DNA of 64,000 nt, taken from positions 1,127,001-1,191,000 of the forward strand of contig NZ_CP019389.1 in assembly GCF_001971785.1 (NCBI RefSeq), written 5' to 3'. Source of the stretch: Seonamhaeicola sp. S2-3 (GTDB lineage Bacteria; Bacteroidota; Bacteroidia; Flavobacteriales; Flavobacteriaceae). The position numbers and the translations under genes were made by a program. Of this stretch, positions 1-64,000 are shown in pieces (position 1 is the stretch's first letter; the number at the start of each line of letters is the position of its first letter). The notes below the pieces were generated by a model. The model was not told the origin of the DNA and made no database searches. It was given only the letters and a program-made list of their open reading frames with translations.

Positions 1-1
1 T

Positions 2-1660
2 GGTAACCAAACTTTAATGAATTCGGGCTTAAAACTGTTTCACCCCAAAAAAGGTCTTGTTAATTACCAGTTTGAACATTTAAACTATTCTGATGAGTTT
101 AACGGAAATAGACATGTAGCAAATGCTAATTTATTATTTAATAATCTCAAAATTAACTCTTATTCAAGTTTTTTAAATGCTACATCTAGTACCTACAAAT
201 CTACTTTTTTAAGGTCTTACAACACTATTACTTATGGAATGAAAAAAAGTTGGGTTGGTACCAAACTAGCCTTTGAAGATAACCAACAAACTGAGGTTGC
301 TACAAACACATTAACCAATTTAAGTCAAAAATTCAAATCGTATGAGTTATTTGTTGGTATGGGAGATAGCACCAATGTTTTTGTTGAAGTTGGCTATAAA
401 AATAGGGTGAATGATAGTATAAGAGATAACCAACTTAAAAAAGTTAATACATCAAACACATTTTATTTAGACTCTAAGCTAATTCAAAATAAAAACACCA
501 ATTTATCGGTATATGCTAACTACCGAGATTTAAAAAGTGAAGATGCAGAAATTGAAGATGAAAAGTCTTTTAATTCAAGGCTTCAATTCAACCAAAAACT
601 TTTTAAAAACATTGTTCAATGGAACACTATTTTTGAAACTAACTCGGGTTCTATAGCTCAACAAGACTTTACTTATGTTGAAGTAGAAGCAGGTCAAGGT
701 TCCTACACTTGGATTGATTATAACGAAAATGGTATTCAGGAATTAGAAGAGTTTGAAATAGCTCAATTTCAAGACCAAGGTAAGTACATAAGAGTTCTAT
801 TACCCAACCAAGTTTACATTAAAACGCATCAAAACAGGTTAAGTCAAACCCTAACTATTAACCCCTCACAATGGTCTGTTAGCCAACAAAAAACTAAGAA
901 ATTCTGGTCTCATTTCTATAATCAAACAAGTTATTTGATAGATAGAAAAAATGAAAGAGATGGCAATAGTTTTAACCTAAATCCTTTTGATAGCGATGCA
1001 AACAATCAATTAGGACTTCAACTTAATTTTAGAAATGTGTTATTTTTTAACAGAGGTCAACAAAAGTACACCACTTCTTATACCTATTTAGAAAACAAAA
1101 CAAAAAGCGTACTATCTGTTGGTTTTATTGAAAATAATTTAAAAAGTCATCAGCTTAATTTTAATCATAAAATTTCTAACAATTGGCTTGTAACACTACT
1201 TTCTGCCATTGAAGATAATGAAAGCATAAGTGAGAATTTTACTAGTAAGAATTATAATTTTGAAGAAACTAGGTTTAGTCCAAAACTATCGTATTTATTT
1301 AATGATAACTCTAGCTTTGATGTGTTTTTTCAATATGCCAAAAAGGAAAATATGGTTGCAGATTTTGAAACCTTAAAACAACTAAAATACGGGGCATCTT
1401 TTATGTTCTCTAGCAATGCAAAAAGTGCTATTAATGGTGAATTTAATTTCTTTTCTAACACCTTTAATGGTAGTGCAAGCACCCCAGTAGCTTACCAAAT
1501 GCTAGAAGGTTTACAACCTGGAAAAAACTTTACTTGGACACTTTTGGCTCAAAAAAAACTTACTAAATTTTTAGATTTAAATTTAAGTTACTTTGGAAGA
1601 AAAACCGAAACTAGTAAAACCATACATACAGGCTCTGTACAACTAAAAGCTTATTTTTAA
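2..1660 (+). CDS. Outer-membrane beta-barrel-like protein, 3' part (5' end outside window)
   Basis: The reading frame is already open at base 2, and the first ATG (base 17) has no obvious signal peptide after it, so this is most likely the C-terminal part of a larger protein. The sequence is rich in alternating polar/aromatic stretches typical of beta strands and ends in an aromatic residue (LKAYF), as outer-membrane barrels of Bacteroidota do. An acidic stretch DYNENGIQELEEFE around residues 235-248 of the visible part resembles a calcium-binding loop. The substrate or role cannot be told. It converges on the M28 peptidase gene, and the two stop codons overlap. Confidence 0.6.
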   Translation, partial: GNQTLMNSGLKLFHPKKGLVNYQFEHLNYSDEFNGNRHVANANLLFNNLKINSYSSFLNATSSTYKSTFLRSYNTITYGMKKSWVGTKLAFEDNQQTEVATNTLTNLSQKFKSYELFVGMGDSTNVFVEVGYKNRVNDSIRDNQLKKVNTSNTFYLDSKLIQNKNTNLSVYANYRDLKSEDAEIEDEKSFNSRLQFNQKLFKNIVQWNTIFETNSGSIAQQDFTYVEVEAGQGSYTWIDYNENGIQELEEFEIAQFQDQGKYIRVLLPNQVYIKTHQNRLSQTLTINPSQWSVSQQKTKKFWSHFYNQTSYLIDRKNERDGNSFNLNPFDSDANNQLGLQLNFRNVLFFNRGQQKYTTSYTYLENKTKSVLSVGFIENNLKSHQLNFNHKISNNWLVTLLSAIEDNESISENFTSKNYNFEETRFSPKLSYLFNDNSSFDVFFQYAKKENMVADFETLKQLKYGASFMFSSNAKSAINGEFNFFSNTFNGSASTPVAYQMLEGLQPGKNFTWTLLAQKKLTKFLDLNLSYFGRKTETSKTIHTGSVQLKAYF

Positions 1661-2556
1661 AGCGCATCAATTTTATTAAAAACTGAAATAATAACGTTTA
1701 CAACTTCTACATAAAACTCTGGATGAATGTTTTTAAAATCATCGGTTGGTTCATGATAATCTTCATGATCTTCTACTCCAAAATATAAGAAAGGAATACC
1801 TTTTTTATGAAAACTAGCATGGTCTGATGCATATACCCAGCTATCCTTTTCATCATACCCATCATGCCCAATAACTAGGTTAACTTTTTTTGATGTATTA
1901 CAACAAACTACATTTTTAAATGAACTATATATATTTGATCCTGAAACAAATAATTCATTTTTATCACTCCGGCTAATCATATCCATGTTTATATTAATCT
2001 TAATTTTTCTTTTAGAAAAAGAAAGATTATTCACAAAATACAATGAACCTTTCATGTCTAATTCTTCAGCGTCAAAAGCCGCTAATATTACAGAGTGTTG
2101 TGGTGGGTGTTTTCTAAAATATTCAGCAAAACTAAACAAAGCACCTAAACCTGAGGCATTGTCATCAGCTCCATTATAAATTACTCCATTTTGAATACCT
2201 TCATGATCATAATGAGCACTAATAACAATAATTTTATTGGGTTTGGTAACGCCTTTTATATATCCCAAAACATTAGTCCCTCTGTATTCTTTCTTTCCTT
2301 TGGTAAACACAAATGGCTGTTCATAGCTCTTTTTTAAAGGTTTTACCTTTAAGCTATAAAACTGATTAATAATGTATTCTTTTGCTTTAACCGCCCCCTT
2401 AGTGCCTGTACGCCTGCCTTCAAATAAATCTGATGAAAGTGCTTCCACATGTCTTAATAATGCTTCTTTACTAAATAAAGTATCGTTTAAATTAGATTGG
2501 GCTTGTGAATTTAGAAAAACGAAGTATAAAAGTACTATAATAATTGCTCTAGGCAT
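1657..2556 (-). CDS. Secreted M28-family zinc peptidase
   Basis: Predicted exported aminopeptidase-like hydrolase of family M28 (299 aa). A signal peptide covers residues 1-20 and ends in SQAQS. The di-zinc ligands of M28 can be recognised in order: H115 in SAHYDHEG, D131/D132 in GADDNASG, the E164-E165 pair in FDAEELD, D192 in NMDMIS and H268 in EDYHEP. It probably trims peptides in the periplasm or outside the cell. A strong hairpin ends 2 nt upstream of the ATG and may hide the start site. The specific substrate is not predictable. Confidence 0.85.
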   Translation of the reverse strand: MPRAIIIVLLYFVFLNSQAQSNLNDTLFSKEALLRHVEALSSDLFEGRRTGTKGAVKAKEYIINQFYSLKVKPLKKSYEQPFVFTKGKKEYRGTNVLGYIKGVTKPNKIIVISAHYDHEGIQNGVIYNGADDNASGLGALFSFAEYFRKHPPQHSVILAAFDAEELDMKGSLYFVNNLSFSKRKIKININMDMISRSDKNELFVSGSNIYSSFKNVVCCNTSKKVNLVIGHDGYDEKDSWVYASDHASFHKKGIPFLYFGVEDHEDYHEPTDDFKNIHPEFYVEVVNVIISVFNKIDAL

Positions 2557-2558
2557 GT

Positions 2559-2594
2559 AATAGGTATCTTTAATGAATAATAAAGATACCTATT
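2559..2594. terminator. Perfect 14-bp hairpin abutting the M28 start codon
   Basis: Arms AATAGGTATCTTTA (2559-2572) and TAAAGATACCTATT (2581-2594) pair perfectly around an 8-nt loop. On the plus strand the stem is followed by a T run, as in a factor-independent terminator, but no plus-strand gene ends here. On the minus strand it would form a leader hairpin that ends 2 nt before the ATG of the M28 peptidase. Confidence 0.6.
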
Positions 2595-2624
2595 TTTTAA
2601 ATTTTAAATTGAAAAAACTGAAAA

Positions 2625-2655
2625 CAAAAAACCCATGCTTTAAAAAAACATGGGC
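2625..2655 (-). terminator. Terminator of the sdhCAB operon
   Basis: CCCATG (2632-2637) and CATGGG (2649-2654) form a short stem. Read on the minus strand it is followed by a run of T (bases 2631-2625). It lies about 30 nt past the sdhB stop and fits an intrinsic terminator of the sdh transcript. Confidence 0.65.
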
Positions 2656-2683
2656 TATATATAAAATTATTACTTTCTTTTAC

Positions 2684-3442
2684 TTACTTAAGAGTTGCTT
2701 TTAACAATTCTCTATTCATTCTAGCAATATTATCTAAAGAAATACCTTTAGGACATTCTATTTCGCAAGCTCCAGTATTAGTACAGTTTCCAAAACCTTC
2801 TAAATCCATTTGCGCTACCATATTTTTAACGCGGTCTGCAGCTTCTATTTGACCTTGAGGTAATAATGCATATTGCGATACTTTAGCTCCTACAAACAAC
2901 ATAGCAGAAGAGTTTTTACAGGTAGCTACACAAGCACCACAACCAATACAAGTAGCAGCATCCATAGCTTCATCGGCTGCATGCTTAGAAATTGGAATAG
3001 CATTAGCATCTTGTGTATTACCAGAAGTATTTACAGATATATAACCTCCCGCTTGTTGTATGCGTTCAAAAGCTGTTCTATCTACAATTAAATCTTTAAT
3101 TACAGGGAAAGCAGCAGCTCTCCATGGTTCTATGTAAATAGTATCACCATCATTAAACATACGCATATGTAACTGGCATGTGGTAATACCTCTATCTGGA
3201 CCATGAGCTTCACCATTAATATATAGAGAACACATACCGCAGATACCTTCTCTACAATCATGATCAAAAGCAACAGGTTCTTTTCCTTCTGCAATTAATT
3301 GTTCATTCAGAACGTCCATCATTTCTAAGAAAGACATGTGTTCTGAAATATCATTCACCTTGTAAGTTTCCATCTTACCTTTAGATTGGGCATCTTTTTG
3401 ACGCCATATCTTTAATGTTAGATTCATTCCTTTTCCTGACAT
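2684..3442 (-). CDS. sdhB: Succinate dehydrogenase / fumarate reductase iron-sulfur subunit
   Basis: Electron-transfer subunit of complex II (252 aa), carrying electrons from the flavoprotein to the membrane quinone site. All three cluster motifs are visible: CREGICGMC plus a later C in GITTCQ for the [2Fe-2S] centre, [11 protein letters not shown] for the [4Fe-4S] centre, and [11 protein letters not shown] for the [3Fe-4S] centre. It is the last gene of sdhCAB, 7 nt after sdhA. The length and motif spacing fit the Bacteroidota type B enzymes that pair with a single five-helix cytochrome b subunit. Confidence 0.97.
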
Positions 3443-3449
3443 AACTCTC

Positions 3450-5465
3450 TTATTTGTATGAACGTTGTTTTAATTCAATGTCTTTAAATTCTAATTCTTC
3501 TTTATGAAGTACCGCATCTGCTGGTTCTCCTTTATATTCCCAAGCAGCAACAAAAGCGAAGTCCTTATCATTACGTTTAGCTTCTCCTTTTTGCTCTCCA
3601 GATTCTTCTACAGATTCTTCTCTAAAATGACCACCACATGATTCTTCTCTCATTAAAGCGTCTTTAGCAAATAGCTCTCCTAACTCTAAAAAGTCTGCTA
3701 CTCTACCAGCTTTTTCTAATTCTGGATTCATTTCATTAGCAGAACCAGGAACTTTTACGTCTTTCCAGAACTCTTCACGAATGGTCTTAATTTCTACCAT
3801 AGCTTCTTTTAAGCCTTTTTCATTACGTGCCATTCCTACTTTGTCCCACATAACTTTTCCAAGTTTTTTATGGAAATAATCGACCGATTTAGAACCATTA
3901 TTATTCATGAAGAAATCAATGCGTTCTTTAACTTCTTTTTCTGCTTCTTCAAACTCTGGAGAATCTGTTGGAATTTCACCAGTTCTAATATCATCAGCTA
4001 AATAATCTCCTATAGTGTAAGGTAGTATAAAGTAACCATCGGCTAACCCTTGCATTAATGCCGAAGCCCCTAGCCTATTAGCACCGTGATCTGAGAAGTT
4101 TGCTTCCCCAATACAGTAACAACCTGGAATGGTTGTCATTAAATTATAATCTACCCAAATACCTCCCATAGTGTAGTGGGTTGCAGGATAAATCATCATA
4201 GGTGTTTTATACGGATTCTCATCTACAATTTTCTCGTACATTTGAAATAAGTTTCCGTATTTAGCTTCTACTATTTTCTCACCTAATTCAGTAATTTTTT
4301 CTTTTGAAGGATTATCAATCCCGTGTATTTTTGCTTGTTCTTTTCCGTAACGCTCAATGGCCGAAGCAAAATCTAAATAAACTGCTTCTCCTGTAGCATT
4401 TACACCGTAACCTGCATCGCAACGTTCTTTAGCAGCTCTGGAAGCTACATCACGAGGCACCAAGTTACCAAAAGCAGGATAACGACGCTCTAAGTAATAA
4501 TCTCTATCTTCTTCAGCTATTTCAGTTGGCTTTTTTCTGCCTTCTCTAATAGCCATTACATCTTCTTTATGTTTTGGCACCCAAATTCTACCATCGTTAC
4601 GTAAAGACTCAGACATCAACGTTAATTTAGACTGATAATCTCCTGAACGCGGAATACATGTTGGGTGAATTTGTGTATAACATGGGTTGGCAAAAAACGC
4701 ACCTTTTTTGTGTATTTTCCAAGCTGCTGTAGCATTAGAGCCCATAGCATTGGTTGAAAGGAAGTATACATTTCCGTAACCTCCTGATGCTATAACCACG
4801 GCATGTGCAGAATGACGCTCAATTTCACCAGTTATTAAATTTCTTGCGATAATTCCTCTTGCTTTTCCGTCAACAATTACCACATCTAACATTTCATGGC
4901 GGTTATACATTTGTATTTTACCGCGTGCTATCTGCCTGTTCATTGCCGAATAGGCGCCTAACAACAACTGTTGTCCTGTTTGCCCTTTAGCATAAAACGT
5001 TCTTGACACTAATACACCACCAAACGAACGATTATCTAAAAGCCCACCATAATCACGTGCAAAAGGAACTCCTTGCGCCACACATTGATCTATGATATTA
5101 GCCGAAACTTCTGCTAAACGATATACGTTAGCTTCACGCGAACGATAATCTCCTCCTTTCACTGTATCATAAAATAAACGGTAGGTAGAATCGCCATCTC
5201 CTTGGTAATTTTTAGCAGCATTAATACCTCCTTGTGCCGCAATTGAGTGTGCTCTTCTTGGAGAATCTTGATATGCAAATGCTTTTACATTATATCCTAA
5301 CTCTGCTAAAGTTGCAGCAGCAGAACCACCTGCTAAACCAGTTCCAACTACTATAATATCTATATTACGTTTATTGGCTGGATTTACTAAGTTTATTTTA
5401 TCTTTATAAGTAGTCCATTTATCTTTAATAGGACCCTCTGGTACTTTTGAATCTAAAACACTCAT
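3450..5465 (-). CDS. sdhA: Succinate dehydrogenase / fumarate reductase flavoprotein subunit
   Basis: Catalytic FAD subunit of complex II (671 aa) that interconverts succinate and fumarate in the cytoplasm. The N-terminal dinucleotide fold [19 protein letters not shown] is at about residues 40-58. The histidine for covalent FAD attachment is in [15 protein letters not shown]. Active-site motifs include [11 protein letters not shown] and the FAD-binding [11 protein letters not shown]. The length fits the long type B flavoproteins of Bacteroidota. It follows sdhC by 10 nt and precedes sdhB by 7 nt, so it is clearly part of the operon. Confidence 0.97.
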
Positions 5466-5475
5466 ATTCTAAAAA

Positions 5476-6150
5476 TTAATGGTGATTAAAATAATGATAA
5501 ACGGCTACAATAATAAAGCCTAATGGAATAACAACAGAATAAATAACAGCAAGTTTTTTATAGAATTGTTTTCTAATTGCTGAAACTCCCATTGATTGAA
5601 ATGCCGAAGTAAACCCGTGCAACAAATGCAATGCTAATAAAATAAAAGCCACTACGTAAGCACCAACCCTAATTGGGCTTACAAACTTGTGTTGCAACTC
5701 GGTGAAGTACCTAAACTCTCCGTTGTGCATTCCGGTCATATCGCCTTGAATGTATTTTACATTTATTTCTGGAATCCAGAAATCAATAAAATGCAATACT
5801 AAAAAGGCTAGTATTACCAATCCGCTATAAATCATGTTTCTACTCATCCAAGTAGAATTTGCTGCGCCATTGTTTTTTGCATACGAAACACCTAATGCTT
5901 TTCTATTTCTTAGCTCTAAAACAAAACCCATTACAAAATGAAAAACAACCCCGAAAATAAGCACAGGTTGCAACGCAAACTGAACTAGTGGATTGGTTCC
6001 CATAAAGTGAGACAACTGGTTAAATAAATCTTCACTAAAAACTGAAGTAATGTTGACTGCTAAATGAATAATTAGGAAAAACATAAGGAAGAATGCAGAA
6101 AGCGCCATGGCTACTTTTCTTCCAATCGAAGATTTTAAAAATCCGCTCAT
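5476..6150 (-). CDS. sdhC: Succinate dehydrogenase cytochrome b subunit (type B)
   Basis: Membrane anchor of complex II (224 aa). Five hydrophobic segments are visible, at about residues 14-35, 55-78, 107-128, 160-182 and 199-220. Histidines inside them (for example IIHLAV, VFHFVM, VLHFID and ALHLLHG) are candidates for the two haem b groups of single-subunit type B anchors. It hands electrons to or from menaquinone. First gene of the operon; the promoter and an FNR-like palindrome lie upstream. Confidence 0.93.
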   Translation of the reverse strand: MSGFLKSSIGRKVAMALSAFFLMFFLIIHLAVNITSVFSEDLFNQLSHFMGTNPLVQFALQPVLIFGVVFHFVMGFVLELRNRKALGVSYAKNNGAANSTWMSRNMIYSGLVILAFLVLHFIDFWIPEINVKYIQGDMTGMHNGEFRYFTELQHKFVSPIRVGAYVVAFILLALHLLHGFTSAFQSMGVSAIRKQFYKKLAVIYSVVIPLGFIIVAVYHYFNHH

Positions 6151-6174
6151 TTTTGTTAGTTAATTTAAGATACA

Positions 6175-6205
6175 CAAAGGTAAATTACTATAAATTGATA
6201 GGCAA
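6175..6205 (-). promoter_or_regulatory. Promoter of sdhCAB
   Basis: On the minus strand the -7 box TACCTTTG (bases 6182-6175) is a full match to the Bacteroidota consensus TAnnTTTG. A TTG (bases 6205-6203) precedes it with a 20-nt spacer. The start codon of sdhC lies about 20 nt downstream of the expected start point. Confidence 0.65.
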
Positions 6206-6267
6206 TAAGTAATCAAATTAAAATTGTAATTTAGAACAATTTTAAGTAATTATACTTAGAATTAAAC

Positions 6268-6283
6268 AATGATTTTTATCATT
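6268..6283. promoter_or_regulatory. FNR/CRP-like palindrome upstream of sdhCAB
   Basis: AATGATTTTTATCATT is a perfect inverted repeat with the TGAT-N4-ATCA core of FNR/DNR-type sites. Its centre is about 104 nt upstream of the predicted sdh start point. The inner 14 bases are identical to those of the palindrome upstream of the nos genes. Confidence 0.5.
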
Positions 6284-6332
6284 TTAAAGTTAAAAAAATG
6301 GACATAATACCTCTTGGACTTTTGTTCATTTT

Positions 6333-8180
6333 TTAATTAATAATTATTTTCTTGGTAACAGCTGCTTTTTCAGAATAAATACTTATAAGATATATACCTG
6401 ACGATACTCCATTCATATTTATTGTTTTTATTTTAGATGTATTTGATAAATCATGAGTTGATATTTTACGCCCACTAACATCATAAATAACAGCTTTTTT
6501 AAGGTTAATAAAAGCATTATTTTTTATTTGAAATTCACCATTAGTTGGATTAGGGTATATACTAATTGATTTTTCTAACTCATTTTCATCTACACTTAAT
6601 GGGCAAGATGAATTGTTTACTAACGGTGTTCTACCACAAACACTGGTTAAACTTCTATCTTGTATAGCATTAGCTGCTGTACTGTTATATGCTCCAATAA
6701 CACGTTGTACTTCACCAGTTGATAACGCATAGTGCATAACATCATCGGTATCAATCACATGTGCTAATTGATGCCCATGCCCCAACTCATGAAGTGCCAC
6801 ACTTTCTAAATCATACATTCCCACAGGAGGGAGATTTACACCTGTTTCTGTGCCTGTATACCACGTAACATCATCTCTATTAAATTCTATATCATAACCT
6901 CTCACAAACCAATTTAGTGTACCACCCCCTAAGTCACAACCATTATAATAATAAGTACAGACACCTAAAGTAGACGAATCTAGTTCTCCATTATCAAACC
7001 TAATGACATTGTATTCATCATCAGCAGCAACATCTGTGGTGGCGGTTGCACCAATACTCCAATTTATTTTAGTTTCACAAATCCAATTATTAAAGGCACG
7101 CTCAAAAGCAGCTTTTGCACCAGAAACTTCGGCATCATTATTAAAATCTGTTTCCATATGCCAAACCACTTCATTGTCAGAGCCATTATAAGATGAGTGT
7201 TGCACTTGATAAGCAATCATTGGTTCAGGACCATTAGTTCCAGGAGGATCATTTCCAGTTAAATCATCAATATCATATTCCACATTCAACTCTGCATAAG
7301 GAATAGTAATTGATGCATATGGAGAAACTTCTGCACTAGCATTCTCAATATACATGTCTCCCGTACCTGCACTAGACGGTACTTCTACAGTTATTTCAGT
7401 ATCGGTCCAAGTTAAAACCTGAGAGTCTAGAGCACTTATAAAAGTTAAACCGTTATCATCTGCGTTACTAAACCACACTTTACCTTGAGTAGTTCCAAAA
7501 TTACTTCCTGTAATTGTTAAGACTTCTTTTGTACCTGCAGTTATTGTTGTTGGATTTAAGGTTAAATTTCCCGGAGCTAATGCTGTTTTACTACTTTGCT
7601 TAATTTTTGAAATTTTACTCGCTACATCAAAACTTTTAAGTTCTACATAAGGCGTTTTGGTGTAATTTATTATTTCTGAATATAGAGAACTGACTATTCC
7701 TGTTTTTTTACTGTAAGGATTTGCCGCCAAATCCTTCCTTAAATTATATTTATAAAAACCTTGTGATAAGGCATAAGGTTTAAACTGCTTAGTTGCGTTT
7801 TTAGCAGTAGTTTTTAAAGGTATTTCACTATTCTTTAAAGAAAATATACCAACGTCTCCTTTTCTTAACTTTAAACTAGGATGTGTTATTTGTGCACTTA
7901 AGCCAACTACACCACCAGAAGTGATAACTTCTATTTGTGAAAGTGGATTTCCTTTAAAAACCTTATAAACTTCAACGGTATTAATTGTATAGATTTGATT
8001 ATAGTTTGCATCCCAAGTACTTCTTTTAGAAACAACCTTACCCTCTACAACTAATTCTGAATTAGAAATCTGACTTTCTAAAGACACTTTTTTCATTAAA
8101 GACTGAGCATCTAAAGACACCTCCCCCAACAAACCAAATATTGTGCATAGACACAAAATCTTCTTAATAATTTTTTCCAT
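6333..8180 (-). CDS. Secreted metzincin-like metalloprotease with IPT/TIG domain and T9SS signal
   Basis: Exported zinc protease candidate (615 aa). A signal peptide occupies about residues 1-26. An IPT/TIG-like immunoglobulin domain lies at about 204-292 (LTLNPTTITAGT, TITGSNFGTTQGKVWFSN). The catalytic motif HELGHGHQLAH (464-474) fits the metzincin consensus HExxHxxxxxH, and VMHYAL at about 481 may be the Met-turn. Residues 540-615 form a type IX secretion C-terminal domain (SIYPNPTNGEFQI, GIYLISIYSEKAAVTKKIII). It is probably released or surface-bound. A run of palindromes covers its promoter. The substrate is unknown. Confidence 0.85.
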   Translation of the reverse strand: MEKIIKKILCLCTIFGLLGEVSLDAQSLMKKVSLESQISNSELVVEGKVVSKRSTWDANYNQIYTINTVEVYKVFKGNPLSQIEVITSGGVVGLSAQITHPSLKLRKGDVGIFSLKNSEIPLKTTAKNATKQFKPYALSQGFYKYNLRKDLAANPYSKKTGIVSSLYSEIINYTKTPYVELKSFDVASKISKIKQSSKTALAPGNLTLNPTTITAGTKEVLTITGSNFGTTQGKVWFSNADDNGLTFISALDSQVLTWTDTEITVEVPSSAGTGDMYIENASAEVSPYASITIPYAELNVEYDIDDLTGNDPPGTNGPEPMIAYQVQHSSYNGSDNEVVWHMETDFNNDAEVSGAKAAFERAFNNWICETKINWSIGATATTDVAADDEYNVIRFDNGELDSSTLGVCTYYYNGCDLGGGTLNWFVRGYDIEFNRDDVTWYTGTETGVNLPPVGMYDLESVALHELGHGHQLAHVIDTDDVMHYALSTGEVQRVIGAYNSTAANAIQDRSLTSVCGRTPLVNNSSCPLSVDENELEKSISIYPNPTNGEFQIKNNAFINLKKAVIYDVSGRKISTHDLSNTSKIKTINMNGVSSGIYLISIYSEKAAVTKKIIIN

Positions 8181-8203
8181 TTTTCTTTTTTTTTAATATA
8201 CGA

Positions 8204-8233
8204 CAAAAATCTTCTAGAAGACTTCTTGCACAA
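8204..8233 (-). promoter_or_regulatory. Probable promoter of the metalloprotease gene
   Basis: On the minus strand, TTG (8233-8231) and GATTTTTG (8211-8204) are separated by 19 nt. The -7 box differs from TAnnTTTG only at its first base. The palindrome TCTTCTAGAAGA (8210-8221) occupies the spacer. Confidence 0.45.
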
Positions 8234-8241
8234 TATAAAAA

Positions 8242-8266
8242 GATTGTATACCAGTGGCATACAATC
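8242..8266. promoter_or_regulatory. Operator-like 25-nt inverted repeat
   Basis: Arms GATTGTATACCA (8242-8253) and TGGCATACAATC (8255-8266) are complementary except for one pair, around a single central base. The repeat lies just upstream of the predicted -33 box of the metalloprotease gene and in the divergent region shared with the aminopeptidase gene. It has the look of a dimeric repressor or activator site. Confidence 0.5.
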
Positions 8267-8368
8267 AGCTTTATCATTATGTTAAAACTGGGGTATTATC
8301 AAATATAGCAAAATATAATAAATGATTTCTTGAGATTTGCTACTTTTATCCTTCTAAAATTTTTAAAA

Positions 8369-9661
8369 ATGAAATATTCTCCAATAAACAACAAATTGTT
8401 TATAAACAACAGAAAAAAATTTACTGCTAAAATGAAACCCAATAGTTTAGCAGTTTTTAATTCAAATGATATTTACCCTATAAGTGCCGATAGCACCATG
8501 CCTTTTCAGCAACATAGAGATATTTTTTACTTAAGTGGTGTAGACCAAGAAGAAAGTATTCTAGTACTTTTTCCAGATTGCCCAAAGGAAAAACACAGAG
8601 AAATTCTTTTCTTAAAAGAAACTAATGAGCATATTGCCGTTTGGGAAGGTGAAAAACTCACTAAAGAAAAAGCTTTTGAAGTTAGTGGTATAAAAACCGT
8701 GTATTGGTTACAAGACATGGAAAAAGTAATGTTTGAAATTATGACCCAATGTGATACGGTTTACATAAACACTAACGAACATTACAGAGCCAATGTAGAG
8801 GTTGAAACTAGAGAAGATAGATTTACAAAATGGTTAAAAGAAAAATACCCAGCTCATGCTGTTGCTAAAAGCGCCCCCATTTTACAAAGACTCCGCTCTG
8901 TTAAAGACGAAATTGAAATTGATTTAATTCAAAAAGCTTGTAACATTACCGAAAAAGGGTTTAGACGTATTTTAAGCTTTGTAAAACCAGGAGTAACAGA
9001 ATATGAAATTGAAGCTGAATTTATTCATGAATTTATAAAAAACCGCTCTAAAGGTTTTGCTTACACCCCCATTGTAGCCTCTGGTAATAATGCTAATGTT
9101 TTACACTACATAGAAAACAACCAAACTTGTAAAGAAGGCGAATTACTTTTAATGGATGTTGCTGCAGAATACGCCAATTATTGTAGCGACCTTACTAGAA
9201 CCATACCCGTTTCTGGTAAATTTACTAACAGACAAAAAGCTGTTTACAACGCTGTTAATAGAGTTAAAAATGAAGCCACCAAAATGTTAACTCCTGGATT
9301 AATGCTAGACAATTATCATGCTGAAGTTGGAAAAATAATGACTTCTGAATTATTAGGTTTAGGCTTATTAGATAAAGCCGATGTACAAAATGAAAATCCT
9401 GATTGGCCTGCCTACAAAAAATATTTTATGCACGGAACAAGTCACCACTTGGGATTAGACACTCACGACTATGGTATTATAACCGAGCCTGTACAAGCCA
9501 ATATGGTGTTTACTGTTGAACCAGGAATTTACATCCCTGATGAAGGTTTTGGTATTAGAATTGAAGATGATGTAGTTGTTCAAGAAACGGGAGAACCTTT
9601 TAATTTAATGAAAAACATCCCTATTGAAGCAGATGAAATTGAAGACCTAATGAATTCATAA
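8369..9661 (+). CDS. pepP: Xaa-Pro aminopeptidase (aminopeptidase P family, M24B)
   Basis: Cytosolic di-metal peptidase that removes an N-terminal residue next to proline (430 aa from this start). The N-terminal creatinase-like domain is followed by the pita-bread fold. Metal ligands are visible in MDVAAEYANYCSDLTRT (two Asp), HGTSHHLGLD (His), FTVEPGIY (Glu) and GIRIEDDVVV (Glu). The frame is open upstream to an ATG at 8330. However, a -7-like TACTTTTA box at 8341-8348 would place the transcript start after that codon, so the ATG at 8369 is preferred. A clear terminator follows. Confidence 0.9.
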   Translation: MKYSPINNKLFINNRKKFTAKMKPNSLAVFNSNDIYPISADSTMPFQQHRDIFYLSGVDQEESILVLFPDCPKEKHREILFLKETNEHIAVWEGEKLTKEKAFEVSGIKTVYWLQDMEKVMFEIMTQCDTVYINTNEHYRANVEVETREDRFTKWLKEKYPAHAVAKSAPILQRLRSVKDEIEIDLIQKACNITEKGFRRILSFVKPGVTEYEIEAEFIHEFIKNRSKGFAYTPIVASGNNANVLHYIENNQTCKEGELLLMDVAAEYANYCSDLTRTIPVSGKFTNRQKAVYNAVNRVKNEATKMLTPGLMLDNYHAEVGKIMTSELLGLGLLDKADVQNENPDWPAYKKYFMHGTSHHLGLDTHDYGIITEPVQANMVFTVEPGIYIPDEGFGIRIEDDVVVQETGEPFNLMKNIPIEADEIEDLMNS

Positions 9662-9673
9662 ACAAAAAAAGAG

Positions 9674-9699
9674 GCTGTCTGAAAAGACAGCTTTTTTTT
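9674..9699. terminator. Bidirectional terminator between pepP and aspartate kinase
   Basis: GCTGTCT (9674-9680) and AGACAGC (9685-9691) form a perfect 7-bp stem with a GAAA loop, followed by eight T. On the other strand the stem is followed by CTCTTTTTTT, so it can end both convergent transcripts. Confidence 0.9.
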
Positions 9700-9729
9700 G
9701 TAACTCAGATTGTCAAATCTAAAAAATTA

Positions 9730-11049
9730 CTACGCTACTAATTCAAATAAATAATCATTAAGTTTTTGCAGCGTATTAATTTTATCTTTTGTATCAACTA
9801 AAAGTGAAATATTATTATTGCTGCCACCGTAAGATATCATTCTAATTTTTACATCCTGCAATATTTGAAATAATTTATGTGTTTCTGGATGATTCACTAT
9901 ACTGTGCCCAACCAAACAAATAATACTTTGGTTTTTATCAACTTCAATATGTGCTATTTTTTCTAGCTCAGCAATAATTTTTTCTAAATTGGTATCATTA
10001 TCAATAGTTAATGAAACAGCAATTTCAGAAGTTGTAATCATATCTATTGATGTTTGGTATTGCTCAAAAACTTCAAATACTTTCTTTAAAAACCCGTGAG
10101 CATTTAACATACGTGCAGACTTTATTTTAATAGCTGTAATATTATCTTTAGCAGCCATAGCTTTAACACCAACTTCAGAATGGTCGCTATTAATTAAAGT
10201 CCCATAAGCTTCGGGCTTCATTGTGTTTTTTAACCTAACAGGAATATTATCTGCTCTTACTGGAGTTACTGTTTGTGGGTGTAAAATTTTAGCTCCAAAA
10301 TAAGCTAACTCTGCAGCCTCTTCAAATGATAGATTTGAAATTGGCTTAGTATTATCAACATATCTAGGATCATTGTTGTGCATACCATCAATATCTGTCC
10401 AAATTTGAACTTCTTCTGCTTTAATAGCTGCACCTATTATTGTTGCCGTATAATCACTCCCTCCACGTTGTAAATTAGAAATATCATCATTTACATCTAA
10501 ACAAATAAAACCTTGGGTTATATATATCTCAGAAGGTTCTGCTTCATTTAAAATTGTTTTAAAACCCGCCTTAATACGCTCCATATCTGGCTCGTTTTCA
10601 GCATTAATTCGCATAAAATCAAGCGCTGGTAATAAAGCAGATTTCACTCCTTCTTGCTTTAAATAGCTATTAAACATGTAAGTTGAAAGCAACTCACCTT
10701 GAGCTAAAATACTATTTTCTAAAACCTGAGAAAACTCTTTATATGTACAGGCTATTAAAAAGTTAAAAACATCAGAAACATATTCCTTAACTTCTTTATT
10801 CAAGGCTTCATTAGACAATAGTTTGTCTACTGTTTCAAAATAGGTTTCATGTAATTTATTAATACTGTTTAATGCTTCATCTGTTTGCTTCTCTGCAATA
10901 TTGTTAGCAATAGCCACTAGGTGATTTGTGGTTCCAGACATAGCAGAAAGCACAACTACTTTTTTCTCGCCATCGTTAATAATATTTTTAACGTTTTGCA
11001 TATTTTCAACAGAGCCAACCGATGTGCCTCCAAACTTCAATACTTTCAT
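9730..11049 (-). CDS. lysC: Aspartate kinase (monofunctional)
   Basis: Phosphorylates aspartate, the first step towards lysine, threonine, methionine and diaminopimelate (439 aa). The N-terminal kinase motif KFGGTSVGS is at residues 4-12. Substrate and nucleotide motifs FICLDVNDDISNLQRGGSD and QIWTDIDGM follow. The C-terminal third carries ACT regulatory domains (from about residue 300), so feedback control is likely. The start at 11049 gives the usual MKVLKFGG terminus; an in-frame ATG 21 nt upstream adds atypical residues. The gene is transcribed away from the ACT-like protein at 11148. Confidence 0.92.
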   Translation of the reverse strand: MKVLKFGGTSVGSVENMQNVKNIINDGEKKVVVLSAMSGTTNHLVAIANNIAEKQTDEALNSINKLHETYFETVDKLLSNEALNKEVKEYVSDVFNFLIACTYKEFSQVLENSILAQGELLSTYMFNSYLKQEGVKSALLPALDFMRINAENEPDMERIKAGFKTILNEAEPSEIYITQGFICLDVNDDISNLQRGGSDYTATIIGAAIKAEEVQIWTDIDGMHNNDPRYVDNTKPISNLSFEEAAELAYFGAKILHPQTVTPVRADNIPVRLKNTMKPEAYGTLINSDHSEVGVKAMAAKDNITAIKIKSARMLNAHGFLKKVFEVFEQYQTSIDMITTSEIAVSLTIDNDTNLEKIIAELEKIAHIEVDKNQSIICLVGHSIVNHPETHKLFQILQDVKIRMISYGGSNNNISLLVDTKDKINTLQKLNDYLFELVA

Positions 11050-11147
11050 CTCTATTAAATTTGAGCACAAAATTATAACTACTACCTGTAAAAACTATGT
11101 TTATTAAAAAAAATGTTTACTTTTACACATATTGTTAAATAATTAAC

Positions 11148-11804
11148 ATGAAAACTGTATCAAACTGTGTAGAAGACATACTCATTACGCAACCTTATTT
11201 AGAAGAGGCCTTATCTAGAAACATTATTAACTATAGTGCCTTAGCAGTAGAACTTACCGAGCCTATTAGTAAAATGCTTAAAAAAGAAGTAAAGCCAGGA
11301 GCCATTATGATGGCCTTAAGGCGTTACAATCCGCCACCAACTTTGGGGAATTCTATTAAAATGAAACGTGTTATTCAAAATCTGGGTGATATTACAGTAC
11401 GCTCTAATTTAACCGATTTTACCGTAAGAAATTCAAGCACCTTAATTGATAATCACGCTAAAATTTTAGAAAGAATAAACCAAGAGAATAAGCTGTTCTA
11501 TACCTTTACAAGAGGTATTCATGAAAGCAACATAATTATCTCTAGCATCCTTAAAGATTTTGTTCATGAAAATTTAAAAAATGAGCACTTTATAGCTGTT
11601 CAAGAAGGACTTTCGGCAATAAGTATAAATTTACCACAAAACAACTCAAAAATAGCAGGTTTATATTACCATTTTTTTAAAAGATTGGCTTGGGAAGGTA
11701 TTGTTTTATACGAAGTACTCTCAACAACCAATGAGTTTACAATTTTAGTTGAAGACGAATATGTAGATAAAGCTTTTGCTGCCATTAAAAGGGTGAAGTC
11801 TTAA
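11148..11804 (+). CDS. Conserved ACT-domain-like protein of unknown function
   Basis: A 218-aa soluble protein. Residues 1-60 look like a small helical or winged-helix region (ILITQPYLEEALSRNIINYSALAVELTE). The rest contains two ACT-like units, the clearer one at about 135-218 (FIAVQEGLSAISINLP, then LAWEGIVLYEVLSTTNEFTILVEDEYVDKAFAAI). ACT folds bind amino acids and control enzymes. The divergent position next to aspartate kinase suggests, but does not show, a link with amino-acid regulation. A TACTTTTA box at 11118-11125 is a candidate -7 element. Confidence 0.6.
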   Translation: MKTVSNCVEDILITQPYLEEALSRNIINYSALAVELTEPISKMLKKEVKPGAIMMALRRYNPPPTLGNSIKMKRVIQNLGDITVRSNLTDFTVRNSSTLIDNHAKILERINQENKLFYTFTRGIHESNIIISSILKDFVHENLKNEHFIAVQEGLSAISINLPQNNSKIAGLYYHFFKRLAWEGIVLYEVLSTTNEFTILVEDEYVDKAFAAIKRVKS

Positions 11805-11849
11805 ATTTTTTAAGCAATCCTTTTTACCTTTGTAACCAACTTATAAATT

Positions 11850-12629
11850 ATGATTTTAGAGTACAAAGGCACTAATATTTTTTATACAGACACGGGTAAA
11901 GGTACTGCTGTTGTTTTACTGCATGGCTTTTTAGAAAGCTCCAAAATTTGGGATTCGTTTATACCAAAGCTTTCAAAAAAAAATAGAGTTATTTGCATAG
12001 ATCTTTTAGGCCATGGTAAAACAGGTTGTTTAGGCTATATACATTCTATGGAACTCATGGCAGAAGCTGTAGATGCTGTTCTTAAACATTTAAGAATTAG
12101 AAAATCCATTTTTATTGGTCATTCTATGGGTGGTTATGTAGCGCTTGCTTTTGCAGAAAAAAAACCAGACAATGTAAAAGGTTTATGCTTAATGAATTCT
12201 ACCGCTAGTGCTGATACTCCAGAGAAAAGGAAAAATAGAGAAAGAGGCATACAAGCTGTAAAACAAAACCACAAAACATTTATTAGAATTGCTATTTCTA
12301 ACCTGTTCACACCTAAAAATCGAACTATTTTTAAAAACGAAATAGAAGATTTAGTTGATAATTGTTTACAAACCCCTTTACAAGGTATTGTAGCAGCGTT
12401 AGAAGGCATGAAAATTAGAGACGACCGCGAAGTTCTACTTCACTTTTCACCTTATAAAAAAATGATGATTATAGGGAAAAATGATCCTGCTTTAGATTAT
12501 AATCAACTAATTACTCAAACAGAAAACACCGAAGTAAAAATAGTGGAATTTGAAGGCGGCCATATGAGTTTTATAGAAAATAAAGAGGAATTACTAAGTT
12601 CTTTAATGCATTTCGTCGAATTTATTTAA
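11850..12629 (+). CDS. Alpha/beta hydrolase
   Basis: A cytosolic alpha/beta-fold hydrolase of 259 aa. The oxyanion motif LLHGFLES is near residue 23. The nucleophile elbow GHSMGG is at about residue 90. The likely acid is in GKNDPALD and the catalytic histidine in EGGHMSFIE near the C terminus. The set fits small-molecule esterases, lactonases or MenH-like enzymes, but the substrate cannot be told. No men genes lie nearby. It lacks a signal peptide. Confidence 0.8.
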   Translation: MILEYKGTNIFYTDTGKGTAVVLLHGFLESSKIWDSFIPKLSKKNRVICIDLLGHGKTGCLGYIHSMELMAEAVDAVLKHLRIRKSIFIGHSMGGYVALAFAEKKPDNVKGLCLMNSTASADTPEKRKNRERGIQAVKQNHKTFIRIAISNLFTPKNRTIFKNEIEDLVDNCLQTPLQGIVAALEGMKIRDDREVLLHFSPYKKMMIIGKNDPALDYNQLITQTENTEVKIVEFEGGHMSFIENKEELLSSLMHFVEFI

Positions 12630-12687
12630 CTTTTTAACGTTTTTTTATATTTTTTTTGTAGGTTTAATCACCCTAAACATTAAAACC

Positions 12688-12954
12688 ATGCAAAAAACTA
12701 CTAACAAACCTACTTTACTTCCTAGAATGTATTGCTCCATTTTTGGACATGATTACAAAATTACCAAAAGAGTAACTTACCACGTAAAAGAGTACACTTG
12801 TTCGCATTGCAAAAAGCAATTAACCACTAATAGTAATGGAGAACTTGTAGAACTTACCCCTAAATACAAAGAAATAAATGCGATATTAGAAAGGGTTCAC
12901 AATTCTAAAGTTGAACGTTTAAAGGAAAAACCTGTTCTTTCATCGATTTGCTGA
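12688..12954 (+). CDS. Small zinc-ribbon-like protein (paralogue 1)
   Basis: An 88-aa protein with the pattern C-x3-GH near the N terminus (CSIFGHDYKI) and C-x2-C about 25 residues later (CSHCKK), a likely zinc knuckle. The second half (TTNSNGELVELTPKYKEINAILERVH) is charged and helical. It is clearly paralogous to the next gene and more distantly to the one at 14626. The CxxFGH start resembles small DUF1660-type proteins. No function can be given; nucleic-acid binding is possible. Confidence 0.65.
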   Translation: MQKTTNKPTLLPRMYCSIFGHDYKITKRVTYHVKEYTCSHCKKQLTTNSNGELVELTPKYKEINAILERVHNSKVERLKEKPVLSSIC

Positions 12955-13035
12955 TAAATTGTTAATAACTTTTAACTAGTTTTTTTACCTTTAGAAGCGT
13001 CTCTCTTTAAGGTAATTATTAATGGTTGAAATTAT

Positions 13036-13278
13036 ATGAAACGCATTCAGTGTAAAGTATTTGGACACGACATTCAAGTTAGTAAAAACGTAACTTTTCA
13101 TGTCAAAGAGTACAAATGTAAAAATTGTAAAAAAGAATTTACAACTAACAGTTCTGGTAGCTTAGTTGAACTAACACCAAAGTTTAAAGAAATTAACGCT
13201 GTTTTAGAAAATATTCACAAAAGGCGTTTAAAAAGACGACAACGAAACAACCCTGAATTACTAGTTTTTAGTCATTAA
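13036..13278 (+). CDS. Small zinc-ribbon-like protein (paralogue 2)
   Basis: An 80-aa paralogue of the preceding gene. It shares CKVFGHDIQ, HVKEYKCKNCKKEFTTNSSG and SLVELTPKFKEINAVLE with it, and ends in a basic tail (KRRLKRRQRNN). The four-Cys/His pattern is kept. Its end overlaps the convergent thiL gene by 11 nt. It probably arose by tandem duplication. The basic tail would suit binding to nucleic acid, which is inference only. Confidence 0.65.
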   Translation: MKRIQCKVFGHDIQVSKNVTFHVKEYKCKNCKKEFTTNSSGSLVELTPKFKEINAVLENIHKRRLKRRQRNNPELLVFSH

Positions 13279-14314
13279 AATTTTTCCACCCTTGTGCTTT
13301 AAGTGCTATTTTAGTATCTGCTCTAGTTACTAAGTGCATGCCTGCTTCTTTTTCTCTTATATAACCTATTACGGTTAAGCTTGGATTTGCTTTTATTTTA
13401 GGATAATCTTTTTGAGCTATAGTAAACAACAATTCATAATCTTCTCCCCCATTTAACGCTACAGTAGTACTATCTATATTAAATTCTTCACAAGTTGAAA
13501 TAACTTGAGGGTCTAACGGAATTTTATTTTCATACAAATCGCAACCCACATTGCTTTGTTTACAAATATGAATTATCTCTGAAGAAAGACCATCACTAAT
13601 ATCAATCATGGCGGTGGGCTTCACATCTAAATCTTTTAATAATTTAACTATATCCTTTCTTGCTTCTGGCTTTAATTGGCGCTCTACAATGTAAGTGTAC
13701 GGTTCTAAATCTGGTTGGTTATTTGGGTTTACTTTAAAAACTTCCTTTTCTCTTTCTAAAACCTGTAACCCCATATAAGCACCGCCTAAATCTCCAGAAA
13801 CAACTAGTAAATCATTAACTTGCGCACCACTTCTGTAAACTTCATTATTTGCTTCAACTTCACCAATAGCAGTAACTGATATTAATAACCCAGAGGTAGA
13901 AGATGTAGTATCACCACCAACAACATCAATATTATAAATTCTTGATGCTGTTTCTATACCTGCATATAACGCTTCTAAAGCTTCTAAAGGAAATCTATTA
14001 GAAACTGCTATAGAAACCGTTACTTGAGTTGCATTAGCATTCATTGCATATACATCAGATAAATTTACTATTACCGCCTTATACCCTAGGTGCTTTAAAG
14101 GCATGTAACTTAAATCAAAATGAACACCTTCTACAAGAAAATCGGTTGTTACAACTATTTTATTTTTTTTAAAATCTAAAACAGCCGCATCATCTCCAAT
14201 ACTTTTAACGGTTGATGATTGTTTAATTTTAAAATTCTTGGTTAAATGGTCTATCAATCCAAATTCACCTAAATCACTTAACGGAGTTCTTTGTTGGTTT
14301 TTATCTTCTATCAT
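13268..14314 (-). CDS. thiL: Thiamine-monophosphate kinase
   Basis: Makes thiamine diphosphate from thiamine monophosphate with ATP, the last step of cofactor synthesis (348 aa). Motifs of the ThiL/PurM fold are present: IGDDAAVLD near residue 41, TTDFLVEGVHFD, VVGGDTTSS, and the C-terminal DISDGLSSEI and NGGEDYELLFT. No other thi gene or TPP riboswitch is seen nearby. The supply of TPP is relevant to the TPP-dependent SucA and Dxs encoded in the same window. Confidence 0.93.
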   Translation of the reverse strand: MIEDKNQQRTPLSDLGEFGLIDHLTKNFKIKQSSTVKSIGDDAAVLDFKKNKIVVTTDFLVEGVHFDLSYMPLKHLGYKAVIVNLSDVYAMNANATQVTVSIAVSNRFPLEALEALYAGIETASRIYNIDVVGGDTTSSTSGLLISVTAIGEVEANNEVYRSGAQVNDLLVVSGDLGGAYMGLQVLEREKEVFKVNPNNQPDLEPYTYIVERQLKPEARKDIVKLLKDLDVKPTAMIDISDGLSSEIIHICKQSNVGCDLYENKIPLDPQVISTCEEFNIDSTTVALNGGEDYELLFTIAQKDYPKIKANPSLTVIGYIREKEAGMHLVTRADTKIALKAQGWKNFND

Positions 14315-14594
14315 GATGCAAAAATATGAAGCTATTTTGTTTTTTATACAACTATACTATAAAAACTAGAAATATATTCAGAATACGTCAGCGCAATAAA
14401 AATATTAGCAATTAAAACAAGAAGTAGAGCAAAATTAAAAAGCCAAAGCTTTTTATCCTTTTATTGGTTATTTATTTTTTTAAACAAATAAGCAATAACA
14501 CCTTATAAACAAACTAATTAACCTACAAAACGTAAAAACAACTGCATTTCATCGAAAATAATTGCTTTTAATCTAATTATTTGATTAAAACAGC

Positions 14595-14602
14595 TATATT
14601 TG
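14595..14602 (+). promoter_or_regulatory. -7 box for the third zinc-ribbon paralogue
   Basis: TATATTTG matches TAnnTTTG exactly. It lies 23 nt upstream of the ATG at 14626. No convincing -33 TTG sits at the usual distance. The long gap upstream (14315-14580) shows nothing else that I can support. Confidence 0.4.
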
Positions 14603-14625
14603 TAATTCCCAAATTGATTAATAGC

Positions 14626-14865
14626 ATGATATTTGAAAAACCTATCAACCGATTTTGTGCCATTTTTGGTCACAACTATAGACTTGTTTCAAAAATAGAC
14701 GAAGACACATCAGAATTAGTATGCAAATGTTGTGGAAATCATTTTATCTCAACAAATGATGATAAAATAATGAATTTATCTGCTTACAGAGAGATGTCTT
14801 CCGTTTCAAAATATTTTAAAAATAGAAGAGGCGCTAACCTTGATAAATTTATTGGTTTCGAGTAA
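14626..14865 (+). CDS. Small zinc-ribbon-like protein (paralogue 3, divergent)
   Basis: A 79-aa protein from the ATG at 14626. It keeps the architecture of the two genes at 12688 and 13036: CAIFGHNYRL near the N terminus, then CKCCGNHF about 20 residues later, and a helical tail. A TTG at 14581 could extend the frame, but a -7 promoter box lies inside that extension, so the shorter start is chosen. Function unknown; a zinc-binding knuckle is inferred from the Cys/His spacing. Confidence 0.6.
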   Translation: MIFEKPINRFCAIFGHNYRLVSKIDEDTSELVCKCCGNHFISTNDDKIMNLSAYREMSSVSKYFKNRRGANLDKFIGFE

Positions 14866-15027
14866 AAACTACTACCTCTTTTTAATCTTTATTTTTTACC
14901 AGTTATCTTCAGTTAACCTAAGTAACTAAAGTAATAAATTACCTCATACCTAATACTCACACAAACTAGGTCTACTCTACCATAACAAAAAACTATAAAA
15001 CCATATATTAATATAATGTTAGGTTAT

Positions 15028-15058
15028 CTTGTAATGACTGACTTATATTGTATATTTG
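15028..15058 (+). promoter_or_regulatory. Promoter of the suf operon
   Basis: CTTG (15028-15031) and TATATTTG (15051-15058) are separated by 19 nt, an ideal Bacteroidota promoter. The ATG of sufA follows 32 nt downstream. No clear IscR/Rrf2 site is visible around it. Confidence 0.75.
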
Positions 15059-15090
15059 CACTCTATTTAGAGTAAATCTAAGTTAAAGAT

Positions 15091-15420
15091 ATGATTAAAG
15101 TTTCAGAAACAGCAAAGAAAAAAATAATAGAGCTTATGGCCGAAGACGGCTATAACGCATCTACAGATTATGTGCGCGTTGGTGTAAAAAGTGGCGGTTG
15201 TTCGGGCTTATCTTATGATTTAAAATTTGATAAAGAACAACAAGAAGATGATAAAGTATTTGAAGACAACGATGTAAAAATCATTGTAGATAAGAAAAGC
15301 TTTTTATATCTTATAGGAACTACTTTAGAATATTCCGGTGGATTAAACGGAACAGGATTTGTTTTTAACAATCCTAATGCCAATAGAACTTGCGGTTGTG
15401 GCGAATCGTTTTCACTATAA
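15091..15420 (+). CDS. sufA: Fe-S cluster carrier of the HesB/IscA family
   Basis: A-type carrier protein (109 aa) that receives nascent Fe-S clusters from the SufBCD scaffold and passes them to apo-proteins. The three conserved cysteines are visible in SGGCSGLSY and CGCGESF at the C terminus. It is the first gene of the suf operon, 16 nt before sufB, behind a consensus promoter. The name sufA is chosen because of this context; the sequence alone cannot separate SufA from IscA. Confidence 0.92.
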   Translation: MIKVSETAKKKIIELMAEDGYNASTDYVRVGVKSGGCSGLSYDLKFDKEQQEDDKVFEDNDVKIIVDKKSFLYLIGTTLEYSGGLNGTGFVFNNPNANRTCGCGESFSL

Positions 15421-15436
15421 ATTTTAAGAGAAAACT

Positions 15437-16885
15437 ATGTCGAAATATACAGAAGACGATTTAAGAGAAGAGCTAAAAACCAAAGAATACGAGTACGGTT
15501 TTTACACAGATATTGAGTCAGACACGTTTCCAAACGGTCTCAATGAAGACATTGTGCGCGCCATTTCAAAAAAGAAGGAAGAACCAGAATGGATGACTGA
15601 GTGGCGTTTAGAAGCCTTTAGAATTTGGAGCGAAATGGAAGAGCCAGAATGGGCAAATGTTACTTATGAAAAACCAGATTTTCAAGCCATATCTTATTAC
15701 TCTGCTCCCAATAGCAAACCTAAATACAATAGTATAGATGAGGTAGATCCAGAATTATTGGCAACTTTTGATAAACTTGGTATCTCTTTAGACGAACAAA
15801 AGAAATTAGCAGGAGTAGCTATGGATGTAGTGGTAGATTCTGTATCTGTAGCAACAACCTTTAAAAAAACTTTAGCAGAACAAGGTATTATTTTTATGAG
15901 TATTTCTGAGGCTATTAAAGAACACCCAGAACTTGTTAAAAAATATATTGGTACCGTTGTACCTCAAAAAGATAACTTTTACGCAGCATTAAATAGCGCT
16001 GTGTTTAGCGATGGTAGTTTTTGTTACATTCCTAAAGGTGTTAAATGTCCTATGGAATTATCAACATACTTCCGTATTAACCAAGCAGGAACAGGGCAAT
16101 TTGAACGTACATTAGTAATTGCCGATGAAGGTAGTTATGTAAGCTACCTTGAAGGCTGTACCGCACCAAGTAGAGATGAAAACCAATTACACGCTGCTGT
16201 AGTTGAGTTAATTGCTCTTGATGATGCCGAAATAAAATACTCAACCGTTCAAAACTGGTTTCCGGGTAATGCAGAAGGAAAAGGTGGCGTTTACAACTTT
16301 GTAACCAAACGTGGTTTGTGTGAAAAAAATGCAAAAATTTCTTGGACTCAAGTTGAAACAGGTTCTGCCGTAACTTGGAAATATCCAAGTTGCGTACTAA
16401 AAGGAGATAACTCAGTAGGAGAATTTTACTCTATAGCTGTAACCAATAATTTTCAACAAGCCGACACCGGAACTAAAATGATTCATTTAGGTAAAAACAC
16501 TAAATCAACCATTATTTCAAAAGGTATTTCGGCAGGAAAATCACAAAACTCTTATCGTGGTTTAGTTCAAATTAATTCAAGAGCAGATAATGCCCGTAAC
16601 TTTTCGCAATGCGATAGTTTATTAATGGGTAATGAATGTGGTGCGCATACATTTCCGTATATAGAAGCTAAAAATCAAACCGCTCAAATTGAGCACGAAG
16701 CCACAACTAGTAAAATTGGTGAAGACCAAATATTTTACTGTAACCAACGTGGCATTGATACCGAAAAAGCCATTGCTTTAATTGTAAATGGATTTAGTAA
16801 AGAAGTATTAAACAAGCTTCCTATGGAATTTGCTGTTGAAGCTCAAAAATTATTAGAAATAAGTTTAGAAGGAAGTGTTGGATAA
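15437..16885 (+). CDS. sufB: Fe-S cluster assembly scaffold SufB
   Basis: Core scaffold subunit of SufBC2D (482 aa). The SufB/D beta-helix is evident, with signatures [32 protein letters not shown] and SYRGLVQIN; the near-C-terminal [12 protein letters not shown] is also typical. Cysteines in GLCEKNAK and [15 protein letters not shown] are candidates for cluster assembly. It lies directly after sufA; the small lipoprotein gene follows after 13 nt. Confidence 0.96.
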
Positions 16886-16898
16886 ATAATTCATACCT

Positions 16899-17258
16899 AT
16901 GAAAAAATTAATGATTCTTTTATTATGCTTTTCTGCTACAATTAGTTGTAAGAAAGAAGAAAAAAACATTATAACAATTTCTGGAGATTACGTATTTCAA
17001 GATGATGCCGCTGTTTTACAAACAGACAGTATTATTTACGGAGTAATTATTAACAACAAAGCACAAGAACTAAATAAACAAGCAGAAGCTTTTAAACAAC
17101 AACCTACAGATATGGTTAGAGTTGAAGTTAAAGGAATATTAAATAAAGAAAAACACAAAACCATTCTTTGGGAAAATAAAATTGAGATTACAGAAATTCT
17201 TAATGTAGAAGCAGCCCCAAATGATGACTATAATAATGTTATAAAACTAAGTGAGTAA
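16899..17258 (+). CDS. Small lipoprotein encoded inside the suf operon
   Basis: A 119-aa protein with a lipoprotein signal: a hydrophobic stretch after MKKL and a lipobox ending at C17 (SATISC), then a lysine/glutamate-rich linker. The mature part contains ITISGDYVFQDDAAVLQTDSIIYGVIINN and a C-terminal beta-rich segment. No known family is recognised. The tight packing between sufB and sufC means co-transcription, but an envelope lipoprotein has no obvious role in cytosolic Fe-S assembly. Confidence 0.7.
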   Translation: MKKLMILLLCFSATISCKKEEKNIITISGDYVFQDDAAVLQTDSIIYGVIINNKAQELNKQAEAFKQQPTDMVRVEVKGILNKEKHKTILWENKIEITEILNVEAAPNDDYNNVIKLSE

Positions 17259-17259
17259 T

Positions 17260-18012
17260 ATGTTAAAGATAGAAAATCTACACGCAGGTGTTGAAGATAA
17301 AAATATTTTAAAAGGCATTAATCTTGAGGTTAAACCAGGTGAAGTTCATGCTATAATGGGGCCAAACGGCTCTGGAAAAAGTACTTTATCATCTGTTATT
17401 GCTGGAAAGGAAGAATACGAAGTCTCTGAAGGAAGCATCATTTTTGAAGGTGAAGACATTGAAGAATTAGCTGCCGAAGAAAGAGCTCATAAAGGTATTT
17501 TTATGTCATTTCAGTACCCAGTTGAAATTCCTGGTGTATCTGTAACTAATTTTGTTAAAACTGCTATTAACGAAACTAGAAAAGCACAAGGTTTAGAAGA
17601 CATGCCTGCTAAAGATATGCTTAAGTTAATTCGTGAAAAATCTGATTTATTAGAAATAGACAGAAAGTTTTTATCACGTTCATTAAACGAAGGGTTTTCA
17701 GGCGGTGAAAAAAAACGTAATGAAATTTTTCAAATGGCTATGTTAAACCCAAAATTAGCTATTCTTGATGAAACAGATTCTGGATTAGATATTGATGCTT
17801 TGCGTATTGTAGCAAATGGCGTTAATAAACTTAAAAGTAAAGACAATGCTGTAATTGTAATTACTCACTACCAAAGACTTTTAGATTATATAGTCCCAGA
17901 TTTTGTACATGTATTATATAATGGAAAAATTGTAAAATCTGGCACCAAAGAACTAGCTCATGAGCTTGAAGAAAAAGGTTACGACTGGATAAAAGAAGAA
18001 GTTGGTGCATAG
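17260..18012 (+). CDS. sufC: Fe-S cluster assembly ATPase SufC
   Basis: ABC-type ATPase that drives conformational changes in the SufBCD scaffold (250 aa). Walker A GPNGSGKST is at about residues 35-43, the signature SGGEKKRNE near 145, and Walker B LAILDETDSGLDID near 165. The ATG at 17260 comes 1 nt after the stop of the preceding gene. A GTG 9 nt earlier would overlap that gene, so the ATG is preferred. Confidence 0.96.
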   Translation: MLKIENLHAGVEDKNILKGINLEVKPGEVHAIMGPNGSGKSTLSSVIAGKEEYEVSEGSIIFEGEDIEELAAEERAHKGIFMSFQYPVEIPGVSVTNFVKTAINETRKAQGLEDMPAKDMLKLIREKSDLLEIDRKFLSRSLNEGFSGGEKKRNEIFQMAMLNPKLAILDETDSGLDIDALRIVANGVNKLKSKDNAVIVITHYQRLLDYIVPDFVHVLYNGKIVKSGTKELAHELEEKGYDWIKEEVGA

Positions 18013-18078
18013 CACCAGTAACCAGTTTACAGCCGCAATTAGTAATTGTATTGCTACTGTAACTGAATACGGAATAAC

Positions 18079-19392
18079 ATGGATTTAAAAGAAAAATTAT
18101 TATCATCGTTCTTAGTATTTGAAAATCAATCAGAAACAGATTCTTATGTTCACACAGTAAGAAATGATGCTATAAAAAACTTTAAAGAAAAAGGTTTCCC
18201 AACAAAAAAAGATGAAGCTTGGAAATACACCTCTTTAAACAAATTACTTAAAGAAGACTACAGTGTTTTCCCTAAACAAGAAAACGCTTTAGAATATAGA
18301 GATGTAAGCAAATATTTTATACAAGAAATAGATTCTTATAAAATAGTTTTTATTGATGGTAAATACTCTTCTAACCTTTCAGAAACCACACACGATGGTA
18401 TTGATGTCTGCTTAATGTCTGCAGCACTAACAAAACCAAAATACCGCTTAATTATAGAAAACTATTTTAACAAAGCGGCAACTAAAGATAGTTTATCATC
18501 TTTAAACACAGCATTTTCTAAAGAAGGGGCATACATTCATATTCCTAAAGGAAAAATAGTAGAAAAACCTATTCAAATTGTCCATTTTTCAACAGGCAAT
18601 GAATCTGCTACCATGTTACAACCACGTAATTTAATTGTGGTTGAAGAAAACTCTCATGTACAAATAATAGAGCGCCACCAAAGTTTAACCAGCAACCCTG
18701 TATTAACTAATAGTGTTACAGAAATTTACACAAAAAAACGTGCTATAGTAGATTACTATAAAATTCAAAATGATGAAGCTAACGCATCGTTAATAGACAA
18801 TACATTCATTAAACAAAAACAAGAAAGCATTGTGTCTGTACACACATTTTCATTTGGCGGAAAATTAACACGCAACAACCTTAATTTTTATCAAGAAGGA
18901 GAACGTATAGATTCTACCCTAAAAGGCGTTACCATTATTGGCAATAAACAACATGTAGACCACAATACACTGGTACACCATATAGAGCCAAATTGCGAAA
19001 GCCATCAAGATTACAAAGGTATATTTAATGATAATGCTACGGGAGTTTTTAATGGTAAAGTAATTGTTGAAAAAGAAGCTCAAAAAACCAATGCATTTCA
19101 AGCAAACAACAATATTTTAGTTAGTGATAAAGCAACCATTAACACCAAACCGCAATTAGAAATTTTTGCTGATGACGTAAAATGCTCACACGGTTGTACT
19201 ATAGGTCAATTAGACGAAAGCGCTTTATTTTATATGCGTTCTCGTGGTATTCCAGAAAAAGAAGCCAAAGCATTGTTAATGTATGCATTTAGTAATAACG
19301 TACTAAACTCTGTTAAAATACCAGAATTAAAGCGTAGAATTACAAAAATTATCGCTAATCAATTAGGTGTAAATATTGGTTTCGATTTATAA
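18079..19392 (+). CDS. sufD: Fe-S cluster assembly protein SufD
   Basis: Second scaffold subunit (437 aa), a SufB homologue that forms the SufBC2D complex and is linked with iron acquisition. It shows the SufB/D beta-helix core with DDVKCSHGCTIGQLDESALFYMRSRGIP near the C terminus, including the conserved histidine and cysteine. The 66-nt gap after sufC contains an imperfect inverted repeat (CAGTTTACAG and CTGTAACTG). A palindromic repeat element separates it from sufS. Confidence 0.95.
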   Translation: MDLKEKLLSSFLVFENQSETDSYVHTVRNDAIKNFKEKGFPTKKDEAWKYTSLNKLLKEDYSVFPKQENALEYRDVSKYFIQEIDSYKIVFIDGKYSSNLSETTHDGIDVCLMSAALTKPKYRLIIENYFNKAATKDSLSSLNTAFSKEGAYIHIPKGKIVEKPIQIVHFSTGNESATMLQPRNLIVVEENSHVQIIERHQSLTSNPVLTNSVTEIYTKKRAIVDYYKIQNDEANASLIDNTFIKQKQESIVSVHTFSFGGKLTRNNLNFYQEGERIDSTLKGVTIIGNKQHVDHNTLVHHIEPNCESHQDYKGIFNDNATGVFNGKVIVEKEAQKTNAFQANNNILVSDKATINTKPQLEIFADDVKCSHGCTIGQLDESALFYMRSRGIPEKEAKALLMYAFSNNVLNSVKIPELKRRITKIIANQLGVNIGFDL

Positions 19393-19402
19393 TTTTTTTT
19401 AG

Positions 19403-19474
19403 AAGCTATTTCCCGCTATCCGCTGTATCTTTTTCTCGTACCTCAAAAAAGGATGCCGCTTCTATCGGGGCTAA
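19403..19474. repeat. Palindromic intergenic repeat element inside the suf operon
   Basis: The gap between sufD and sufS holds a GC-richer stretch that reads on the minus strand as AGCCCCGATAGAAGCGGCAT, then CCTTTTTT, a short loop, GAAAAAGAT and AGCGGATAGCGGG. Its two halves are roughly complementary (CCCGCTAT with ATCGGGG; ATCTTTTTC with AAAAAAGGAT). From memory, very similar sequences recur between genes in many flavobacterial genomes. Confidence 0.6.
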
Positions 19475-19483
19475 AAAGTAACT

Positions 19484-20698
19484 ATGTTAAACGTTGAAGA
19501 AATAAGAAAAGATTTTCCCATTCTTGCTCGTAAAGTTAATGGCAAACCTTTAGTGTATTTTGATAATGCTGCTACATCACAAACACCACAGCAGGTTATT
19601 AATGCTATTGTAAATTATTATACAAACTTTAACGCTAACATACACCGTGGTGTACACACATTAAGTCAAGAAGCCACTGACTTATATGAACAATCCAGAC
19701 AAAAAATTCAAGCACATTTTAATGCTAAACATGCGCATGAAATCATTTTTACATCAGGAACAACACACGGTATAAACATTGTAGCTAACGGATTTTCATC
19801 TATTCTTAAAAAAAACGATGAAATTATAGTTTCTGCCTTAGAACACCACAGCAACATTGTACCTTGGCAAATGCTTTGTGAGCGCACAGGCGCAACCTTA
19901 AAAGTCATTCCTATGAATGATAACGGTGAGTTAGAAATATCAGAATACGAAAAACTACTTTCTAATAACACTAAACTGGTTTTTGTAAATCACATTTCAA
20001 ATGCTTTAGGCACTATAAACCCTGTTAAATACATCATTGAAAAAGCCCACAATGTTGGTGCTGCCGTTTTAATTGATGGCGCCCAAGCTTGTGCGCACAT
20101 AAAACCAAACGTACAAGATTTAAATGCCGATTTTTATGTTGCCTCGGCTCATAAAATGTGTGGTCCTACCGGTGTAGGCGTTCTTTACGGCAAAGAGGCT
20201 TGGTTAAACAAACTACCTCCCTACCAAGGCGGTGGTGAAATGATTGCCGAAGTAACGTTTCAAAAAACCACGTATGCAGACCTACCTCATAAATTTGAAG
20301 CAGGAACACCAAACATAGCAGGAGGCATTGTTTTCGGAACCGCCATAGATTACATGAACACTATTGGTTTTGATAATATTGCTGAGTACGAAAACGAGCT
20401 CTTAGAGTATGCCACAAAAAAATTACTTGAAATAGATGGTTTAAAAATTTATGGCACTTCTAAACACAAAACATCAGTTATATCATTCAACCTTAAAGGT
20501 ATTCACCCATATGATGTAGGTTCTATTTTAGATAAATTAGGGATTGCCGTTCGTACTGGTCACCATTGCGCGCAACCTATAATGGATTTTTATAAAATTC
20601 CAGGAACCGTACGTGCTTCGTTTGCATTTTACAACACCAAAGCCGAAATAGACACCTTAGTTGAAGGCGTTAAAAAAGCTAAAATGATGTTGTCTTAA
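19484..20698 (+). CDS. sufS: Cysteine desulfurase SufS
   Basis: PLP enzyme that takes sulfur from cysteine for Fe-S assembly (404 aa). The PLP-binding lysine is in SAHKMCGPTGVG (about residue 225), the PLP-stacking histidine in SALEHHSN, and the catalytic cysteine in RTGHHCAQP (about residue 362). The short active-site loop fits group II (SufS) enzymes that use SufE as acceptor, which is encoded two genes downstream. Confidence 0.96.
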   Translation: MLNVEEIRKDFPILARKVNGKPLVYFDNAATSQTPQQVINAIVNYYTNFNANIHRGVHTLSQEATDLYEQSRQKIQAHFNAKHAHEIIFTSGTTHGINIVANGFSSILKKNDEIIVSALEHHSNIVPWQMLCERTGATLKVIPMNDNGELEISEYEKLLSNNTKLVFVNHISNALGTINPVKYIIEKAHNVGAAVLIDGAQACAHIKPNVQDLNADFYVASAHKMCGPTGVGVLYGKEAWLNKLPPYQGGGEMIAEVTFQKTTYADLPHKFEAGTPNIAGGIVFGTAIDYMNTIGFDNIAEYENELLEYATKKLLEIDGLKIYGTSKHKTSVISFNLKGIHPYDVGSILDKLGIAVRTGHHCAQPIMDFYKIPGTVRASFAFYNTKAEIDTLVEGVKKAKMMLS

Positions 20699-20744
20699 AC
20701 TAATTTTGGCGCCCTTTTTGCATATTATTTTCAAAATTACTTAT

Positions 20745-21509
20745 ATGAAGTGGATACTTATACTTTTTAGTATTATTACATTAAAAACTTGTAACAATAC
20801 TAGCTTAGAACAAAACACAACAATGTTACAAGACAACTTTAACATAACTACTTTAAACGGAACAAATGTTTCCGCATTTAATTTAACCATTGCGTTTGCA
20901 GATTCTACCAAACAGGTATCTGGTTTTTCTGGGTGTAATAGATTTTTTGGCTCTTACACCATTGAAAACAATACTATTAAATTAGGTCCATTGGCCACTA
21001 CCAGAAAAATGTGTACACCTAAGCTTAACAGTGTTGAATCTGAACTATTAGACGCCTTAACAAAGACAAACCATTTTTCAATAAAAAATGACACTTTAAT
21101 ACTTTTAGAAAATGAGAATAAACTCTTAAACGCTGTAAAAAAAGGTGTTTCTAAAAATATTTCGTTTGAATATACCCAACACTCAAGAGGAGGGTTTCAA
21201 CTTATAAAAGTGAATGAAAAATCTGTTGCTATTCAAAATAAAAGAGAAGGAACTATAACAAAAATTGACTGCAACGAGAAGCAATGGCAAAAACTAATTA
21301 AAGCGTTTAAATTAGTTAATCCCGATAGTATTTCAAATTTAAAAGCCCCATCAAACAAACGCCTTTTTGATGGTGCTGCAATAGCAAAATTAACCGTGAA
21401 CTTAAATGGTAAAACTTATGAAACCCCTAGCTTTGATCATGGTAACCCGCACCCAAATATTGCTAATCTTGTTAAAGAAATCTTATCATTATCCCAAAAC
21501 GTTGAATAG
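20745..21509 (+). CDS. META-domain lipoprotein
   Basis: A 254-aa envelope protein. The signal sequence ends in a lipobox-like LKTC (cysteine near residue 16). A META (HslJ-like) domain follows at about 30-115, with FADSTKQVSGFSGCNRFFGSYTIENN and LGPLATTRKMC. The C-terminal half (ISFEYTQHSRGGFQLIKV and on) is a separate region that I do not recognise by name. A TTG at 20706 could extend the frame, but the ATG at 20745 gives a proper signal peptide. It sits between sufS and sufE. Confidence 0.75.
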   Translation: MKWILILFSIITLKTCNNTSLEQNTTMLQDNFNITTLNGTNVSAFNLTIAFADSTKQVSGFSGCNRFFGSYTIENNTIKLGPLATTRKMCTPKLNSVESELLDALTKTNHFSIKNDTLILLENENKLLNAVKKGVSKNISFEYTQHSRGGFQLIKVNEKSVAIQNKREGTITKIDCNEKQWQKLIKAFKLVNPDSISNLKAPSNKRLFDGAAIAKLTVNLNGKTYETPSFDHGNPHPNIANLVKEILSLSQNVE

Positions 21510-21532
21510 CAACGTTACTTGTTGTATTTTTG
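21502..21532 (+). promoter_or_regulatory. Internal promoter before sufE
   Basis: TTG (21502-21504) and TATTTTTG (21525-21532) are spaced by 20 nt. The ATG at 21548 follows 15 nt later. sufE, the DUF59 gene and the DUF2480 gene may therefore have their own transcript. Confidence 0.55.
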
Positions 21533-21547
21533 CTTAAAATTGAACGT

Positions 21548-21970
21548 ATGACTATTGAAGATATTCAAAATGAAATAATAGACGAATTCTCAATGTTTGA
21601 AGATTGGGAAGAACGCTACCAATATATGATAGATTTAGGGAAAGAATTACCCTTAATTGACGACCAATACAAAACAGACAGCAACATTATTAAAGGTTGC
21701 CAAAGTAAAGTATGGGTACATGCTGAAATGAAAGGCGATAAGTTACAATTTACCGCAGATAGTGATGCCATTATTACCAAAGGTATTATTGCTATTTTAA
21801 TAAGAGCTTTTTCTAACCAGCACCCAAAAGATATTATTAATGCAGATACTAGTTTTATTGATAAAATAGGACTTAAAGAGCATTTATCTCCCACACGTGC
21901 CAACGGTTTGGTAAGTATGGTAAAACAATTAAAAATGTACGCTATTGCGTATCAAACTCAGTTGAATTAG
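21548..21970 (+). CDS. sufE: Cysteine desulfuration protein SufE
   Basis: Sulfur acceptor that activates SufS and passes persulfide to SufBCD (140 aa). The conserved cysteine is in IIKGCQSKVWV, and the typical N-terminal region DEFSMFEDWEERYQYMIDLGK is present. A TTG at 21530 would extend the protein, but that codon lies in the -7 promoter box, so the ATG at 21548 is used. Confidence 0.94.
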   Translation: MTIEDIQNEIIDEFSMFEDWEERYQYMIDLGKELPLIDDQYKTDSNIIKGCQSKVWVHAEMKGDKLQFTADSDAIITKGIIAILIRAFSNQHPKDIINADTSFIDKIGLKEHLSPTRANGLVSMVKQLKMYAIAYQTQLN

Positions 21971-22036
21971 TGGATTTCGTTAATTTGTGTAATTGTTTAA
22001 ACACACCAACGAATAAACACATAAACAATTAAAAAT

Positions 22037-22363
22037 ATGAGCGACACAACTATAGACACAAATGCCTTAGGTGAAAAAATAGTAAACGTATTAAAAACTA
22101 TTTATGACCCTGAAATCCCTGTTGATATTTATGAACTTGGGTTAATATATGATGTTTTTGTAAACGAAGACTACGACGTTAAAATATTAATGACGCTAAC
22201 CACACCCAATTGTCCGGTAGCAGAAACATTACCTTTAGAAGTTGAAGAAAAAATAAAATCACTTAACGAAGTAAAATCGGCTGAAGTAGAAATCACCTTC
22301 GATCCACCTTGGTCTCAAGAACTTATGAGCGAAGAAGCTAAGTTAGAATTAGGAATGCTTTGA
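22037..22363 (+). CDS. Fe-S assembly DUF59/MIP18-family protein (SufT-like)
   Basis: A 108-aa MIP18/DUF59 protein. Typical family sequences are IYDPEIPVDIYELGLIYDV and the cysteine motif TTPNCPVAETLP; the end, VEITFDPPWSQELMSEEAKLELGM, fits SUF-associated members. Such proteins assist Fe-S maturation. It lies 66 nt after sufE, and the position supports the assignment. Confidence 0.88.
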   Translation: MSDTTIDTNALGEKIVNVLKTIYDPEIPVDIYELGLIYDVFVNEDYDVKILMTLTTPNCPVAETLPLEVEEKIKSLNEVKSAEVEITFDPPWSQELMSEEAKLELGML

Positions 22364-22431
22364 TTTAGTTACAGTCTCAAGTAATGGTTTTCATCACAAC
22401 TTAACAATACACAATTAAACAACTTACTTTT

Positions 22432-22938
22432 TTGAAAGACGAAATTATAAATCGCGTAGCGAATAGTAAACTAATAACCTTAGATTTGGAAGACTTTTAT
22501 CCAGAAGGTAAACGTGTATTATTTGATATTAAAGACTGGTTATTTGAAGGCTTAGTATTACGTGAAAAAGATTTTAGAGCTCAAGTATTAGAATTCAATT
22601 GGTCTCAATTTCAAGATTGCTACATAGCCTTAACATGTAGTACAGATGCCATTGTACCAGGTTGGGCTTATATACTATTAAGCATTCATTTAGAGCCTTA
22701 CGCTAAAAAAGTAATAGTTGGCAATTTAGAAACCTTAGAAACTTCTATATACCAAGACATTATAAACAATTTAAATACAGAAACGTTTAAAGGCAAGCCT
22801 ATTATTATAAAAGGATGCGCTAATAAACCCGTTCCTCAAAATGCATATATTATGTTAGCTAGCAAGTTAAAACCCCTAGCAAAATCAATTATGTATGGAG
22901 AAGCTTGCTCTTCGGTTCCACTTTATAAAAACAAATAA
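22432..22938 (+). CDS. DUF2480-family protein
   Basis: A 168-aa conserved protein recognised as DUF2480 from the N-terminal SKLITLDLEDFYPEGKRVLFDIKDWLFEGLVLREKDF pattern. The chain contains several cysteines (CYIALTCSTD, KGCANKPVP, GEACSSVP). It starts with TTG at 22432, since no in-frame ATG lies near and homologues begin at about this point. The function is unknown, but it is the last gene of the suf cluster, and the spaced cysteines would suit a metal or sulfur role. This is inference. Confidence 0.75.
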   Translation: MKDEIINRVANSKLITLDLEDFYPEGKRVLFDIKDWLFEGLVLREKDFRAQVLEFNWSQFQDCYIALTCSTDAIVPGWAYILLSIHLEPYAKKVIVGNLETLETSIYQDIINNLNTETFKGKPIIIKGCANKPVPQNAYIMLASKLKPLAKSIMYGEACSSVPLYKNK

Positions 22939-23008
22939 TTTCTTGTGACCCCAAATTAAAAAATGGGTCTATATTTTATATTTCAAAACTTAATAAACTT
23001 AAAATTTT

Positions 23009-23938
23009 ATGAAAAAAGTACTTTTAGTAGTATCGTTGTTTTTTGGAGTAATTTCAATAAACGCACAAACTAAAGAAGAATTACAAGCTAAAAAAGCAGA
23101 AAAACAAGCCGAAGCTGATGCAGCACAAGCCGAAGCTAATAAATTACAAGCTCAAATTGATGCACTTCCAGGTTGGAGAATAGGTGCCTTTGGAACTATT
23201 GGTGGAAGTTTATCTAACTTTAATAATTGGTATGCTCAAGGAACACCTAACAACAGCTCTGGTAATATTGGCTTTACCTTTAACGCTTTTGCTAATTTAA
23301 TTGAAGACAAGTTTTTTTGGAGAAACTCATTAACTACTAATTTGGCATGGGTAAAACTAGACGACAAAGATAACGGAACCGATGAAGATGATAGTTTTGA
23401 ACCTACTACCGATGTATTTAACCTATCATCGCTTTACGGTAGAAACATTACTAAAAACTTAGCTGTTTCTGGTTTATTAGAATACAGAACTACAATTTTA
23501 AACAACTTTAATGACCCTGGTTATTTAGATGTTGGTATTGGTGCTACTTGGACGCCTATTGAAAATTTAATAGTTGTTATTCACCCATTAAACTACAACT
23601 TTGTATTTGCTGATAATGATGCTGTTTTTGATTCATCTATGGGTGCTAAAATAGTAGCAGATTACACAAGAAAAATTGGTGCTATTGACTTTAAAACAAA
23701 CTTCTCTACTTTTCAAAGTTATAAATCTAGCGATTTATCAAACTGGACATGGACCAACTCATTTAGCTACACACTTTGGAAAATGATTGGTGTAGGTTTT
23801 GATTTTGGTTTACGTAGTAACAAACAAGAAGCATTAAATTATGCCCTAGCACAAGACCCAGCAACAGCTACTGGTTTTGATGATGTTGATAACGATTTAC
23901 AAAGCTATTACACCATTGGTTTAAGCTATAAGTTTTAA
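23009..23938 (+). CDS. DUF3078 outer-membrane protein
   Basis: A 309-aa exported protein. The signal peptide ends at SINAQ (residue 20). A short coiled coil rich in Glu/Ala/Lys (residues 21-51) precedes a beta-rich domain (WRIGAFGTIGGSLSNFNNWYAQGTPNN and on) that fits DUF3078. The chain ends in aromatic LSYKF, as barrels do. The N-terminal coiled coil may span the periplasm. The function is unknown. A strong terminator follows. Confidence 0.8.
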   Translation: MKKVLLVVSLFFGVISINAQTKEELQAKKAEKQAEADAAQAEANKLQAQIDALPGWRIGAFGTIGGSLSNFNNWYAQGTPNNSSGNIGFTFNAFANLIEDKFFWRNSLTTNLAWVKLDDKDNGTDEDDSFEPTTDVFNLSSLYGRNITKNLAVSGLLEYRTTILNNFNDPGYLDVGIGATWTPIENLIVVIHPLNYNFVFADNDAVFDSSMGAKIVADYTRKIGAIDFKTNFSTFQSYKSSDLSNWTWTNSFSYTLWKMIGVGFDFGLRSNKQEALNYALAQDPATATGFDDVDNDLQSYYTIGLSYKF

Positions 23939-23967
23939 GCTTTAAAACTTTATATATCTAATTTTAA

Positions 23968-24000
23968 AAAATCCGCTTCTTTTTCTAGAAGCGGATTTTT
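23968..24000 (+). terminator. Terminator after the DUF3078 gene
   Basis: AAAATCCGCTTCT (23968-23980) pairs with AGAAGCGGATTTT (from 23987) around a 6-nt loop, with a T run. This is a classic intrinsic terminator. Confidence 0.9.
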
Positions 24001-24051
24001 TAGTTTTTACCTAAATTGTAAAACATAATCAACCATAAATACTGATATAAA

Positions 24052-25119
24052 ATGAAAAAATTATTCCTTATTGCAGTTTTACTTACATGTGTTTTCGCAC
24101 AATGCCAAGAATACACCTTTATTCCAGATAGTTTAAGATTACTTCCGTTGCAAGAACTGTTAAAAAAAGAACCACCTGCCGATTTTGAACCTGTTTATTA
24201 TGAAGACGGTACACCAGTAGCCTTTAAAGACGTGTTGCCATTAATAATGGGGCAAAAATTAATACCCAGTATGTTTGTAGATGACAATGGAGAATACAAA
24301 GCGTTGGTTGTTAAAAGCATTCTTAAAAACGATGACATAAAAATTGTATATGAAAACATTCCTGAATCATTAATAAATTCTGGCTATTCATATGGAAACC
24401 CTAATAGCGATACTGTAATTATAAACATAGATGGTGGGCCTGAAAATGATCTTAGAACATATAGATTTAAACTTTCATATAGTTTTACAGGTGAAGTTGA
24501 TGAGAACAACTATTTTCTTATTAATATGCGTGAATCACAAACTCTGCATCCTGAGGACACCGAAAAGGAAGAAATTTCATGGGAACAGGCAAAAAACTAT
24601 AATGAAAAAACGGTAAAAACGCTTTATGAGCTTATTAGTTATTTTAAATCACAACATAAAAAAGTGTATGTAGTTGGTGGGTCGTATGGCTCTTTAGTTG
24701 GTTTAAAATCTCTTGTTGATTATAACAACATTGCAGACAGATATTTATTAATGGTAGGTAGACTTGATATGACGAAAAAAGTTAGTGAAGCTTATTCTAA
24801 AGGATTTGAGGCTAATTTTGAAACTGATGCTGTTACACCAATAATTGGTGAAAAATCAAATAATATTTACACAGTTAACATGCGAAAAATTGCAGCAGCC
24901 ATAAATAGAGACGAGAAATATACCGAATTACTGAAAGACACTGACCTGTCTAATCTCATATATATCTATATTGAAAATGACCAAAGAGTTGGAAAGCTAA
25001 CTGAAAATGAGATTAAATTTCTTGAATCTAAAAATGCCAAGGTGATTAATGTAAAAGGAGAACACGATAAATGGAAAGCACATTTAAAAATGGGACTTCA
25101 ACTATTGTTAAACAATTGA
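24052..25119 (+). CDS. Exported alpha/beta-hydrolase-like protein
   Basis: A 355-aa protein with an N-terminal signal (MKKLFLIAVLLTCVFAQCQ). The body has an alpha/beta-hydrolase feel: VIINIDGGPEND near residue 122, nucleophile elbow VGGSYGSLVG (GxSxG) near 219, and a late histidine in VKGEHDKWK. The exact substrate is unknown. The gene stands alone between a terminator and a palindromic repeat, with HflX convergent. It is AT-rich like its surroundings, and there are no signs of transfer. Confidence 0.6.
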   Translation: MKKLFLIAVLLTCVFAQCQEYTFIPDSLRLLPLQELLKKEPPADFEPVYYEDGTPVAFKDVLPLIMGQKLIPSMFVDDNGEYKALVVKSILKNDDIKIVYENIPESLINSGYSYGNPNSDTVIINIDGGPENDLRTYRFKLSYSFTGEVDENNYFLINMRESQTLHPEDTEKEEISWEQAKNYNEKTVKTLYELISYFKSQHKKVYVVGGSYGSLVGLKSLVDYNNIADRYLLMVGRLDMTKKVSEAYSKGFEANFETDAVTPIIGEKSNNIYTVNMRKIAAAINRDEKYTELLKDTDLSNLIYIYIENDQRVGKLTENEIKFLESKNAKVINVKGEHDKWKAHLKMGLQLLLNN

Positions 25120-25170
25120 ATGTTACCCAAAATTAAATAATTTTCATTTAAACTAGAACATAGCAAAAAT

Positions 25171-25250
25171 GAGCGTTAGGGATTGAGGTATTTGTTGGAG
25201 CTCCTCGCAGAGAGCGACTACCGAAAGCCCGACCCTTGTGGTAACGCCCA
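25171..25250. repeat. Palindromic intergenic repeat element (second type)
   Basis: The end sequences GCGTTA (25173-25178) and TAACGC (25242-25247) are perfect inverted repeats. Inside lie AGGGATTGAGG and CCCGACCC, and a central hairpin around GGAGCTCCTCGCAGAGAGC. The GC content is clearly above that of the flanks. From memory, flavobacterial genomes carry many intergenic copies starting AGCG.TAGGGATTG and ending AAAGCCCGACCC. Confidence 0.6.
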
Positions 25251-25251
25251 A

Positions 25252-26463
25252 CTACTCCATATCTTCATAATCTGGATACAGAAAATGATTATACGGAAAA
25301 CGCGTGATGTGTATCTCTCTAACTTCATCGTAAACACGTTTTTTAAAGTCTTCTAAATTACTTTTATTAATAGCCGAAATGAATAGGGCATTGTTACCTA
25401 TTTTACTCATCCAGGTGTTTTTCCATTCTTCTAAAGTGTAATTTGCTTTAGTGCGTTCGGTAGCTAAATCGTCATCATCAATAGGTTCTGGTTTATAAGC
25501 ATCAATTTTATTAAATACCATAATAGTAGGTTTGTCTCCACTATTTATTTCGCCTAATATTTTGTTTACAGAATCTATATGTTCTTCAAAATTTGGGTGC
25601 GAAATATCAACTACATGCAACAGCAAATCTGCTTCTCTTACCTCATCTAAAGTGCTTTTAAAACTATCTACCAATTGGGTTGGTAACTTGCGTATAAAAC
25701 CAACCGTATCACTTAATAAAAAAGGTAAGTTTTGAATTACTACTTTTCTAACAGTGGTATCTAGGGTAGCAAAAAGTTTATTTTCGGCAAAAACTTCACT
25801 TTTGCTTATCACATTCATGAGGGTAGATTTACCCACGTTAGTATAACCAACCAAGGCTACTCTAACCATTTTTCCGCGGTTGCCGCGTTGTACTGCCATT
25901 TGTTTATCAATAGCTTTTATACGGGCTTTTAAAAGCGATATTTTATCACGTACAATACGTCTATCGGTTTCAATCTCGGTTTCACCAGGTCCGCGCATAC
26001 CAATACCCCCTTTTTGTCGTTCAAGGTGCGTCCACATCCCCCTTAATCGTGGTAATAAGTACTCGCATTGTGCCAACTCTACTTGTGTTCTTGCATAACT
26101 AGTTTGGGCTCTTTGTGCAAAAATATCTAAGATTAGATTGGTTCTATCTAGTACTTTTACATTTAGAATTTTACTAATGTTGCGTTCTTGAGCAGCGGAT
26201 AATTCGTCATCAAAAATGGCTGTTCCTACATCATTTGCTTCAATAAAATTACGAACATCTTCCATTTTACCAGACCCAATAAAAGTTTTAGGGTTGGGCA
26301 TATCCATTTTTTGAGTAAAACGCTTTACTACCACGCCTCCAGCTGTATAGGTTAAAAATTCAAGTTCATCTAAATACTCTTTAGATTTAGCTTCATCTTG
26401 ATTTTTAGTTATAATTCCTATTAAAACTGCTTTTTCTAAAGCTATGTCTTTCTTTTCTATCAT
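25252..26463 (-). CDS. hflX: Ribosome-associated GTPase HflX
   Basis: Translational GTPase that binds the 50S subunit and rescues stalled ribosomes (403 aa). The N-terminal HflX domain ends with the glycine-rich linker KGGIGMRGPGETEIETDRR near residue 155. G-domain motifs follow: G1 GYTNVGKST, G3 DTVGFI, and G4 FNKIDAY. The stop codon lies just beyond a palindromic repeat element. The divergent gene is the EEP nuclease at 26541. Confidence 0.95.
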   Translation of the reverse strand: MIEKKDIALEKAVLIGIITKNQDEAKSKEYLDELEFLTYTAGGVVVKRFTQKMDMPNPKTFIGSGKMEDVRNFIEANDVGTAIFDDELSAAQERNISKILNVKVLDRTNLILDIFAQRAQTSYARTQVELAQCEYLLPRLRGMWTHLERQKGGIGMRGPGETEIETDRRIVRDKISLLKARIKAIDKQMAVQRGNRGKMVRVALVGYTNVGKSTLMNVISKSEVFAENKLFATLDTTVRKVVIQNLPFLLSDTVGFIRKLPTQLVDSFKSTLDEVREADLLLHVVDISHPNFEEHIDSVNKILGEINSGDKPTIMVFNKIDAYKPEPIDDDDLATERTKANYTLEEWKNTWMSKIGNNALFISAINKSNLEDFKKRVYDEVREIHITRFPYNHFLYPDYEDME

Positions 26464-26540
26464 AAATATTAATAATGTACAAAGTTACGCAATTACAACT
26501 ACTTTTAATTTCATATTTTAGGGGTCTATTTTTTAAGTTT

Positions 26541-27509
26541 ATGATTGATTTATTTGAGGATATCCCTGTAAAGGAAAATATGCAAACCATTGCATTTTAT
26601 AATGTAGAAAACTTATTTGATGTTTTAAAAGATAAACATACCAACGATAATGATTTTCTGCCATATTCTAAGAAAAAATGGACCCTAAAACGTTACAAAA
26701 ATAAATTAAGAAAACTTGGGTTTGCTATTTCTAATATTGGACGAAGAGAAACCGGAAAAAACCCAGCTATTGTAGGTTTAGCCGAAGTTGAAAATGCCAA
26801 AGTTATTAAAGACCTTTTAGATTCTAAACATTTAGATGACTACGATTACGATTATGTACATTACGAATCACCTGATGAACGCGGTATAGATGTTGGCTTA
26901 ATTTATGATAAATCTGCTTTTAATGTATTGAATTCTGAAACTTTCACGGTTCATTTAACTGATGCGGATGGCTCTCTTGATTATACCAGAGATATTCTAT
27001 TGGTGTCTGGTAAACTAGATGGCGAATTAATACATGTTATTGTAAACCATTGGTCTTCTAGAAGTGAGGGAACTAAAGAAACCGAGTTTAAAAGATTGGC
27101 TTCTTCTGAAAAAGTAAGTGAAATTATTTCTAGTATTAAAGACAAAAATGCAGATGCCAAAATTGTGATTCTTGGTGATTTTAATGATGAACCACATAAC
27201 AACAGTATAATTAGATTGGTAGAAAACTACAATTTATACAACCCATTTGAAACCCTTAGGTCCTTTAACAGAGGGTCTGTGAGCAGATTTAAACAATGGA
27301 GTTTGTTTGACCAAGTGTTTTTTACTACTAACTTTATTAAAAGCTCTAAAGACCAATTTGAGTATTACAACGCCAATATTTTTGATGAAGATTTTTTAAA
27401 ACAATTTAAAGGCAAATATAAAGGCTCACCTTTTAGAACTTATGTTGGTAAAAAATATAAAGGTGGTTATAGTGACCATTTTCCTGTTTATGTTATTTTT
27501 AAGAAATAA
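26541..27509 (+). CDS. Endonuclease/exonuclease/phosphatase-family protein (no signal peptide)
   Basis: A 322-aa Mg-dependent phosphodiesterase-type enzyme of the EEP (DNase I-like) superfamily. Visible motifs are FYNVENLFD near residue 18, the metal-binding glutamate in GLAEVEN, RGIDVGLIYD, VNHWSSR, LGDFNDEP and the C-terminal SDHFPVY with the catalytic histidine. An upstream extension to 26475 is open, but homologues and the paralogue fit the ATG at 26541. It lacks a signal peptide, unlike its paralogue at 31889. It may act on nucleic acid or on phosphate esters. Confidence 0.8.
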   Translation: MIDLFEDIPVKENMQTIAFYNVENLFDVLKDKHTNDNDFLPYSKKKWTLKRYKNKLRKLGFAISNIGRRETGKNPAIVGLAEVENAKVIKDLLDSKHLDDYDYDYVHYESPDERGIDVGLIYDKSAFNVLNSETFTVHLTDADGSLDYTRDILLVSGKLDGELIHVIVNHWSSRSEGTKETEFKRLASSEKVSEIISSIKDKNADAKIVILGDFNDEPHNNSIIRLVENYNLYNPFETLRSFNRGSVSRFKQWSLFDQVFFTTNFIKSSKDQFEYYNANIFDEDFLKQFKGKYKGSPFRTYVGKKYKGGYSDHFPVYVIFKK

Positions 27510-27510
27510 A

Positions 27511-27540
27511 AAAGGAGACCACACATGTGTGGTCTCCTTT
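27511..27540. terminator. Perfect palindromic bidirectional terminator
   Basis: AAAGGAGACCACACA and its exact complement form a 30-nt perfect palindrome, flanked by A and T runs. It separates the convergent EEP and DUF5689 genes and should end both transcripts. Confidence 0.9.
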
Positions 27541-27565
27541 TTTATTAATTTTATTTATTAAAAAA

Positions 27566-28948
27566 CTACGGAACTGTAACCAATACATTTTCAACATGTA
27601 AAGTCATGTTTTCATTGCTTGAATCACTACCTGTATATTTAAATGCAATGTATGCTGTACCAGAATAAGATGATAAATCTATACTTCCTGAATCTGTAAA
27701 TGTAAACCAGGTATCATAATCAACAACATAACTAACATCAAAAGTTAATGGTTGCCAAGTAGCTGTGGCAATACCCGCTTCGGTACCATCAAAATCAGTT
27801 GAAATAAACACCTCTAATGGCTCATGACCAGAATCTGGATAAGCATGTTCTGTTTGAAATGTTAAAACCTCTCCATCTTGACTATCTAAATCAATTCCAG
27901 GAGTAATTAACCATGCTATGTTTGAAGTATCTCCTGAGTTATAAGGGTTAAATTCTGCATACCCATTGCCTCCATAAACTTGTTCTGTCCAAACTACACT
28001 TCCTGCTTCAGCATAATTAATCCAACCATCAATATTTAAAGTGGTATTATCAATAGCTGTATTAAATGATTCTTCAAAAACAGGATCACATCTATCTTCA
28101 GTAAAATTAATATCGCTTGTATCATTTAATACCATTACAATATCATCACCACCATAACTTTGTGTAATAACCCCAGATATTGTTCCTCTACCATCGGTTG
28201 GTAAAGGTTCTTGAATAAAATTAGCAAAAGAACTTGTTTCTATAGGAAATTCAAAACCATTTAAACAACTTACTAGATTACGTTGAGTATCAAAATCATC
28301 TGTTGGTTCTAAAAAGGTTTTTCCTGCTAAACTCATTGGGAATTGAACATTTTCCAGTGTTACAAACATACCCAAATGCGAACTATTAACTTCTGAAGGA
28401 TTTAAAACTAAAGGAACAATTTCCATAGTATTTTCAGATCTAAAAATGAAATTAGGAATTTGATTTGCTGTAAATTCATCAACCTGATCTCCATCGGCTT
28501 GTCCTCCTATTGTTACTACTTCTGATGAGTTTTCACCTAAATAAGCGCCTTTTAACTTGATATAAACTTCTCTTCCTAAATTAAATTGGTTATAAGAATC
28601 TACCTGATTAAGAACAACACCAATGGCTGCAGTGGGGTTTTCAGGAGCATCTTGCATATAAAATTCTTTATAGAAGTTGCCTGTTCTATCTGATGAAGTT
28701 ACATAACCTTTAACAACAATATCTGATTCTATTAAAGTTACAGTACCTGTGTATAAAGCTACCAATTCTGATATTGAAATTTCAGTAATATCACCACTTG
28801 CAATACTATCCATAATAGCGGTTAATCCTTCATTTTCTTCATCCCCTAAACTTGCTGGGATAACATAATCATCATCTTCTACACAAGAGAAGCATGCTAC
28901 ACTAATCATTAACGTTAGTGCTATTTTTAATAATTTTTTTGTACTCAT
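27566..28948 (-). CDS. DUF5689 surface lipoprotein
   Basis: A 460-aa lipoprotein. From the ATG at 28948 the signal MSTKKLLKIALTLMISVACFSC ends in a lipobox cysteine near residue 22; an in-frame ATG at 28972 adds eight residues. Residues about 50-260 fit DUF5689 (VTLIESDIVVKGYVTSSDRTGNFYKEFYMQD, VYIKLKGAYLGENS). The C-terminal 170 residues look like a choice-of-anchor J carbohydrate-binding-like fold (DGWINYAEAGSVVWTEQ, WLITPGIDLDSQ). It is co-transcribed with the TonB receptor upstream and may be its surface partner. Confidence 0.8.
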   Translation of the reverse strand: MSTKKLLKIALTLMISVACFSCVEDDDYVIPASLGDEENEGLTAIMDSIASGDITEISISELVALYTGTVTLIESDIVVKGYVTSSDRTGNFYKEFYMQDAPENPTAAIGVVLNQVDSYNQFNLGREVYIKLKGAYLGENSSEVVTIGGQADGDQVDEFTANQIPNFIFRSENTMEIVPLVLNPSEVNSSHLGMFVTLENVQFPMSLAGKTFLEPTDDFDTQRNLVSCLNGFEFPIETSSFANFIQEPLPTDGRGTISGVITQSYGGDDIVMVLNDTSDINFTEDRCDPVFEESFNTAIDNTTLNIDGWINYAEAGSVVWTEQVYGGNGYAEFNPYNSGDTSNIAWLITPGIDLDSQDGEVLTFQTEHAYPDSGHEPLEVFISTDFDGTEAGIATATWQPLTFDVSYVVDYDTWFTFTDSGSIDLSSYSGTAYIAFKYTGSDSSNENMTLHVENVLVTVP

Positions 28949-28981
28949 AATGCTTAATATTTTGTTTTCCATAGTCTTTTT

Positions 28982-31750
28982 TTAAAATCTGAAGTTTAAG
29001 TTTACAAAGTAGTTTGTGCCTCTACCATACCAGTATTTTGGTCCAAAAACACGTTTTGGACTAGCAACATCGTCTCTTAATTCTCTGTAATTTGCTAACC
29101 TACCTTGTTCAAAACCACCGGTTTTATATTCTTTGTCTAAAAGATTTCCAATACTTGCAAAAAGACTAATGTATTTATTACCTATTTTCCAAGATTTTCC
29201 CCCAATAAGGTTAACAACCATATAGTCATCAAACCTTTCTTGTTTTAATAGTTCATTAGCTAATTCTTCATCATAATCGTTAAATGGTAAACCATCTGAA
29301 TCTAAATAAAAATTAGATGTTCTTGTTAGTGTATTAATATCTACGTAAGTATGACTAAAGAAATTAGCTGTAGCACCAAACCACCAATAGTCTGGGTCTC
29401 TATACTCAAAACCTACAGAGTAAGCTCTTTGTGGCCCGCCTGCAAGTTTATAATCTTTTAAATTGGCTTGCCCATAAGATATTGACCCATCTTCTGATGT
29501 AAAACTAGAAGATGTTAAGTATAAATTAGGGTTGTTATCATAGGTGTATTGACCAACTGAAGCAGCGCCTTTAAGCTTAATAGTTGGTGTTACTTGTGCT
29601 TCAATTCCTAATTCTGCACCAATGTGCCTTTTATCTATACCTTGTAAAACTTCTTGAACAAAGGCCGAAGTTTCATTGTTTTCTATTTCTGTACCACTTA
29701 AACCATCGGCGTAATAGAAACCAACCTCATTGGCATCTTCAATAGTAGTATAAAAACCTGTTAATTTAGCTTTTACTATTGGTGATCTAAAAATATAACT
29801 AGCATCAAAAGAAGTTACTTTTTCTTCTGTTATATCTCTAACTATGTTATGATTTTCTCTAGAATTTGAAAAGGTATTTCTTAATGTAGGCGCTCTAGAA
29901 ATATATCCTGCATTAACATCAAACAAATGCTTTCCTGTAATTTTATAAGTAAAACCTGCTTTAGCGCCATAACCTGTAAAGGTTAACTCTTCGCCTTTAC
30001 CATAAGAATCACTTCCTGGAAAACGGCTATGTTCCCATAAACCTTCTCTTTGGTATGTTGTATTGGTAACACTACCTGACAAATAGAAATCAATTTTGTT
30101 AAATTTAAATTGACCTTGAGCGTAACCAGAAATTACATCGGCAAACAAGTTGTAATTGTATCTAAATTTATCGCCTTCGCCAACTAATCTATCTGGATTT
30201 AAATTATCGTATTGATAACCATCAAATGAATCAACATTTAAAGCTCCGGTAGAAGACCCTAAAACATCTATAATTTCTCCAAAGTTTTCAGACTTCAATT
30301 TTTTATAATTAACCGATGCATTTAAAATAATATTATCTGTTAATTCTGAGCTAAAAATGGTATTTAAAGTAAGTTGTTTATCATCACTTCTATCTTCGTA
30401 CAACACGTAAGCTGCTGGTAGAGCACCTATGTTGTTTGTTAAATTAGCGTCAAGTATGCGTTCCCAATCAATTTGTCCATCATTTAAAAAGTTTTGCTCT
30501 AATTGATAAGCTGTTGCATAATCTGGTCCGTCTGGATCTGCCAATGCATAACTTGGTAAATCTTGGTAATATGAAGGACTAGGGTTACCACCTCCCGAAT
30601 AATCTAAACGACTATTACCCAGCTTACCAAATTGATACCCAACATTGGTATTTAATGAGGTTTTATCACTAATAGTCCAATAATGATTTAACATTAATAT
30701 AGGCTCTTCAACCTCTTTAATACGTGAGTTTTTCTTTTCACCATCTAAATACCCCCAATATTCATTGTATTTAATACCTTTTAAATCATAAACTTCTTGA
30801 GTATTTGGAGATGATTTCCCTCTTCTGTTAGGCGCATAAATAGATGTGAAATTAATACTGTGTTTGTCATTAATTTTCTTTTCTATAGAGGCAAAAAACG
30901 AATTAGAATCATAAAGTGAAGCATCTAAAAATCCTTCGTTCCCCCAACGTCTGGCAATAGAAACTGTAAATGCCCAACCACCTTCTATTAAACCTGTGGC
31001 ATAGGTAGCCATAAGCCTATTAGTATAACTTCTATTTGATGATGAGTAGGTTATTCTTCCGCCAGGTCTTGCTTGAGATGCTCTTACGTTAATGTTAGTA
31101 GTACCTAAAATACCACCAAAATTGTAGTTTGAAGGAGTTAACCCCGAAGTAAGCTCTTGATTTCTTACCACATCATTTAAACCACCCCAGTTACTCCATT
31201 GCGGCCTTCCGTTATAGAGTTTATTCATCTCTATACCGTTAATTAAAATAGAGCCGTTTTCGGAATCTAAACCTCTTACTCTAAAAAATGAAGGGCTAAA
31301 CTCAAAAGCAGCTGTTCTTTGAAAAACATCTAATGATGATGATAATAATCCAGAAATGTTGTCTGAAGCACTGGTGTCATCATCTAATTCATCATCAGAA
31401 AGAGAAATAGTAAACACATCTTGATTTGCAGTAAGGTCTGCTTCTAAAGTCATATCCGAAATATCAACCGTTTGATTTTCGTTTACAACAATTGGAAATC
31501 TTTTGCTGATGTATCCTATTTTAGAGATTCTTAAAATTTGCTCTCCTAATGGAATGTTAGATACAAATACAAACTCGCCTTTAGCATTTGTACTTGTACT
31601 AAGGGTTGTTCCTTCAACAGAAACCGATACATCTGGAATAGGTTCATAAGAAACAGCATCTTTTACGCTACCTTTTATTTGGGTTTGTTGCGCTGATACC
31701 GTAAAAAATGAAAAAACTCCCAGTAAAAAAATGAGTAATCTTTTCTTCAT
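28982..31750 (-). CDS. TonB-dependent outer-membrane receptor with carboxypeptidase-like N-terminal domain
   Basis: A 922-aa outer-membrane importer. The signal peptide (ending SAQQ) is followed by a CarboxypepD_reg-like domain at about 23-105 (IKGSVKDAVSYEPIPDVSVSVEGTTLSTS), then a plug (FFRVRGLDSENGSILINGIEMN) and a beta barrel ending in the aromatic LNFRF. The ligand is not evident from the sequence. The neighbours, two EEP nuclease-type enzymes and a DUF5689 lipoprotein, suggest uptake of products from nucleic acid or another phosphorylated polymer; this is inference. Confidence 0.88.
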   Translation of the reverse strand: MKKRLLIFLLGVFSFFTVSAQQTQIKGSVKDAVSYEPIPDVSVSVEGTTLSTSTNAKGEFVFVSNIPLGEQILRISKIGYISKRFPIVVNENQTVDISDMTLEADLTANQDVFTISLSDDELDDDTSASDNISGLLSSSLDVFQRTAAFEFSPSFFRVRGLDSENGSILINGIEMNKLYNGRPQWSNWGGLNDVVRNQELTSGLTPSNYNFGGILGTTNINVRASQARPGGRITYSSSNRSYTNRLMATYATGLIEGGWAFTVSIARRWGNEGFLDASLYDSNSFFASIEKKINDKHSINFTSIYAPNRRGKSSPNTQEVYDLKGIKYNEYWGYLDGEKKNSRIKEVEEPILMLNHYWTISDKTSLNTNVGYQFGKLGNSRLDYSGGGNPSPSYYQDLPSYALADPDGPDYATAYQLEQNFLNDGQIDWERILDANLTNNIGALPAAYVLYEDRSDDKQLTLNTIFSSELTDNIILNASVNYKKLKSENFGEIIDVLGSSTGALNVDSFDGYQYDNLNPDRLVGEGDKFRYNYNLFADVISGYAQGQFKFNKIDFYLSGSVTNTTYQREGLWEHSRFPGSDSYGKGEELTFTGYGAKAGFTYKITGKHLFDVNAGYISRAPTLRNTFSNSRENHNIVRDITEEKVTSFDASYIFRSPIVKAKLTGFYTTIEDANEVGFYYADGLSGTEIENNETSAFVQEVLQGIDKRHIGAELGIEAQVTPTIKLKGAASVGQYTYDNNPNLYLTSSSFTSEDGSISYGQANLKDYKLAGGPQRAYSVGFEYRDPDYWWFGATANFFSHTYVDINTLTRTSNFYLDSDGLPFNDYDEELANELLKQERFDDYMVVNLIGGKSWKIGNKYISLFASIGNLLDKEYKTGGFEQGRLANYRELRDDVASPKRVFGPKYWYGRGTNYFVNLNFRF

Positions 31751-31807
31751 ACTTTAATTTATAATTAATATTTTAACTGTCATTAAATAATGATTATTTA
31801 ATATTGC

Positions 31808-31843
31808 CAAATTTAAGCTATTTAAAGTAAATATTTACTTTTG
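31808..31843. promoter_or_regulatory. Divergent promoters with an 18-nt perfect palindrome
   Basis: The minus-strand -7 box TAAATTTG (31815-31808) serves the TonB receptor gene. The plus-strand box TACTTTTG (31836-31843) serves the EEP gene. AAAGTAAATATTTACTTT (31824-31841) is a perfect palindrome that overlaps the plus box and the -33 region of the minus promoter. A second inverted repeat (31782-31802, arms ATTAAATAA and TTATTTAAT) lies at the start of the TonB transcript. Confidence 0.55.
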
Positions 31844-31888
31844 GCTTAAAATTTGTAATCAAAATAACAATAACATAACTTTTCTTTA

Positions 31889-32944
31889 ATGAGATATCTA
31901 AAATTTATTCTTCTTGGTCTAATTTCTTTATGTAGTTTAACTAGTTACACACAAGACAAAAAAACGTACAAAGTACACACTATTGCTTTTTATAATTTAG
32001 AAAACTTATTTGATACCGAAAACGACCCCACGAAGTTTGACGAAGCCAGCCCTATGATGGAGTTAAAAACAAATAGAGAGGAGGTTTATAAGAAAAAAGT
32101 AAGCAATATGGCTAAAGTTATTGCAGATATTGGGCAAGAAGTTACCCATAACTCTCCTGCTATTATTGGTATTTCTGAGGTTGAAAACAGAAAAGTTATT
32201 GAAGATGTTGTGAATGACCCCATGCTAATAGAAAAAGATTATGGCATTGTGCATTATCACTCACCAGATGCTCGTGGTATAGATGTAGCGCTACTATACC
32301 AAAAAAAGCTTTTTAAACCAACATCTACTAGTAGTCACGAGTTAAAAATATTTGATGATTTATCTAAAAAAAGAGTTTATACCAGAGACCAATTATTAGT
32401 AAGTGGTGAGTTAGAAGGTGACCTTATACATATAATTGTTAACCATTGGCCTTCTAGAAGTGGCGGTGAAGCTAGAAGTAGACCCAAACGTGTAGCTGCT
32501 GCTAAACTTACTAAACGCCTTGTAGATTCTTTACAGTCTAATGACCCTTACGCTAAAATTTTAGTTATGGGCGATTTAAATGATGACCCCATCAACGAGA
32601 GTGTGAAAAAGGTTTTAAAAGCCAAAAACGATAGAACAAAAGTTGGACTTAAAGGTATTTACAATCCTTATGAAAATTACTTTAAAGACGGATTAGGGAC
32701 TACCGCTTATAGAGATGCTTGGAGTTTATTTGACCAAATACTTATTACCAAACCACTACTTGAAAAAGATTTTTCATCATTTAGGTTTTATAAAGCAGGC
32801 ATTTTTAATAAAAATTATTTAATAACAAAAAAAGGGCAGTACAAAGGCTACCCTTTTAGAAGTTTTGCAAATGGTAGTTTCACTAATGGTTTTAGCGATC
32901 ACTTTCCTGTGTATGTTTATTTAATTAAGGAGGTTAAAAAATGA
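31889..32944 (+). CDS. Exported endonuclease/exonuclease/phosphatase-family protein
   Basis: A 351-aa paralogue of the gene at 26541, with a signal peptide (MRYLKFILLGLISLCSLTSYTQ). EEP motifs are FYNLENLFD, GISEVEN, RGIDVALLYQ, VNHWPSR, MGDLNDDP and SDHFPVYV, with the likely metal and catalytic residues kept. It probably acts in the periplasm or outside the cell. It is divergent from the TonB/DUF5689 pair and shares a palindrome-bearing promoter region with it. Confidence 0.85.
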   Translation: MRYLKFILLGLISLCSLTSYTQDKKTYKVHTIAFYNLENLFDTENDPTKFDEASPMMELKTNREEVYKKKVSNMAKVIADIGQEVTHNSPAIIGISEVENRKVIEDVVNDPMLIEKDYGIVHYHSPDARGIDVALLYQKKLFKPTSTSSHELKIFDDLSKKRVYTRDQLLVSGELEGDLIHIIVNHWPSRSGGEARSRPKRVAAAKLTKRLVDSLQSNDPYAKILVMGDLNDDPINESVKKVLKAKNDRTKVGLKGIYNPYENYFKDGLGTTAYRDAWSLFDQILITKPLLEKDFSSFRFYKAGIFNKNYLITKKGQYKGYPFRSFANGSFTNGFSDHFPVYVYLIKEVKK

Positions 32945-32947
32945 TTT

Positions 32948-33385
32948 TTAACCCATCCAAGTACTCCAAGGGATTCTAGATAAAAGTAACACTAAGGCAA
33001 TGGCGTAAAAAACAGCAATGGTTTTTAACTTTGCCTTAGAAGTTAATTTCTTTTTGTGTTTAGAATATCCAATAGTAATTAATGTTACGGCAATTATGTT
33101 TACTAATGGATGTTCTACTAGAAATAAACGCGCTAAACTGTTACTCATTACACCTCCACCTAATTCACTCCATAAAGCAAATCTTGGTGATACAAAATAG
33201 AGTATTAAGCCTACTAAAAGTTGAATGTGAGAAACTATTAATGTAAACAAAGATATTCTAAAATCATTGGCACTATATTCTTTGGCTCCAGCAGATTTTA
33301 TAATGGCATTAAAAGTAGCTATAACTAATATTAAAAGCACTACGTATGCCCAATAAGAATGTAAATTAAGTATAATCTCGTACAT
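32948..33385 (-). CDS. Small four-helix membrane protein, cytochrome b-like
   Basis: A 145-aa integral membrane protein with four hydrophobic segments, at about residues 10-30, 42-62, 80-103 and 120-138. Histidines at the start (LHSYWAYV), in the second helix (VSHIQLLVG) and in the loop (VEHPLVN) could bind haem, and relatives are often labelled cytochrome b. No further role can be given. The ATG at 33385 is preferred over the one 24 nt upstream because the helix follows at a normal distance. It ends 4 nt from the convergent EEP gene. Confidence 0.6.
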   Translation of the reverse strand: MYEIILNLHSYWAYVVLLILVIATFNAIIKSAGAKEYSANDFRISLFTLIVSHIQLLVGLILYFVSPRFALWSELGGGVMSNSLARLFLVEHPLVNIIAVTLITIGYSKHKKKLTSKAKLKTIAVFYAIALVLLLSRIPWSTWMG

Positions 33386-33437
33386 GGTTATAAATTTAAA
33401 TGAAACCAAAAATAATGATTTTAATCTATAAAAAAGA

Positions 33438-33466
33438 GGCTGCCTTTTCAGACAGTCTTTTTTTTT
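33438..33466. terminator. Terminator-type hairpin upstream of the IS remnant
   Basis: GGCTGCCT (33438-33445) pairs with AGACAGTC (33450-33457) around TTTC with one mismatch, followed by nine T. It resembles the terminator at 9674. It ends plus-strand readthrough into the IS remnant; the leader of the membrane-protein gene lies on the other side. Confidence 0.7.
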
Positions 33467-33499
33467 GCATTTTTTTTAGTTATTTTTTTAACTTTAAGA

Positions 33500-34087
33500 A
33501 TGTGTAAAAAAAGTAGTTTTCAAGTCCTATAACTAAGACCTGCTTTGTCTGTTGTCCCAAGTTATGATGATTTAGTTCCATAGCATCATCCTGTTCAAAT
33601 CGTAAATACAATTATTAATCATTCAGATATTACGCTTTAGAAGCAAGCTATAAAGACGGTGGCACCTCTAGTTATCATCCACAAATCTTACTCAAGGTAA
33701 TTATTTATGGCTATTTACATAATCTTTATTCCTCAAGAAAAACAGAACAAGCCTTTTATTTATGAGAACATTCATTTTATGTGCTTAATGGTCAAAGCAA
33801 ACCAGACCATAATACAATAAACGATTTTACAAACAAACGTTTACAAAATCATTTAAAGAAAATCTTCCTTCAAGTTGTCATTTTGCTTGCAGAAGAAGGT
33901 GTACTATTCTTAAAAGACGAGCAAAGAACGTATCAAAAAACGAAAACAACGCTGTTGGGATGTAGAAGCTAGTTTAAAAACATAAACCTTAAAACGCTTT
34001 ATGCTCAGAGGTATCGATAAAGTAAATGTAGAAATAGAACTAATTGCAATGGCACATAACCTTAAAAAGTATAGTTTAGCTATATAA
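33500..34087 (+). pseudogene. Decayed IS1182-type transposase
   Basis: Fragments of one transposase can be read across frames: VFKSYN then PSYDDLVP, HHPVQIVNTIINH, KDGGTSSYHPQILLKVIIYG, YLHNLYSSRKTEQAF, LNGQSKPDHNTINDFTNKR and a C-terminal LRGIDKVNVEIELIAMAHNL. These fit the IS1182 group of transposases found in Bacteroidota. In-frame stops interrupt it (TAG after DLVP, TGA after FYL), there are at least two frameshifts, and the central catalytic part after EEGVLFLKDE is deleted. No clear terminal repeats are seen. An open frame at 33781-33972 is only a piece of this relic. Confidence 0.85.
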
Positions 34088-34149
34088 AACTGATTAGCTA
34101 ATGATAAAAAGCCTTTTTTTAAATCAAAAACTAAACAAAATCTATTCTG

Positions 34150-34185
34150 AAAAAAAAATCGTCTAAAAATTGCTTTTTAGACGAT
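34150..34185 (-). terminator. Terminator of sucAB
   Basis: ATCGTCTAAAAA (34158-34169) and TTTTTAGACGAT (34174-34185) form a 12-bp stem with a TTGC loop. On the minus strand a T run follows. It lies just past the sucB stop. Confidence 0.85.
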
Positions 34186-34214
34186 CTCTTTTTTCTTTAA
34201 TATAATTGGCTAAT

Positions 34215-35426
34215 TTATAGCTCTAATGATTTTTTAACATCATTGTTCATTAAAATTTCAATTGGGTTTTCTAAAGCTTCTTTAACAGCCACTAAAAAAC
34301 CTACACTCTCTTTTCCATCAATTATTCTATGGTCATATGATAATGCAACGTACATAATTGGTCTAATTTCAACTTTACCATCAACAGCAACAGGACGCTC
34401 TACAATATTGTGCATTCCTAAAATACCACTTTGTGGCGGATTAATAATTGGTGTAGATAACATACTACCAAAAACACCTCCATTGGTAATTGTAAAAGTA
34501 CCACCTGTCATTTCATCAACAGTTATTTGTCCTTCTCTTGCACGAATAGCTAATCGTTTTACTTCAGATTCTACACCTCTAAAGCTTAAATTTTCAGCAT
34601 TTCTAATTACTGGTACCATAAGACCTTTAGGACCAGAAACGGCAATACTTATGTCACAAAAATCATAAGAAATCATTTCTTTACCGTCAATCATAGAATT
34701 TACAGCAGGATACATTTTTAAAGCACGAACCACAGCTAAAGTAAAGAAACTCATAAACCCTAAGCTAACTCCATGTTTAGCTTTAAAGGTTTCTTTATAT
34801 TCACTTCTTAGAGCAAAAATTGGAGACATATCAACCTCATTAAATGTGGTTAACATTGCTGTTGTATTTTTAGCTTCTACTAAACGTTCTGCTACTTTAC
34901 GGCGTAACATAGACATTTTACTTCTAGAAGTACCACGGTTACCTCCTGTTGGTGTTCCCATTGAAGGAACAGCTTTTATAGCATCTTCTTTTGTAACTCT
35001 ACCATCTTTACCAGTTCCTTTAATAACTGATGCCTCTATACCTTTTTCAGCCAAAATCTTTTTTGCTGCAGGACTTGCACTACCTGTAGCATAAGTAGCT
35101 GTTTGTGTAGCAGGTGCCGAAGGTGTTTCGGTTTTTGGAGTTTCTTCTTTAACAGCTTCTTTTGTAGGCGCATCTCCTTCTGGTTTTTCAGCGCTTGTAT
35201 CAATATGACAAACTACAGCTCCAACTGCTACAGCATCTCCTTCTTCTGCTTTTAGGGTAATAGTACCACTTGCTTCTGCTGGAAGCTCAAGAGTTGCCTT
35301 ATCACTATCTACTTCTGCAATAGCTTGGTCTTTTTCTACATAATCACCATCTTCTACTAACCAAGTAGCTATTTCTACTTCTGTGATAGACTCTCCTGGT
35401 GATGGTACTTTCATTTCTAAAATCAT
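34215..35426 (-). CDS. sucB: 2-oxoglutarate dehydrogenase E2 (dihydrolipoyl succinyltransferase)
   Basis: Core of the 2-oxoglutarate dehydrogenase complex (403 aa), which transfers succinyl groups to CoA. The N-terminal lipoyl domain has the modified lysine in [13 protein letters not shown] (about residue 43). A Pro/Thr/Ala-rich linker and an E3-binding domain ([21 protein letters not shown]) follow. The catalytic domain ends with [15 protein letters not shown], the conserved DHRxxDG motif. It lies 39 nt after sucA. Confidence 0.95.
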
Positions 35427-35465
35427 CTGTAATAATTTTAATTATAATTTTTCTTTTTTTTTATT

Positions 35466-38204
35466 TTAAATACTGAAAACGTTTTCTAAAACTTTACGCT
35501 GTCTTGCTTTATCTCTAGCGCTAGAACCTGGTGCAGGAACCGAGTTATAATTTCTGGTACAAGCTTCTAATTTAACTAAATCTAATCGTTGTGCCATAAA
35601 ACTCCAAGCCCCCATGTTTCTTGGTTCTTCTTGAGCCCAAATGTATTTTTCAACATTAGGATATTTATCAATAATTTGTTGAATCTTTTCTAAATGAAGA
35701 GGAAATAGTTGTTCTATTCTCACAATAGCTACATCATCTCTATTTAAAGTTTCACGCTCAGTTAATAGCTCATAATAGAATTTACCTGTACAGAAAACTA
35801 ATTTTTTAACCTTATCTGGGTTTATAGTGTCATCTATAACTTCTTGAAATTCTCCGGTAGCTAATTCTTTAATTGAGGAAACTGCTTTTGGATGCCTTAA
35901 TAAACTTTTAGGGGTAAAAACAATCAACGGCTTTCTAAAATCACGTTTCATTTGTCGGCGTAATAAATGGAAAAAGTTTGCAGGCGTGGTACAGTCGGCT
36001 ACTATCATATTATCATTAGCACAAAGTTGTAAGTAACGTTCCATTCTTGCGGAAGAATGCTCAGACCCTTGTCCCTCATAACCATGAGGCAATAGTACTA
36101 CAACCCCATTTTGTACTTTCCATTTATCTTCAGCTGCTGATAAATATTGATCGAATATAATTTGTGCTCCGTTACTAAAATCTCCAAACTGTGCTTCCCA
36201 AATGGTTAATGTGTTTGGATTTGCCATGGCGTACCCATAATCAAATCCTAATACACCGTATTCTGAAAGGGACGAATTGTAGATATACATTTCGCCTTTA
36301 TTATTGGGGTTGGTGTTTAATAAATTGATACGTTCTTCTGAAATTTCATCACGTAAAATAGCATGACGGTGACTGAAGGTACCGCGCTCAACATCTTGCC
36401 CAGAAATTCTAACATTAAATCCTTCTTCTAATAAGCTTCCATAAGCTAATGTTTCTGCCATTCCCCAATCTAATGTATCAGTTTCAAAAACCATCTTTTG
36501 GCGTCCTTGTAAAATTCGTTCTGCTTTACGTAAAAACTTAACACCTTCTGGTACTGTTGAAACTACTTTTGAGATAGACTTTAAATTATTTTCTGGATAT
36601 TTTGTTTCTGCTGGTTCTAGCATTGCATCTAAGCCTCTACGCTTAAAATTTGCCCAACGTTCTTGCATGAACTCTCTAACTTTAGAGGATTCTGCCTCTT
36701 TAGCCTTTTCATACTCACTTTCAAGCGTGTTCTTAAACTCACTTACAATACTATCTACATATGCTTTATCTACCGTTCCTTCTGCAATAAGTTTATCTGA
36801 ATATATTTTGAAAGGATTAGGGTGTCTTGCTATATTTTTATACAGTTTAGGTTGTGTAAATCTGGGTTCATCTCCTTCGTTATGACCATATTTTCTGTAA
36901 CCTAATAAATCTATATATACATCTTTTTTAAAACGCATTCTGTAATCTAGCGCCATTTCAATTGCATGTACAACAGCTTCAGCATCATCGGCATTTACGT
37001 GCATTACAGGAGACAATGTTACTTTGGCAACATCTGTACAATAGGTACTAGAACGTGCATCTAAATAATTGGTTGTAAATCCTATTTGATTATTTACTAC
37101 AATATGAATGGTTCCGCCAGTTTTATAACCGTTTAACTGACTCATTTGAGCCACTTCATAAACTATTCCTTGACCTGCAATAGCGGCGTCTCCATGAACT
37201 ATAATAGGTAGAATTTTAGAATCATCTCCACCATAATCGCTATCTATTTTTGCTCTTGTAATACCTTCTGCAACAGGACCAACGGTTTCTAAATGTGATG
37301 GATTTGGCACCAAATTCATCTTAATAGTTTTACCGTTTTGATAGGTTTTATCTAATGTTAAGCCTAAGTGATATTTTACATCACCATCAATATCTTGATC
37401 TTCAAAATCTTTTCCTTCAAACTCACTAAATAATTCATTTAATGGCTTTCTAAAAATATTAACCAAGGTACTTAAACGCCCACGATGCGCCATTCCTAAT
37501 ACGGTTTCTTTAACTCCGTATTTTTCTACAGCATTGTAAAGCGTATTACTTATGGCTGGTATTAGTGTTTCACCCCCTTCTAACGAAAAACGTTTTTGCC
37601 CAACGTATTTAGTTTGCAAAAAGTTCTCGAAATTAACCGCTTGATTAAGTTTAGAGAGTATATATTTTTTAGTATCTGCAGAATACGTAGGGTGATTATC
37701 GTTTAAGTTAAGCTTTTCTTGCCACCATTTAATAACCTCTGGGTTACGCAAATACATATATTCTACACCAATTGTATCACAATAAGTTAATTCAAGGTGT
37801 TTTATAATTTCTCTTAAAGGCTGCGCTTCTAAACCAAGAATTTCTCCGGCATTAAAAACGGTATCTAAATCGTTTTCGGAAAGACCAAAATTTTTTAATT
37901 CTAAGGTTGGGGTATAGGTGCGTCTTTCTCTTACGGGATTAGTTTTTGTAAACAAATGCCCTCGCATTCTGTACCCATCAATAAGTTTAACTACTTGAAA
38001 TTCTTTTTGTAAATGCTCTGGCATTTGAGCCGATACACCTTCAACAATTTCACCATCTAACCCGTAGTTTTCACTACCAAAATCATACCCTTGAAAAAAG
38101 GCTCTCCAACTAGGTTCTACACTATCAGGGTTTTGCAAATACTGCTCGTACAAATCAGCAAAATACGCTGTGTGTGCTGCGTTTAAAAAGGAAAATTTAT
38201 CCAT
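35466..38204 (-). CDS. sucA: 2-oxoglutarate dehydrogenase E1
   Basis: TPP-dependent decarboxylase subunit (912 aa) of the TCA-cycle complex. Typical OdhA features are the N-terminal FLNAAHTAYFADLYEQYLQNP segment for E2 binding, MAHRGRLSTLVN, the TPP-region HGDAAIAGQGIVYE, NNQIGFTT, and the C-terminal half with GTFSHRHAILRDE and PHGYEGQGSEHSSAR. It is first in the operon. The E3 subunit gene is not next to it. Confidence 0.96.
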   Translation of the reverse strand: MDKFSFLNAAHTAYFADLYEQYLQNPDSVEPSWRAFFQGYDFGSENYGLDGEIVEGVSAQMPEHLQKEFQVVKLIDGYRMRGHLFTKTNPVRERRTYTPTLELKNFGLSENDLDTVFNAGEILGLEAQPLREIIKHLELTYCDTIGVEYMYLRNPEVIKWWQEKLNLNDNHPTYSADTKKYILSKLNQAVNFENFLQTKYVGQKRFSLEGGETLIPAISNTLYNAVEKYGVKETVLGMAHRGRLSTLVNIFRKPLNELFSEFEGKDFEDQDIDGDVKYHLGLTLDKTYQNGKTIKMNLVPNPSHLETVGPVAEGITRAKIDSDYGGDDSKILPIIVHGDAAIAGQGIVYEVAQMSQLNGYKTGGTIHIVVNNQIGFTTNYLDARSSTYCTDVAKVTLSPVMHVNADDAEAVVHAIEMALDYRMRFKKDVYIDLLGYRKYGHNEGDEPRFTQPKLYKNIARHPNPFKIYSDKLIAEGTVDKAYVDSIVSEFKNTLESEYEKAKEAESSKVREFMQERWANFKRRGLDAMLEPAETKYPENNLKSISKVVSTVPEGVKFLRKAERILQGRQKMVFETDTLDWGMAETLAYGSLLEEGFNVRISGQDVERGTFSHRHAILRDEISEERINLLNTNPNNKGEMYIYNSSLSEYGVLGFDYGYAMANPNTLTIWEAQFGDFSNGAQIIFDQYLSAAEDKWKVQNGVVVLLPHGYEGQGSEHSSARMERYLQLCANDNMIVADCTTPANFFHLLRRQMKRDFRKPLIVFTPKSLLRHPKAVSSIKELATGEFQEVIDDTINPDKVKKLVFCTGKFYYELLTERETLNRDDVAIVRIEQLFPLHLEKIQQIIDKYPNVEKYIWAQEEPRNMGAWSFMAQRLDLVKLEACTRNYNSVPAPGSSARDKARQRKVLENVFSI

Positions 38205-38240
38205 TATTCTATCCTATTCTCTTCTTGAAAAAACATTCTC

Positions 38241-38248
38241 CAAAAATA
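38241..38248 (-). promoter_or_regulatory. -7 box of sucAB
   Basis: On the minus strand TATTTTTG matches TAnnTTTG, 37 nt upstream of the sucA start. No good -33 element stands at the usual spacing. Apart from this box the 267-nt gap to the Rrf2 gene shows nothing that I can support. Confidence 0.45.
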
Positions 38249-38471
38249 CAACTTTTATAAAAATTATATGTTTCTAATCAAAGAATTATAACTCCTACCC
38301 TAACTTTTAGCAAATACTTTTTTTAAAATGTTAATTTGTTAGTGATTTTTAAGATTTTAAGAGTTTTTTTATTAATCGCTAAATATCAGCAATAAGAACA
38401 CCTCTAATTTTATTAAATTTTAACATTATTAATAAATCTATAAATTAGAATTTATTAAAATTTTGAGGATA

Positions 38472-38903
38472 TCATAGAGGAAGAAATGAATTACCTTCAT
38501 TGACATCAGATGCCAATTCTTTAATAGTTATATTTTTAAGTTTATTTAAAATATTATTTCTAGAAGCACTTAGTACATTGTGCAACGGACAAGGGGTTTC
38601 TTCATGACATTTTTTTAAACTTAACATACAAGAATTAAGCTTTTCTTCGCCATCAATTACATAAATAATATTTATTACAGATTTGTTCAAATTTGCTTCA
38701 CTTAAATAAAACCCTCCCTTAGGCCCTCTAACTGATGACACTAGGTTTTCTCTAACCAACTGCTGAAGCAATTTAGCTATATAAGCCAAAGGCACGTTGA
38801 TTGGATTTGCAATATCCTTAACCATTACCTTGTTTTTTTCACTAGCATGTAATGCTAAAAACAACACAGCTTTAATGGCGTATTTTGATGAATTTGAAAA
38901 CAT
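38472..38903 (-). CDS. Rrf2-family regulator with three cysteines
   Basis: A 143-aa winged-helix regulator. The helix-turn-helix lies at about residues 28-50 (VKDIANPINVPLAYIAKLLQQLV), followed by the wing VRGPKGGFYLS. Cysteines C92, C99 and C105 stand where IscR and NsrR bind an Fe-S cluster. The divergent nos genes and the ric gene at the end of that cluster make an NO- or redox-sensing, NsrR-like role likely, but the target is not shown. It shares the FNR-like palindrome region with the nos promoter. Confidence 0.8.
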   Translation of the reverse strand: MFSNSSKYAIKAVLFLALHASEKNKVMVKDIANPINVPLAYIAKLLQQLVRENLVSSVRGPKGGFYLSEANLNKSVINIIYVIDGEEKLNSCMLSLKKCHEETPCPLHNVLSASRNNILNKLKNITIKELASDVNEGNSFLPL

Positions 38904-38922
38904 ATACTTAAATAATCTTGTA

Positions 38923-38997
38923 CAAATTTAAAGAAGATATAATTATCTTAAATATGATTTTTATCATATTTTTTTGTGTGTTTACTACATACTTTTG
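38923..38997. promoter_or_regulatory. Divergent rrf2/nos promoter region with central FNR-like palindrome
   Basis: The palindrome AATATGATTTTTATCATATT (38951-38970) has a TGAT-N4-ATCA core. On the plus strand TACTTTTG (38990-38997) is the -7 box of the nos genes. On the minus strand TAAATTTG (38930-38923) is the -7 box of rrf2. The palindrome centre is about 41 nt from both expected start points, the class II activator position. Neither promoter has a TTG at the -33 position. Confidence 0.65.
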
Positions 38998-39019
38998 CTA
39001 TTCCTAAATATTACATTAT

Positions 39020-39523
39020 ATGAAAACAACACTAAAATTAATGACCATCTTATTAACTGCAATATTAATGAATTGTGGTGGTAAAGAAGAAAAAAAGAAA
39101 GAAGGTTTCAGTTATGAAAAAAAAGAAACCACTGTGAAAAAAGAAGTGAAAAAAGACGCAACCATACCCGCTTCTAAACAAGTAGATTTAACTAATAAAG
39201 GTATAGGCCCAATTAAATCGCTTTCATTACCAGAGAGTATAGATGAAACTATGGCCGCTCATGGCGCTGATGTTTATAAAAAAATGTGCACTGCATGTCA
39301 TAGACCAAATAAAAAGTTTATTGGTCCAGCACCAGCAGGTATTTTAGAACGTAGATCTCCTGAATGGATAATGAACATGATTTTGAACCCAGATGAAATG
39401 ACTCAAAAAGACCCATTAGCTAAGGCTTTATTAATGGAGTTTAACGGTTCTCCTATGGCAAATCAAAATCTACCTGAAGAAGATGCAAGAGCCGTTCTTG
39501 AATATTTTAGAACATTAAAATAA
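39020..39523 (+). CDS. Monohaem c-type cytochrome lipoprotein of the nos cluster
   Basis: A 167-aa envelope cytochrome. The signal ends in a lipobox with C19 (AILMNC), then comes a long lysine/glutamate-rich linker (residues 22-48). The haem site CTACH is at 90-94, and the Met in SPMANQNLPEEDARAVLEYF is the likely axial ligand. As first gene before nosZ it is a good candidate for the electron donor to N2O reductase. The charged linker would allow the haem domain to reach its partner from the membrane. Confidence 0.88.
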   Translation: MKTTLKLMTILLTAILMNCGGKEEKKKEGFSYEKKETTVKKEVKKDATIPASKQVDLTNKGIGPIKSLSLPESIDETMAAHGADVYKKMCTACHRPNKKFIGPAPAGILERRSPEWIMNMILNPDEMTQKDPLAKALLMEFNGSPMANQNLPEEDARAVLEYFRTLK

Positions 39524-39536
39524 CAACAAGCTCATT

Positions 39537-39614
39537 ATTGGAGGCGCTAATTTATAACCTATATAAAGCTATCGGTATTGTACACGTAATAGCAAACTGC
39601 TTTTTTCCTCCAAT
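39537..39614 (+). other. Inverted repeat in the cytochrome-nosZ gap
   Basis: ATTGGAGG (39537-39544) and CCTCCAAT (39607-39614) frame a 62-nt interior with smaller repeats. It could fold as a closed stem in the nos mRNA between the two genes. No T run follows, so it is not a terminator. Confidence 0.35.
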
Positions 39615-39648
39615 TGAATAAAAATACCAACTAAAACCAAGTTAAAGA

Positions 39649-41613
39649 ATGAAAAAAGTATTAAAACCCATTGTAACATTATTAGGTATTCTTGTGGCAT
39701 TTACAAGTTGTAATAATGATTCTAAATCTAACGCCGGAGCTTTATCTAGTAGCGCTGCAGAAAAAGTATATGTAAAACCTGGTGATCATGACGAATTTTA
39801 CGCATTTATATCTGGTGGATTTAGCGGACAACTTTCTGTTTACGGTCTACCTTCTGGACGTTTATTTAAGGTAATTCCTGTATTTTCACAAGATGCCGAA
39901 AAAGCGTGGGGTTACAATGAAGAAACCAAACCCATGTTAAATACCTCGCACGGATTTATTCCTTGGGATGACGCACACCACCCTGACATTTCTCAAACAA
40001 ATGGCGAAATTGATGGGCGTTGGGTATTTATTAACGGTAACAATACACCACGTATTGCAAAAATTGATTTATCTACTTTTGAAACTACCGAAATAATAGA
40101 AGTACCTAATAGTGCAGGAAACCATAGTTCTTCTTTTGTTACAGAAAACACAGAGTATGTAGTGGCGGGAACAAGGTTCTCTATTCCTATTCCTCAAAAA
40201 GATATGCCTATTAAAGATTATAAGGGAAACTTTAAAGGAGCTTTAACATTTATTTCTGTAGAGCCAGAACATGGGCATATGGATATAAAATTCCAATTAA
40301 TTATGCCTGGTTTTGATTATGATTTATCGCATCCAGGACGCGGAAAATCACATGGTTGGTTTTTCTTTACAACCTATAATTCTGAAGAAGCCAACACCCT
40401 TTTAGAAGTAAACGCTTCTCAAAACGACAAAGATTTTATTGCTGCTGTTAATTGGAAGAAAATAGAAGAATATGTTAACAATGGTGGCGGTACCATGATG
40501 CCTTCTAAATACGCTCATAATGTTTATGATGAATCTACGCACTCTGCAACCTCTACCATTAAAGAAGAAGTACTTACAGTAAATCCTTTAGATGTTCCAG
40601 GTGCTGTTTACTTATTACCTACTCCAAAATCGCCTCACGGTTGTGATGTAGATCCTTCGGGAGAATACATTGTTGGTAACGGAAAACTTTCGGCTAATTT
40701 AACAGTTCATTCATTTACCAAAATGCTTGATGCCATTGAAAACAAAAAATTTGCTGGTGATGCTTATGGTATTCCTATTATTAACTTTGAAGATGTTTTA
40801 GCTGGCGTTGTAGAACAACCTGGTTTAGGACCTCTGCATACAGAATTTGATGGTAAAGGAAATGCTTATACTACGTTCTTTATTTCTTCAGAAGTTGTAA
40901 AATGGAAATTAGAAACTTGGGAAGTTGTTGATAGACAACCTTGTTACTACTCTGTTGGGCACTTAATGATTCCGGGAGGAAACTCGCAAAAACCTTGGGG
41001 TAAATATGTACTTGCCATGAATAAAATTACTAAAGACCGCTATTTACCAACAGGCCCTGAAGTAACACAATCTGCGCAATTATATGATATTTCTGGCGAT
41101 AAAATGGAATTGCTTTTAGATTTTCCAACAATTGGAGAACCTCATTACGCAGCTGGATGTCCTGCAGATTTAATAAAACCTCGTTCTAAAAAAATATTTA
41201 AATTAGAAGAAAACAATCACCCATATGCAACTAAAAGTGAAGCAGACACCAAAGTTGTTAGAGATGGCAACACTGTACATGTATATATGACCATGATACG
41301 CAGTCACTTCTCTCCTGATAATATTGAAGGCATTAAGGTTGGAGATGAAGTGTACTTCCACGTAACTAATTTAGAGCAAGATTACGATGTACCTCACGGA
41401 GTAAGTATGATTGGAGCCAATACTTCAGAACTACTAATTATGCCAGGGCAAACTGAAACCTTTAAATGGGAACCAAAACAAGTTGGTGTATGGCCATTTT
41501 ATTGTACAGATTTCTGCTCTGCATTACATCAAGAAATGCAAGGATATGTAAGAGTATCTGCTGCCAACGCAAACACACCATTACGTTGGTCTCTTGGTGA
41601 AGACATAGAGTAA
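39649..41613 (+). CDS. nosZ: Nitrous oxide reductase, clade II (Sec-exported lipoprotein type)
   Basis: Copper enzyme that reduces N2O to N2 (654 aa). The signal lacks a twin-arginine motif and ends in a lipobox at C21 (LVAFTSC), typical of clade II. CuZ-region histidines are seen in DDAHHPD, GKSHGW, PKSPHGCDVDP, GPLHTEFDG and EPHYAAG. The C-terminal CuA domain carries VPHGVSMI and CTDFCSALHQEMQGY, the clade II form of the CuA loop. It follows the cytochrome gene; two hairpins follow the stop. Confidence 0.96.
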   Translation: MKKVLKPIVTLLGILVAFTSCNNDSKSNAGALSSSAAEKVYVKPGDHDEFYAFISGGFSGQLSVYGLPSGRLFKVIPVFSQDAEKAWGYNEETKPMLNTSHGFIPWDDAHHPDISQTNGEIDGRWVFINGNNTPRIAKIDLSTFETTEIIEVPNSAGNHSSSFVTENTEYVVAGTRFSIPIPQKDMPIKDYKGNFKGALTFISVEPEHGHMDIKFQLIMPGFDYDLSHPGRGKSHGWFFFTTYNSEEANTLLEVNASQNDKDFIAAVNWKKIEEYVNNGGGTMMPSKYAHNVYDESTHSATSTIKEEVLTVNPLDVPGAVYLLPTPKSPHGCDVDPSGEYIVGNGKLSANLTVHSFTKMLDAIENKKFAGDAYGIPIINFEDVLAGVVEQPGLGPLHTEFDGKGNAYTTFFISSEVVKWKLETWEVVDRQPCYYSVGHLMIPGGNSQKPWGKYVLAMNKITKDRYLPTGPEVTQSAQLYDISGDKMELLLDFPTIGEPHYAAGCPADLIKPRSKKIFKLEENNHPYATKSEADTKVVRDGNTVHVYMTMIRSHFSPDNIEGIKVGDEVYFHVTNLEQDYDVPHGVSMIGANTSELLIMPGQTETFKWEPKQVGVWPFYCTDFCSALHQEMQGYVRVSAANANTPLRWSLGEDIE

Positions 41614-41621
41614 TTAAAACT

Positions 41622-41690
41622 TAGGAAAATTTTGTTTTAGTGTTTATTTTCCTAGAAAAAGGCGAGAGTTTTTTCGCTCTCGCCTTTCTT
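41622..41690 (+). terminator. Tandem hairpins downstream of nosZ
   Basis: The first stem is TAGGAAAAT (41622-41630) with ATTTTCCTA (41646-41654). The second is GGCGAGAG (41661-41668) with CTCTCGCC (41677-41684), flanked by A and T runs, a good terminator. They stand inside the nos cluster, 41 nt before the next gene, so readthrough should give more nosZ than accessory mRNA, unless there is a second promoter. Confidence 0.8.
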
Positions 41691-41730
41691 TTTAAAACAC
41701 TATTAAAACAAAACCACTAAATTTTATACG

Positions 41731-42321
41731 ATGAAAAAGTCTAATATCATCATGCTTCTTGCTGCTATTCTTCCTTTAGGTTTATTCTTATTTCCGCTTT
41801 GGAGAATTACCTTAGAAGCACCACAATACCCAACACCTCTTGCTATGAATATCCATATTAATGATTTTTCGGATGTTCACCCACATGACATTAAAAACAT
41901 CAACTTAATGAATCATTATGTTGGCATGAAATATATTCCAGATGCCATTCCAGAGTTTAAAATTTTTCCGTTAGGTATTATTATCACAACTGTTATTGGA
42001 CTAATAATAGCTTTTAAAGGAAACTATAAATGGTTTTTGTTTTGGTTTATTTTAATGATTGTTTTAAGTAGTGCGGGGCTTTACGATTTTTATATCTGGG
42101 AACACGATTATGGCCATAACTTAGACCCTAAAGCCATAATGAAATTTACCAATCCTGACGGTTCTATTATGGGGTTTCAACCTCCGCTTTTTGGCACTAA
42201 AGATATTTTGAATTTTACAGCACATTCTTACCCAAGACTTGGGGCGTTATTTTTAGGACTAGGAATTGCTGCTTCATTTATAGCCTATTTAACTGGAAAG
42301 AAAAACCATAAAACAGTGTAA
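41731..42321 (+). CDS. Four-helix membrane protein of the nos cluster
   Basis: A 196-aa inner-membrane protein, with hydrophobic segments at about residues 6-24, 82-100, 107-122 and 172-192. The outer loop between the first two has IHINDFSDVHPHDIKNINLMNHYVGMKYI, and a second loop has EHDYGHN and TAHSYPR, so several histidines could face the periplasm and bind copper. The position after nosZ recalls the NosB-type proteins of clade II clusters, but I cannot show homology. Function unknown. Confidence 0.65.
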   Translation: MKKSNIIMLLAAILPLGLFLFPLWRITLEAPQYPTPLAMNIHINDFSDVHPHDIKNINLMNHYVGMKYIPDAIPEFKIFPLGIIITTVIGLIIAFKGNYKWFLFWFILMIVLSSAGLYDFYIWEHDYGHNLDPKAIMKFTNPDGSIMGFQPPLFGTKDILNFTAHSYPRLGALFLGLGIAASFIAYLTGKKNHKTV

Positions 42322-42360
42322 TTTATGTAATAATTACTACCAACTTAAAGCACTAAAATT

Positions 42361-42798
42361 ATGCAAACACTAAAACTCTTTTCAATATCATTACTATTAT
42401 TTACAGTTTTTGGTTGTAATGTTTCTCCTAAACCTATTGATTACGGAAACGATGGTTGCCATTTCTGTAAAATGACTATTGTAGATAAAGTTCATGCAGC
42501 AGAAATAGTTACAAAAAAAGGGAAAGTTTACAAGTTTGATGCTACAGAATGTATGATACATTTTATGAAAGAATTTGATACTTCTGAAATTGCACTCTAC
42601 TTATCAAACAATTACCTAGAGCCAGAAACGCTTATTGATGCTACAAATGCAACTTTTTTAATAAGTAAAAATGTACCAAGTCCTATGGGAGCTTTTCTTT
42701 CTGCTTTCAAAACCAAAGAAGATGCTGCAAAAATTAAAGCAGACAAAGGAGGTAAACTTTACAGTTGGGAAGCGTTGTTAACTAAATTTCAAAATTAA
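42361..42798 (+). CDS. nosL: Copper chaperone NosL (lipoprotein)
   Basis: A 145-aa lipoprotein that delivers Cu(I) to apo-NosZ. The signal ends in a lipobox (FTVFGC, about C19). The metal-binding motif CHFCKMTI is at about 33-40, with further conserved FDATECMIHFM and SPMGAFLSAF. It is encoded between two membrane-protein genes of the cluster and has the usual NosL length. Confidence 0.92.
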   Translation: MQTLKLFSISLLLFTVFGCNVSPKPIDYGNDGCHFCKMTIVDKVHAAEIVTKKGKVYKFDATECMIHFMKEFDTSEIALYLSNNYLEPETLIDATNATFLISKNVPSPMGAFLSAFKTKEDAAKIKADKGGKLYSWEALLTKFQN

Positions 42799-42812
42799 TA
42801 GTTGTTTTAAAA

Positions 42813-43250
42813 ATGATACTCAAATTAGTTGTTTTTATTCATATCCTTGCCGCAACAATTTGGACGGGTGGACATCTTATTTTAACCTTAACTTTTTTAC
42901 CTAAGGCTTTACGGAAAAATGACTTTAATATTATAGAATCTTTTGAAAGTAAATATGAAAAAATTGGTATTCCCGCATTACTAACATTAGTAGTTTCTGG
43001 AGTTTATATGGCAACTCAATATGCAGAAGATGGTTTTCTTACTTTTAATTTTTCAAATCATTTTAACAAACATATTTACATTAAACTAATATTGCTGTTA
43101 TGCACCGTAATTCTTGCAGTGCATGCAAGATTTTTTTTAATACCAAAACGCGCTTTAAAACCATTAGCGCTTCATATAATTTCCGTAACAATTGTTTCTG
43201 TGCTATTTGTATTAGTTGGTTTTAGTGCCAGATCTGGAGGATTATTATGA
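42813..43250 (+). CDS. CopD-like four-helix membrane protein
   Basis: A 145-aa inner-membrane protein. Helices are at about residues 3-24, 50-68, 90-107 and 120-140. Histidines in FIHILAATIWTGGHLIL at the N terminus and AVHARFFLIP resemble those of CopD/YcnJ copper-import proteins. In the nos cluster it could help bring copper to NosZ maturation. Its stop overlaps the ATG of nosD by 4 nt, so the two are translationally coupled. Confidence 0.7.
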   Translation: MILKLVVFIHILAATIWTGGHLILTLTFLPKALRKNDFNIIESFESKYEKIGIPALLTLVVSGVYMATQYAEDGFLTFNFSNHFNKHIYIKLILLLCTVILAVHARFFLIPKRALKPLALHIISVTIVSVLFVLVGFSARSGGLL

Positions 43251-44494
43251 AACTATTAAACTACATATTGTTACTAACTATGTATTTGTGTTATAGCAAC
43301 ACGCTACTACATGCCAAAACAATAACAGTTTGTAATTCTTGCGCTATAAACTCATTAAAAAAAGCTATTAAAACAGCACATGATTTTGATACTATTTCTG
43401 TAAAAAAAGGCACCTACAAAGAATATAATATTGTAATTGATAAACCCTTAACCATAGTTGGTGAAAACTACCCTATTATAGATGGTGAATTAAAAGGAGA
43501 AATTATCACAATTACTTCAAATAATGTAACAGTTGATGGTCTGTTTATAATAAATGTAGGAACAAGTTATACTGAAGATTTTGCAGCTATTAGAGTTCAA
43601 AAAAGCAAATATTTTACAATTAAAAATTTAGTGCTAGAAAAACTCTTTTTTGGCATTTATTTAGAAAAAGCTAATCATGGAAAAGTTTACCATAATAAGA
43701 TAATTGGCGATGCAGTTGAAGAGTATAACTCTGGTAACGGCATTCAACTTTGGTATAGCAACCATATTGAAATAGAGCATAATTATGTTCAAAATGTTAG
43801 AGATGGCATTTATTTAGAGTTTGCTAATAATTGCTTAATTAAAAATAATGTAAGCTCTAATAACCTGCGTTATGGTTTACATTTTATGTTTTCTAATAAC
43901 GATAGTTATCAAGATAATACCTTTGAAAATAACGGAGCAGGTGTTGCTGTTATGTTCTCTAAACATATTAAAATGTACAACAATATTTTTAAAGAAAATT
44001 GGGGTACGGCGTCGTACGGCATGCTATTAAAAGAAATTAACGATGCCGAAATTATTGGCAATACATTTAATGAAAACACCATAGGCATTAATATTGAAGG
44101 CTCTAACCGTATTATTTATAAAAACAACAATTTTATTAATAATGGGTGGGCTATAAAAGTAAGAGGCGCCTGCTATACTAACAGTTTTTTAGAAAATAAT
44201 TTTTTGTATAACTCTTTTGATATTGCGTATAACAGCAAAGTAAATGATAATATTTTCGATAAAAATTATTGGAGCAGTTACACGGGTTACGATTTAAATA
44301 AAGATGGTATTGGCGATGTACCATATCGCCCTGTAAAACTATTTTCTTATGTAGTAAACCGCACACCAGAAACCATTATTTTATTGCGCAGTTTATTTAT
44401 AGATATTATTGATTTTTCAGAAAAAGTATCTCCTGTTTTTACGCCCAATAACCTATTAGACAACAACCCAGCAACAAAAAAAATAACATGGTAA
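43247..44494 (+). CDS. nosD: Periplasmic copper-processing protein NosD
   Basis: A 415-aa exported parallel beta-helix protein needed to build the CuZ centre with the NosFY ABC transporter. The signal peptide is at about 1-24. Repeated right-handed helix turns (NHIEIEHNYVQNVRDGIYLEF, NNCLIKNNVSSNNLRYGLHF, KHIKMYNNIFKENWG) cover residues 60-340. A C-terminal NYWSSYTGYDLNKDGIGDVPYRP block is typical of NosD. It overlaps both neighbours by a few bases. Confidence 0.93.
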   Translation: MKLLNYILLLTMYLCYSNTLLHAKTITVCNSCAINSLKKAIKTAHDFDTISVKKGTYKEYNIVIDKPLTIVGENYPIIDGELKGEIITITSNNVTVDGLFIINVGTSYTEDFAAIRVQKSKYFTIKNLVLEKLFFGIYLEKANHGKVYHNKIIGDAVEEYNSGNGIQLWYSNHIEIEHNYVQNVRDGIYLEFANNCLIKNNVSSNNLRYGLHFMFSNNDSYQDNTFENNGAGVAVMFSKHIKMYNNIFKENWGTASYGMLLKEINDAEIIGNTFNENTIGINIEGSNRIIYKNNNFINNGWAIKVRGACYTNSFLENNFLYNSFDIAYNSKVNDNIFDKNYWSSYTGYDLNKDGIGDVPYRPVKLFSYVVNRTPETIILLRSLFIDIIDFSEKVSPVFTPNNLLDNNPATKKITW

Positions 44495-45195
44495 CTATTA
44501 AAAATCTACATAAAAAATTTAATAAAAATGTAGTGCTAAGCGGTGTAGATTTAACCATTAACAAAGGCGGAATTTTTGCGGTTTTAGGACCAAATGGTTC
44601 TGGTAAAACTACGCTTATTAAGTCTATTCTTGGAATGGTTGTTCCCAATAAAGGTGAAATTTCTGTTCTGGGAGAAAACATAAAAAACAATGCTAGCTAC
44701 AAACATAAAATAGATTACCTACCACAAATAGCCAATTTCCCAAATAATTTACGAGTTAAGGAGCTAATTAAAATGATTAAAGATTTACGCTGGAAAACTG
44801 AAACAGATAAAGACTTAATCAACACTTTTGAACTAGAACCTTTTTTAGATAAAAAACTAGGAAACCTCTCTGGTGGCACTAAACAAAAAGTAAATATAGT
44901 ACTAACCTTTATGTTTGATAGTCCTTTAATTATTCTAGATGAACCCACAACAGGGCTTGACCCTATTTCATTAATTAGATTAAAAGAACTTATTCAAAAA
45001 GAAAAGGCTAAAGGAAAAACAATTTTAATAACCTCTCATATTATGAGTTTTGTTGAAGAAGTGTCTGATGAAATTGTGTTTCTTCTTGAAGGTAAAATTT
45101 ATTTTAAAGGAAGCATCTCTAATCTAAAAACCAAGACCAATCAGCCAGATTTTGAACACGCCATTGCATCAATTTTAACAAATAACCATGCTTAA
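44488..45195 (+). CDS. nosF: ABC transporter ATPase NosF
   Basis: Energises the NosDFY complex in NosZ maturation (235 aa). Walker A GPNGSGKTT is at about 33-41, the signature LSGGTKQKVN near 129, Walker B LIILDEPTTGLDP near 150, and the switch histidine in ITSHIMS. The ATGGTAA overlap with nosD and the 8-nt overlap with nosY point to one coupled translation unit. Confidence 0.93.
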   Translation: MVTIKNLHKKFNKNVVLSGVDLTINKGGIFAVLGPNGSGKTTLIKSILGMVVPNKGEISVLGENIKNNASYKHKIDYLPQIANFPNNLRVKELIKMIKDLRWKTETDKDLINTFELEPFLDKKLGNLSGGTKQKVNIVLTFMFDSPLIILDEPTTGLDPISLIRLKELIQKEKAKGKTILITSHIMSFVEEVSDEIVFLLEGKIYFKGSISNLKTKTNQPDFEHAIASILTNNHA

Positions 45196-45970
45196 AATAT
45201 TAAAATATAGTTTTTTCGATTTAATGCGTAGCCGCTGGAGTTACGTTTATTTTGCTTTTTATTTGTTGCTAGGAATTGTGTTATTATTTCTAAACCACAA
45301 TCTTTCTAAAGCAGTTATAACCCTAATGAACGTTATTATTATTTTAGTGCCGCTAATAGGCACCATATTTGGTGTAATGTATTACTACAATTCAAAAGAA
45401 TTTACCGAATTATTATTAGCACAACCATTAAAACGATCATCTATTTTTTTAGGGCAATATTTAGGTGTGGCAATTTCACTTTCTATGAGTTTAATTTTAG
45501 GCCTAGGTATTCCTTTTATACTTTATGGACTATTTAAATCGTCTGCCATTTGGGATTTTTTATTATTGCTAATAACAGGTACTTTCCTTACCTTTATTTT
45601 TACAGCATTAGCATTTAATATAGCCTTATCTAACGAAAATAAAATTAAAGGTTTTGGGTATGCAATTCTGTTATGGCTATTTTTAGCTATTATTTATGAT
45701 GGTATCTTTTTAATGTCCTTAATTATTTTTGAAGATTATCCGTTAGATAAATTATCCTTAATAGGCACCATGCTAAACCCTATAGATTTATCAAGAACAC
45801 TTATCCTTTTAAAATTAGATATTTCGGCTCTACTAGGATACACTGGCGCCATATTTAAAAAGTTTTTTGGTACTAATTTCGGACTCATTATTTCCCTTTT
45901 AACACTTTCATTTTGGGTTATTTTACCAATAACAAGAATTGTTTTTAAATCCAGAAAAAAAGATTTTTAA
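45188..45970 (+). CDS. nosY: ABC transporter permease NosY
   Basis: A 260-aa inner-membrane protein with about six helices, of the ABC-2 type. The N-terminal cytoplasmic stretch ILKYSFFDLMRSRWSYVYF and the motif YYNSKEFTELLLAQPLKRSSIFLGQYLG fit NosY. It partners NosF and NosD, probably passing a sulfur species for the CuZ sulfide. It is the last nos gene, 99 nt before ric. Confidence 0.92.
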   Translation: MLKILKYSFFDLMRSRWSYVYFAFYLLLGIVLLFLNHNLSKAVITLMNVIIILVPLIGTIFGVMYYYNSKEFTELLLAQPLKRSSIFLGQYLGVAISLSMSLILGLGIPFILYGLFKSSAIWDFLLLLITGTFLTFIFTALAFNIALSNENKIKGFGYAILLWLFLAIIYDGIFLMSLIIFEDYPLDKLSLIGTMLNPIDLSRTLILLKLDISALLGYTGAIFKKFFGTNFGLIISLLTLSFWVILPITRIVFKSRKKDF

Positions 45971-46015
45971 CGCAAAAAAATAACAAATGTCATGTTTTTA
46001 TTTCATTAAACTTAC

Positions 46016-46031
46016 TACCTTTGATATCAAA
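46016..46031 (+). promoter_or_regulatory. Promoter of ric with overlapping palindrome
   Basis: TACCTTTG (46016-46023) is a consensus -7 box. The perfect palindrome TTTGATATCAAA (46020-46031) covers its end and the expected start point, a repressor-like position. In the leader, AAAAGA (46036-46041) and TCTTTT (46050-46055) form another inverted repeat. Confidence 0.45.
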
Positions 46032-46069
46032 ATAAAAAAGATAAAAATGTCTTTTATTAAATTAAAACT

Positions 46070-46786
46070 ATGAAAACAATCGAAAATAAAACAGTTGCAG
46101 AAGTAGTAGCAGAAAATATTAAAACCGCTCATGTATTTAAAAAACACGGCATAGACTTTTGTTGTGGTGGCGGTATAACCATTGAAAAAGCTTGCGAAAA
46201 AAAACAACTAGATTATCAAACACTTAAAAACGAACTCTTACAAGTAGATGATGCCCCAAAATCTTATAATTACAACTCATGGAAATTAGACTTTTTAATA
46301 GATCATATTATCAACGTACATCATGCTTATGTAGAAGAATCTATACCTTTAATTTTACAATACTCTAACAAAGTAGCCAAAGTTCATGGGCATCATTACA
46401 CCGAAGTAATTGAAATTAACAAACTCTTTACTGAAGTTGCTAATGAGTTGGCAGCACACTTAAAAAAAGAAGAAATCATACTATTTCCATACATTAAAAA
46501 ATTATTAAAATATAAAAATGAAGATTTAGAGTTAACAAAACCTCCTTTTGAAACCGTTAATAATCCTATAAAAATGATGGAAGAGGAGCATGAAACAGCT
46601 GGCAATATTTTTAAAAAAATAGCCAAATTAACTAACAATTATACACCTCCAGAAGGGGCTTGTAACACTTTTAAAGCGCTTTACGCTAAACTAGATGAAT
46701 TTGAACAAGATTTGCACCAACATATTCATTTAGAAAATAATATTTTACACCCTAAGGCTAAAAAATTAGAACAAAGCTTTAGCTAA
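46070..46786 (+). CDS. ric: Iron-sulfur cluster repair di-iron protein (RIC/ScdA/YtfE family)
   Basis: Restores Fe-S clusters damaged by NO or oxidants and may handle NO itself (238 aa). The N-terminal ScdA_N domain has CCGGG near residue 27 (DFCCGGGI). The hemerythrin-like di-iron domain from residue 75 on shows the ligands HIINVHHAYVEE, HGHHYTEVIE, HLKKEEIILFP, EEEHETAG and HQHIHLENNILHP. It follows the nos genes behind its own promoter, in keeping with nitrosative stress during N-oxide respiration. Confidence 0.94.
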   Translation: MKTIENKTVAEVVAENIKTAHVFKKHGIDFCCGGGITIEKACEKKQLDYQTLKNELLQVDDAPKSYNYNSWKLDFLIDHIINVHHAYVEESIPLILQYSNKVAKVHGHHYTEVIEINKLFTEVANELAAHLKKEEIILFPYIKKLLKYKNEDLELTKPPFETVNNPIKMMEEEHETAGNIFKKIAKLTNNYTPPEGACNTFKALYAKLDEFEQDLHQHIHLENNILHPKAKKLEQSFS

Positions 46787-46820
46787 ACTAGAAACCAGAA
46801 GTGGTGTTGTTTCAAACTAA

Positions 46821-47168
46821 TTAATAGCAATTGCGAAACCACACTTTCTGCCACTCGCGCCTTAATATTAAAAACGACACCTCTTCTGCTAGTTTTAAAG
46901 TATCATCACCGTTTAAAGCCCTAATTGCTTTTTCAGAAACATCAATTATATATAATAGATTTAAGTATTCTGAAAACTTTTCTTGAATAAGCTTGTAAAT
47001 GGTTTCATGAAGCAATAATTTTAAACTTGTAGGCAAGATATCCTCATGAAAATCTAAATCTATATTAGCTAATTGAAAGTCTTTGTTTAATTGAAGAATT
47101 AACTTTTTATACAAGTTTAATTTATTAGCCTCTTCAACTAAATCATCAAAAGTTGTAGGAAGTTGCAT
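46821..47168 (-). CDS. Conserved protein of unknown function next to the polyprenyl synthase
   Basis: A 115-aa soluble, mostly helical protein (FDDLVEEANKLNLYKKLILQLNKDFQLANIDLDF, then LLLHETIYKLIQEKFSEYLNLLYIIDVSEKAIRAL). No known domain is recognised. The ATG overlaps the stop codon of the prenyl synthase gene by one base, so it is translationally coupled to it. Whether it assists the synthase is unknown. Confidence 0.65.
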   Translation of the reverse strand: MQLPTTFDDLVEEANKLNLYKKLILQLNKDFQLANIDLDFHEDILPTSLKLLLHETIYKLIQEKFSEYLNLLYIIDVSEKAIRALNGDDTLKLAEEVSFLILRREWQKVWFRNCY

Positions 47169-48142
47169 TATACGTTTCTACTCATTAAACTGGTGCCAAA
47201 TTCTTTTAAAAGTTGTTTTTTAGCTTCAGAAATATTTAAACTTTCAAGTACTAAAAAAGCTTTATTTGTATAATCTAAAATAGCTTGTTTTGTGGCTTTA
47301 GATGCTCCAGATGATTTAAACAGTTCTTTAACCGCAAATATTTTTTCATCGGTTTTATTGGTTTCAATATTATAAAGATGCTTTAAATGCTGTTGTTCTT
47401 TTTCAGAAGAAAACTCTAAAGCTTTTAAGTATAAATAGGTTTTTTTATTTTCAATAATATCGCCACCCACTTGTTTTCCAAAGGTTTCTGGGTTTCCAAA
47501 AGCATCTAAATAATCATCTTGTAGCTGAAATGCTATTCCTAAGTTTCTTCCAAATTCGTAAATATTATTTTGATCTTCTTTAGAAGCCCCTGCTACAATG
47601 GCTCCCATTTTCATTGCTGCTGCTACTAAAACAGACGTTTTGTATTCTATCATTTTTAAATACTCTGTAATAGTAACATCATTTCTGGTTTCAAAATCTA
47701 CATCGTATTGTTGCCCTTCACAAACCTCTAAAGCAGTTTTACTAAACAACTTAGCTAAACTTTGAAATGTACTGGCTTGGTAATTTTCAAATAGTTGATA
47801 TGCCATAATTAACATAGCATCACCAGATAGAATTCCTGTATTTACATCCCACTTTTCATGAACAGTTTCTTTGCCTCGTCTTAATGGTGCATCATCCATA
47901 ATATCATCATGTACTAAAGAAAAATTATGAAAAACCTCAACACTTAAAGCTGCATGTAAAGCTTCTTTATAATTACCGCCAAAAATATCGGTAGTCATTA
48001 ATGTTAATACAGGACGTAACCGCTTTCCTCCTAAATTTAAAATATACTCAATGGGTTTATACAACCCTTTAGGCTCTTTTTTTATCTGATAATTTTTTAG
48101 AAAGAAAACAAATTCTTGTTGGTATTTTTCTATGGATAGCAT
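47168..48142 (-). CDS. Polyprenyl diphosphate synthase
   Basis: Trans-prenyltransferase (324 aa) that extends farnesyl- or geranyl-type diphosphates. The first aspartate-rich motif is VHDDIMDDAPLRRG near residue 78 and the second is FQLQDDYLDAFG near 207. GKRLRP at about 35 and GGDIIENKKTYL are also typical. Chain length cannot be read reliably. It may serve menaquinone or carotenoid side chains; the dxs gene at 61.3 kb feeds the same isoprenoid pathway. Confidence 0.9.
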   Translation of the reverse strand: MLSIEKYQQEFVFFLKNYQIKKEPKGLYKPIEYILNLGGKRLRPVLTLMTTDIFGGNYKEALHAALSVEVFHNFSLVHDDIMDDAPLRRGKETVHEKWDVNTGILSGDAMLIMAYQLFENYQASTFQSLAKLFSKTALEVCEGQQYDVDFETRNDVTITEYLKMIEYKTSVLVAAAMKMGAIVAGASKEDQNNIYEFGRNLGIAFQLQDDYLDAFGNPETFGKQVGGDIIENKKTYLYLKALEFSSEKEQQHLKHLYNIETNKTDEKIFAVKELFKSSGASKATKQAILDYTNKAFLVLESLNISEAKKQLLKEFGTSLMSRNV

Positions 48143-48215
48143 AGAACAAAAATAAATGAATTCATTGTATAAAAAAGGATTAAAGTAAACTAAGTGTTAA
48201 AAAAAGATAAAACTT

Positions 48216-48256
48216 AGGAAACTTTATTGGTTTTTAAAGTTTCCTGCCTATATTTG
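48216..48256 (+). promoter_or_regulatory. Promoter and probable operator of the tetR-RND operon
   Basis: AGGAAACTTT (48216-48225) and AAAGTTTCCT (48236-48245) form a perfect inverted repeat with 10 nt between the arms. TTG (48227-48229) and TATATTTG (48249-48256), 19 nt apart, form the promoter. The repeat covers the -33 box, as expected of an autorepressor site. Confidence 0.7.
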
Positions 48257-48266
48257 CGCTCTGAAA

Positions 48267-48872
48267 ATGAGAGAAAAAATTATACATAAGGCTGGAGAGT
48301 TATTTTTAAACTATGGGTTTAAAAGCATAACAATGGACGATATTGCTAACAATTTGGGCATATCTAAAAAAACCATTTATGTTCATTTTGCTAATAAAAC
48401 TAAACTAGTACAAGCAACTACAATGCGCTTGTTTGAGTCTATATCAAATGGCATTGCATGCATTTGTGAGCTAAACAAAAACCCCATTGAAGAAATATAT
48501 ACTATTAAGCAATTTGTGATGAAGCACCTTAAAAATGAAAAGTCTTCGCCTCAATACCAGCTACAAAAATACTATCCTAAAATTTACAACTCGTTAAAAA
48601 ACAAACAATTTGATGTTATGCGAGGGTGCGTTATAAGAAATTTAGAACGTGGCGTAGCAGAAGGACTTTATAGAGAGAACATTAATATAGATTTCATTTC
48701 TAGGATTTATTTTAATTCTATGATGATTATAAAAGACAACAACCTTTTTCCTAAAGACAAATTCACCATGTCAATGCTTATGAATAACCATATAGAATAT
48801 CATTTACGTGGTATTTGCACTCCCAAAGGACTAGACATTTTAAATGACCACATCAATTCTAATCAATCATAA
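48267..48872 (+). CDS. TetR/AcrR-family transcriptional regulator
   Basis: A 201-aa repressor-type protein. The N-terminal helix-turn-helix is at about 18-46 (YGFKSITMDDIANNLGISKKTIYVHFANKTKLV). The C-terminal ligand domain is poorly conserved. It is the first gene before a TolC-adaptor-RND set, 4 nt from the next start, and a perfect palindrome overlaps its promoter. It most likely represses its own operon and responds to a pump substrate. Confidence 0.9.
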   Translation: MREKIIHKAGELFLNYGFKSITMDDIANNLGISKKTIYVHFANKTKLVQATTMRLFESISNGIACICELNKNPIEEIYTIKQFVMKHLKNEKSSPQYQLQKYYPKIYNSLKNKQFDVMRGCVIRNLERGVAEGLYRENINIDFISRIYFNSMMIIKDNNLFPKDKFTMSMLMNNHIEYHLRGICTPKGLDILNDHINSNQS

Positions 48873-48876
48873 AAAC

Positions 48877-50226
48877 ATGAAAAACAGACTAATTTTATTT
48901 TTTAGTTTATTAAGTAGTTTCGGGCTTTTTTCGCAAGAAAATAGCCTTAGTTTTTCTTTACAGGAAGCTATAGATTACGCATTAGAGCACAACAGAACCG
49001 TGCAAAATGCTGCTCTTGATATTGAAGCTGCCAAAAAACAAAAATGGGAAACAACCTCTACAGGTTTACCGCAAATTAATGCTAGTATAGATTATAATCA
49101 TTGGCTAAAACAACAAATATCTCTTATTCCTGCCGAATTTTTTGGTGGTAACCCAGGAGAATATGCAGAAGCCGTTTTTACCACTAAACAATCTTTAACT
49201 GCTACCGCTACACTTTCTCAAAAAATATTTGATGGTTCTTACTTAGTTGGTTTACAATCGGCTAAAGTGTATTTAGAAATCTCTAAAAACGCCAAAGAAA
49301 AAACCGATTTAGAAATTAGACAAGCCGTTATTAACGCCTACGGCAACGTACTACTTGCAGAAGAAAGCATTAATATTTTAAAAAGAAACATTGACGTTTT
49401 ACAAAAAAACTTAGATGAAATAACTAAGATTTATGAAAACGGTCTTGAAGAAGAAGAAAGTGTAGAACAATTACAAATCACATTATCTAGTGTGCAAAGT
49501 AATTTAAAAAACACCCAACGTTTAAAAAACATAGCTTACCAAATGCTAAATATAACTTTGGGTATAGATGTTCAGGATAAAATAACCCTAACAGATTCTC
49601 TAGAAAGTTTAGCGTCAGAAAATATTACTCTAAATATTTTTGAAAACGAAAACGCTGTTGAAAATAATATAGATTATAAAATAGCCACTAACAACATTCG
49701 TTCTAACGAGCTGCTTTTAAAATTAGAAAAAAGCAAAGCCCTACCAACTTTAAACGCCTTTGTTAACGGTAGTTATAACGGATACGGCGAGCAATTTAAT
49801 TTTTTAAAAAAAGAACAAGATTGGTACGGAGCTTCTCTTTTTGGGGTAACCATGAATATTCCCATTTTTAGTTCATTGGGCAAAAGTGCAGCTACCCAAA
49901 AAGCTAAAATTAATTTAGAAAAAGCTAAAAACGATTTTGAAAACACCAAACAACAATTAAAATTAGAAATATCTCAAGCTAAAAGCAACTACCTGTTTTC
50001 TATTGAAGAATATGAAAACAAAAAACAAAATTTGGCACTGGCAGAACGCATAGAACAAAAAAACCAAACCAAGTTTTTTGAAGGTATTTCTTCTAGCTTT
50101 GACTTAAGACAAGCGCAAACACAGCTCTACGCATCTCAGCAAGAATTTTTACAAGCAATGCTAGACTTAATTAACAATAAAGCAGAATTAGATAAAGTAT
50201 TAAACACGCCTTTAAACCATAAATAA
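48877..50226 (+). CDS. TolC-family outer-membrane efflux protein
   Basis: Outer-membrane channel of a tripartite pump (449 aa). The signal peptide ends near SLFSQ (about residue 20). Two OEP repeats rich in coiled-coil helices are visible (LQEAIDYALEHNRTVQNAALDIEAAKKQKWE and the related NIRSNELLLKLEKSKALPTLNAFVNG). The ATG at 48877 gives the proper signal; an ATG at 48844 would run inside the tetR gene. It overlaps the adaptor gene start by one base. Confidence 0.9.
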   Translation: MKNRLILFFSLLSSFGLFSQENSLSFSLQEAIDYALEHNRTVQNAALDIEAAKKQKWETTSTGLPQINASIDYNHWLKQQISLIPAEFFGGNPGEYAEAVFTTKQSLTATATLSQKIFDGSYLVGLQSAKVYLEISKNAKEKTDLEIRQAVINAYGNVLLAEESINILKRNIDVLQKNLDEITKIYENGLEEEESVEQLQITLSSVQSNLKNTQRLKNIAYQMLNITLGIDVQDKITLTDSLESLASENITLNIFENENAVENNIDYKIATNNIRSNELLLKLEKSKALPTLNAFVNGSYNGYGEQFNFLKKEQDWYGASLFGVTMNIPIFSSLGKSAATQKAKINLEKAKNDFENTKQQLKLEISQAKSNYLFSIEEYENKKQNLALAERIEQKNQTKFFEGISSSFDLRQAQTQLYASQQEFLQAMLDLINNKAELDKVLNTPLNHK

Positions 50227-51395
50227 TGAAAACCAAATTTTACATTCCAATAATAATTTTTACGGTGATTTTAAGTAGCTGTGGAGATAAAAATAAATCT
50301 ATTGAAGATATTATTGCATCTAATGATATTACAGAAATAAGAAAAAAGAAATTAGAACTAGAAACAAATCTTCAAGAAATAGATACCGAAATAAAACAAT
50401 TAGAAGAAAAAATTAAAGAATTAGACCCACAACATAAAATTCCTTTAGTTACCACTTTTAAAACCCAAGAACAGGTTTTTAAACATTACGTTGAATTACA
50501 AGGTAATGTAAGTACCAATCAAAATGTGGTTATCAATGCAGAATTTAGCGGTGTATTAACCAAAATTTATGTAAAAGAAGGGCAAGGTGTTACTAAAGGA
50601 CAATTATTAGCCAAAATTGATGATGGTGGTTTAAGTATGCAACTTTCTCAATTACAAATTCAAACAGATTTAGCAAAAACCACTTTTGAGCGTCAAGAAC
50701 GTCTTTGGAAACAAAAAATTGGTAGCGAGTTACAATACCTTCAAGCCAAAGCCAATTACGAAGCCCAACTTCAAGCTACAAAACAACTTAAAGAACAACT
50801 AGCAAAAACCACTGTTAGAGCACCATTTACTGGTATTATTGATGATATTATTACAGATGAAGGAACTCTGGTTTCACCAGGTCAATCTGCTCTTTTTAGA
50901 ATTGTAAATTTAAAAGACATGTATATTGAAACCGATGTGCCAGAGCTTTACATAACCAGTATTACCACTGGTAAAAATGTGAAGGTAGAATTTCCAATTC
51001 TTGATAAAGTAGTTGATACCAAAGTTCGTCAAGCAGGTAGTTTTATCAATCCTGCCAATAGAACTTTTAAAATACAAGTACCTATCACTAATAAAGCTAA
51101 TTTAATAAAGCCTAACCTTACTGCAAAACTTAAAATAAATGATTACACCAATGAAAAAGCCATTTTAATTCCTTTAAGTATCATTTCAGAAAATGCTGAA
51201 GGTGAGCAATATGTTTACACTATTACCGATAAAAATGAAGACCACGCAAAAGTAGAACGCGTAATTATTACTACTGGTAAAACACAAGGTGACCACATTG
51301 AAATTTTATCTGGTTTAACCAGTAATATGGAAATTATTAATGAAGGTGCAAGAAGTGTAAAAGAGGGGCAAGAAGTTAAAATTCTTGATTTATAA
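50226..51395 (+). CDS. RND efflux adaptor (membrane fusion protein)
   Basis: Periplasmic adaptor (389 aa). The N-terminal lipobox (VILSSC) suggests a lipoprotein. A short coiled coil (EIRKKKLELETNLQEIDTEIKQLEEKIKEL) at about 38-68 precedes the lipoyl-like domain (VVINAEFSGVLTKIYVKEGQGVTKGQLLAKID), a helical hairpin and the beta-barrel domain (TTVRAPFTGIIDDI). It bridges the RND permease and the TolC protein encoded on either side. Confidence 0.9.
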   Translation: MKTKFYIPIIIFTVILSSCGDKNKSIEDIIASNDITEIRKKKLELETNLQEIDTEIKQLEEKIKELDPQHKIPLVTTFKTQEQVFKHYVELQGNVSTNQNVVINAEFSGVLTKIYVKEGQGVTKGQLLAKIDDGGLSMQLSQLQIQTDLAKTTFERQERLWKQKIGSELQYLQAKANYEAQLQATKQLKEQLAKTTVRAPFTGIIDDIITDEGTLVSPGQSALFRIVNLKDMYIETDVPELYITSITTGKNVKVEFPILDKVVDTKVRQAGSFINPANRTFKIQVPITNKANLIKPNLTAKLKINDYTNEKAILIPLSIISENAEGEQYVYTITDKNEDHAKVERVIITTGKTQGDHIEILSGLTSNMEIINEGARSVKEGQEVKILDL

Positions 51396-51424
51396 GTTGC
51401 CTAATTATAAAAGACTACCATCAA

Positions 51425-54400
51425 ATGAGTAAAAAGAAAAACACAAAAAAAGTAGATAAAGAATTTGGCTTATCATCATGGGCTATTGGCAACAAAACTA
51501 CCATGTACGTTTTAATTGCTGTTATCTTAATTTTAGGTTCTAGCGCCTACTTTAGCATGCCTAGAGAAAGCTTTCCTGAAATTAAAGAAACTAAAATCTA
51601 CATCAGTTCAATATATCCTGGCAACACCGCAGAGGACATTGAAAAACTTATTACAGACCCTATTGAAGACCGGTTAAAAACCGTAAGTAATGTTGTAGAA
51701 ATCACATCAACTTCTCAAGAAGATTATTCTATTGTAATTGTTGAGTTTGATGAAAATATAACTGTTGAAGCTGCCAAACAAAAAGTAAAAGACGAGGTTG
51801 ACTCTGAAACCGCCAGCGAAGATTGGCCTACTTTTAACGGTGCCAAAGTAGAACCTAATGTGTTCGATTTAAGTATTTCTGAAGAAATCCCTATTCTTAA
51901 TATTAATATCTCTGGAGACTACCCCATAGATAAACTTAAAGAATACGGTGAATATCTTGAAGATGAAATTGAAGGCCTTTTAGAAATTAAGCAAGTAGAT
52001 ATTCGTGGAGCACAAGAAAAAGAAGTTGAAGTGGCCGTTGATATTTACAAAATGATGGCTGCTCAAGTTAGTTTCAGCGATATCATAAATACCATTAACA
52101 ATGAAAACATGACCCTGTCTGCAGGTAACTTAATTGCTAGCGGACAACGAAGAACCATTAGAGTTATTGGTGAAATTGAAACTCCTGAAGAGCTTGAAAA
52201 TTTCGTGGTAAAATCAGAACATAACAACCCTATTTACTTAAAAGATGTTGCTAAAGTTTCTTTTAAAGAAGAAGATAGAACCACTTACGCAAGAGAGTTT
52301 GGACACCCAGTAGTAATGCTAGATGTTAAAAAACGAGCTGGAAAAAATATGGTGGCCGCTGCAGAACAAATTCAAGCTATTGTTGATAAAGCCGTTGAAG
52401 AAGTATTTCCACCCGATTTAACTGTTACCATCTCTAACGATCAATCTACTAAAACCATAGGTCAGGTAGATGATTTAGTAAACAACATCATCTTTGGTAT
52501 TATACTAGTGGTAACGGTTTTAATGTTCTTTTTAGGGTTTAAAAATGCGCTATTTGTTGGGTTTGCAATACCTATGTCCATGTTCATGTCTCTAATGATA
52601 TTAAACTTTATGGGCTTTACCATGAATACCATGATTTTATTTGGTCTTATCATGGGGCTAGGTATGTTGGTTGATAACGGTATTGTTTTAGTTGAAAACG
52701 TGTACCGCCTTATGAATGAAGAAGGTTTAAGCAGACTTGAAGCTGCTAAAAAAGGAATTGGTGAAATTGCATTCCCCATTATTATTTCAACAGCTACCAC
52801 TGTAGCAGCCTTTATTCCTTTAGGAATGTGGCCAGGTGTTATGGGGCAATTTATGATTTTCTTCCCCAAAACCCTTGGCGTGGTACTAGGATCATCTCTA
52901 TTTGTAGCTATCTTCTTTAATTCGGTTTTAGTATCGCAATACATGACCACAGAAGACATACAAATGCCTTTAAAAAACATCATTAGAATTTCTATAATAG
53001 TTGGCATTTCAGGATTGCTAATTCTTCTTTTTGGAGGTTCTGCAAGAGGCTTAGGATCTGTAATGATATTTACAGTTATACTGCTCTGGATATATAGATT
53101 ATTTCTTAGAGATTGGGCTAATGCATTTCAAAATAAAATTTTACCCATTTGGGAAAATTGGTATGAAATCACCCTTCGTGGTGCCTTTAAAGGTAAATGG
53201 CCTGTAATCATTTCTGTAGGCACATTTATTTTACTCATTATCTCTTTTATGGGATTTGGAATGTCTGTTGGAAGCCAACGTACCAAAGTTGAGTTTTTCC
53301 CAGATAATAACCCAAACCAAATTATTGTTTATATAGAATACCCCGAAGGAACCGATATAGAAAAAACCAATGCTATTACTAAGAGTATTGAAGAGCGCGT
53401 TTATAAAATTATAAATGACGAAGCTTACATGAATGGAGATTATAATTTCCTAACAGAAAGTGCCATATCTCAAGTAGGTGAAGGCGCTGGAAACCCACAA
53501 ACTGATGGAGGTTCTCAAGCTGAAATGCCTCACCGAGGTAAGATTACCGCTACCATGCGCGAATTTAAATTTAGAAAAGGCGCAGACAGTAAAGAACTAC
53601 TTAAAAAAGTACAGGAAGCTTTACAGGGCATTTACCCTGGTGTTGCCATTTCTGTTGAAAAAGATGCCGTTGGTCCACCAGTAGGATACCCTATTAATTT
53701 AGAGCTAGAAGGTGAAGATTACTCTGAGTTAATTGCTACCGCAGAAAAAATGCGCGACTTTATAAACTCAAAAAATATTGAGGGTATTGATGAATTAAAG
53801 ATAGATGTTAACAAATCTAAACCCTCAATGAAAGTAATAGTTGACAGAAAAAAAGCTGGAGAACTTGGTATATCTGCGGGTCAAGTAGGACAACAATTGC
53901 GTAATTCTATTTTTGGTGCTAAAGCTGGTATTTACAAAAAAGATGGAGAAGATTATGATATCTATGTGCGTTTTAATGAGGAAAACAGGTATAACAAAAG
54001 TGCGCTCTTTAACCAAAAAATTACGTTTAGAGATATGGCTACTGGTCAAATTAAAGAAATTCCAGTATCTGCCGTTGCTAAACAAAGCAACACCTCTGGT
54101 TATAGTGCTATTAAGCATAGAGATGTTAAGCGCGTAGTTACACTATATTCGGCATTAGCACCAGGGTATACTGATGCTGCTGCTATTGTTTCTAAAATTC
54201 AGAAAGAAATGGAAGCCTTCACCGAAAAACCTGACAATATAAAAGTAGACTACACGGGACAAATAGAAGAGCAAGCCAAACAAATGGCCTTTTTAATGAA
54301 AGCTTTTTTTGCTGGTTTAGGACTCATTTTTTTCATATTAATTTTCCAATTTAATTCTATTTCAAAACCTGCCATAATTATGTTAGCCATTTTCCTAAGT

Positions 54401-54958
54401 TTAATTGGTGTGTTTGGTGGCTTAATTATTACTGGCAGACCGTTTGTTATCATGATGACCATGATGGGTATTATTTCATTGGCTGGTATTGTTGTAAACA
54501 ACGGTGTGGTACTTTTAGATTACACGCAACTTTTAATTGATAGAAAAAAGGCAGAATTAAATTATGAAGATAACCAATACTTAAAAACCAATGATTTAAA
54601 AGAAGCTATCATAACAGGAGGTAAAGCACGTTTACGTCCCGTACTATTAACCGCAATCACCACTATTTTAGGTTTAATTCCTTTAGCCACAGGATTAAAT
54701 ATTAATTTCTTTACATTTTTTAGTGATTTTGACACTAACATTTATGTAGGTGGTGATAATGTTGTTTTTTGGGGACCATTAGCTTGGACAGTAATATACG
54801 GGCTTTTAATTGCAACCTTTTTAACACTCATAGTAGTACCTATTTTATTTTATTTGGTCACCAAATTTAAAATGAGATTGTACAAACACAGAACCGTACA
54901 AGATAATGTGTTAAAAGAACAAGAATTAGGTACAACAAAAAATTTAAAAGAAGCTTAG
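51425..54958 (+). CDS. RND-family efflux permease
   Basis: Proton-driven inner-membrane pump (1177 aa, longer than the usual 1030-1050). Twelve helices are expected. The proton-relay helix shows GLIMGLGMLVDNGIVLVENVYRL with the usual Asp. The related repeat near the C terminus is MMGIISLAGIVVNNGVVLLDYTQLL. A region at about 520-570 (RISIIVGISGLLILLFGGSARGLGSVM) adds an extra hydrophobic stretch between the halves. The substrate is unknown; drug or metal export are both possible. Confidence 0.9.
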   Translation: MSKKKNTKKVDKEFGLSSWAIGNKTTMYVLIAVILILGSSAYFSMPRESFPEIKETKIYISSIYPGNTAEDIEKLITDPIEDRLKTVSNVVEITSTSQEDYSIVIVEFDENITVEAAKQKVKDEVDSETASEDWPTFNGAKVEPNVFDLSISEEIPILNINISGDYPIDKLKEYGEYLEDEIEGLLEIKQVDIRGAQEKEVEVAVDIYKMMAAQVSFSDIINTINNENMTLSAGNLIASGQRRTIRVIGEIETPEELENFVVKSEHNNPIYLKDVAKVSFKEEDRTTYAREFGHPVVMLDVKKRAGKNMVAAAEQIQAIVDKAVEEVFPPDLTVTISNDQSTKTIGQVDDLVNNIIFGIILVVTVLMFFLGFKNALFVGFAIPMSMFMSLMILNFMGFTMNTMILFGLIMGLGMLVDNGIVLVENVYRLMNEEGLSRLEAAKKGIGEIAFPIIISTATTVAAFIPLGMWPGVMGQFMIFFPKTLGVVLGSSLFVAIFFNSVLVSQYMTTEDIQMPLKNIIRISIIVGISGLLILLFGGSARGLGSVMIFTVILLWIYRLFLRDWANAFQNKILPIWENWYEITLRGAFKGKWPVIISVGTFILLIISFMGFGMSVGSQRTKVEFFPDNNPNQIIVYIEYPEGTDIEKTNAITKSIEERVYKIINDEAYMNGDYNFLTESAISQVGEGAGNPQTDGGSQAEMPHRGKITATMREFKFRKGADSKELLKKVQEALQGIYPGVAISVEKDAVGPPVGYPINLELEGEDYSELIATAEKMRDFINSKNIEGIDELKIDVNKSKPSMKVIVDRKKAGELGISAGQVGQQLRNSIFGAKAGIYKKDGEDYDIYVRFNEENRYNKSALFNQKITFRDMATGQIKEIPVSAVAKQSNTSGYSAIKHRDVKRVVTLYSALAPGYTDAAAIVSKIQKEMEAFTEKPDNIKVDYTGQIEEQAKQMAFLMKAFFAGLGLIFFILIFQFNSISKPAIIMLAIFLSLIGVFGGLIITGRPFVIMMTMMGIISLAGIVVNNGVVLLDYTQLLIDRKKAELNYEDNQYLKTNDLKEAIITGGKARLRPVLLTAITTILGLIPLATGLNINFFTFFSDFDTNIYVGGDNVVFWGPLAWTVIYGLLIATFLTLIVVPILFYLVTKFKMRLYKHRTVQDNVLKEQELGTTKNLKEA

Positions 54959-54983
54959 GCTATTAGATAAAACTATTTAAAAA

Positions 54984-55028
54984 AAAGAAAACCCGATGAC
55001 TGTATCAATTCATCGGGTTTTCTTTTTT
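54984..55028 (+). terminator. Terminator of the RND operon
   Basis: GAAAACCCGATGA (54987-54999) and TCATCGGGTTTTC (55010-55022) form a 13-bp perfect stem with a 10-nt loop and a T tail. The A run in front makes it usable in both directions. Confidence 0.92.
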
Positions 55029-55166
55029 ACACCTGTATAATATTTAAATTACTTTTTTAAATTCTTTTGAAAATATTTTTCGACAAGTAACAAATGAGCC
55101 TCAATGAATAACTTGGTTTGTATTTAAAAAAGCTACATAAAATGGTTAATCTATTTAGGATTTCTT

Positions 55167-55174
55167 TAAATTTG
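55167..55174 (+). promoter_or_regulatory. -7 box of aspS
   Basis: TAAATTTG matches TAnnTTTG, 17 nt before the ATG of aspS. The rest of the 55029-55191 gap shows nothing I can support. Confidence 0.5.
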
Positions 55175-55191
55175 CACATCAAAATTTCACT

Positions 55192-56946
55192 ATGTATAGA
55201 AGTCATAATTGCGGCGAGTTAAGAGCCTCAAATATTAATGAAGAAGTAACCCTTGCAGGATGGGTTCAAAAGTCTAGAGATAAAGGGTTTATTGTTTGGG
55301 TAGATCTCAGAGACCGGTATGGTATTACGCAATTGGTTTTTGATGAAGAACGCACCTCTAAAACACTTATAGAACAAGCTCAAAAACTTGGTCGTGAATT
55401 TGTAATTCAGGTTAAGGGAACCGTAATAGAACGTGCTTCTAAAAACCCAAATATTGAAACTGGTGATATAGAAATTTTAGTATCTGAATTAAACATACTC
55501 AACAAAGCCATTTTACCACCGTTTACCATTGAAGATAAAACCGATGGTGGCGAAGATTTACGAATGAAATATCGCTATTTAGATATTCGTAGAAATCCCG
55601 TAAAAAACAGTTTAATTTTTAGACACAAGGTAACACAAGAGGTTCGCAATTATCTTTCTAACCAAGGATTTATTGAAGTAGAAACACCTTATTTAATTAA
55701 ATCTACACCCGAAGGTGCCCGCGATTTTGTGGTACCAAGTAGAATGAATGAAGGAGAGTTTTACGCACTTCCTCAATCGCCACAAACTTTTAAGCAATTG
55801 CTTATGGTGGGTGGTATGGATAAGTATTTCCAGATTGTAAAATGTTTTAGAGATGAAGATTTACGTGCCGATAGACAACCCGAATTTACACAGATAGACT
55901 GTGAAATGGCCTTTATTGAGCAAGAAGATATTTTAAATGCTTTTGAAGGTTTAACACGTCATTTATTAAAAGAAGTAAATGGTGTTGAAATAGATAAATT
56001 CCCAAGGATATTCTACGATGACGCTATGCGTTTATACGGAAACGACAAACCAGACATTCGTTTTGGGATGGAATTTGGCGAATTAAACGATGTTGCACAA
56101 CACAAAGATTTCAACGTATTTAACCAAGCTGAATTAGTAGTTGGTATTGCAGTTCCGGGAGGAAACAGCTATTCACGTAAAGAAATAGATAAACTTATTA
56201 GTTGGGTTAAGCGTCCGCAAATAGGCGCTTTAGGCATGGTATATTGCCGCTGTAACGAAGATGGTACATTTAAATCTTCGGTAGATAAATTTTACAACCA
56301 AGACGATTTAGCAAAATGGGCCGAAGTTACTGGCGCTAAACCAGGTGATTTAATTTGTGTGCTTTCTGGAGATAAAAATAAAGTACGCACCCAATTAAGT
56401 GCTTTACGTATGGAATTAGCAGAACGCTTAGGATTACGTAAACCCAATGAGTTTGCACCACTTTGGGTATTAGACTTCCCATTATTAGAATGGGATGAAG
56501 AAACAGAACGCTACCACGCCATGCATCACCCATTTACCGCACCAAAACCAGGACAAATAGAATTATTAAAAACAGACCCTGCTGCGGTTAGAGCCAATGC
56601 CTACGATTTAGTTTTAAACGGAAACGAAATTGGAGGTGGCTCTATAAGAATACATGATAAAGAAACACAATCCTTAATGTTTGATTACTTAGGATTTACT
56701 GAAGAAGAAGCAAAAGCACAGTTTGGATTTTTAATGGATGCCTTTCAATATGGAGCGCCACCTCATGGAGGACTCGCTTTTGGGTTAGATAGATTAGTAG
56801 CCATTTTAGGCGGACAAGAAACTATTAGAGATTTTATTGCGTTCCCAAAAAACAATTCTGGTAGGGATGTTATGATAGACGCCCCTGCCCCTATTGATGA
56901 TGAACAACTAGAAGAATTAAGTTTAAAACTAAATTTAAAATCATAA
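55192..56946 (+). CDS. aspS: Aspartyl-tRNA synthetase
   Basis: Class II synthetase (584 aa) charging tRNA-Asp. The N-terminal OB-fold anticodon domain is at about 1-105 ([35 protein letters not shown]). Motif 2 is in [18 protein letters not shown] and motif 3 in [15 protein letters not shown]. The inserted GAD domain places it with bacterial-type enzymes. It stands as a single gene between two terminators. Confidence 0.97.
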
Positions 56947-56954
56947 TATTTATA

Positions 56955-56980
56955 AATCCTGCTTTTAGCGGGATTTTTTA
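56955..56980 (+). terminator. Terminator of aspS
   Basis: AATCCTGC (56955-56962) pairs with GCGGGATT (56968-56975), with one G-T pair, around a 5-nt loop, followed by a T run. Confidence 0.8.
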
Positions 56981-56992
56981 ATAATAAGGGTT

Positions 56993-58789
56993 ATGCCAAA
57001 GAAAACCATTTTAAAACGACTATTAATTTGGAGAGCTAAACACATTTCTAATAAACAGTTTGTTTTTATACTTAGCATACTTATTGGTTTTACAGCTGGT
57101 CTAGGTGCTGTTGTTTTAAAAAACTTAACTCATTTTTTTCAACATTTACTTGAAACCAAATTTATTACCTATTACCATCATGCCTTTTATTTTGTATTCC
57201 CTGTTATAGGTCTTACTCTGGTTTATTTTATTATGAAATATATCATAAGACAAAAAGTAAGTCATGGTATACCTTCAACTTTATATGCTATTTCAAAACG
57301 AAAAGGTATTATGAAGCGGTTTCAAATGTATGGTTCCATTTTAACGGCTCCTTTAACGGTTGGGTTTGGTGGCTCTGTAGGATTAGAAGGCCCTACGGTT
57401 GCAACTGGTGCTGCATTAGGCTCAAACATAGCTAGAATGTTCCACATGAACCAAACCACCAGAAATTTACTTATTGGTTGTGCTGCCGCTGGTGCTATGA
57501 GTTCTATTTTTAAAGCTCCTATTGCTGCTTTGGTTTTTGCTATTGAAGTTTTTAGCTTAGACCTTACATTTGCGTCATTACTTCCTTTACTTTTCGCTTC
57601 AATTTCGGCTATATTAACTTCTCATTTTTTCTTTGGGAATGATAATTTATTACCTTTTAGAATTGAAGACAAGTTTTATCTTTCTGATGCTTTATTCTAT
57701 ATAGTTTTAGGTGTTGTAGCTGCTTTTGTTTCAATATATTTCACTAATGTTTACGATAAAATTCATCATTTTTTTGAAAAACTCTCTTCACCAATCAAAA
57801 GATTGCTAGTTGGTAGTTTAGGTATTGGATTACTAGTTTTTTTAATGCCTCCTTTATATGGTGAAGGCTTTGATTTAATTAACAGTCTTATAGCTGGACA
57901 TCCTGAACTTTCTCTTAACAACAATTTGTTCCATCTTGATTTAAATAATGTCTGGAATATAATTATACTGTTAGTTGGCCTTATGTTCTTTAAAATTATA
58001 GCCAGTTGCTTTACTTTTGGAGCTGGAGGTGTTGGTGGTATTTTTGCTCCTGTGTTGTTTATGGGAAGTATTATGGGTAATTGTTTTGCCAAAATTATAA
58101 ATAATTGTGGTTTGTTTAACACTTCTATTTCTGAAAGTAATTTCACTTTAGTAGGTATGGCAGGTTTATTAGCTGGTGTTTTACATGCTCCTTTAACTGC
58201 TATTTTTTTAATTGCAGAACTTACTGGAGGTTATGAACTTTTTATTCCTTTAATGCTTACTGCTAGTATTTCATTTGCTATTACAAAATACTATAAACCA
58301 CATTCTGTTTACAATATGGAACTTGGTAGAAGAGGTGAGTTAATAACTCATGATAAAGATCATGCTGTACTAACATTAATGAATATTGATAAAGTTATTG
58401 AAAGAAACTTTATTACCGTAAATCCTGAAATGACTTTAGAGCAAATAATACAAAATGCTGTTATAAAATCTAACAGAAATATTTATCCTGTTGTTAAAAA
58501 GGATTCAAAAAGATTAAAGGGCATTATTTTATTAGATGATTTAAGACCAATAATGTTTGATCAATCTCTATACAAAAGAATTTTGGCTAGCGACCTCATG
58601 CACAAACCACCAGAGGTTATAAATTTAGACAAAGACAAAATGGTTGATATTATGCAAAAATTTCAAGATAGTAGTGCTTGGAACTTACCTGTTACTAAAA
58701 ACGAAGGAACTTACTATGGTTTTATATCAAAATCAAAATTACTTACATCTTATAGACGTCAATTAATTACACTTCAAGGAAATTCTTAA
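56993..58789 (+). CDS. ClC-family chloride channel/transporter with CBS pair (copy 1)
   Basis: A 598-aa membrane protein: the ClC domain is at about 25-430 and a CBS pair at about 455-590 (FITVNPEMTLEQIIQNAV and VINLDKDKMVDIMQKFQ). The chloride site shows SHGIPSTL, GSVGLEGPTV with the gating glutamate E132, and GGIFAPVLFMG. The inner proton glutamate of exchangers is replaced by V186 in FAIEVF, as in channel-type ClC proteins. The CBS pair may sense nucleotides. It is followed 44 nt later by a paralogue. Confidence 0.9.
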   Translation: MPKKTILKRLLIWRAKHISNKQFVFILSILIGFTAGLGAVVLKNLTHFFQHLLETKFITYYHHAFYFVFPVIGLTLVYFIMKYIIRQKVSHGIPSTLYAISKRKGIMKRFQMYGSILTAPLTVGFGGSVGLEGPTVATGAALGSNIARMFHMNQTTRNLLIGCAAAGAMSSIFKAPIAALVFAIEVFSLDLTFASLLPLLFASISAILTSHFFFGNDNLLPFRIEDKFYLSDALFYIVLGVVAAFVSIYFTNVYDKIHHFFEKLSSPIKRLLVGSLGIGLLVFLMPPLYGEGFDLINSLIAGHPELSLNNNLFHLDLNNVWNIIILLVGLMFFKIIASCFTFGAGGVGGIFAPVLFMGSIMGNCFAKIINNCGLFNTSISESNFTLVGMAGLLAGVLHAPLTAIFLIAELTGGYELFIPLMLTASISFAITKYYKPHSVYNMELGRRGELITHDKDHAVLTLMNIDKVIERNFITVNPEMTLEQIIQNAVIKSNRNIYPVVKKDSKRLKGIILLDDLRPIMFDQSLYKRILASDLMHKPPEVINLDKDKMVDIMQKFQDSSAWNLPVTKNEGTYYGFISKSKLLTSYRRQLITLQGNS

Positions 58790-58833
58790 TCCTCAAAGAT
58801 TTTCCACTAATAATTTACTATTTTTAGCATATT

Positions 58834-60621
58834 ATGCCTGAAAACTCTAAAAAGCTATTACGTAAGTTTTTAATCTGGAAATATAAACACCTTTCAGAAC
58901 AGCAGTTTATTTATATATTAAGCATATTAGTAGGTATTTTGGCGGGAACTGGCACCGTTGTTCTTAAAAACCTCACTCATTTTATCCGTTCATTATTAGA
59001 ATTGAATTTTTTAAAAAATTACCAAAATACCCTTTACTTTATTTTTCCCATAATCGGTTTAGCTTTAGTTTATGTTATAAAGCAAACTTGGTTAAAAAAA
59101 CATATAGGCCATGGTATTTCTACAACGCTATATGGGCTATCTAAACTTAACGGCATTCTTCCTAGATATAATATTTACGCAGCTTTAATAACAGCACCAT
59201 TAACCGCTGGTTTTGGTGGATCTGTAGGGCTACAGGGGCCGGCAGTTAGTGTTGGTTCTGCCTTAGGTTCAAACACTGCGCAATTATTTCATATGAACAC
59301 AAAAGCGCGTTTGCTTTTAATTGGTTGTGCCTCGGCTGGTGCCATGGCTTCTATGTTTAAAGCGCCTATTGCTGCTATTATTTTTGCTGTTGAAATTTTT
59401 AGTTTAGACATTGCTTTTACCTCTTTAGTTCCCCTGCTTTTAGCATCAGTTTCTGCTGTTATAACTTCTTATATGTTTCTTGGTACCGATGTTCTTCTAC
59501 ATGTTGATTTAGAAGATAGTTTTAAATTTAACAACTTACCCATATATATTGCTTTAGGTATTGTAACAGCCATTGCATCTGTATATTTTTCTAAAGTATT
59601 TTTTTCTATTACCAACTTTTTTAAACAATTTGAAAGTAGAGCGTTACGCCTATTAATTGGAGGTGTTGCCATTGGAACGATGCTATATTTTATCCCACCG
59701 CTTTACGGTGAGGGTTATAACCTTATGAATAACTTATTAAAAGGTGACCACCTTGCTGCTATAGGTAAAACCCCCATGAATTTAGATTTAAATAATATCT
59801 GGATTGTTATTGCGCTACTTATAGGCATTGCCATTTTTAAAGCCATTGCCATGACCACAACATTTGGTGCCGGTGGCGTAGGAGGCATATTTATACCTAC
59901 ACTAATAATGGGGAGTGTTTTAGGTAATGCTTTTGCTAAAATTGTTAACAATATAGGAATGAATTTTTCTGTACCCGAAGCTAATTTCACGCTTTTAGGT
60001 ATGACGGGGCTTATGGCTGGAGTTTTACACGCTCCATTAACGGCCATATTCCTTATTGCTGAAATAACAAGCGGACATGAACTTTTTGTACCTCTTATGA
60101 TTGTTGCCGCCATATCATTTGCAATAACTAAATTTTATGTTTCACACTCCATATACACAATGAAATTGGCAGAACGCGGAGAATTAATGACGCATGACAA
60201 AGACCAAAATGTGCTTATGGTTTTAGATATTAAAAAAGTAATTGAAACAAATTTTGTTACTCTTAAACCAGAAATGACATTAGGCCAAATTCTAAACGAA
60301 GCTGTAGCTAAATCATCCAGAAATCATTTCCCTGTAATTAATAATAAACATGAATTTTTAGGTGTTATTAGGCTAGATGATATTAGGCATATGATGTTTA
60401 AAGCAGACCTTTATGACAAAGTACGTGTTGCAGACCTTATGCATGCCGATGCCGACATTATTGATTATGATACCGACTCTATGAACGATATCATGGAGAA
60501 ATTTAAGGTTACAGGTGCTTGGAATTTACCCGTAGTAAAACAAGGTAAATACTATGGATATATTTCAAAATCAAAATTATTAACCGCCTATAGACGCCAA
60601 CTTATAAAATTTACTAAATAA
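58834..60621 (+). CDS. ClC-family chloride channel/transporter with CBS pair (copy 2, gating Glu to Gln)
   Basis: A 595-aa tandem paralogue of the preceding gene with the same layout, a ClC core and two CBS motifs (FVTLKPEMTLGQILNEAV, IIDYDTDSMNDIMEKFK). The gating glutamate position reads GSVGLQGPAV, with Q134 (codon CAG at 59233-59235), and the inner proton site is I188 in FAVEIF. In studied ClC exchangers, a Glu-to-Gln change at the gate uncouples or opens the protein. GHGIST replaces SHGIPS at the first chloride motif. It may be a leak or modulatory partner of copy 1. Confidence 0.9.
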   Translation: MPENSKKLLRKFLIWKYKHLSEQQFIYILSILVGILAGTGTVVLKNLTHFIRSLLELNFLKNYQNTLYFIFPIIGLALVYVIKQTWLKKHIGHGISTTLYGLSKLNGILPRYNIYAALITAPLTAGFGGSVGLQGPAVSVGSALGSNTAQLFHMNTKARLLLIGCASAGAMASMFKAPIAAIIFAVEIFSLDIAFTSLVPLLLASVSAVITSYMFLGTDVLLHVDLEDSFKFNNLPIYIALGIVTAIASVYFSKVFFSITNFFKQFESRALRLLIGGVAIGTMLYFIPPLYGEGYNLMNNLLKGDHLAAIGKTPMNLDLNNIWIVIALLIGIAIFKAIAMTTTFGAGGVGGIFIPTLIMGSVLGNAFAKIVNNIGMNFSVPEANFTLLGMTGLMAGVLHAPLTAIFLIAEITSGHELFVPLMIVAAISFAITKFYVSHSIYTMKLAERGELMTHDKDQNVLMVLDIKKVIETNFVTLKPEMTLGQILNEAVAKSSRNHFPVINNKHEFLGVIRLDDIRHMMFKADLYDKVRVADLMHADADIIDYDTDSMNDIMEKFKVTGAWNLPVVKQGKYYGYISKSKLLTAYRRQLIKFTK

Positions 60622-60634
60622 TATAACAAATTGC

Positions 60635-60871
60635 ATGAAGTATCTCATTGCCATATTAGTAATTGCCGTTTTTACAAGTATTATTTTAGGGTTTACCCTA
60701 AATGTTAATTATTCTGAAAAACTTATAGGTTTTGGGGTAGCTGGTTTATTTTTAGTTGTATTCCCGCTATTTTCTTATTACCGTTGGAAAGGCAAAGACT
60801 TAAAAGATTACATGCTCACTAAAGAGAATTTAGACAAAATGCGAGAATCTCAAAAAGAAAAAAAACACTAA
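60635..60871 (+). CDS. Small two-helix membrane protein
   Basis: A 78-aa protein with hydrophobic segments at about 2-23 and 31-50, and a charged, lysine-rich C-terminal tail (RWKGKDLKDYMLTKENLDKMRESQKEKK). No known family is recognised. It starts 13 nt after the second ClC gene, so it may be co-transcribed and could be an accessory subunit; this is inference. Its stop overlaps the convergent tadA stop. Confidence 0.6.
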   Translation: MKYLIAILVIAVFTSIILGFTLNVNYSEKLIGFGVAGLFLVVFPLFSYYRWKGKDLKDYMLTKENLDKMRESQKEKKH

Positions 60872-61317
60872 TTTAAATTACGTTTCATTACAAAAAAACG
60901 TTTTAACAAATCACTAGCTTCATCTACTAATACACCTCCTTCAATACTAGTTTTAGGATGTAATTTTGTTTTTAAATTAATACAACCTCGTTCTAAATCT
61001 CTAGCTCCATAAACAATTTTAGAAATCTGACTCCAATATAAAGCTCCAGCACACATTTGGCAAGGCTCTAAAGTTACATACAATGTACATTTTTGAAGAT
61101 ATTTACCTCCTAAAAAATTGGCCGCAGCAGTAATGGCTTGCATTTCGGCATGAGCCGTAACATCATTCAATGTTTCTGTTAAATTATGCCCTCTAGCAAT
61201 AATTTTATTATCAATTACTATAACAGCTCCAACAGGTATTTCGCCTTTATCAAAAGCTAGTTCTGCTTCTTGTAAAGCTTTCCGCATAAAGTAATTATCA
61301 TCAAAAGGTTCTATCAT
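60868..61317 (-). CDS. tadA: tRNA-specific adenosine deaminase
   Basis: Zinc deaminase of 149 aa that converts A34 to inosine in tRNA-Arg. Zinc and catalytic residues are in HAEMQAI (His/Glu) and PCQMCAGAL (two Cys). The spacing, and GARDLERG after the cysteine motif, fit TadA rather than cytosine or guanine deaminase. It diverges from dxs and converges with the small membrane protein gene, overlapping it by 4 nt. Confidence 0.88.
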   Translation of the reverse strand: MIEPFDDNYFMRKALQEAELAFDKGEIPVGAVIVIDNKIIARGHNLTETLNDVTAHAEMQAITAAANFLGGKYLQKCTLYVTLEPCQMCAGALYWSQISKIVYGARDLERGCINLKTKLHPKTSIEGGVLVDEASDLLKRFFVMKRNLN

Positions 61318-61344
61318 AATAGCAAAAATACAATTTCATTCTTG

Positions 61345-61352
61345 TACTTTTG
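61345..61352 (+). promoter_or_regulatory. -7 box of dxs, very close to its start codon
   Basis: TACTTTTG matches TAnnTTTG. It lies only 4 nt before the GTG at 61357, so the transcript may start at or near the start codon. No -33 TTG is seen at the usual spacing. Confidence 0.35.
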
Positions 61353-61356
61353 TCCT

Positions 61357-63114
61357 GTGTCAAAAGAGTTATTAAAACATATTAATTCACCTAAAGATTT
61401 ACGGTCTTTAAAACAAGACGAATTACCTCAGCTTGCTAAAGAGTTACGGCATTTTATAATCAATATTGTGGCTACTAAAGAAGGCCATTTAGGTGCTAGT
61501 CTAGGGGTTGTTGAATTAACCATTGCACTACACTATGTATTTAACACACCTGAAGATTTATTGGTTTGGGATGTTGGTCACCAAGCTTATGGACATAAAA
61601 TTTTAACGGGGCGTAAAAATATTTTTGACACCAATAGACAATTAGGAGGAATAAGTGGTTTCCCAAAACGAGATGAAAGTGAGTATGATACTTTTGGCGT
61701 GGGGCATTCTTCAACTTCTATTTCTGCCACCTTGGGTATGGCCATTGCTTCAAAACTTAAAGGAGAAAATAAACATCATATTGCTGTAATTGGTGATGCC
61801 TCTATTGCTAGCGGAATGGCTTTTGAAGCTTTAAATCACGCGGGTGTTACAGATGCTAACTTGTTAGTTATTTTAAATGATAATGCCATAGGTATAGACC
61901 CAAGTGTTGGGGCGCTTAAACAATATTTAACTAACGTAAAAAAAGGAACTCAAAAAAGAAATAATATTATTAAAGCACTTAATTTTGATTACTCTGGACC
62001 AATAGACGGTCATGATATTAATAAAATTATTTCTGAATTAGAGCGGTTAAAAAATGTAAAAGGCCCTAAATTATTACATATTATTACCACCAAAGGTAAG
62101 GGGTTAAAACAAGCTGAAATAGACCAAGTAAAATACCATGCTCCTGGTAAATTTAATGCTACTACTGGTGAAGTCATTATTAAATCTGAGACTAAAGAAC
62201 CTCCAAAATATCAAGATGTTTTTGGACACACCCTTGTAGAATTAGCTAAAAAAAACAAAAAAATAATTGGTATTACCCCTGCAATGCCTACTGGAAGTTC
62301 TCTTAAATACATGATGCAACAAATACCAGAACGCGCTTTTGATGTGGGAATTGCAGAGCAGCATGCGGTAACACTTGCTGCAGGTATGGCAACGCAAGGG
62401 CTTATTCCGTTTTGCAATATATATTCTACATTTTTACAGCGTGCTTATGACCAAATTATTCATGATGTAGCTTTACAAAATTTACCAGTTATTTTTTGTT
62501 TAGACCGTGCAGGTTTAGTAGGAGAAGATGGCGCTACGCATCATGGGGTTTTTGATTTAGCTTACTTAAGATGCATCCCTAACCTTGTTATTTTTGCCCC
62601 AAGAAATGAAATAGAGCTACGCAACATAATGTATACTGCTCAATTAAAATTAAAACAACCAATAGCAATTCGTTACCCCAGAGGACGTGGTACAACTACC
62701 AATTGGAAACAACCTTTTAATGAAATTGAAATTGGAAAAGGTATTCAACTTAAAAAAGGGAGAAATTTAGCTATTTTAAGTATTGGTACCATTGCTAAAA
62801 ATATTACTGAAGCTATTACAGAGTTAAATGTATCTCATTACGATATGCGTTTTCTTAAACCTTTAGATGAAACCTTACTTCATGAAGTTTTTAAAACACA
62901 CAAAACAATTATTACAGTTGAAGATGGCACTGTAAAAGGAGGGTTTGGAAGTGCTGTTGTAGAATTTGCTTCAGAGAATAACTATAAAAACGCTATAAAA
63001 ACTCTTGGTGTTCCTGATAATTTTATTGAACATGGTACAATTTATGAACTCCAAAAATTACTTGGTTTAGATATTGATAGCTTAAAAAGCTTATTTAAAA
63101 AAATTTCATCATAA
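61357..63114 (+). CDS. dxs: 1-deoxy-D-xylulose-5-phosphate synthase
   Basis: TPP enzyme that joins pyruvate and glyceraldehyde-3-phosphate, the entry to the MEP isoprenoid pathway (585 aa from this start). Motifs are WDVGHQAYGHKILTG, the TPP site GDASIASGMAFEALN, and GIAEQHAVTLAAGMA with the catalytic Glu region. It is slightly shorter than the enterobacterial enzyme. The GTG at 61357 is chosen because the frame extension to TTG 61342 is covered by a -7 promoter box. Confidence 0.94.
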   Translation: MSKELLKHINSPKDLRSLKQDELPQLAKELRHFIINIVATKEGHLGASLGVVELTIALHYVFNTPEDLLVWDVGHQAYGHKILTGRKNIFDTNRQLGGISGFPKRDESEYDTFGVGHSSTSISATLGMAIASKLKGENKHHIAVIGDASIASGMAFEALNHAGVTDANLLVILNDNAIGIDPSVGALKQYLTNVKKGTQKRNNIIKALNFDYSGPIDGHDINKIISELERLKNVKGPKLLHIITTKGKGLKQAEIDQVKYHAPGKFNATTGEVIIKSETKEPPKYQDVFGHTLVELAKKNKKIIGITPAMPTGSSLKYMMQQIPERAFDVGIAEQHAVTLAAGMATQGLIPFCNIYSTFLQRAYDQIIHDVALQNLPVIFCLDRAGLVGEDGATHHGVFDLAYLRCIPNLVIFAPRNEIELRNIMYTAQLKLKQPIAIRYPRGRGTTTNWKQPFNEIEIGKGIQLKKGRNLAILSIGTIAKNITEAITELNVSHYDMRFLKPLDETLLHEVFKTHKTIITVEDGTVKGGFGSAVVEFASENNYKNAIKTLGVPDNFIEHGTIYELQKLLGLDIDSLKSLFKKISS

Positions 63115-63150
63115 TAAGTGCAAAAAAACAAGCTAAATCTAGAGCCAATA

Positions 63151-64000
63151 CTAAAACGTTACGCCTTCAATAGTTTTAAAATTCAATATAGCTTTACTAT
63201 CAGATAGTAATGATATGTAATGACAGACAGCTAATAACCTGTCATACAAATTCTCTTGAGAAAAGTTGATAGTTTTTGGTAATCTTTTTAAGATAAGCTT
63301 ATCATAATTTGAAGCAGTTCCATTAAAACTATTGTTTACAGCTTTAGTGTAAATACTCAATAACTTATTAATTATTTGATAACCCGATATTTCTTTATCT
63401 ATAACCTCTTCTGATTGATAAATATTCTCTACACTAATTCTTATAATATCCTTTATTTGTGCATCGTATTTACTTTTATCTAACAAAGCACAATCAAAGT
63501 TTCCTTTTAAAATTTCCTCCTCATATTTCATAAAAACAGTTGCTGCTTCATCAATAAGGGTTCCAATTGCTAAAGCCCTTAAATAACTTACTCTATCTTC
63601 TTTATTAGTTAAAGCGTAATAAGTATCTGTTTTAATGGTTTCTCTTACTAGATTAATTAAATATTCTAAAGCAAATTCTTCTTCAATCAATCCTAGGTTA
63701 ATACCATCTTCAAAATCTATGATTGTGTAACAAATATCATCTGCTGCTTCTACTAAATATGCTAGCGGATGTCTTGAAAAGCTTATATGTTTCTCATTTC
63801 GTTTTAATAAACCTAAGTCTTGAGCTACGTTTTCAAATTTTTCTTTTTCAGACTGAAAAAACCCATACTTTTTATCGGCAATATGGTTAGTTGGCTTTTT
63901 AGGTAATGATTCCTTTGGATACTTCATAAAAGCCCCTAAGGTTGCATAACTTAAGCGTAACTTATTTTGGGTTATTATCTTAAATCCGTTAGCATTCCCT
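63151..64000 (-). CDS. dgt: dGTP triphosphohydrolase, C-terminal part (5' end outside window)
   Basis: C-terminal part of a dNTPase of the HD superfamily. Family motifs are LRLSYATLGAFMKYPK, SRHPLAYLVEAADDICYTIIDFEDG and the later VSYLRALAIG. The frame remains open to base 64000 beyond the ATG at 63927 (NANGFKIITQNKLRLSY), so that ATG is internal and the gene continues out of the window. The HD metal-binding part is not visible here. It converges on dxs, with 36 nt between the stops. Confidence 0.88.
   Translation of the reverse strand, partial: GNANGFKIITQNKLRLSYATLGAFMKYPKESLPKKPTNHIADKKYGFFQSEKEKFENVAQDLGLLKRNEKHISFSRHPLAYLVEAADDICYTIIDFEDGINLGLIEEEFALEYLINLVRETIKTDTYYALTNKEDRVSYLRALAIGTLIDEAATVFMKYEEEILKGNFDCALLDKSKYDAQIKDIIRISVENIYQSEEVIDKEISGYQIINKLLSIYTKAVNNSFNGTASNYDKLILKRLPKTINFSQENLYDRLLAVCHYISLLSDSKAILNFKTIEGVTF

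Follow-up and report, generated by a model that had tools for sequence, protein, structure and literature searches.

It has been reported that hcp and ytfE/dnrN in enterobacteria are under the double control of FNR and NsrR, and that in Neisseria NsrR controls nirK and norB (available part of PMC1274295). For the clade II nos clusters of Bacteroidetes/Flavobacteriales scaffolds, the position of an rrf2 gene beside nosZ and a gene for a c-type cytochrome has already been described, in a report whose accessible text also refers to the control of clade II NosZ outside Proteobacteria as poorly known (PMC6264515). According to the accessible part of a third study, a Flavobacterium that carries nothing but a nos cluster consumes N2O in a strongly oxygen-dependent way (PMC9697520). 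Through their clade II NosZ, marine flavobacteria act as a sink for N2O, a greenhouse gas.

In this study, we analysed a stretch of 64,000 nucleotides from Seonamhaeicola sp. S2-3, referred to here as the window, in which two palindromes lie between an rrf2 gene and a divergent nos cluster. As far as the available part of the earlier description goes, the locus has in common with the FNR-NsrR systems of enterobacteria and Neisseria that an FNR-type low-oxygen site and an apparent operator of a Rrf2-family protein for NO or nitrite meet at one promoter, and that RIC (dnrN/ytfE) and nirK are among the targets in both (PMC1274295). On the same basis the two differ in that the operator here reads AAGAY-N6-RTCTT and that of NsrR gATGyAT-(N5)-ATrCATc, in that the activator box reads TATGAY-N4-RTCATA and not TTGATnnnnATCAA, in that the promoters here are of the Bacteroidota type and in that the operator lies upstream at nos, whereas the second motif of enterobacterial hcp is downstream of the FNR site (PMC1274295). 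Compared with the earlier report on rrf2 and nosZ, a binding site, an FNR-like site and a promoter layout are given here, none of which was found in the accessible part of that report (PMC6264515), and a literature search of mostly non-subscription sources found no published report of either site in Flavobacteriaceae. As far as the literature was searched, both motifs are new, and so are the composite element of fixed geometry that they form and the two places taken by the operator; the regulatory logic itself is known. Both motifs could be used to predict regulons (hemN, pflB, nirK, norC, RIC and nos) in Bacteroidota genomes.

Palindrome 1 and its distance to the nos promoter

The following features of the window are needed for the description of the locus:

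38472 to 38903, minus strand: rrf2, a regulator of the Rrf2 superfamily of 143 aa with the pattern C92-X6-C99-X5-C105-X2-H108 (TIGR00738, 105.5 bits against a cut-off of 73.3; PF02082)
38923 to 38930, minus strand (read from 38930 to 38923): putative rrf2 -7 box TAAATTTG, 24 nt past the TGAT-N4-ATCA core of palindrome 1
38934 to 38949, unstranded: palindrome 2, AAGATATAATTATCTT, AAGAY-N6-RTCTT, probable Rrf2 operator with its centre at 38941.5, at a distance of 19 bp to that of palindrome 1
38951 to 38970, unstranded: palindrome 1, AATATGATTTTTATCATATT, a CRP/FNR-type site TATGAT-N4-ATCATA in the window sequence, centre 38960.5
38990 to 38997, plus strand: putative nos -7 box TACTTTTG, 23 nt past the TGAT-N4-ATCA core
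39020 to 39523, plus strand: first nos gene, a c-type cytochrome lipoprotein of 167 aa (PF00034), with a homologue in 77 of 80 loci
39649 to 41613, plus strand: nosZ, a Sec-dependent (clade II type) nitrous-oxide reductase (TIGR04246, 945.6 bits)
42361 to 42798, plus strand: nosL (PF05573)
43247 to 44494, plus strand: nosD (TIGR04247, 443.7 bits)
46070 to 46786, plus strand: iron-sulfur cluster repair protein of the RIC/YtfE/ScdA type (TIGR03652, 243.9 bits against a cut-off of 204.7)

The arms of palindrome 1 are perfectly complementary over 8 bp, or over 9 bp when the flanking A and T are counted; however the TTTT spacer is not complementary to itself, so that the wording of the preliminary description, in which a perfect palindrome of 20 nt was proposed, was slightly loose. 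The -7 boxes were said there to lie 37-38 nt on either side; the near-symmetry is confirmed, but, counted from the centre, the boxes begin at 29 and 30 nt, and the larger figures match their far edges. Bacteroidota promoters have a -7 element with the consensus TAnnTTTG and a TTG at -33, and the claim that the latter is absent in both directions holds, with no TTG found in the window 17-23 nt ahead of either -7 box. Taken by itself, palindrome 1 is not significant: TGAT-N4-ATCA occurs 4 times in the window against 1.30 expected (a count of 4 was obtained in 5 of 100 shuffles), 8 repeats have arms of 8 bp around a spacer of 4 nt (mean of the null 2.95, largest value 9 among 40 nulls), and the whole genome has 5 copies of TATGATN4ATCATA against 3 for the backward control. 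A whole-genome scan allowing two mismatches was uninformative, with 582 forward matches and 617 for the backward control. As these bare-repeat statistics give no support, the case was built on the register of the site to the -7 box and on its conservation.

At class II CRP/FNR promoters of Escherichia coli the activator is located about 41 bp before the start of transcription, at a place fixed to the -10/-7 element. Here the spacing was measured to the Bacteroidota -7 box, and, unlike in the E. coli case, there are two divergent promoters with the same site facing both. In the nosZ loci of named flavobacterial relatives (80 loci; 1,051,241 bases, 1.05 Mb), TGAY-N4-RTCA is followed by TAnnTTTG within 10-40 nt in 127 pairs, and a single distance to the promoter element, as in class II promoters, prevails, with 99 pairs at exactly 23 nt, 14 at 24 nt and 14 spread over eight other spacings; three controls with scrambled half-sites gave 2, 0 and 0 pairs in the same range. 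In the genome of Seonamhaeicola sp. S2-3 itself, a search for TGATN4RTCA and a box with a spacer of 18-28 nt found 8 matches, six of them at 23 nt, the rrf2 promoter at 24 and one at 18, against 1 match for the backward control, and all five exact genomic copies of TATGATN4ATCATA are accompanied on one side, in the same register, by a sequence that agrees with the -7 box in at least 5 of 6 letters. With a slightly relaxed box, 75 of the 80 loci were found to have an in-register site no further than 2.3 kb upstream of nosZ. Three of the five misses (L053, L083 and L091) are cut contigs with at most 214 bases upstream, and L066 and L081 are true misses.

Base preferences were determined in 68 loci, that is in 67 relatives and the window, the 13 others of the 80 (L053, L063, L066, L076, L081, L082, L083, L085, L088, L091, L093, L095 and L098) having no cytochrome match, a different first gene or a cytochrome gene that is internal to an operon. 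Seven of these 13 (L063, L082, L085, L088, L093, L095 and L098) have an in-register site before a first gene of the fasciclin type, which Pfam names as such in L063 only. In none of the 68 promoters examined does a TTG precede the nos -7 box at 17-23 nt, in line with the poor or absent -33/-35 element of class II promoters, T follows RTCA in all 68, and the inner pair of the site is T/A in 40 loci, T/G in 10, C/A in 9, C/G in 8 and G/A in 1; these counts, like those for palindrome 2 below, are anchored on whichever place scored best in a stretch of 220 nt, a choice that biases them towards a positive outcome. The peak in spacer length among the 127 pairs is free of this bias, and in all sets the species are related, so that the counts are not independent. 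With the fixed 23 nt, the lack of a TTG, the presence in 75 of 80 loci and the sharing of the site with hemN and pflB, the proposal of an FNR-like site at a class II-type distance has held up, and there is good support for palindrome 1 as a putative class II CRP/FNR site of the nos promoter. Its centre would be at about -41 only if the start of transcription is about 5 nt past the -7 box. Judged by sequence comparison, palindrome 1 is a real, conserved switch ahead of the N2O reduction genes in marine flavobacteria.

In the preliminary description one site was also thought to drive both nos and rrf2, in an almost symmetric layout that was to be looked for in other Flavobacteriaceae nos loci. 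This can be maintained for the nos side, but the rrf2 side is only partly kept. The rrf2 gene is divergent from the cytochrome gene in 34 of the 80 loci (35 with the window), and 33 loci have a palindrome 1 site without a divergent rrf2. Among the 35, an exact rrf2-side box was found at 24 nt in 12 loci, 23 nt in 2, 29 nt in 4 and 34 nt in 2, with none within 15-39 nt in 15, so that 14 of 35 have it in the 23-24 register. When one deviating letter among the six is allowed, 23 of 35 have a box there (11 at 23 and 12 at 24 nt), and 7 have one at 29 nt. A register at 15 nt, with 14 inexact boxes, was rejected as a promoter, since these boxes fall within palindrome 2 and the T run belonging to it. 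With the register on the rrf2 side so poorly kept, activation in both directions is a credible proposal for the window and for loci closely related to it, and less so elsewhere.

Candidate regulator of palindrome 1

When the genome was searched for CRP/FNR regulators, as had been suggested, four CRP-type genes were found, together with two genes of the Rrf2 type. Two proteins, the second from another locus, need to be considered at this point:

Genome positions 2510546 to 2511223 (16546 to 17223 of L120): FNR-like candidate, adjoining genes for a copper ATPase and ccoNO (cbb3 oxidase)
5443 to 6192 of L124: second FNR-like protein with a CxxCxxxxC pattern, beside a globin gene and molybdenum-cofactor-like genes, present in 8 of 34 nos genomes

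The FNR-like candidate matches PF00027 and PF13545 above the cut-off, which gives it the domains of the CRP/FNR fold, and its best NCBIfam match is Fnr, although at 99.3 bits it remains under the cut-off of 228 of that model. It is present at at least 50% identity in 30 of the 34 nos genomes. Cys4, Cys7, Cys53 and Cys106 are invariant in 31 of 31 sequences; Cys4, Cys7 and Cys106 align with cysteines of FNR, and the third N-terminal cysteine of FNR is missing, with Cys53 invariant instead. This may represent a new ligand set for an oxygen-sensing cluster. The candidate target sites read ATGAY-N4-RTCAT and not TTGATnnnnATCAA, the standard FNR box, in that A rather than T stands before the TGA (TGAY) in 66 of 68 loci, as read at the best-scoring place. 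Taken together, the protein encoded beside the cbb3 oxidase genes is the best candidate for binding palindrome 1 and most likely does so. The suggestion in the preliminary description that the same regulator also senses N-oxides is not borne out, as the CRP-family candidate looks to be of the oxygen type, and an NO or redox signal would more likely enter via the Rrf2 operator.

It is also conceivable, although in our view unlikely, that a different member of the CRP family acts at palindrome 1, be it an NO-sensing protein similar to DNR/NnrR, the L124 protein or a protein that differs from genome to genome. The number of CRP-type genes in the genome would be consistent with this, as would the CxxCxxxxC pattern and neighbouring globin gene of the L124 protein and the finding that four of the 34 nos genomes (L068, L069, L084 and L107) have kept the nos site but lack the FNR-like protein, three of them showing only longer CRP-type frames of 360-385 codons. 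However, the L124 type is confined to 8 of 34 genomes as against 30 for the FNR-like type, and a site common to hemN and pflB fits oxygen better than NO. The longer frames in the three genomes are perhaps a replacement regulator.

Palindrome 2 and the Rrf2 protein

Palindrome 2, which was overlooked in the preliminary description, is located between palindrome 1 and the rrf2 -7 box and ends 3 nt before the latter. When scored over ten letters (A-R-G-A-Y-N6-R-T-C-Y-T, with 9 or 10 taken as a pass), it is present in 66 of the 68 loci, the failures being L048 (score 8) and L071 (score 7), and it passes in 2.1% of random 60-mers from the same loci and in 2.3% of shuffled upstream regions. It is mostly at one offset, which is 21 nt in 56 of the 66 (30 with and 26 without a divergent rrf2). 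The idea that it merely marks a divergent rrf2 gene was rejected, since it was found in 32 of 33 loci without such a gene as well as in 34 of 35 with one. In 31 of the 33 tested genomes without a divergent rrf2, a relative of the Rrf2 protein (35-47% identity, E 4.3e-26 or better) is encoded elsewhere. L071 has neither a passing palindrome 2 nor a close nos-type Rrf2 (best E 7.9e-8), and the metagenome-assembled genome L061 has palindrome 2 and no clear Rrf2 relative; as the first lacks both and the second only the protein, the test for common loss gives one case for and one against. In the genome of Seonamhaeicola sp. S2-3, AAGAYN6RTCTTA has only 11 strand matches, fewer than the 51 of the backward control, and therefore most copies elsewhere are uninformative.

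The Rrf2 protein itself has the features of an iron-sulfur regulator. The residues C92, C99, C105 and H108 are invariant in 35 of 35 aligned proteins and in 47-48 of 48 full rows, so that the three cluster cysteines of NsrR have counterparts (C92, C99 and C105, 35 of 35) and the Cys3-His pattern of IscR is present as well. This ligand pattern is known from E. coli IscR, in which the first spacing is one residue shorter than in the protein described here. The predicted model has a pLDDT of 91.9, and the best Foldseek matches are RsrR (6hsd), IscR (4hf1), CymR (2y75) and NsrR (7b0c). With the equivalog models, the protein scores 47.3 bits for NsrR and 78.3 bits for IscR, under the respective cut-offs of 182 and 207.55, and the candidate operator AAGAY-N6-RTCTT does not match the NsrR operator gATGyAT-(N5)-ATrCATc; the likeness to NsrR in its targets comes from the co-occurrence of sites only, namely 5 RIC and 8 nirK genes of 14 and one norC-norB operon in L039. 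We conclude that palindrome 2 is most likely the operator of a Rrf2 protein of the Fe-S type. An Rrf2 copy outside the 35-row alignment (L037, 12845-13270) has Trp at position 92, which could reflect a broken or altered sensor or an error in the sequence.

The two-site element at other genes and the proposed mechanism

A second place in the window where the two sites are combined is the promoter of the RIC gene:

45981 to 45992, plus strand: imperfect palindrome 1 core TAACAAATGTCA, 23 nt before the RIC -7 box
46016 to 46023, plus strand: putative RIC -7 box TACCTTTG
46038 to 46053, unstranded: palindrome 2 copy AAGATAAAAATGTCTT, the only other exact AAGAYN6RTCTT in the window, past the RIC -7 box but ahead of the ATG of the gene and thus in the position of a repressor

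This arrangement, with palindrome 2 past the -7 box, was found in 14 of 397 family genomes, before 8 nirK genes, 5 RIC genes and an unassigned 418-aa frame, and of these 14 places two had shaped the pattern (RIC in the window, and L171, with a NirK identical to that of L051), so that 12 are new (7 nirK, 4 RIC, 1 other). The backward control gave 0 among the matches listed. The pattern left the upstream half-site free, which is TGAY in 9 of the 14 and TAAC at the 5 RIC places. The upstream arrangement, that is the exact pattern of the composite element at nos, is present in 97 of 397 family genomes, again with 0 for the backward control among the matches listed, and the spread of this fixed element poses the testable question whether oxygen is read via one site and NO or redox state via the other. 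Among about 105 upstream places, 30 were annotated, and these belong to 25 nos cytochrome genes, 2 nirK genes (L188 and L189), 2 copies of a 125-aa gene and a 308-aa frame. In L039 both sites precede a norC-like gene followed by a NorB-like frame (COX1 family), and the norC-like gene of L078 has palindrome 1 only. Palindrome 1 without palindrome 2 is the rule at promoters of the hemN type (7 of 7) and at Usp-like genes (3 of 3); in the genome of Seonamhaeicola sp. S2-3 its in-register targets include nos, hemN (436 bits to its model), pflB, pyruvate phosphate dikinase (5/6 box) and genes without a family match. Palindrome 2 precedes Rrf2 or RIC genes in L043, L053, L101, L107 and L108. This distribution over hemN, Usp-like genes, RIC, nirK, norC and nos links palindrome 1 to low-oxygen genes generally and palindrome 2 to NO-related genes. 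The sites, their fixed spacing, their conservation and their co-occurrence with RIC, nirK and nos are established here.

From these observations we infer which protein acts at which site, where transcription starts, the sign of the effects and the signals. The motifs and their arrangement suggest as the likely mechanism an FNR-type activation at palindrome 1 that is gated by an NsrR-like Rrf2 protein at palindrome 2, and the nos genes probably read both the lack of oxygen and an NO or redox signal. At low oxygen, the FNR-like protein would bind to palindrome 1, some 41 bp ahead of the start of nos transcription, and recruit RNA polymerase to a promoter with a -7 box and without a -33 TTG, and the opposite half of the site could also drive rrf2. 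Rrf2 bound to palindrome 2 would repress its own gene, since from the rrf2 side this site is between the activator and the -7 box. Seen from the nos side it is upstream, at about -60, which is not the usual place for a repressor, and the bound protein would crowd the activator or the alpha subunit of RNA polymerase. Rrf2 would in this way block RIC and nirK from downstream and gate nos from upstream, until an NO or redox signal damages its cluster and the gate is lifted.

The unusual place of palindrome 2 at nos could alternatively mean that Rrf2, while repressing its own gene and RIC, helps nos transcription from upstream of the FNR-type site. IscR is known as a dual regulator and thus provides a precedent, and the predominant 21-nt offset upstream at nos (56 of 66) against a downstream position at RIC and most nirK genes would be in agreement with two different roles. 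The upstream layout of nirK in L188 and L189, however, suggests the same sign in both places, and we consider a helper role improbable, though not negligible. A movable two-site grammar of Flavobacteriaceae would extend the gating mechanism favoured above: the FNR-type site would keep a fixed distance of 23 nt to the -7 box, and the order of denitrification genes would be set by the place of the Rrf2 operator, as a roadblock opened only by NO when downstream (RIC and most nirK) and as a softer gate or helper when upstream (nos). This is a doubtful extension, which we put forward tentatively. If true, the N2O-consuming enzyme would be made at low oxygen before the NO-producing steps, and N2O removal would be an oxygen-first trait in organisms with nos and without full denitrification.

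At class II promoters the alpha subunit of RNA polymerase docks in the place where palindrome 2 is located here, and a distinctly unlikely explanation is that palindrome 2 is an A/T-rich contact for alpha, or the site of another regulator, and not a Rrf2 operator. Palindrome 2 is indeed A/T rich and persists in loci without a divergent rrf2; however, nearly all of the latter genomes have an Rrf2 relative elsewhere, and the GAY-N6-RTC dyad is also found past the -7 box at RIC and nirK, and before the Rrf2 or RIC genes of the five loci named above, where an alpha contact is implausible. That Rrf2 itself binds palindrome 1 without any CRP/FNR protein is highly improbable, because, even though regulators often bind beside their own gene and Rrf2 operators can be A/T-rich palindromes, palindrome 1 and its 23-nt register recur where palindrome 2 is missing, at hemN, pflB and Usp-like genes, and palindrome 1 is present in L071, in the genome of which no close Rrf2 of the nos type was found. 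With Rrf2 gating an FNR-type activator as the preferred mechanism, some further places with one or both sites are described below.

The NirK of L051 (354.8 bits to its model; 12165-13622), which is under both sites, has a C-terminal cytochrome c domain. The two-site element before the 418-aa frame (L179, at about 1500) and the 308-aa frame (L197, similar by eye to quinolinate synthase) could reflect unexpected targets or chance. Biotin carboxylase was rejected as the target of a site at 1412087, as this site is beyond the 3' end of its gene and faces a 149-aa frame about 240 nt on. For a 125-aa gene in L128 (5949-6326), which has a copy of palindrome 2 at 5770, 179 nt ahead, a by-eye call as truncated globin was not upheld by any Pfam or NCBIfam match, and the gene was left out of the evidence. 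A gene of 125-129 aa near nos, for which Pfam gave no match, has the same upstream two-site element in L055 (823-1197), L059, L075, L212 and L213. Lastly, an exact palindrome 1 with an in-register -7-like box was found before two candidate new low-oxygen genes, at 4575-6377 of L122, with a product without Pfam match, and at 4316-6166 of L123, the product of which contains a CBS domain.
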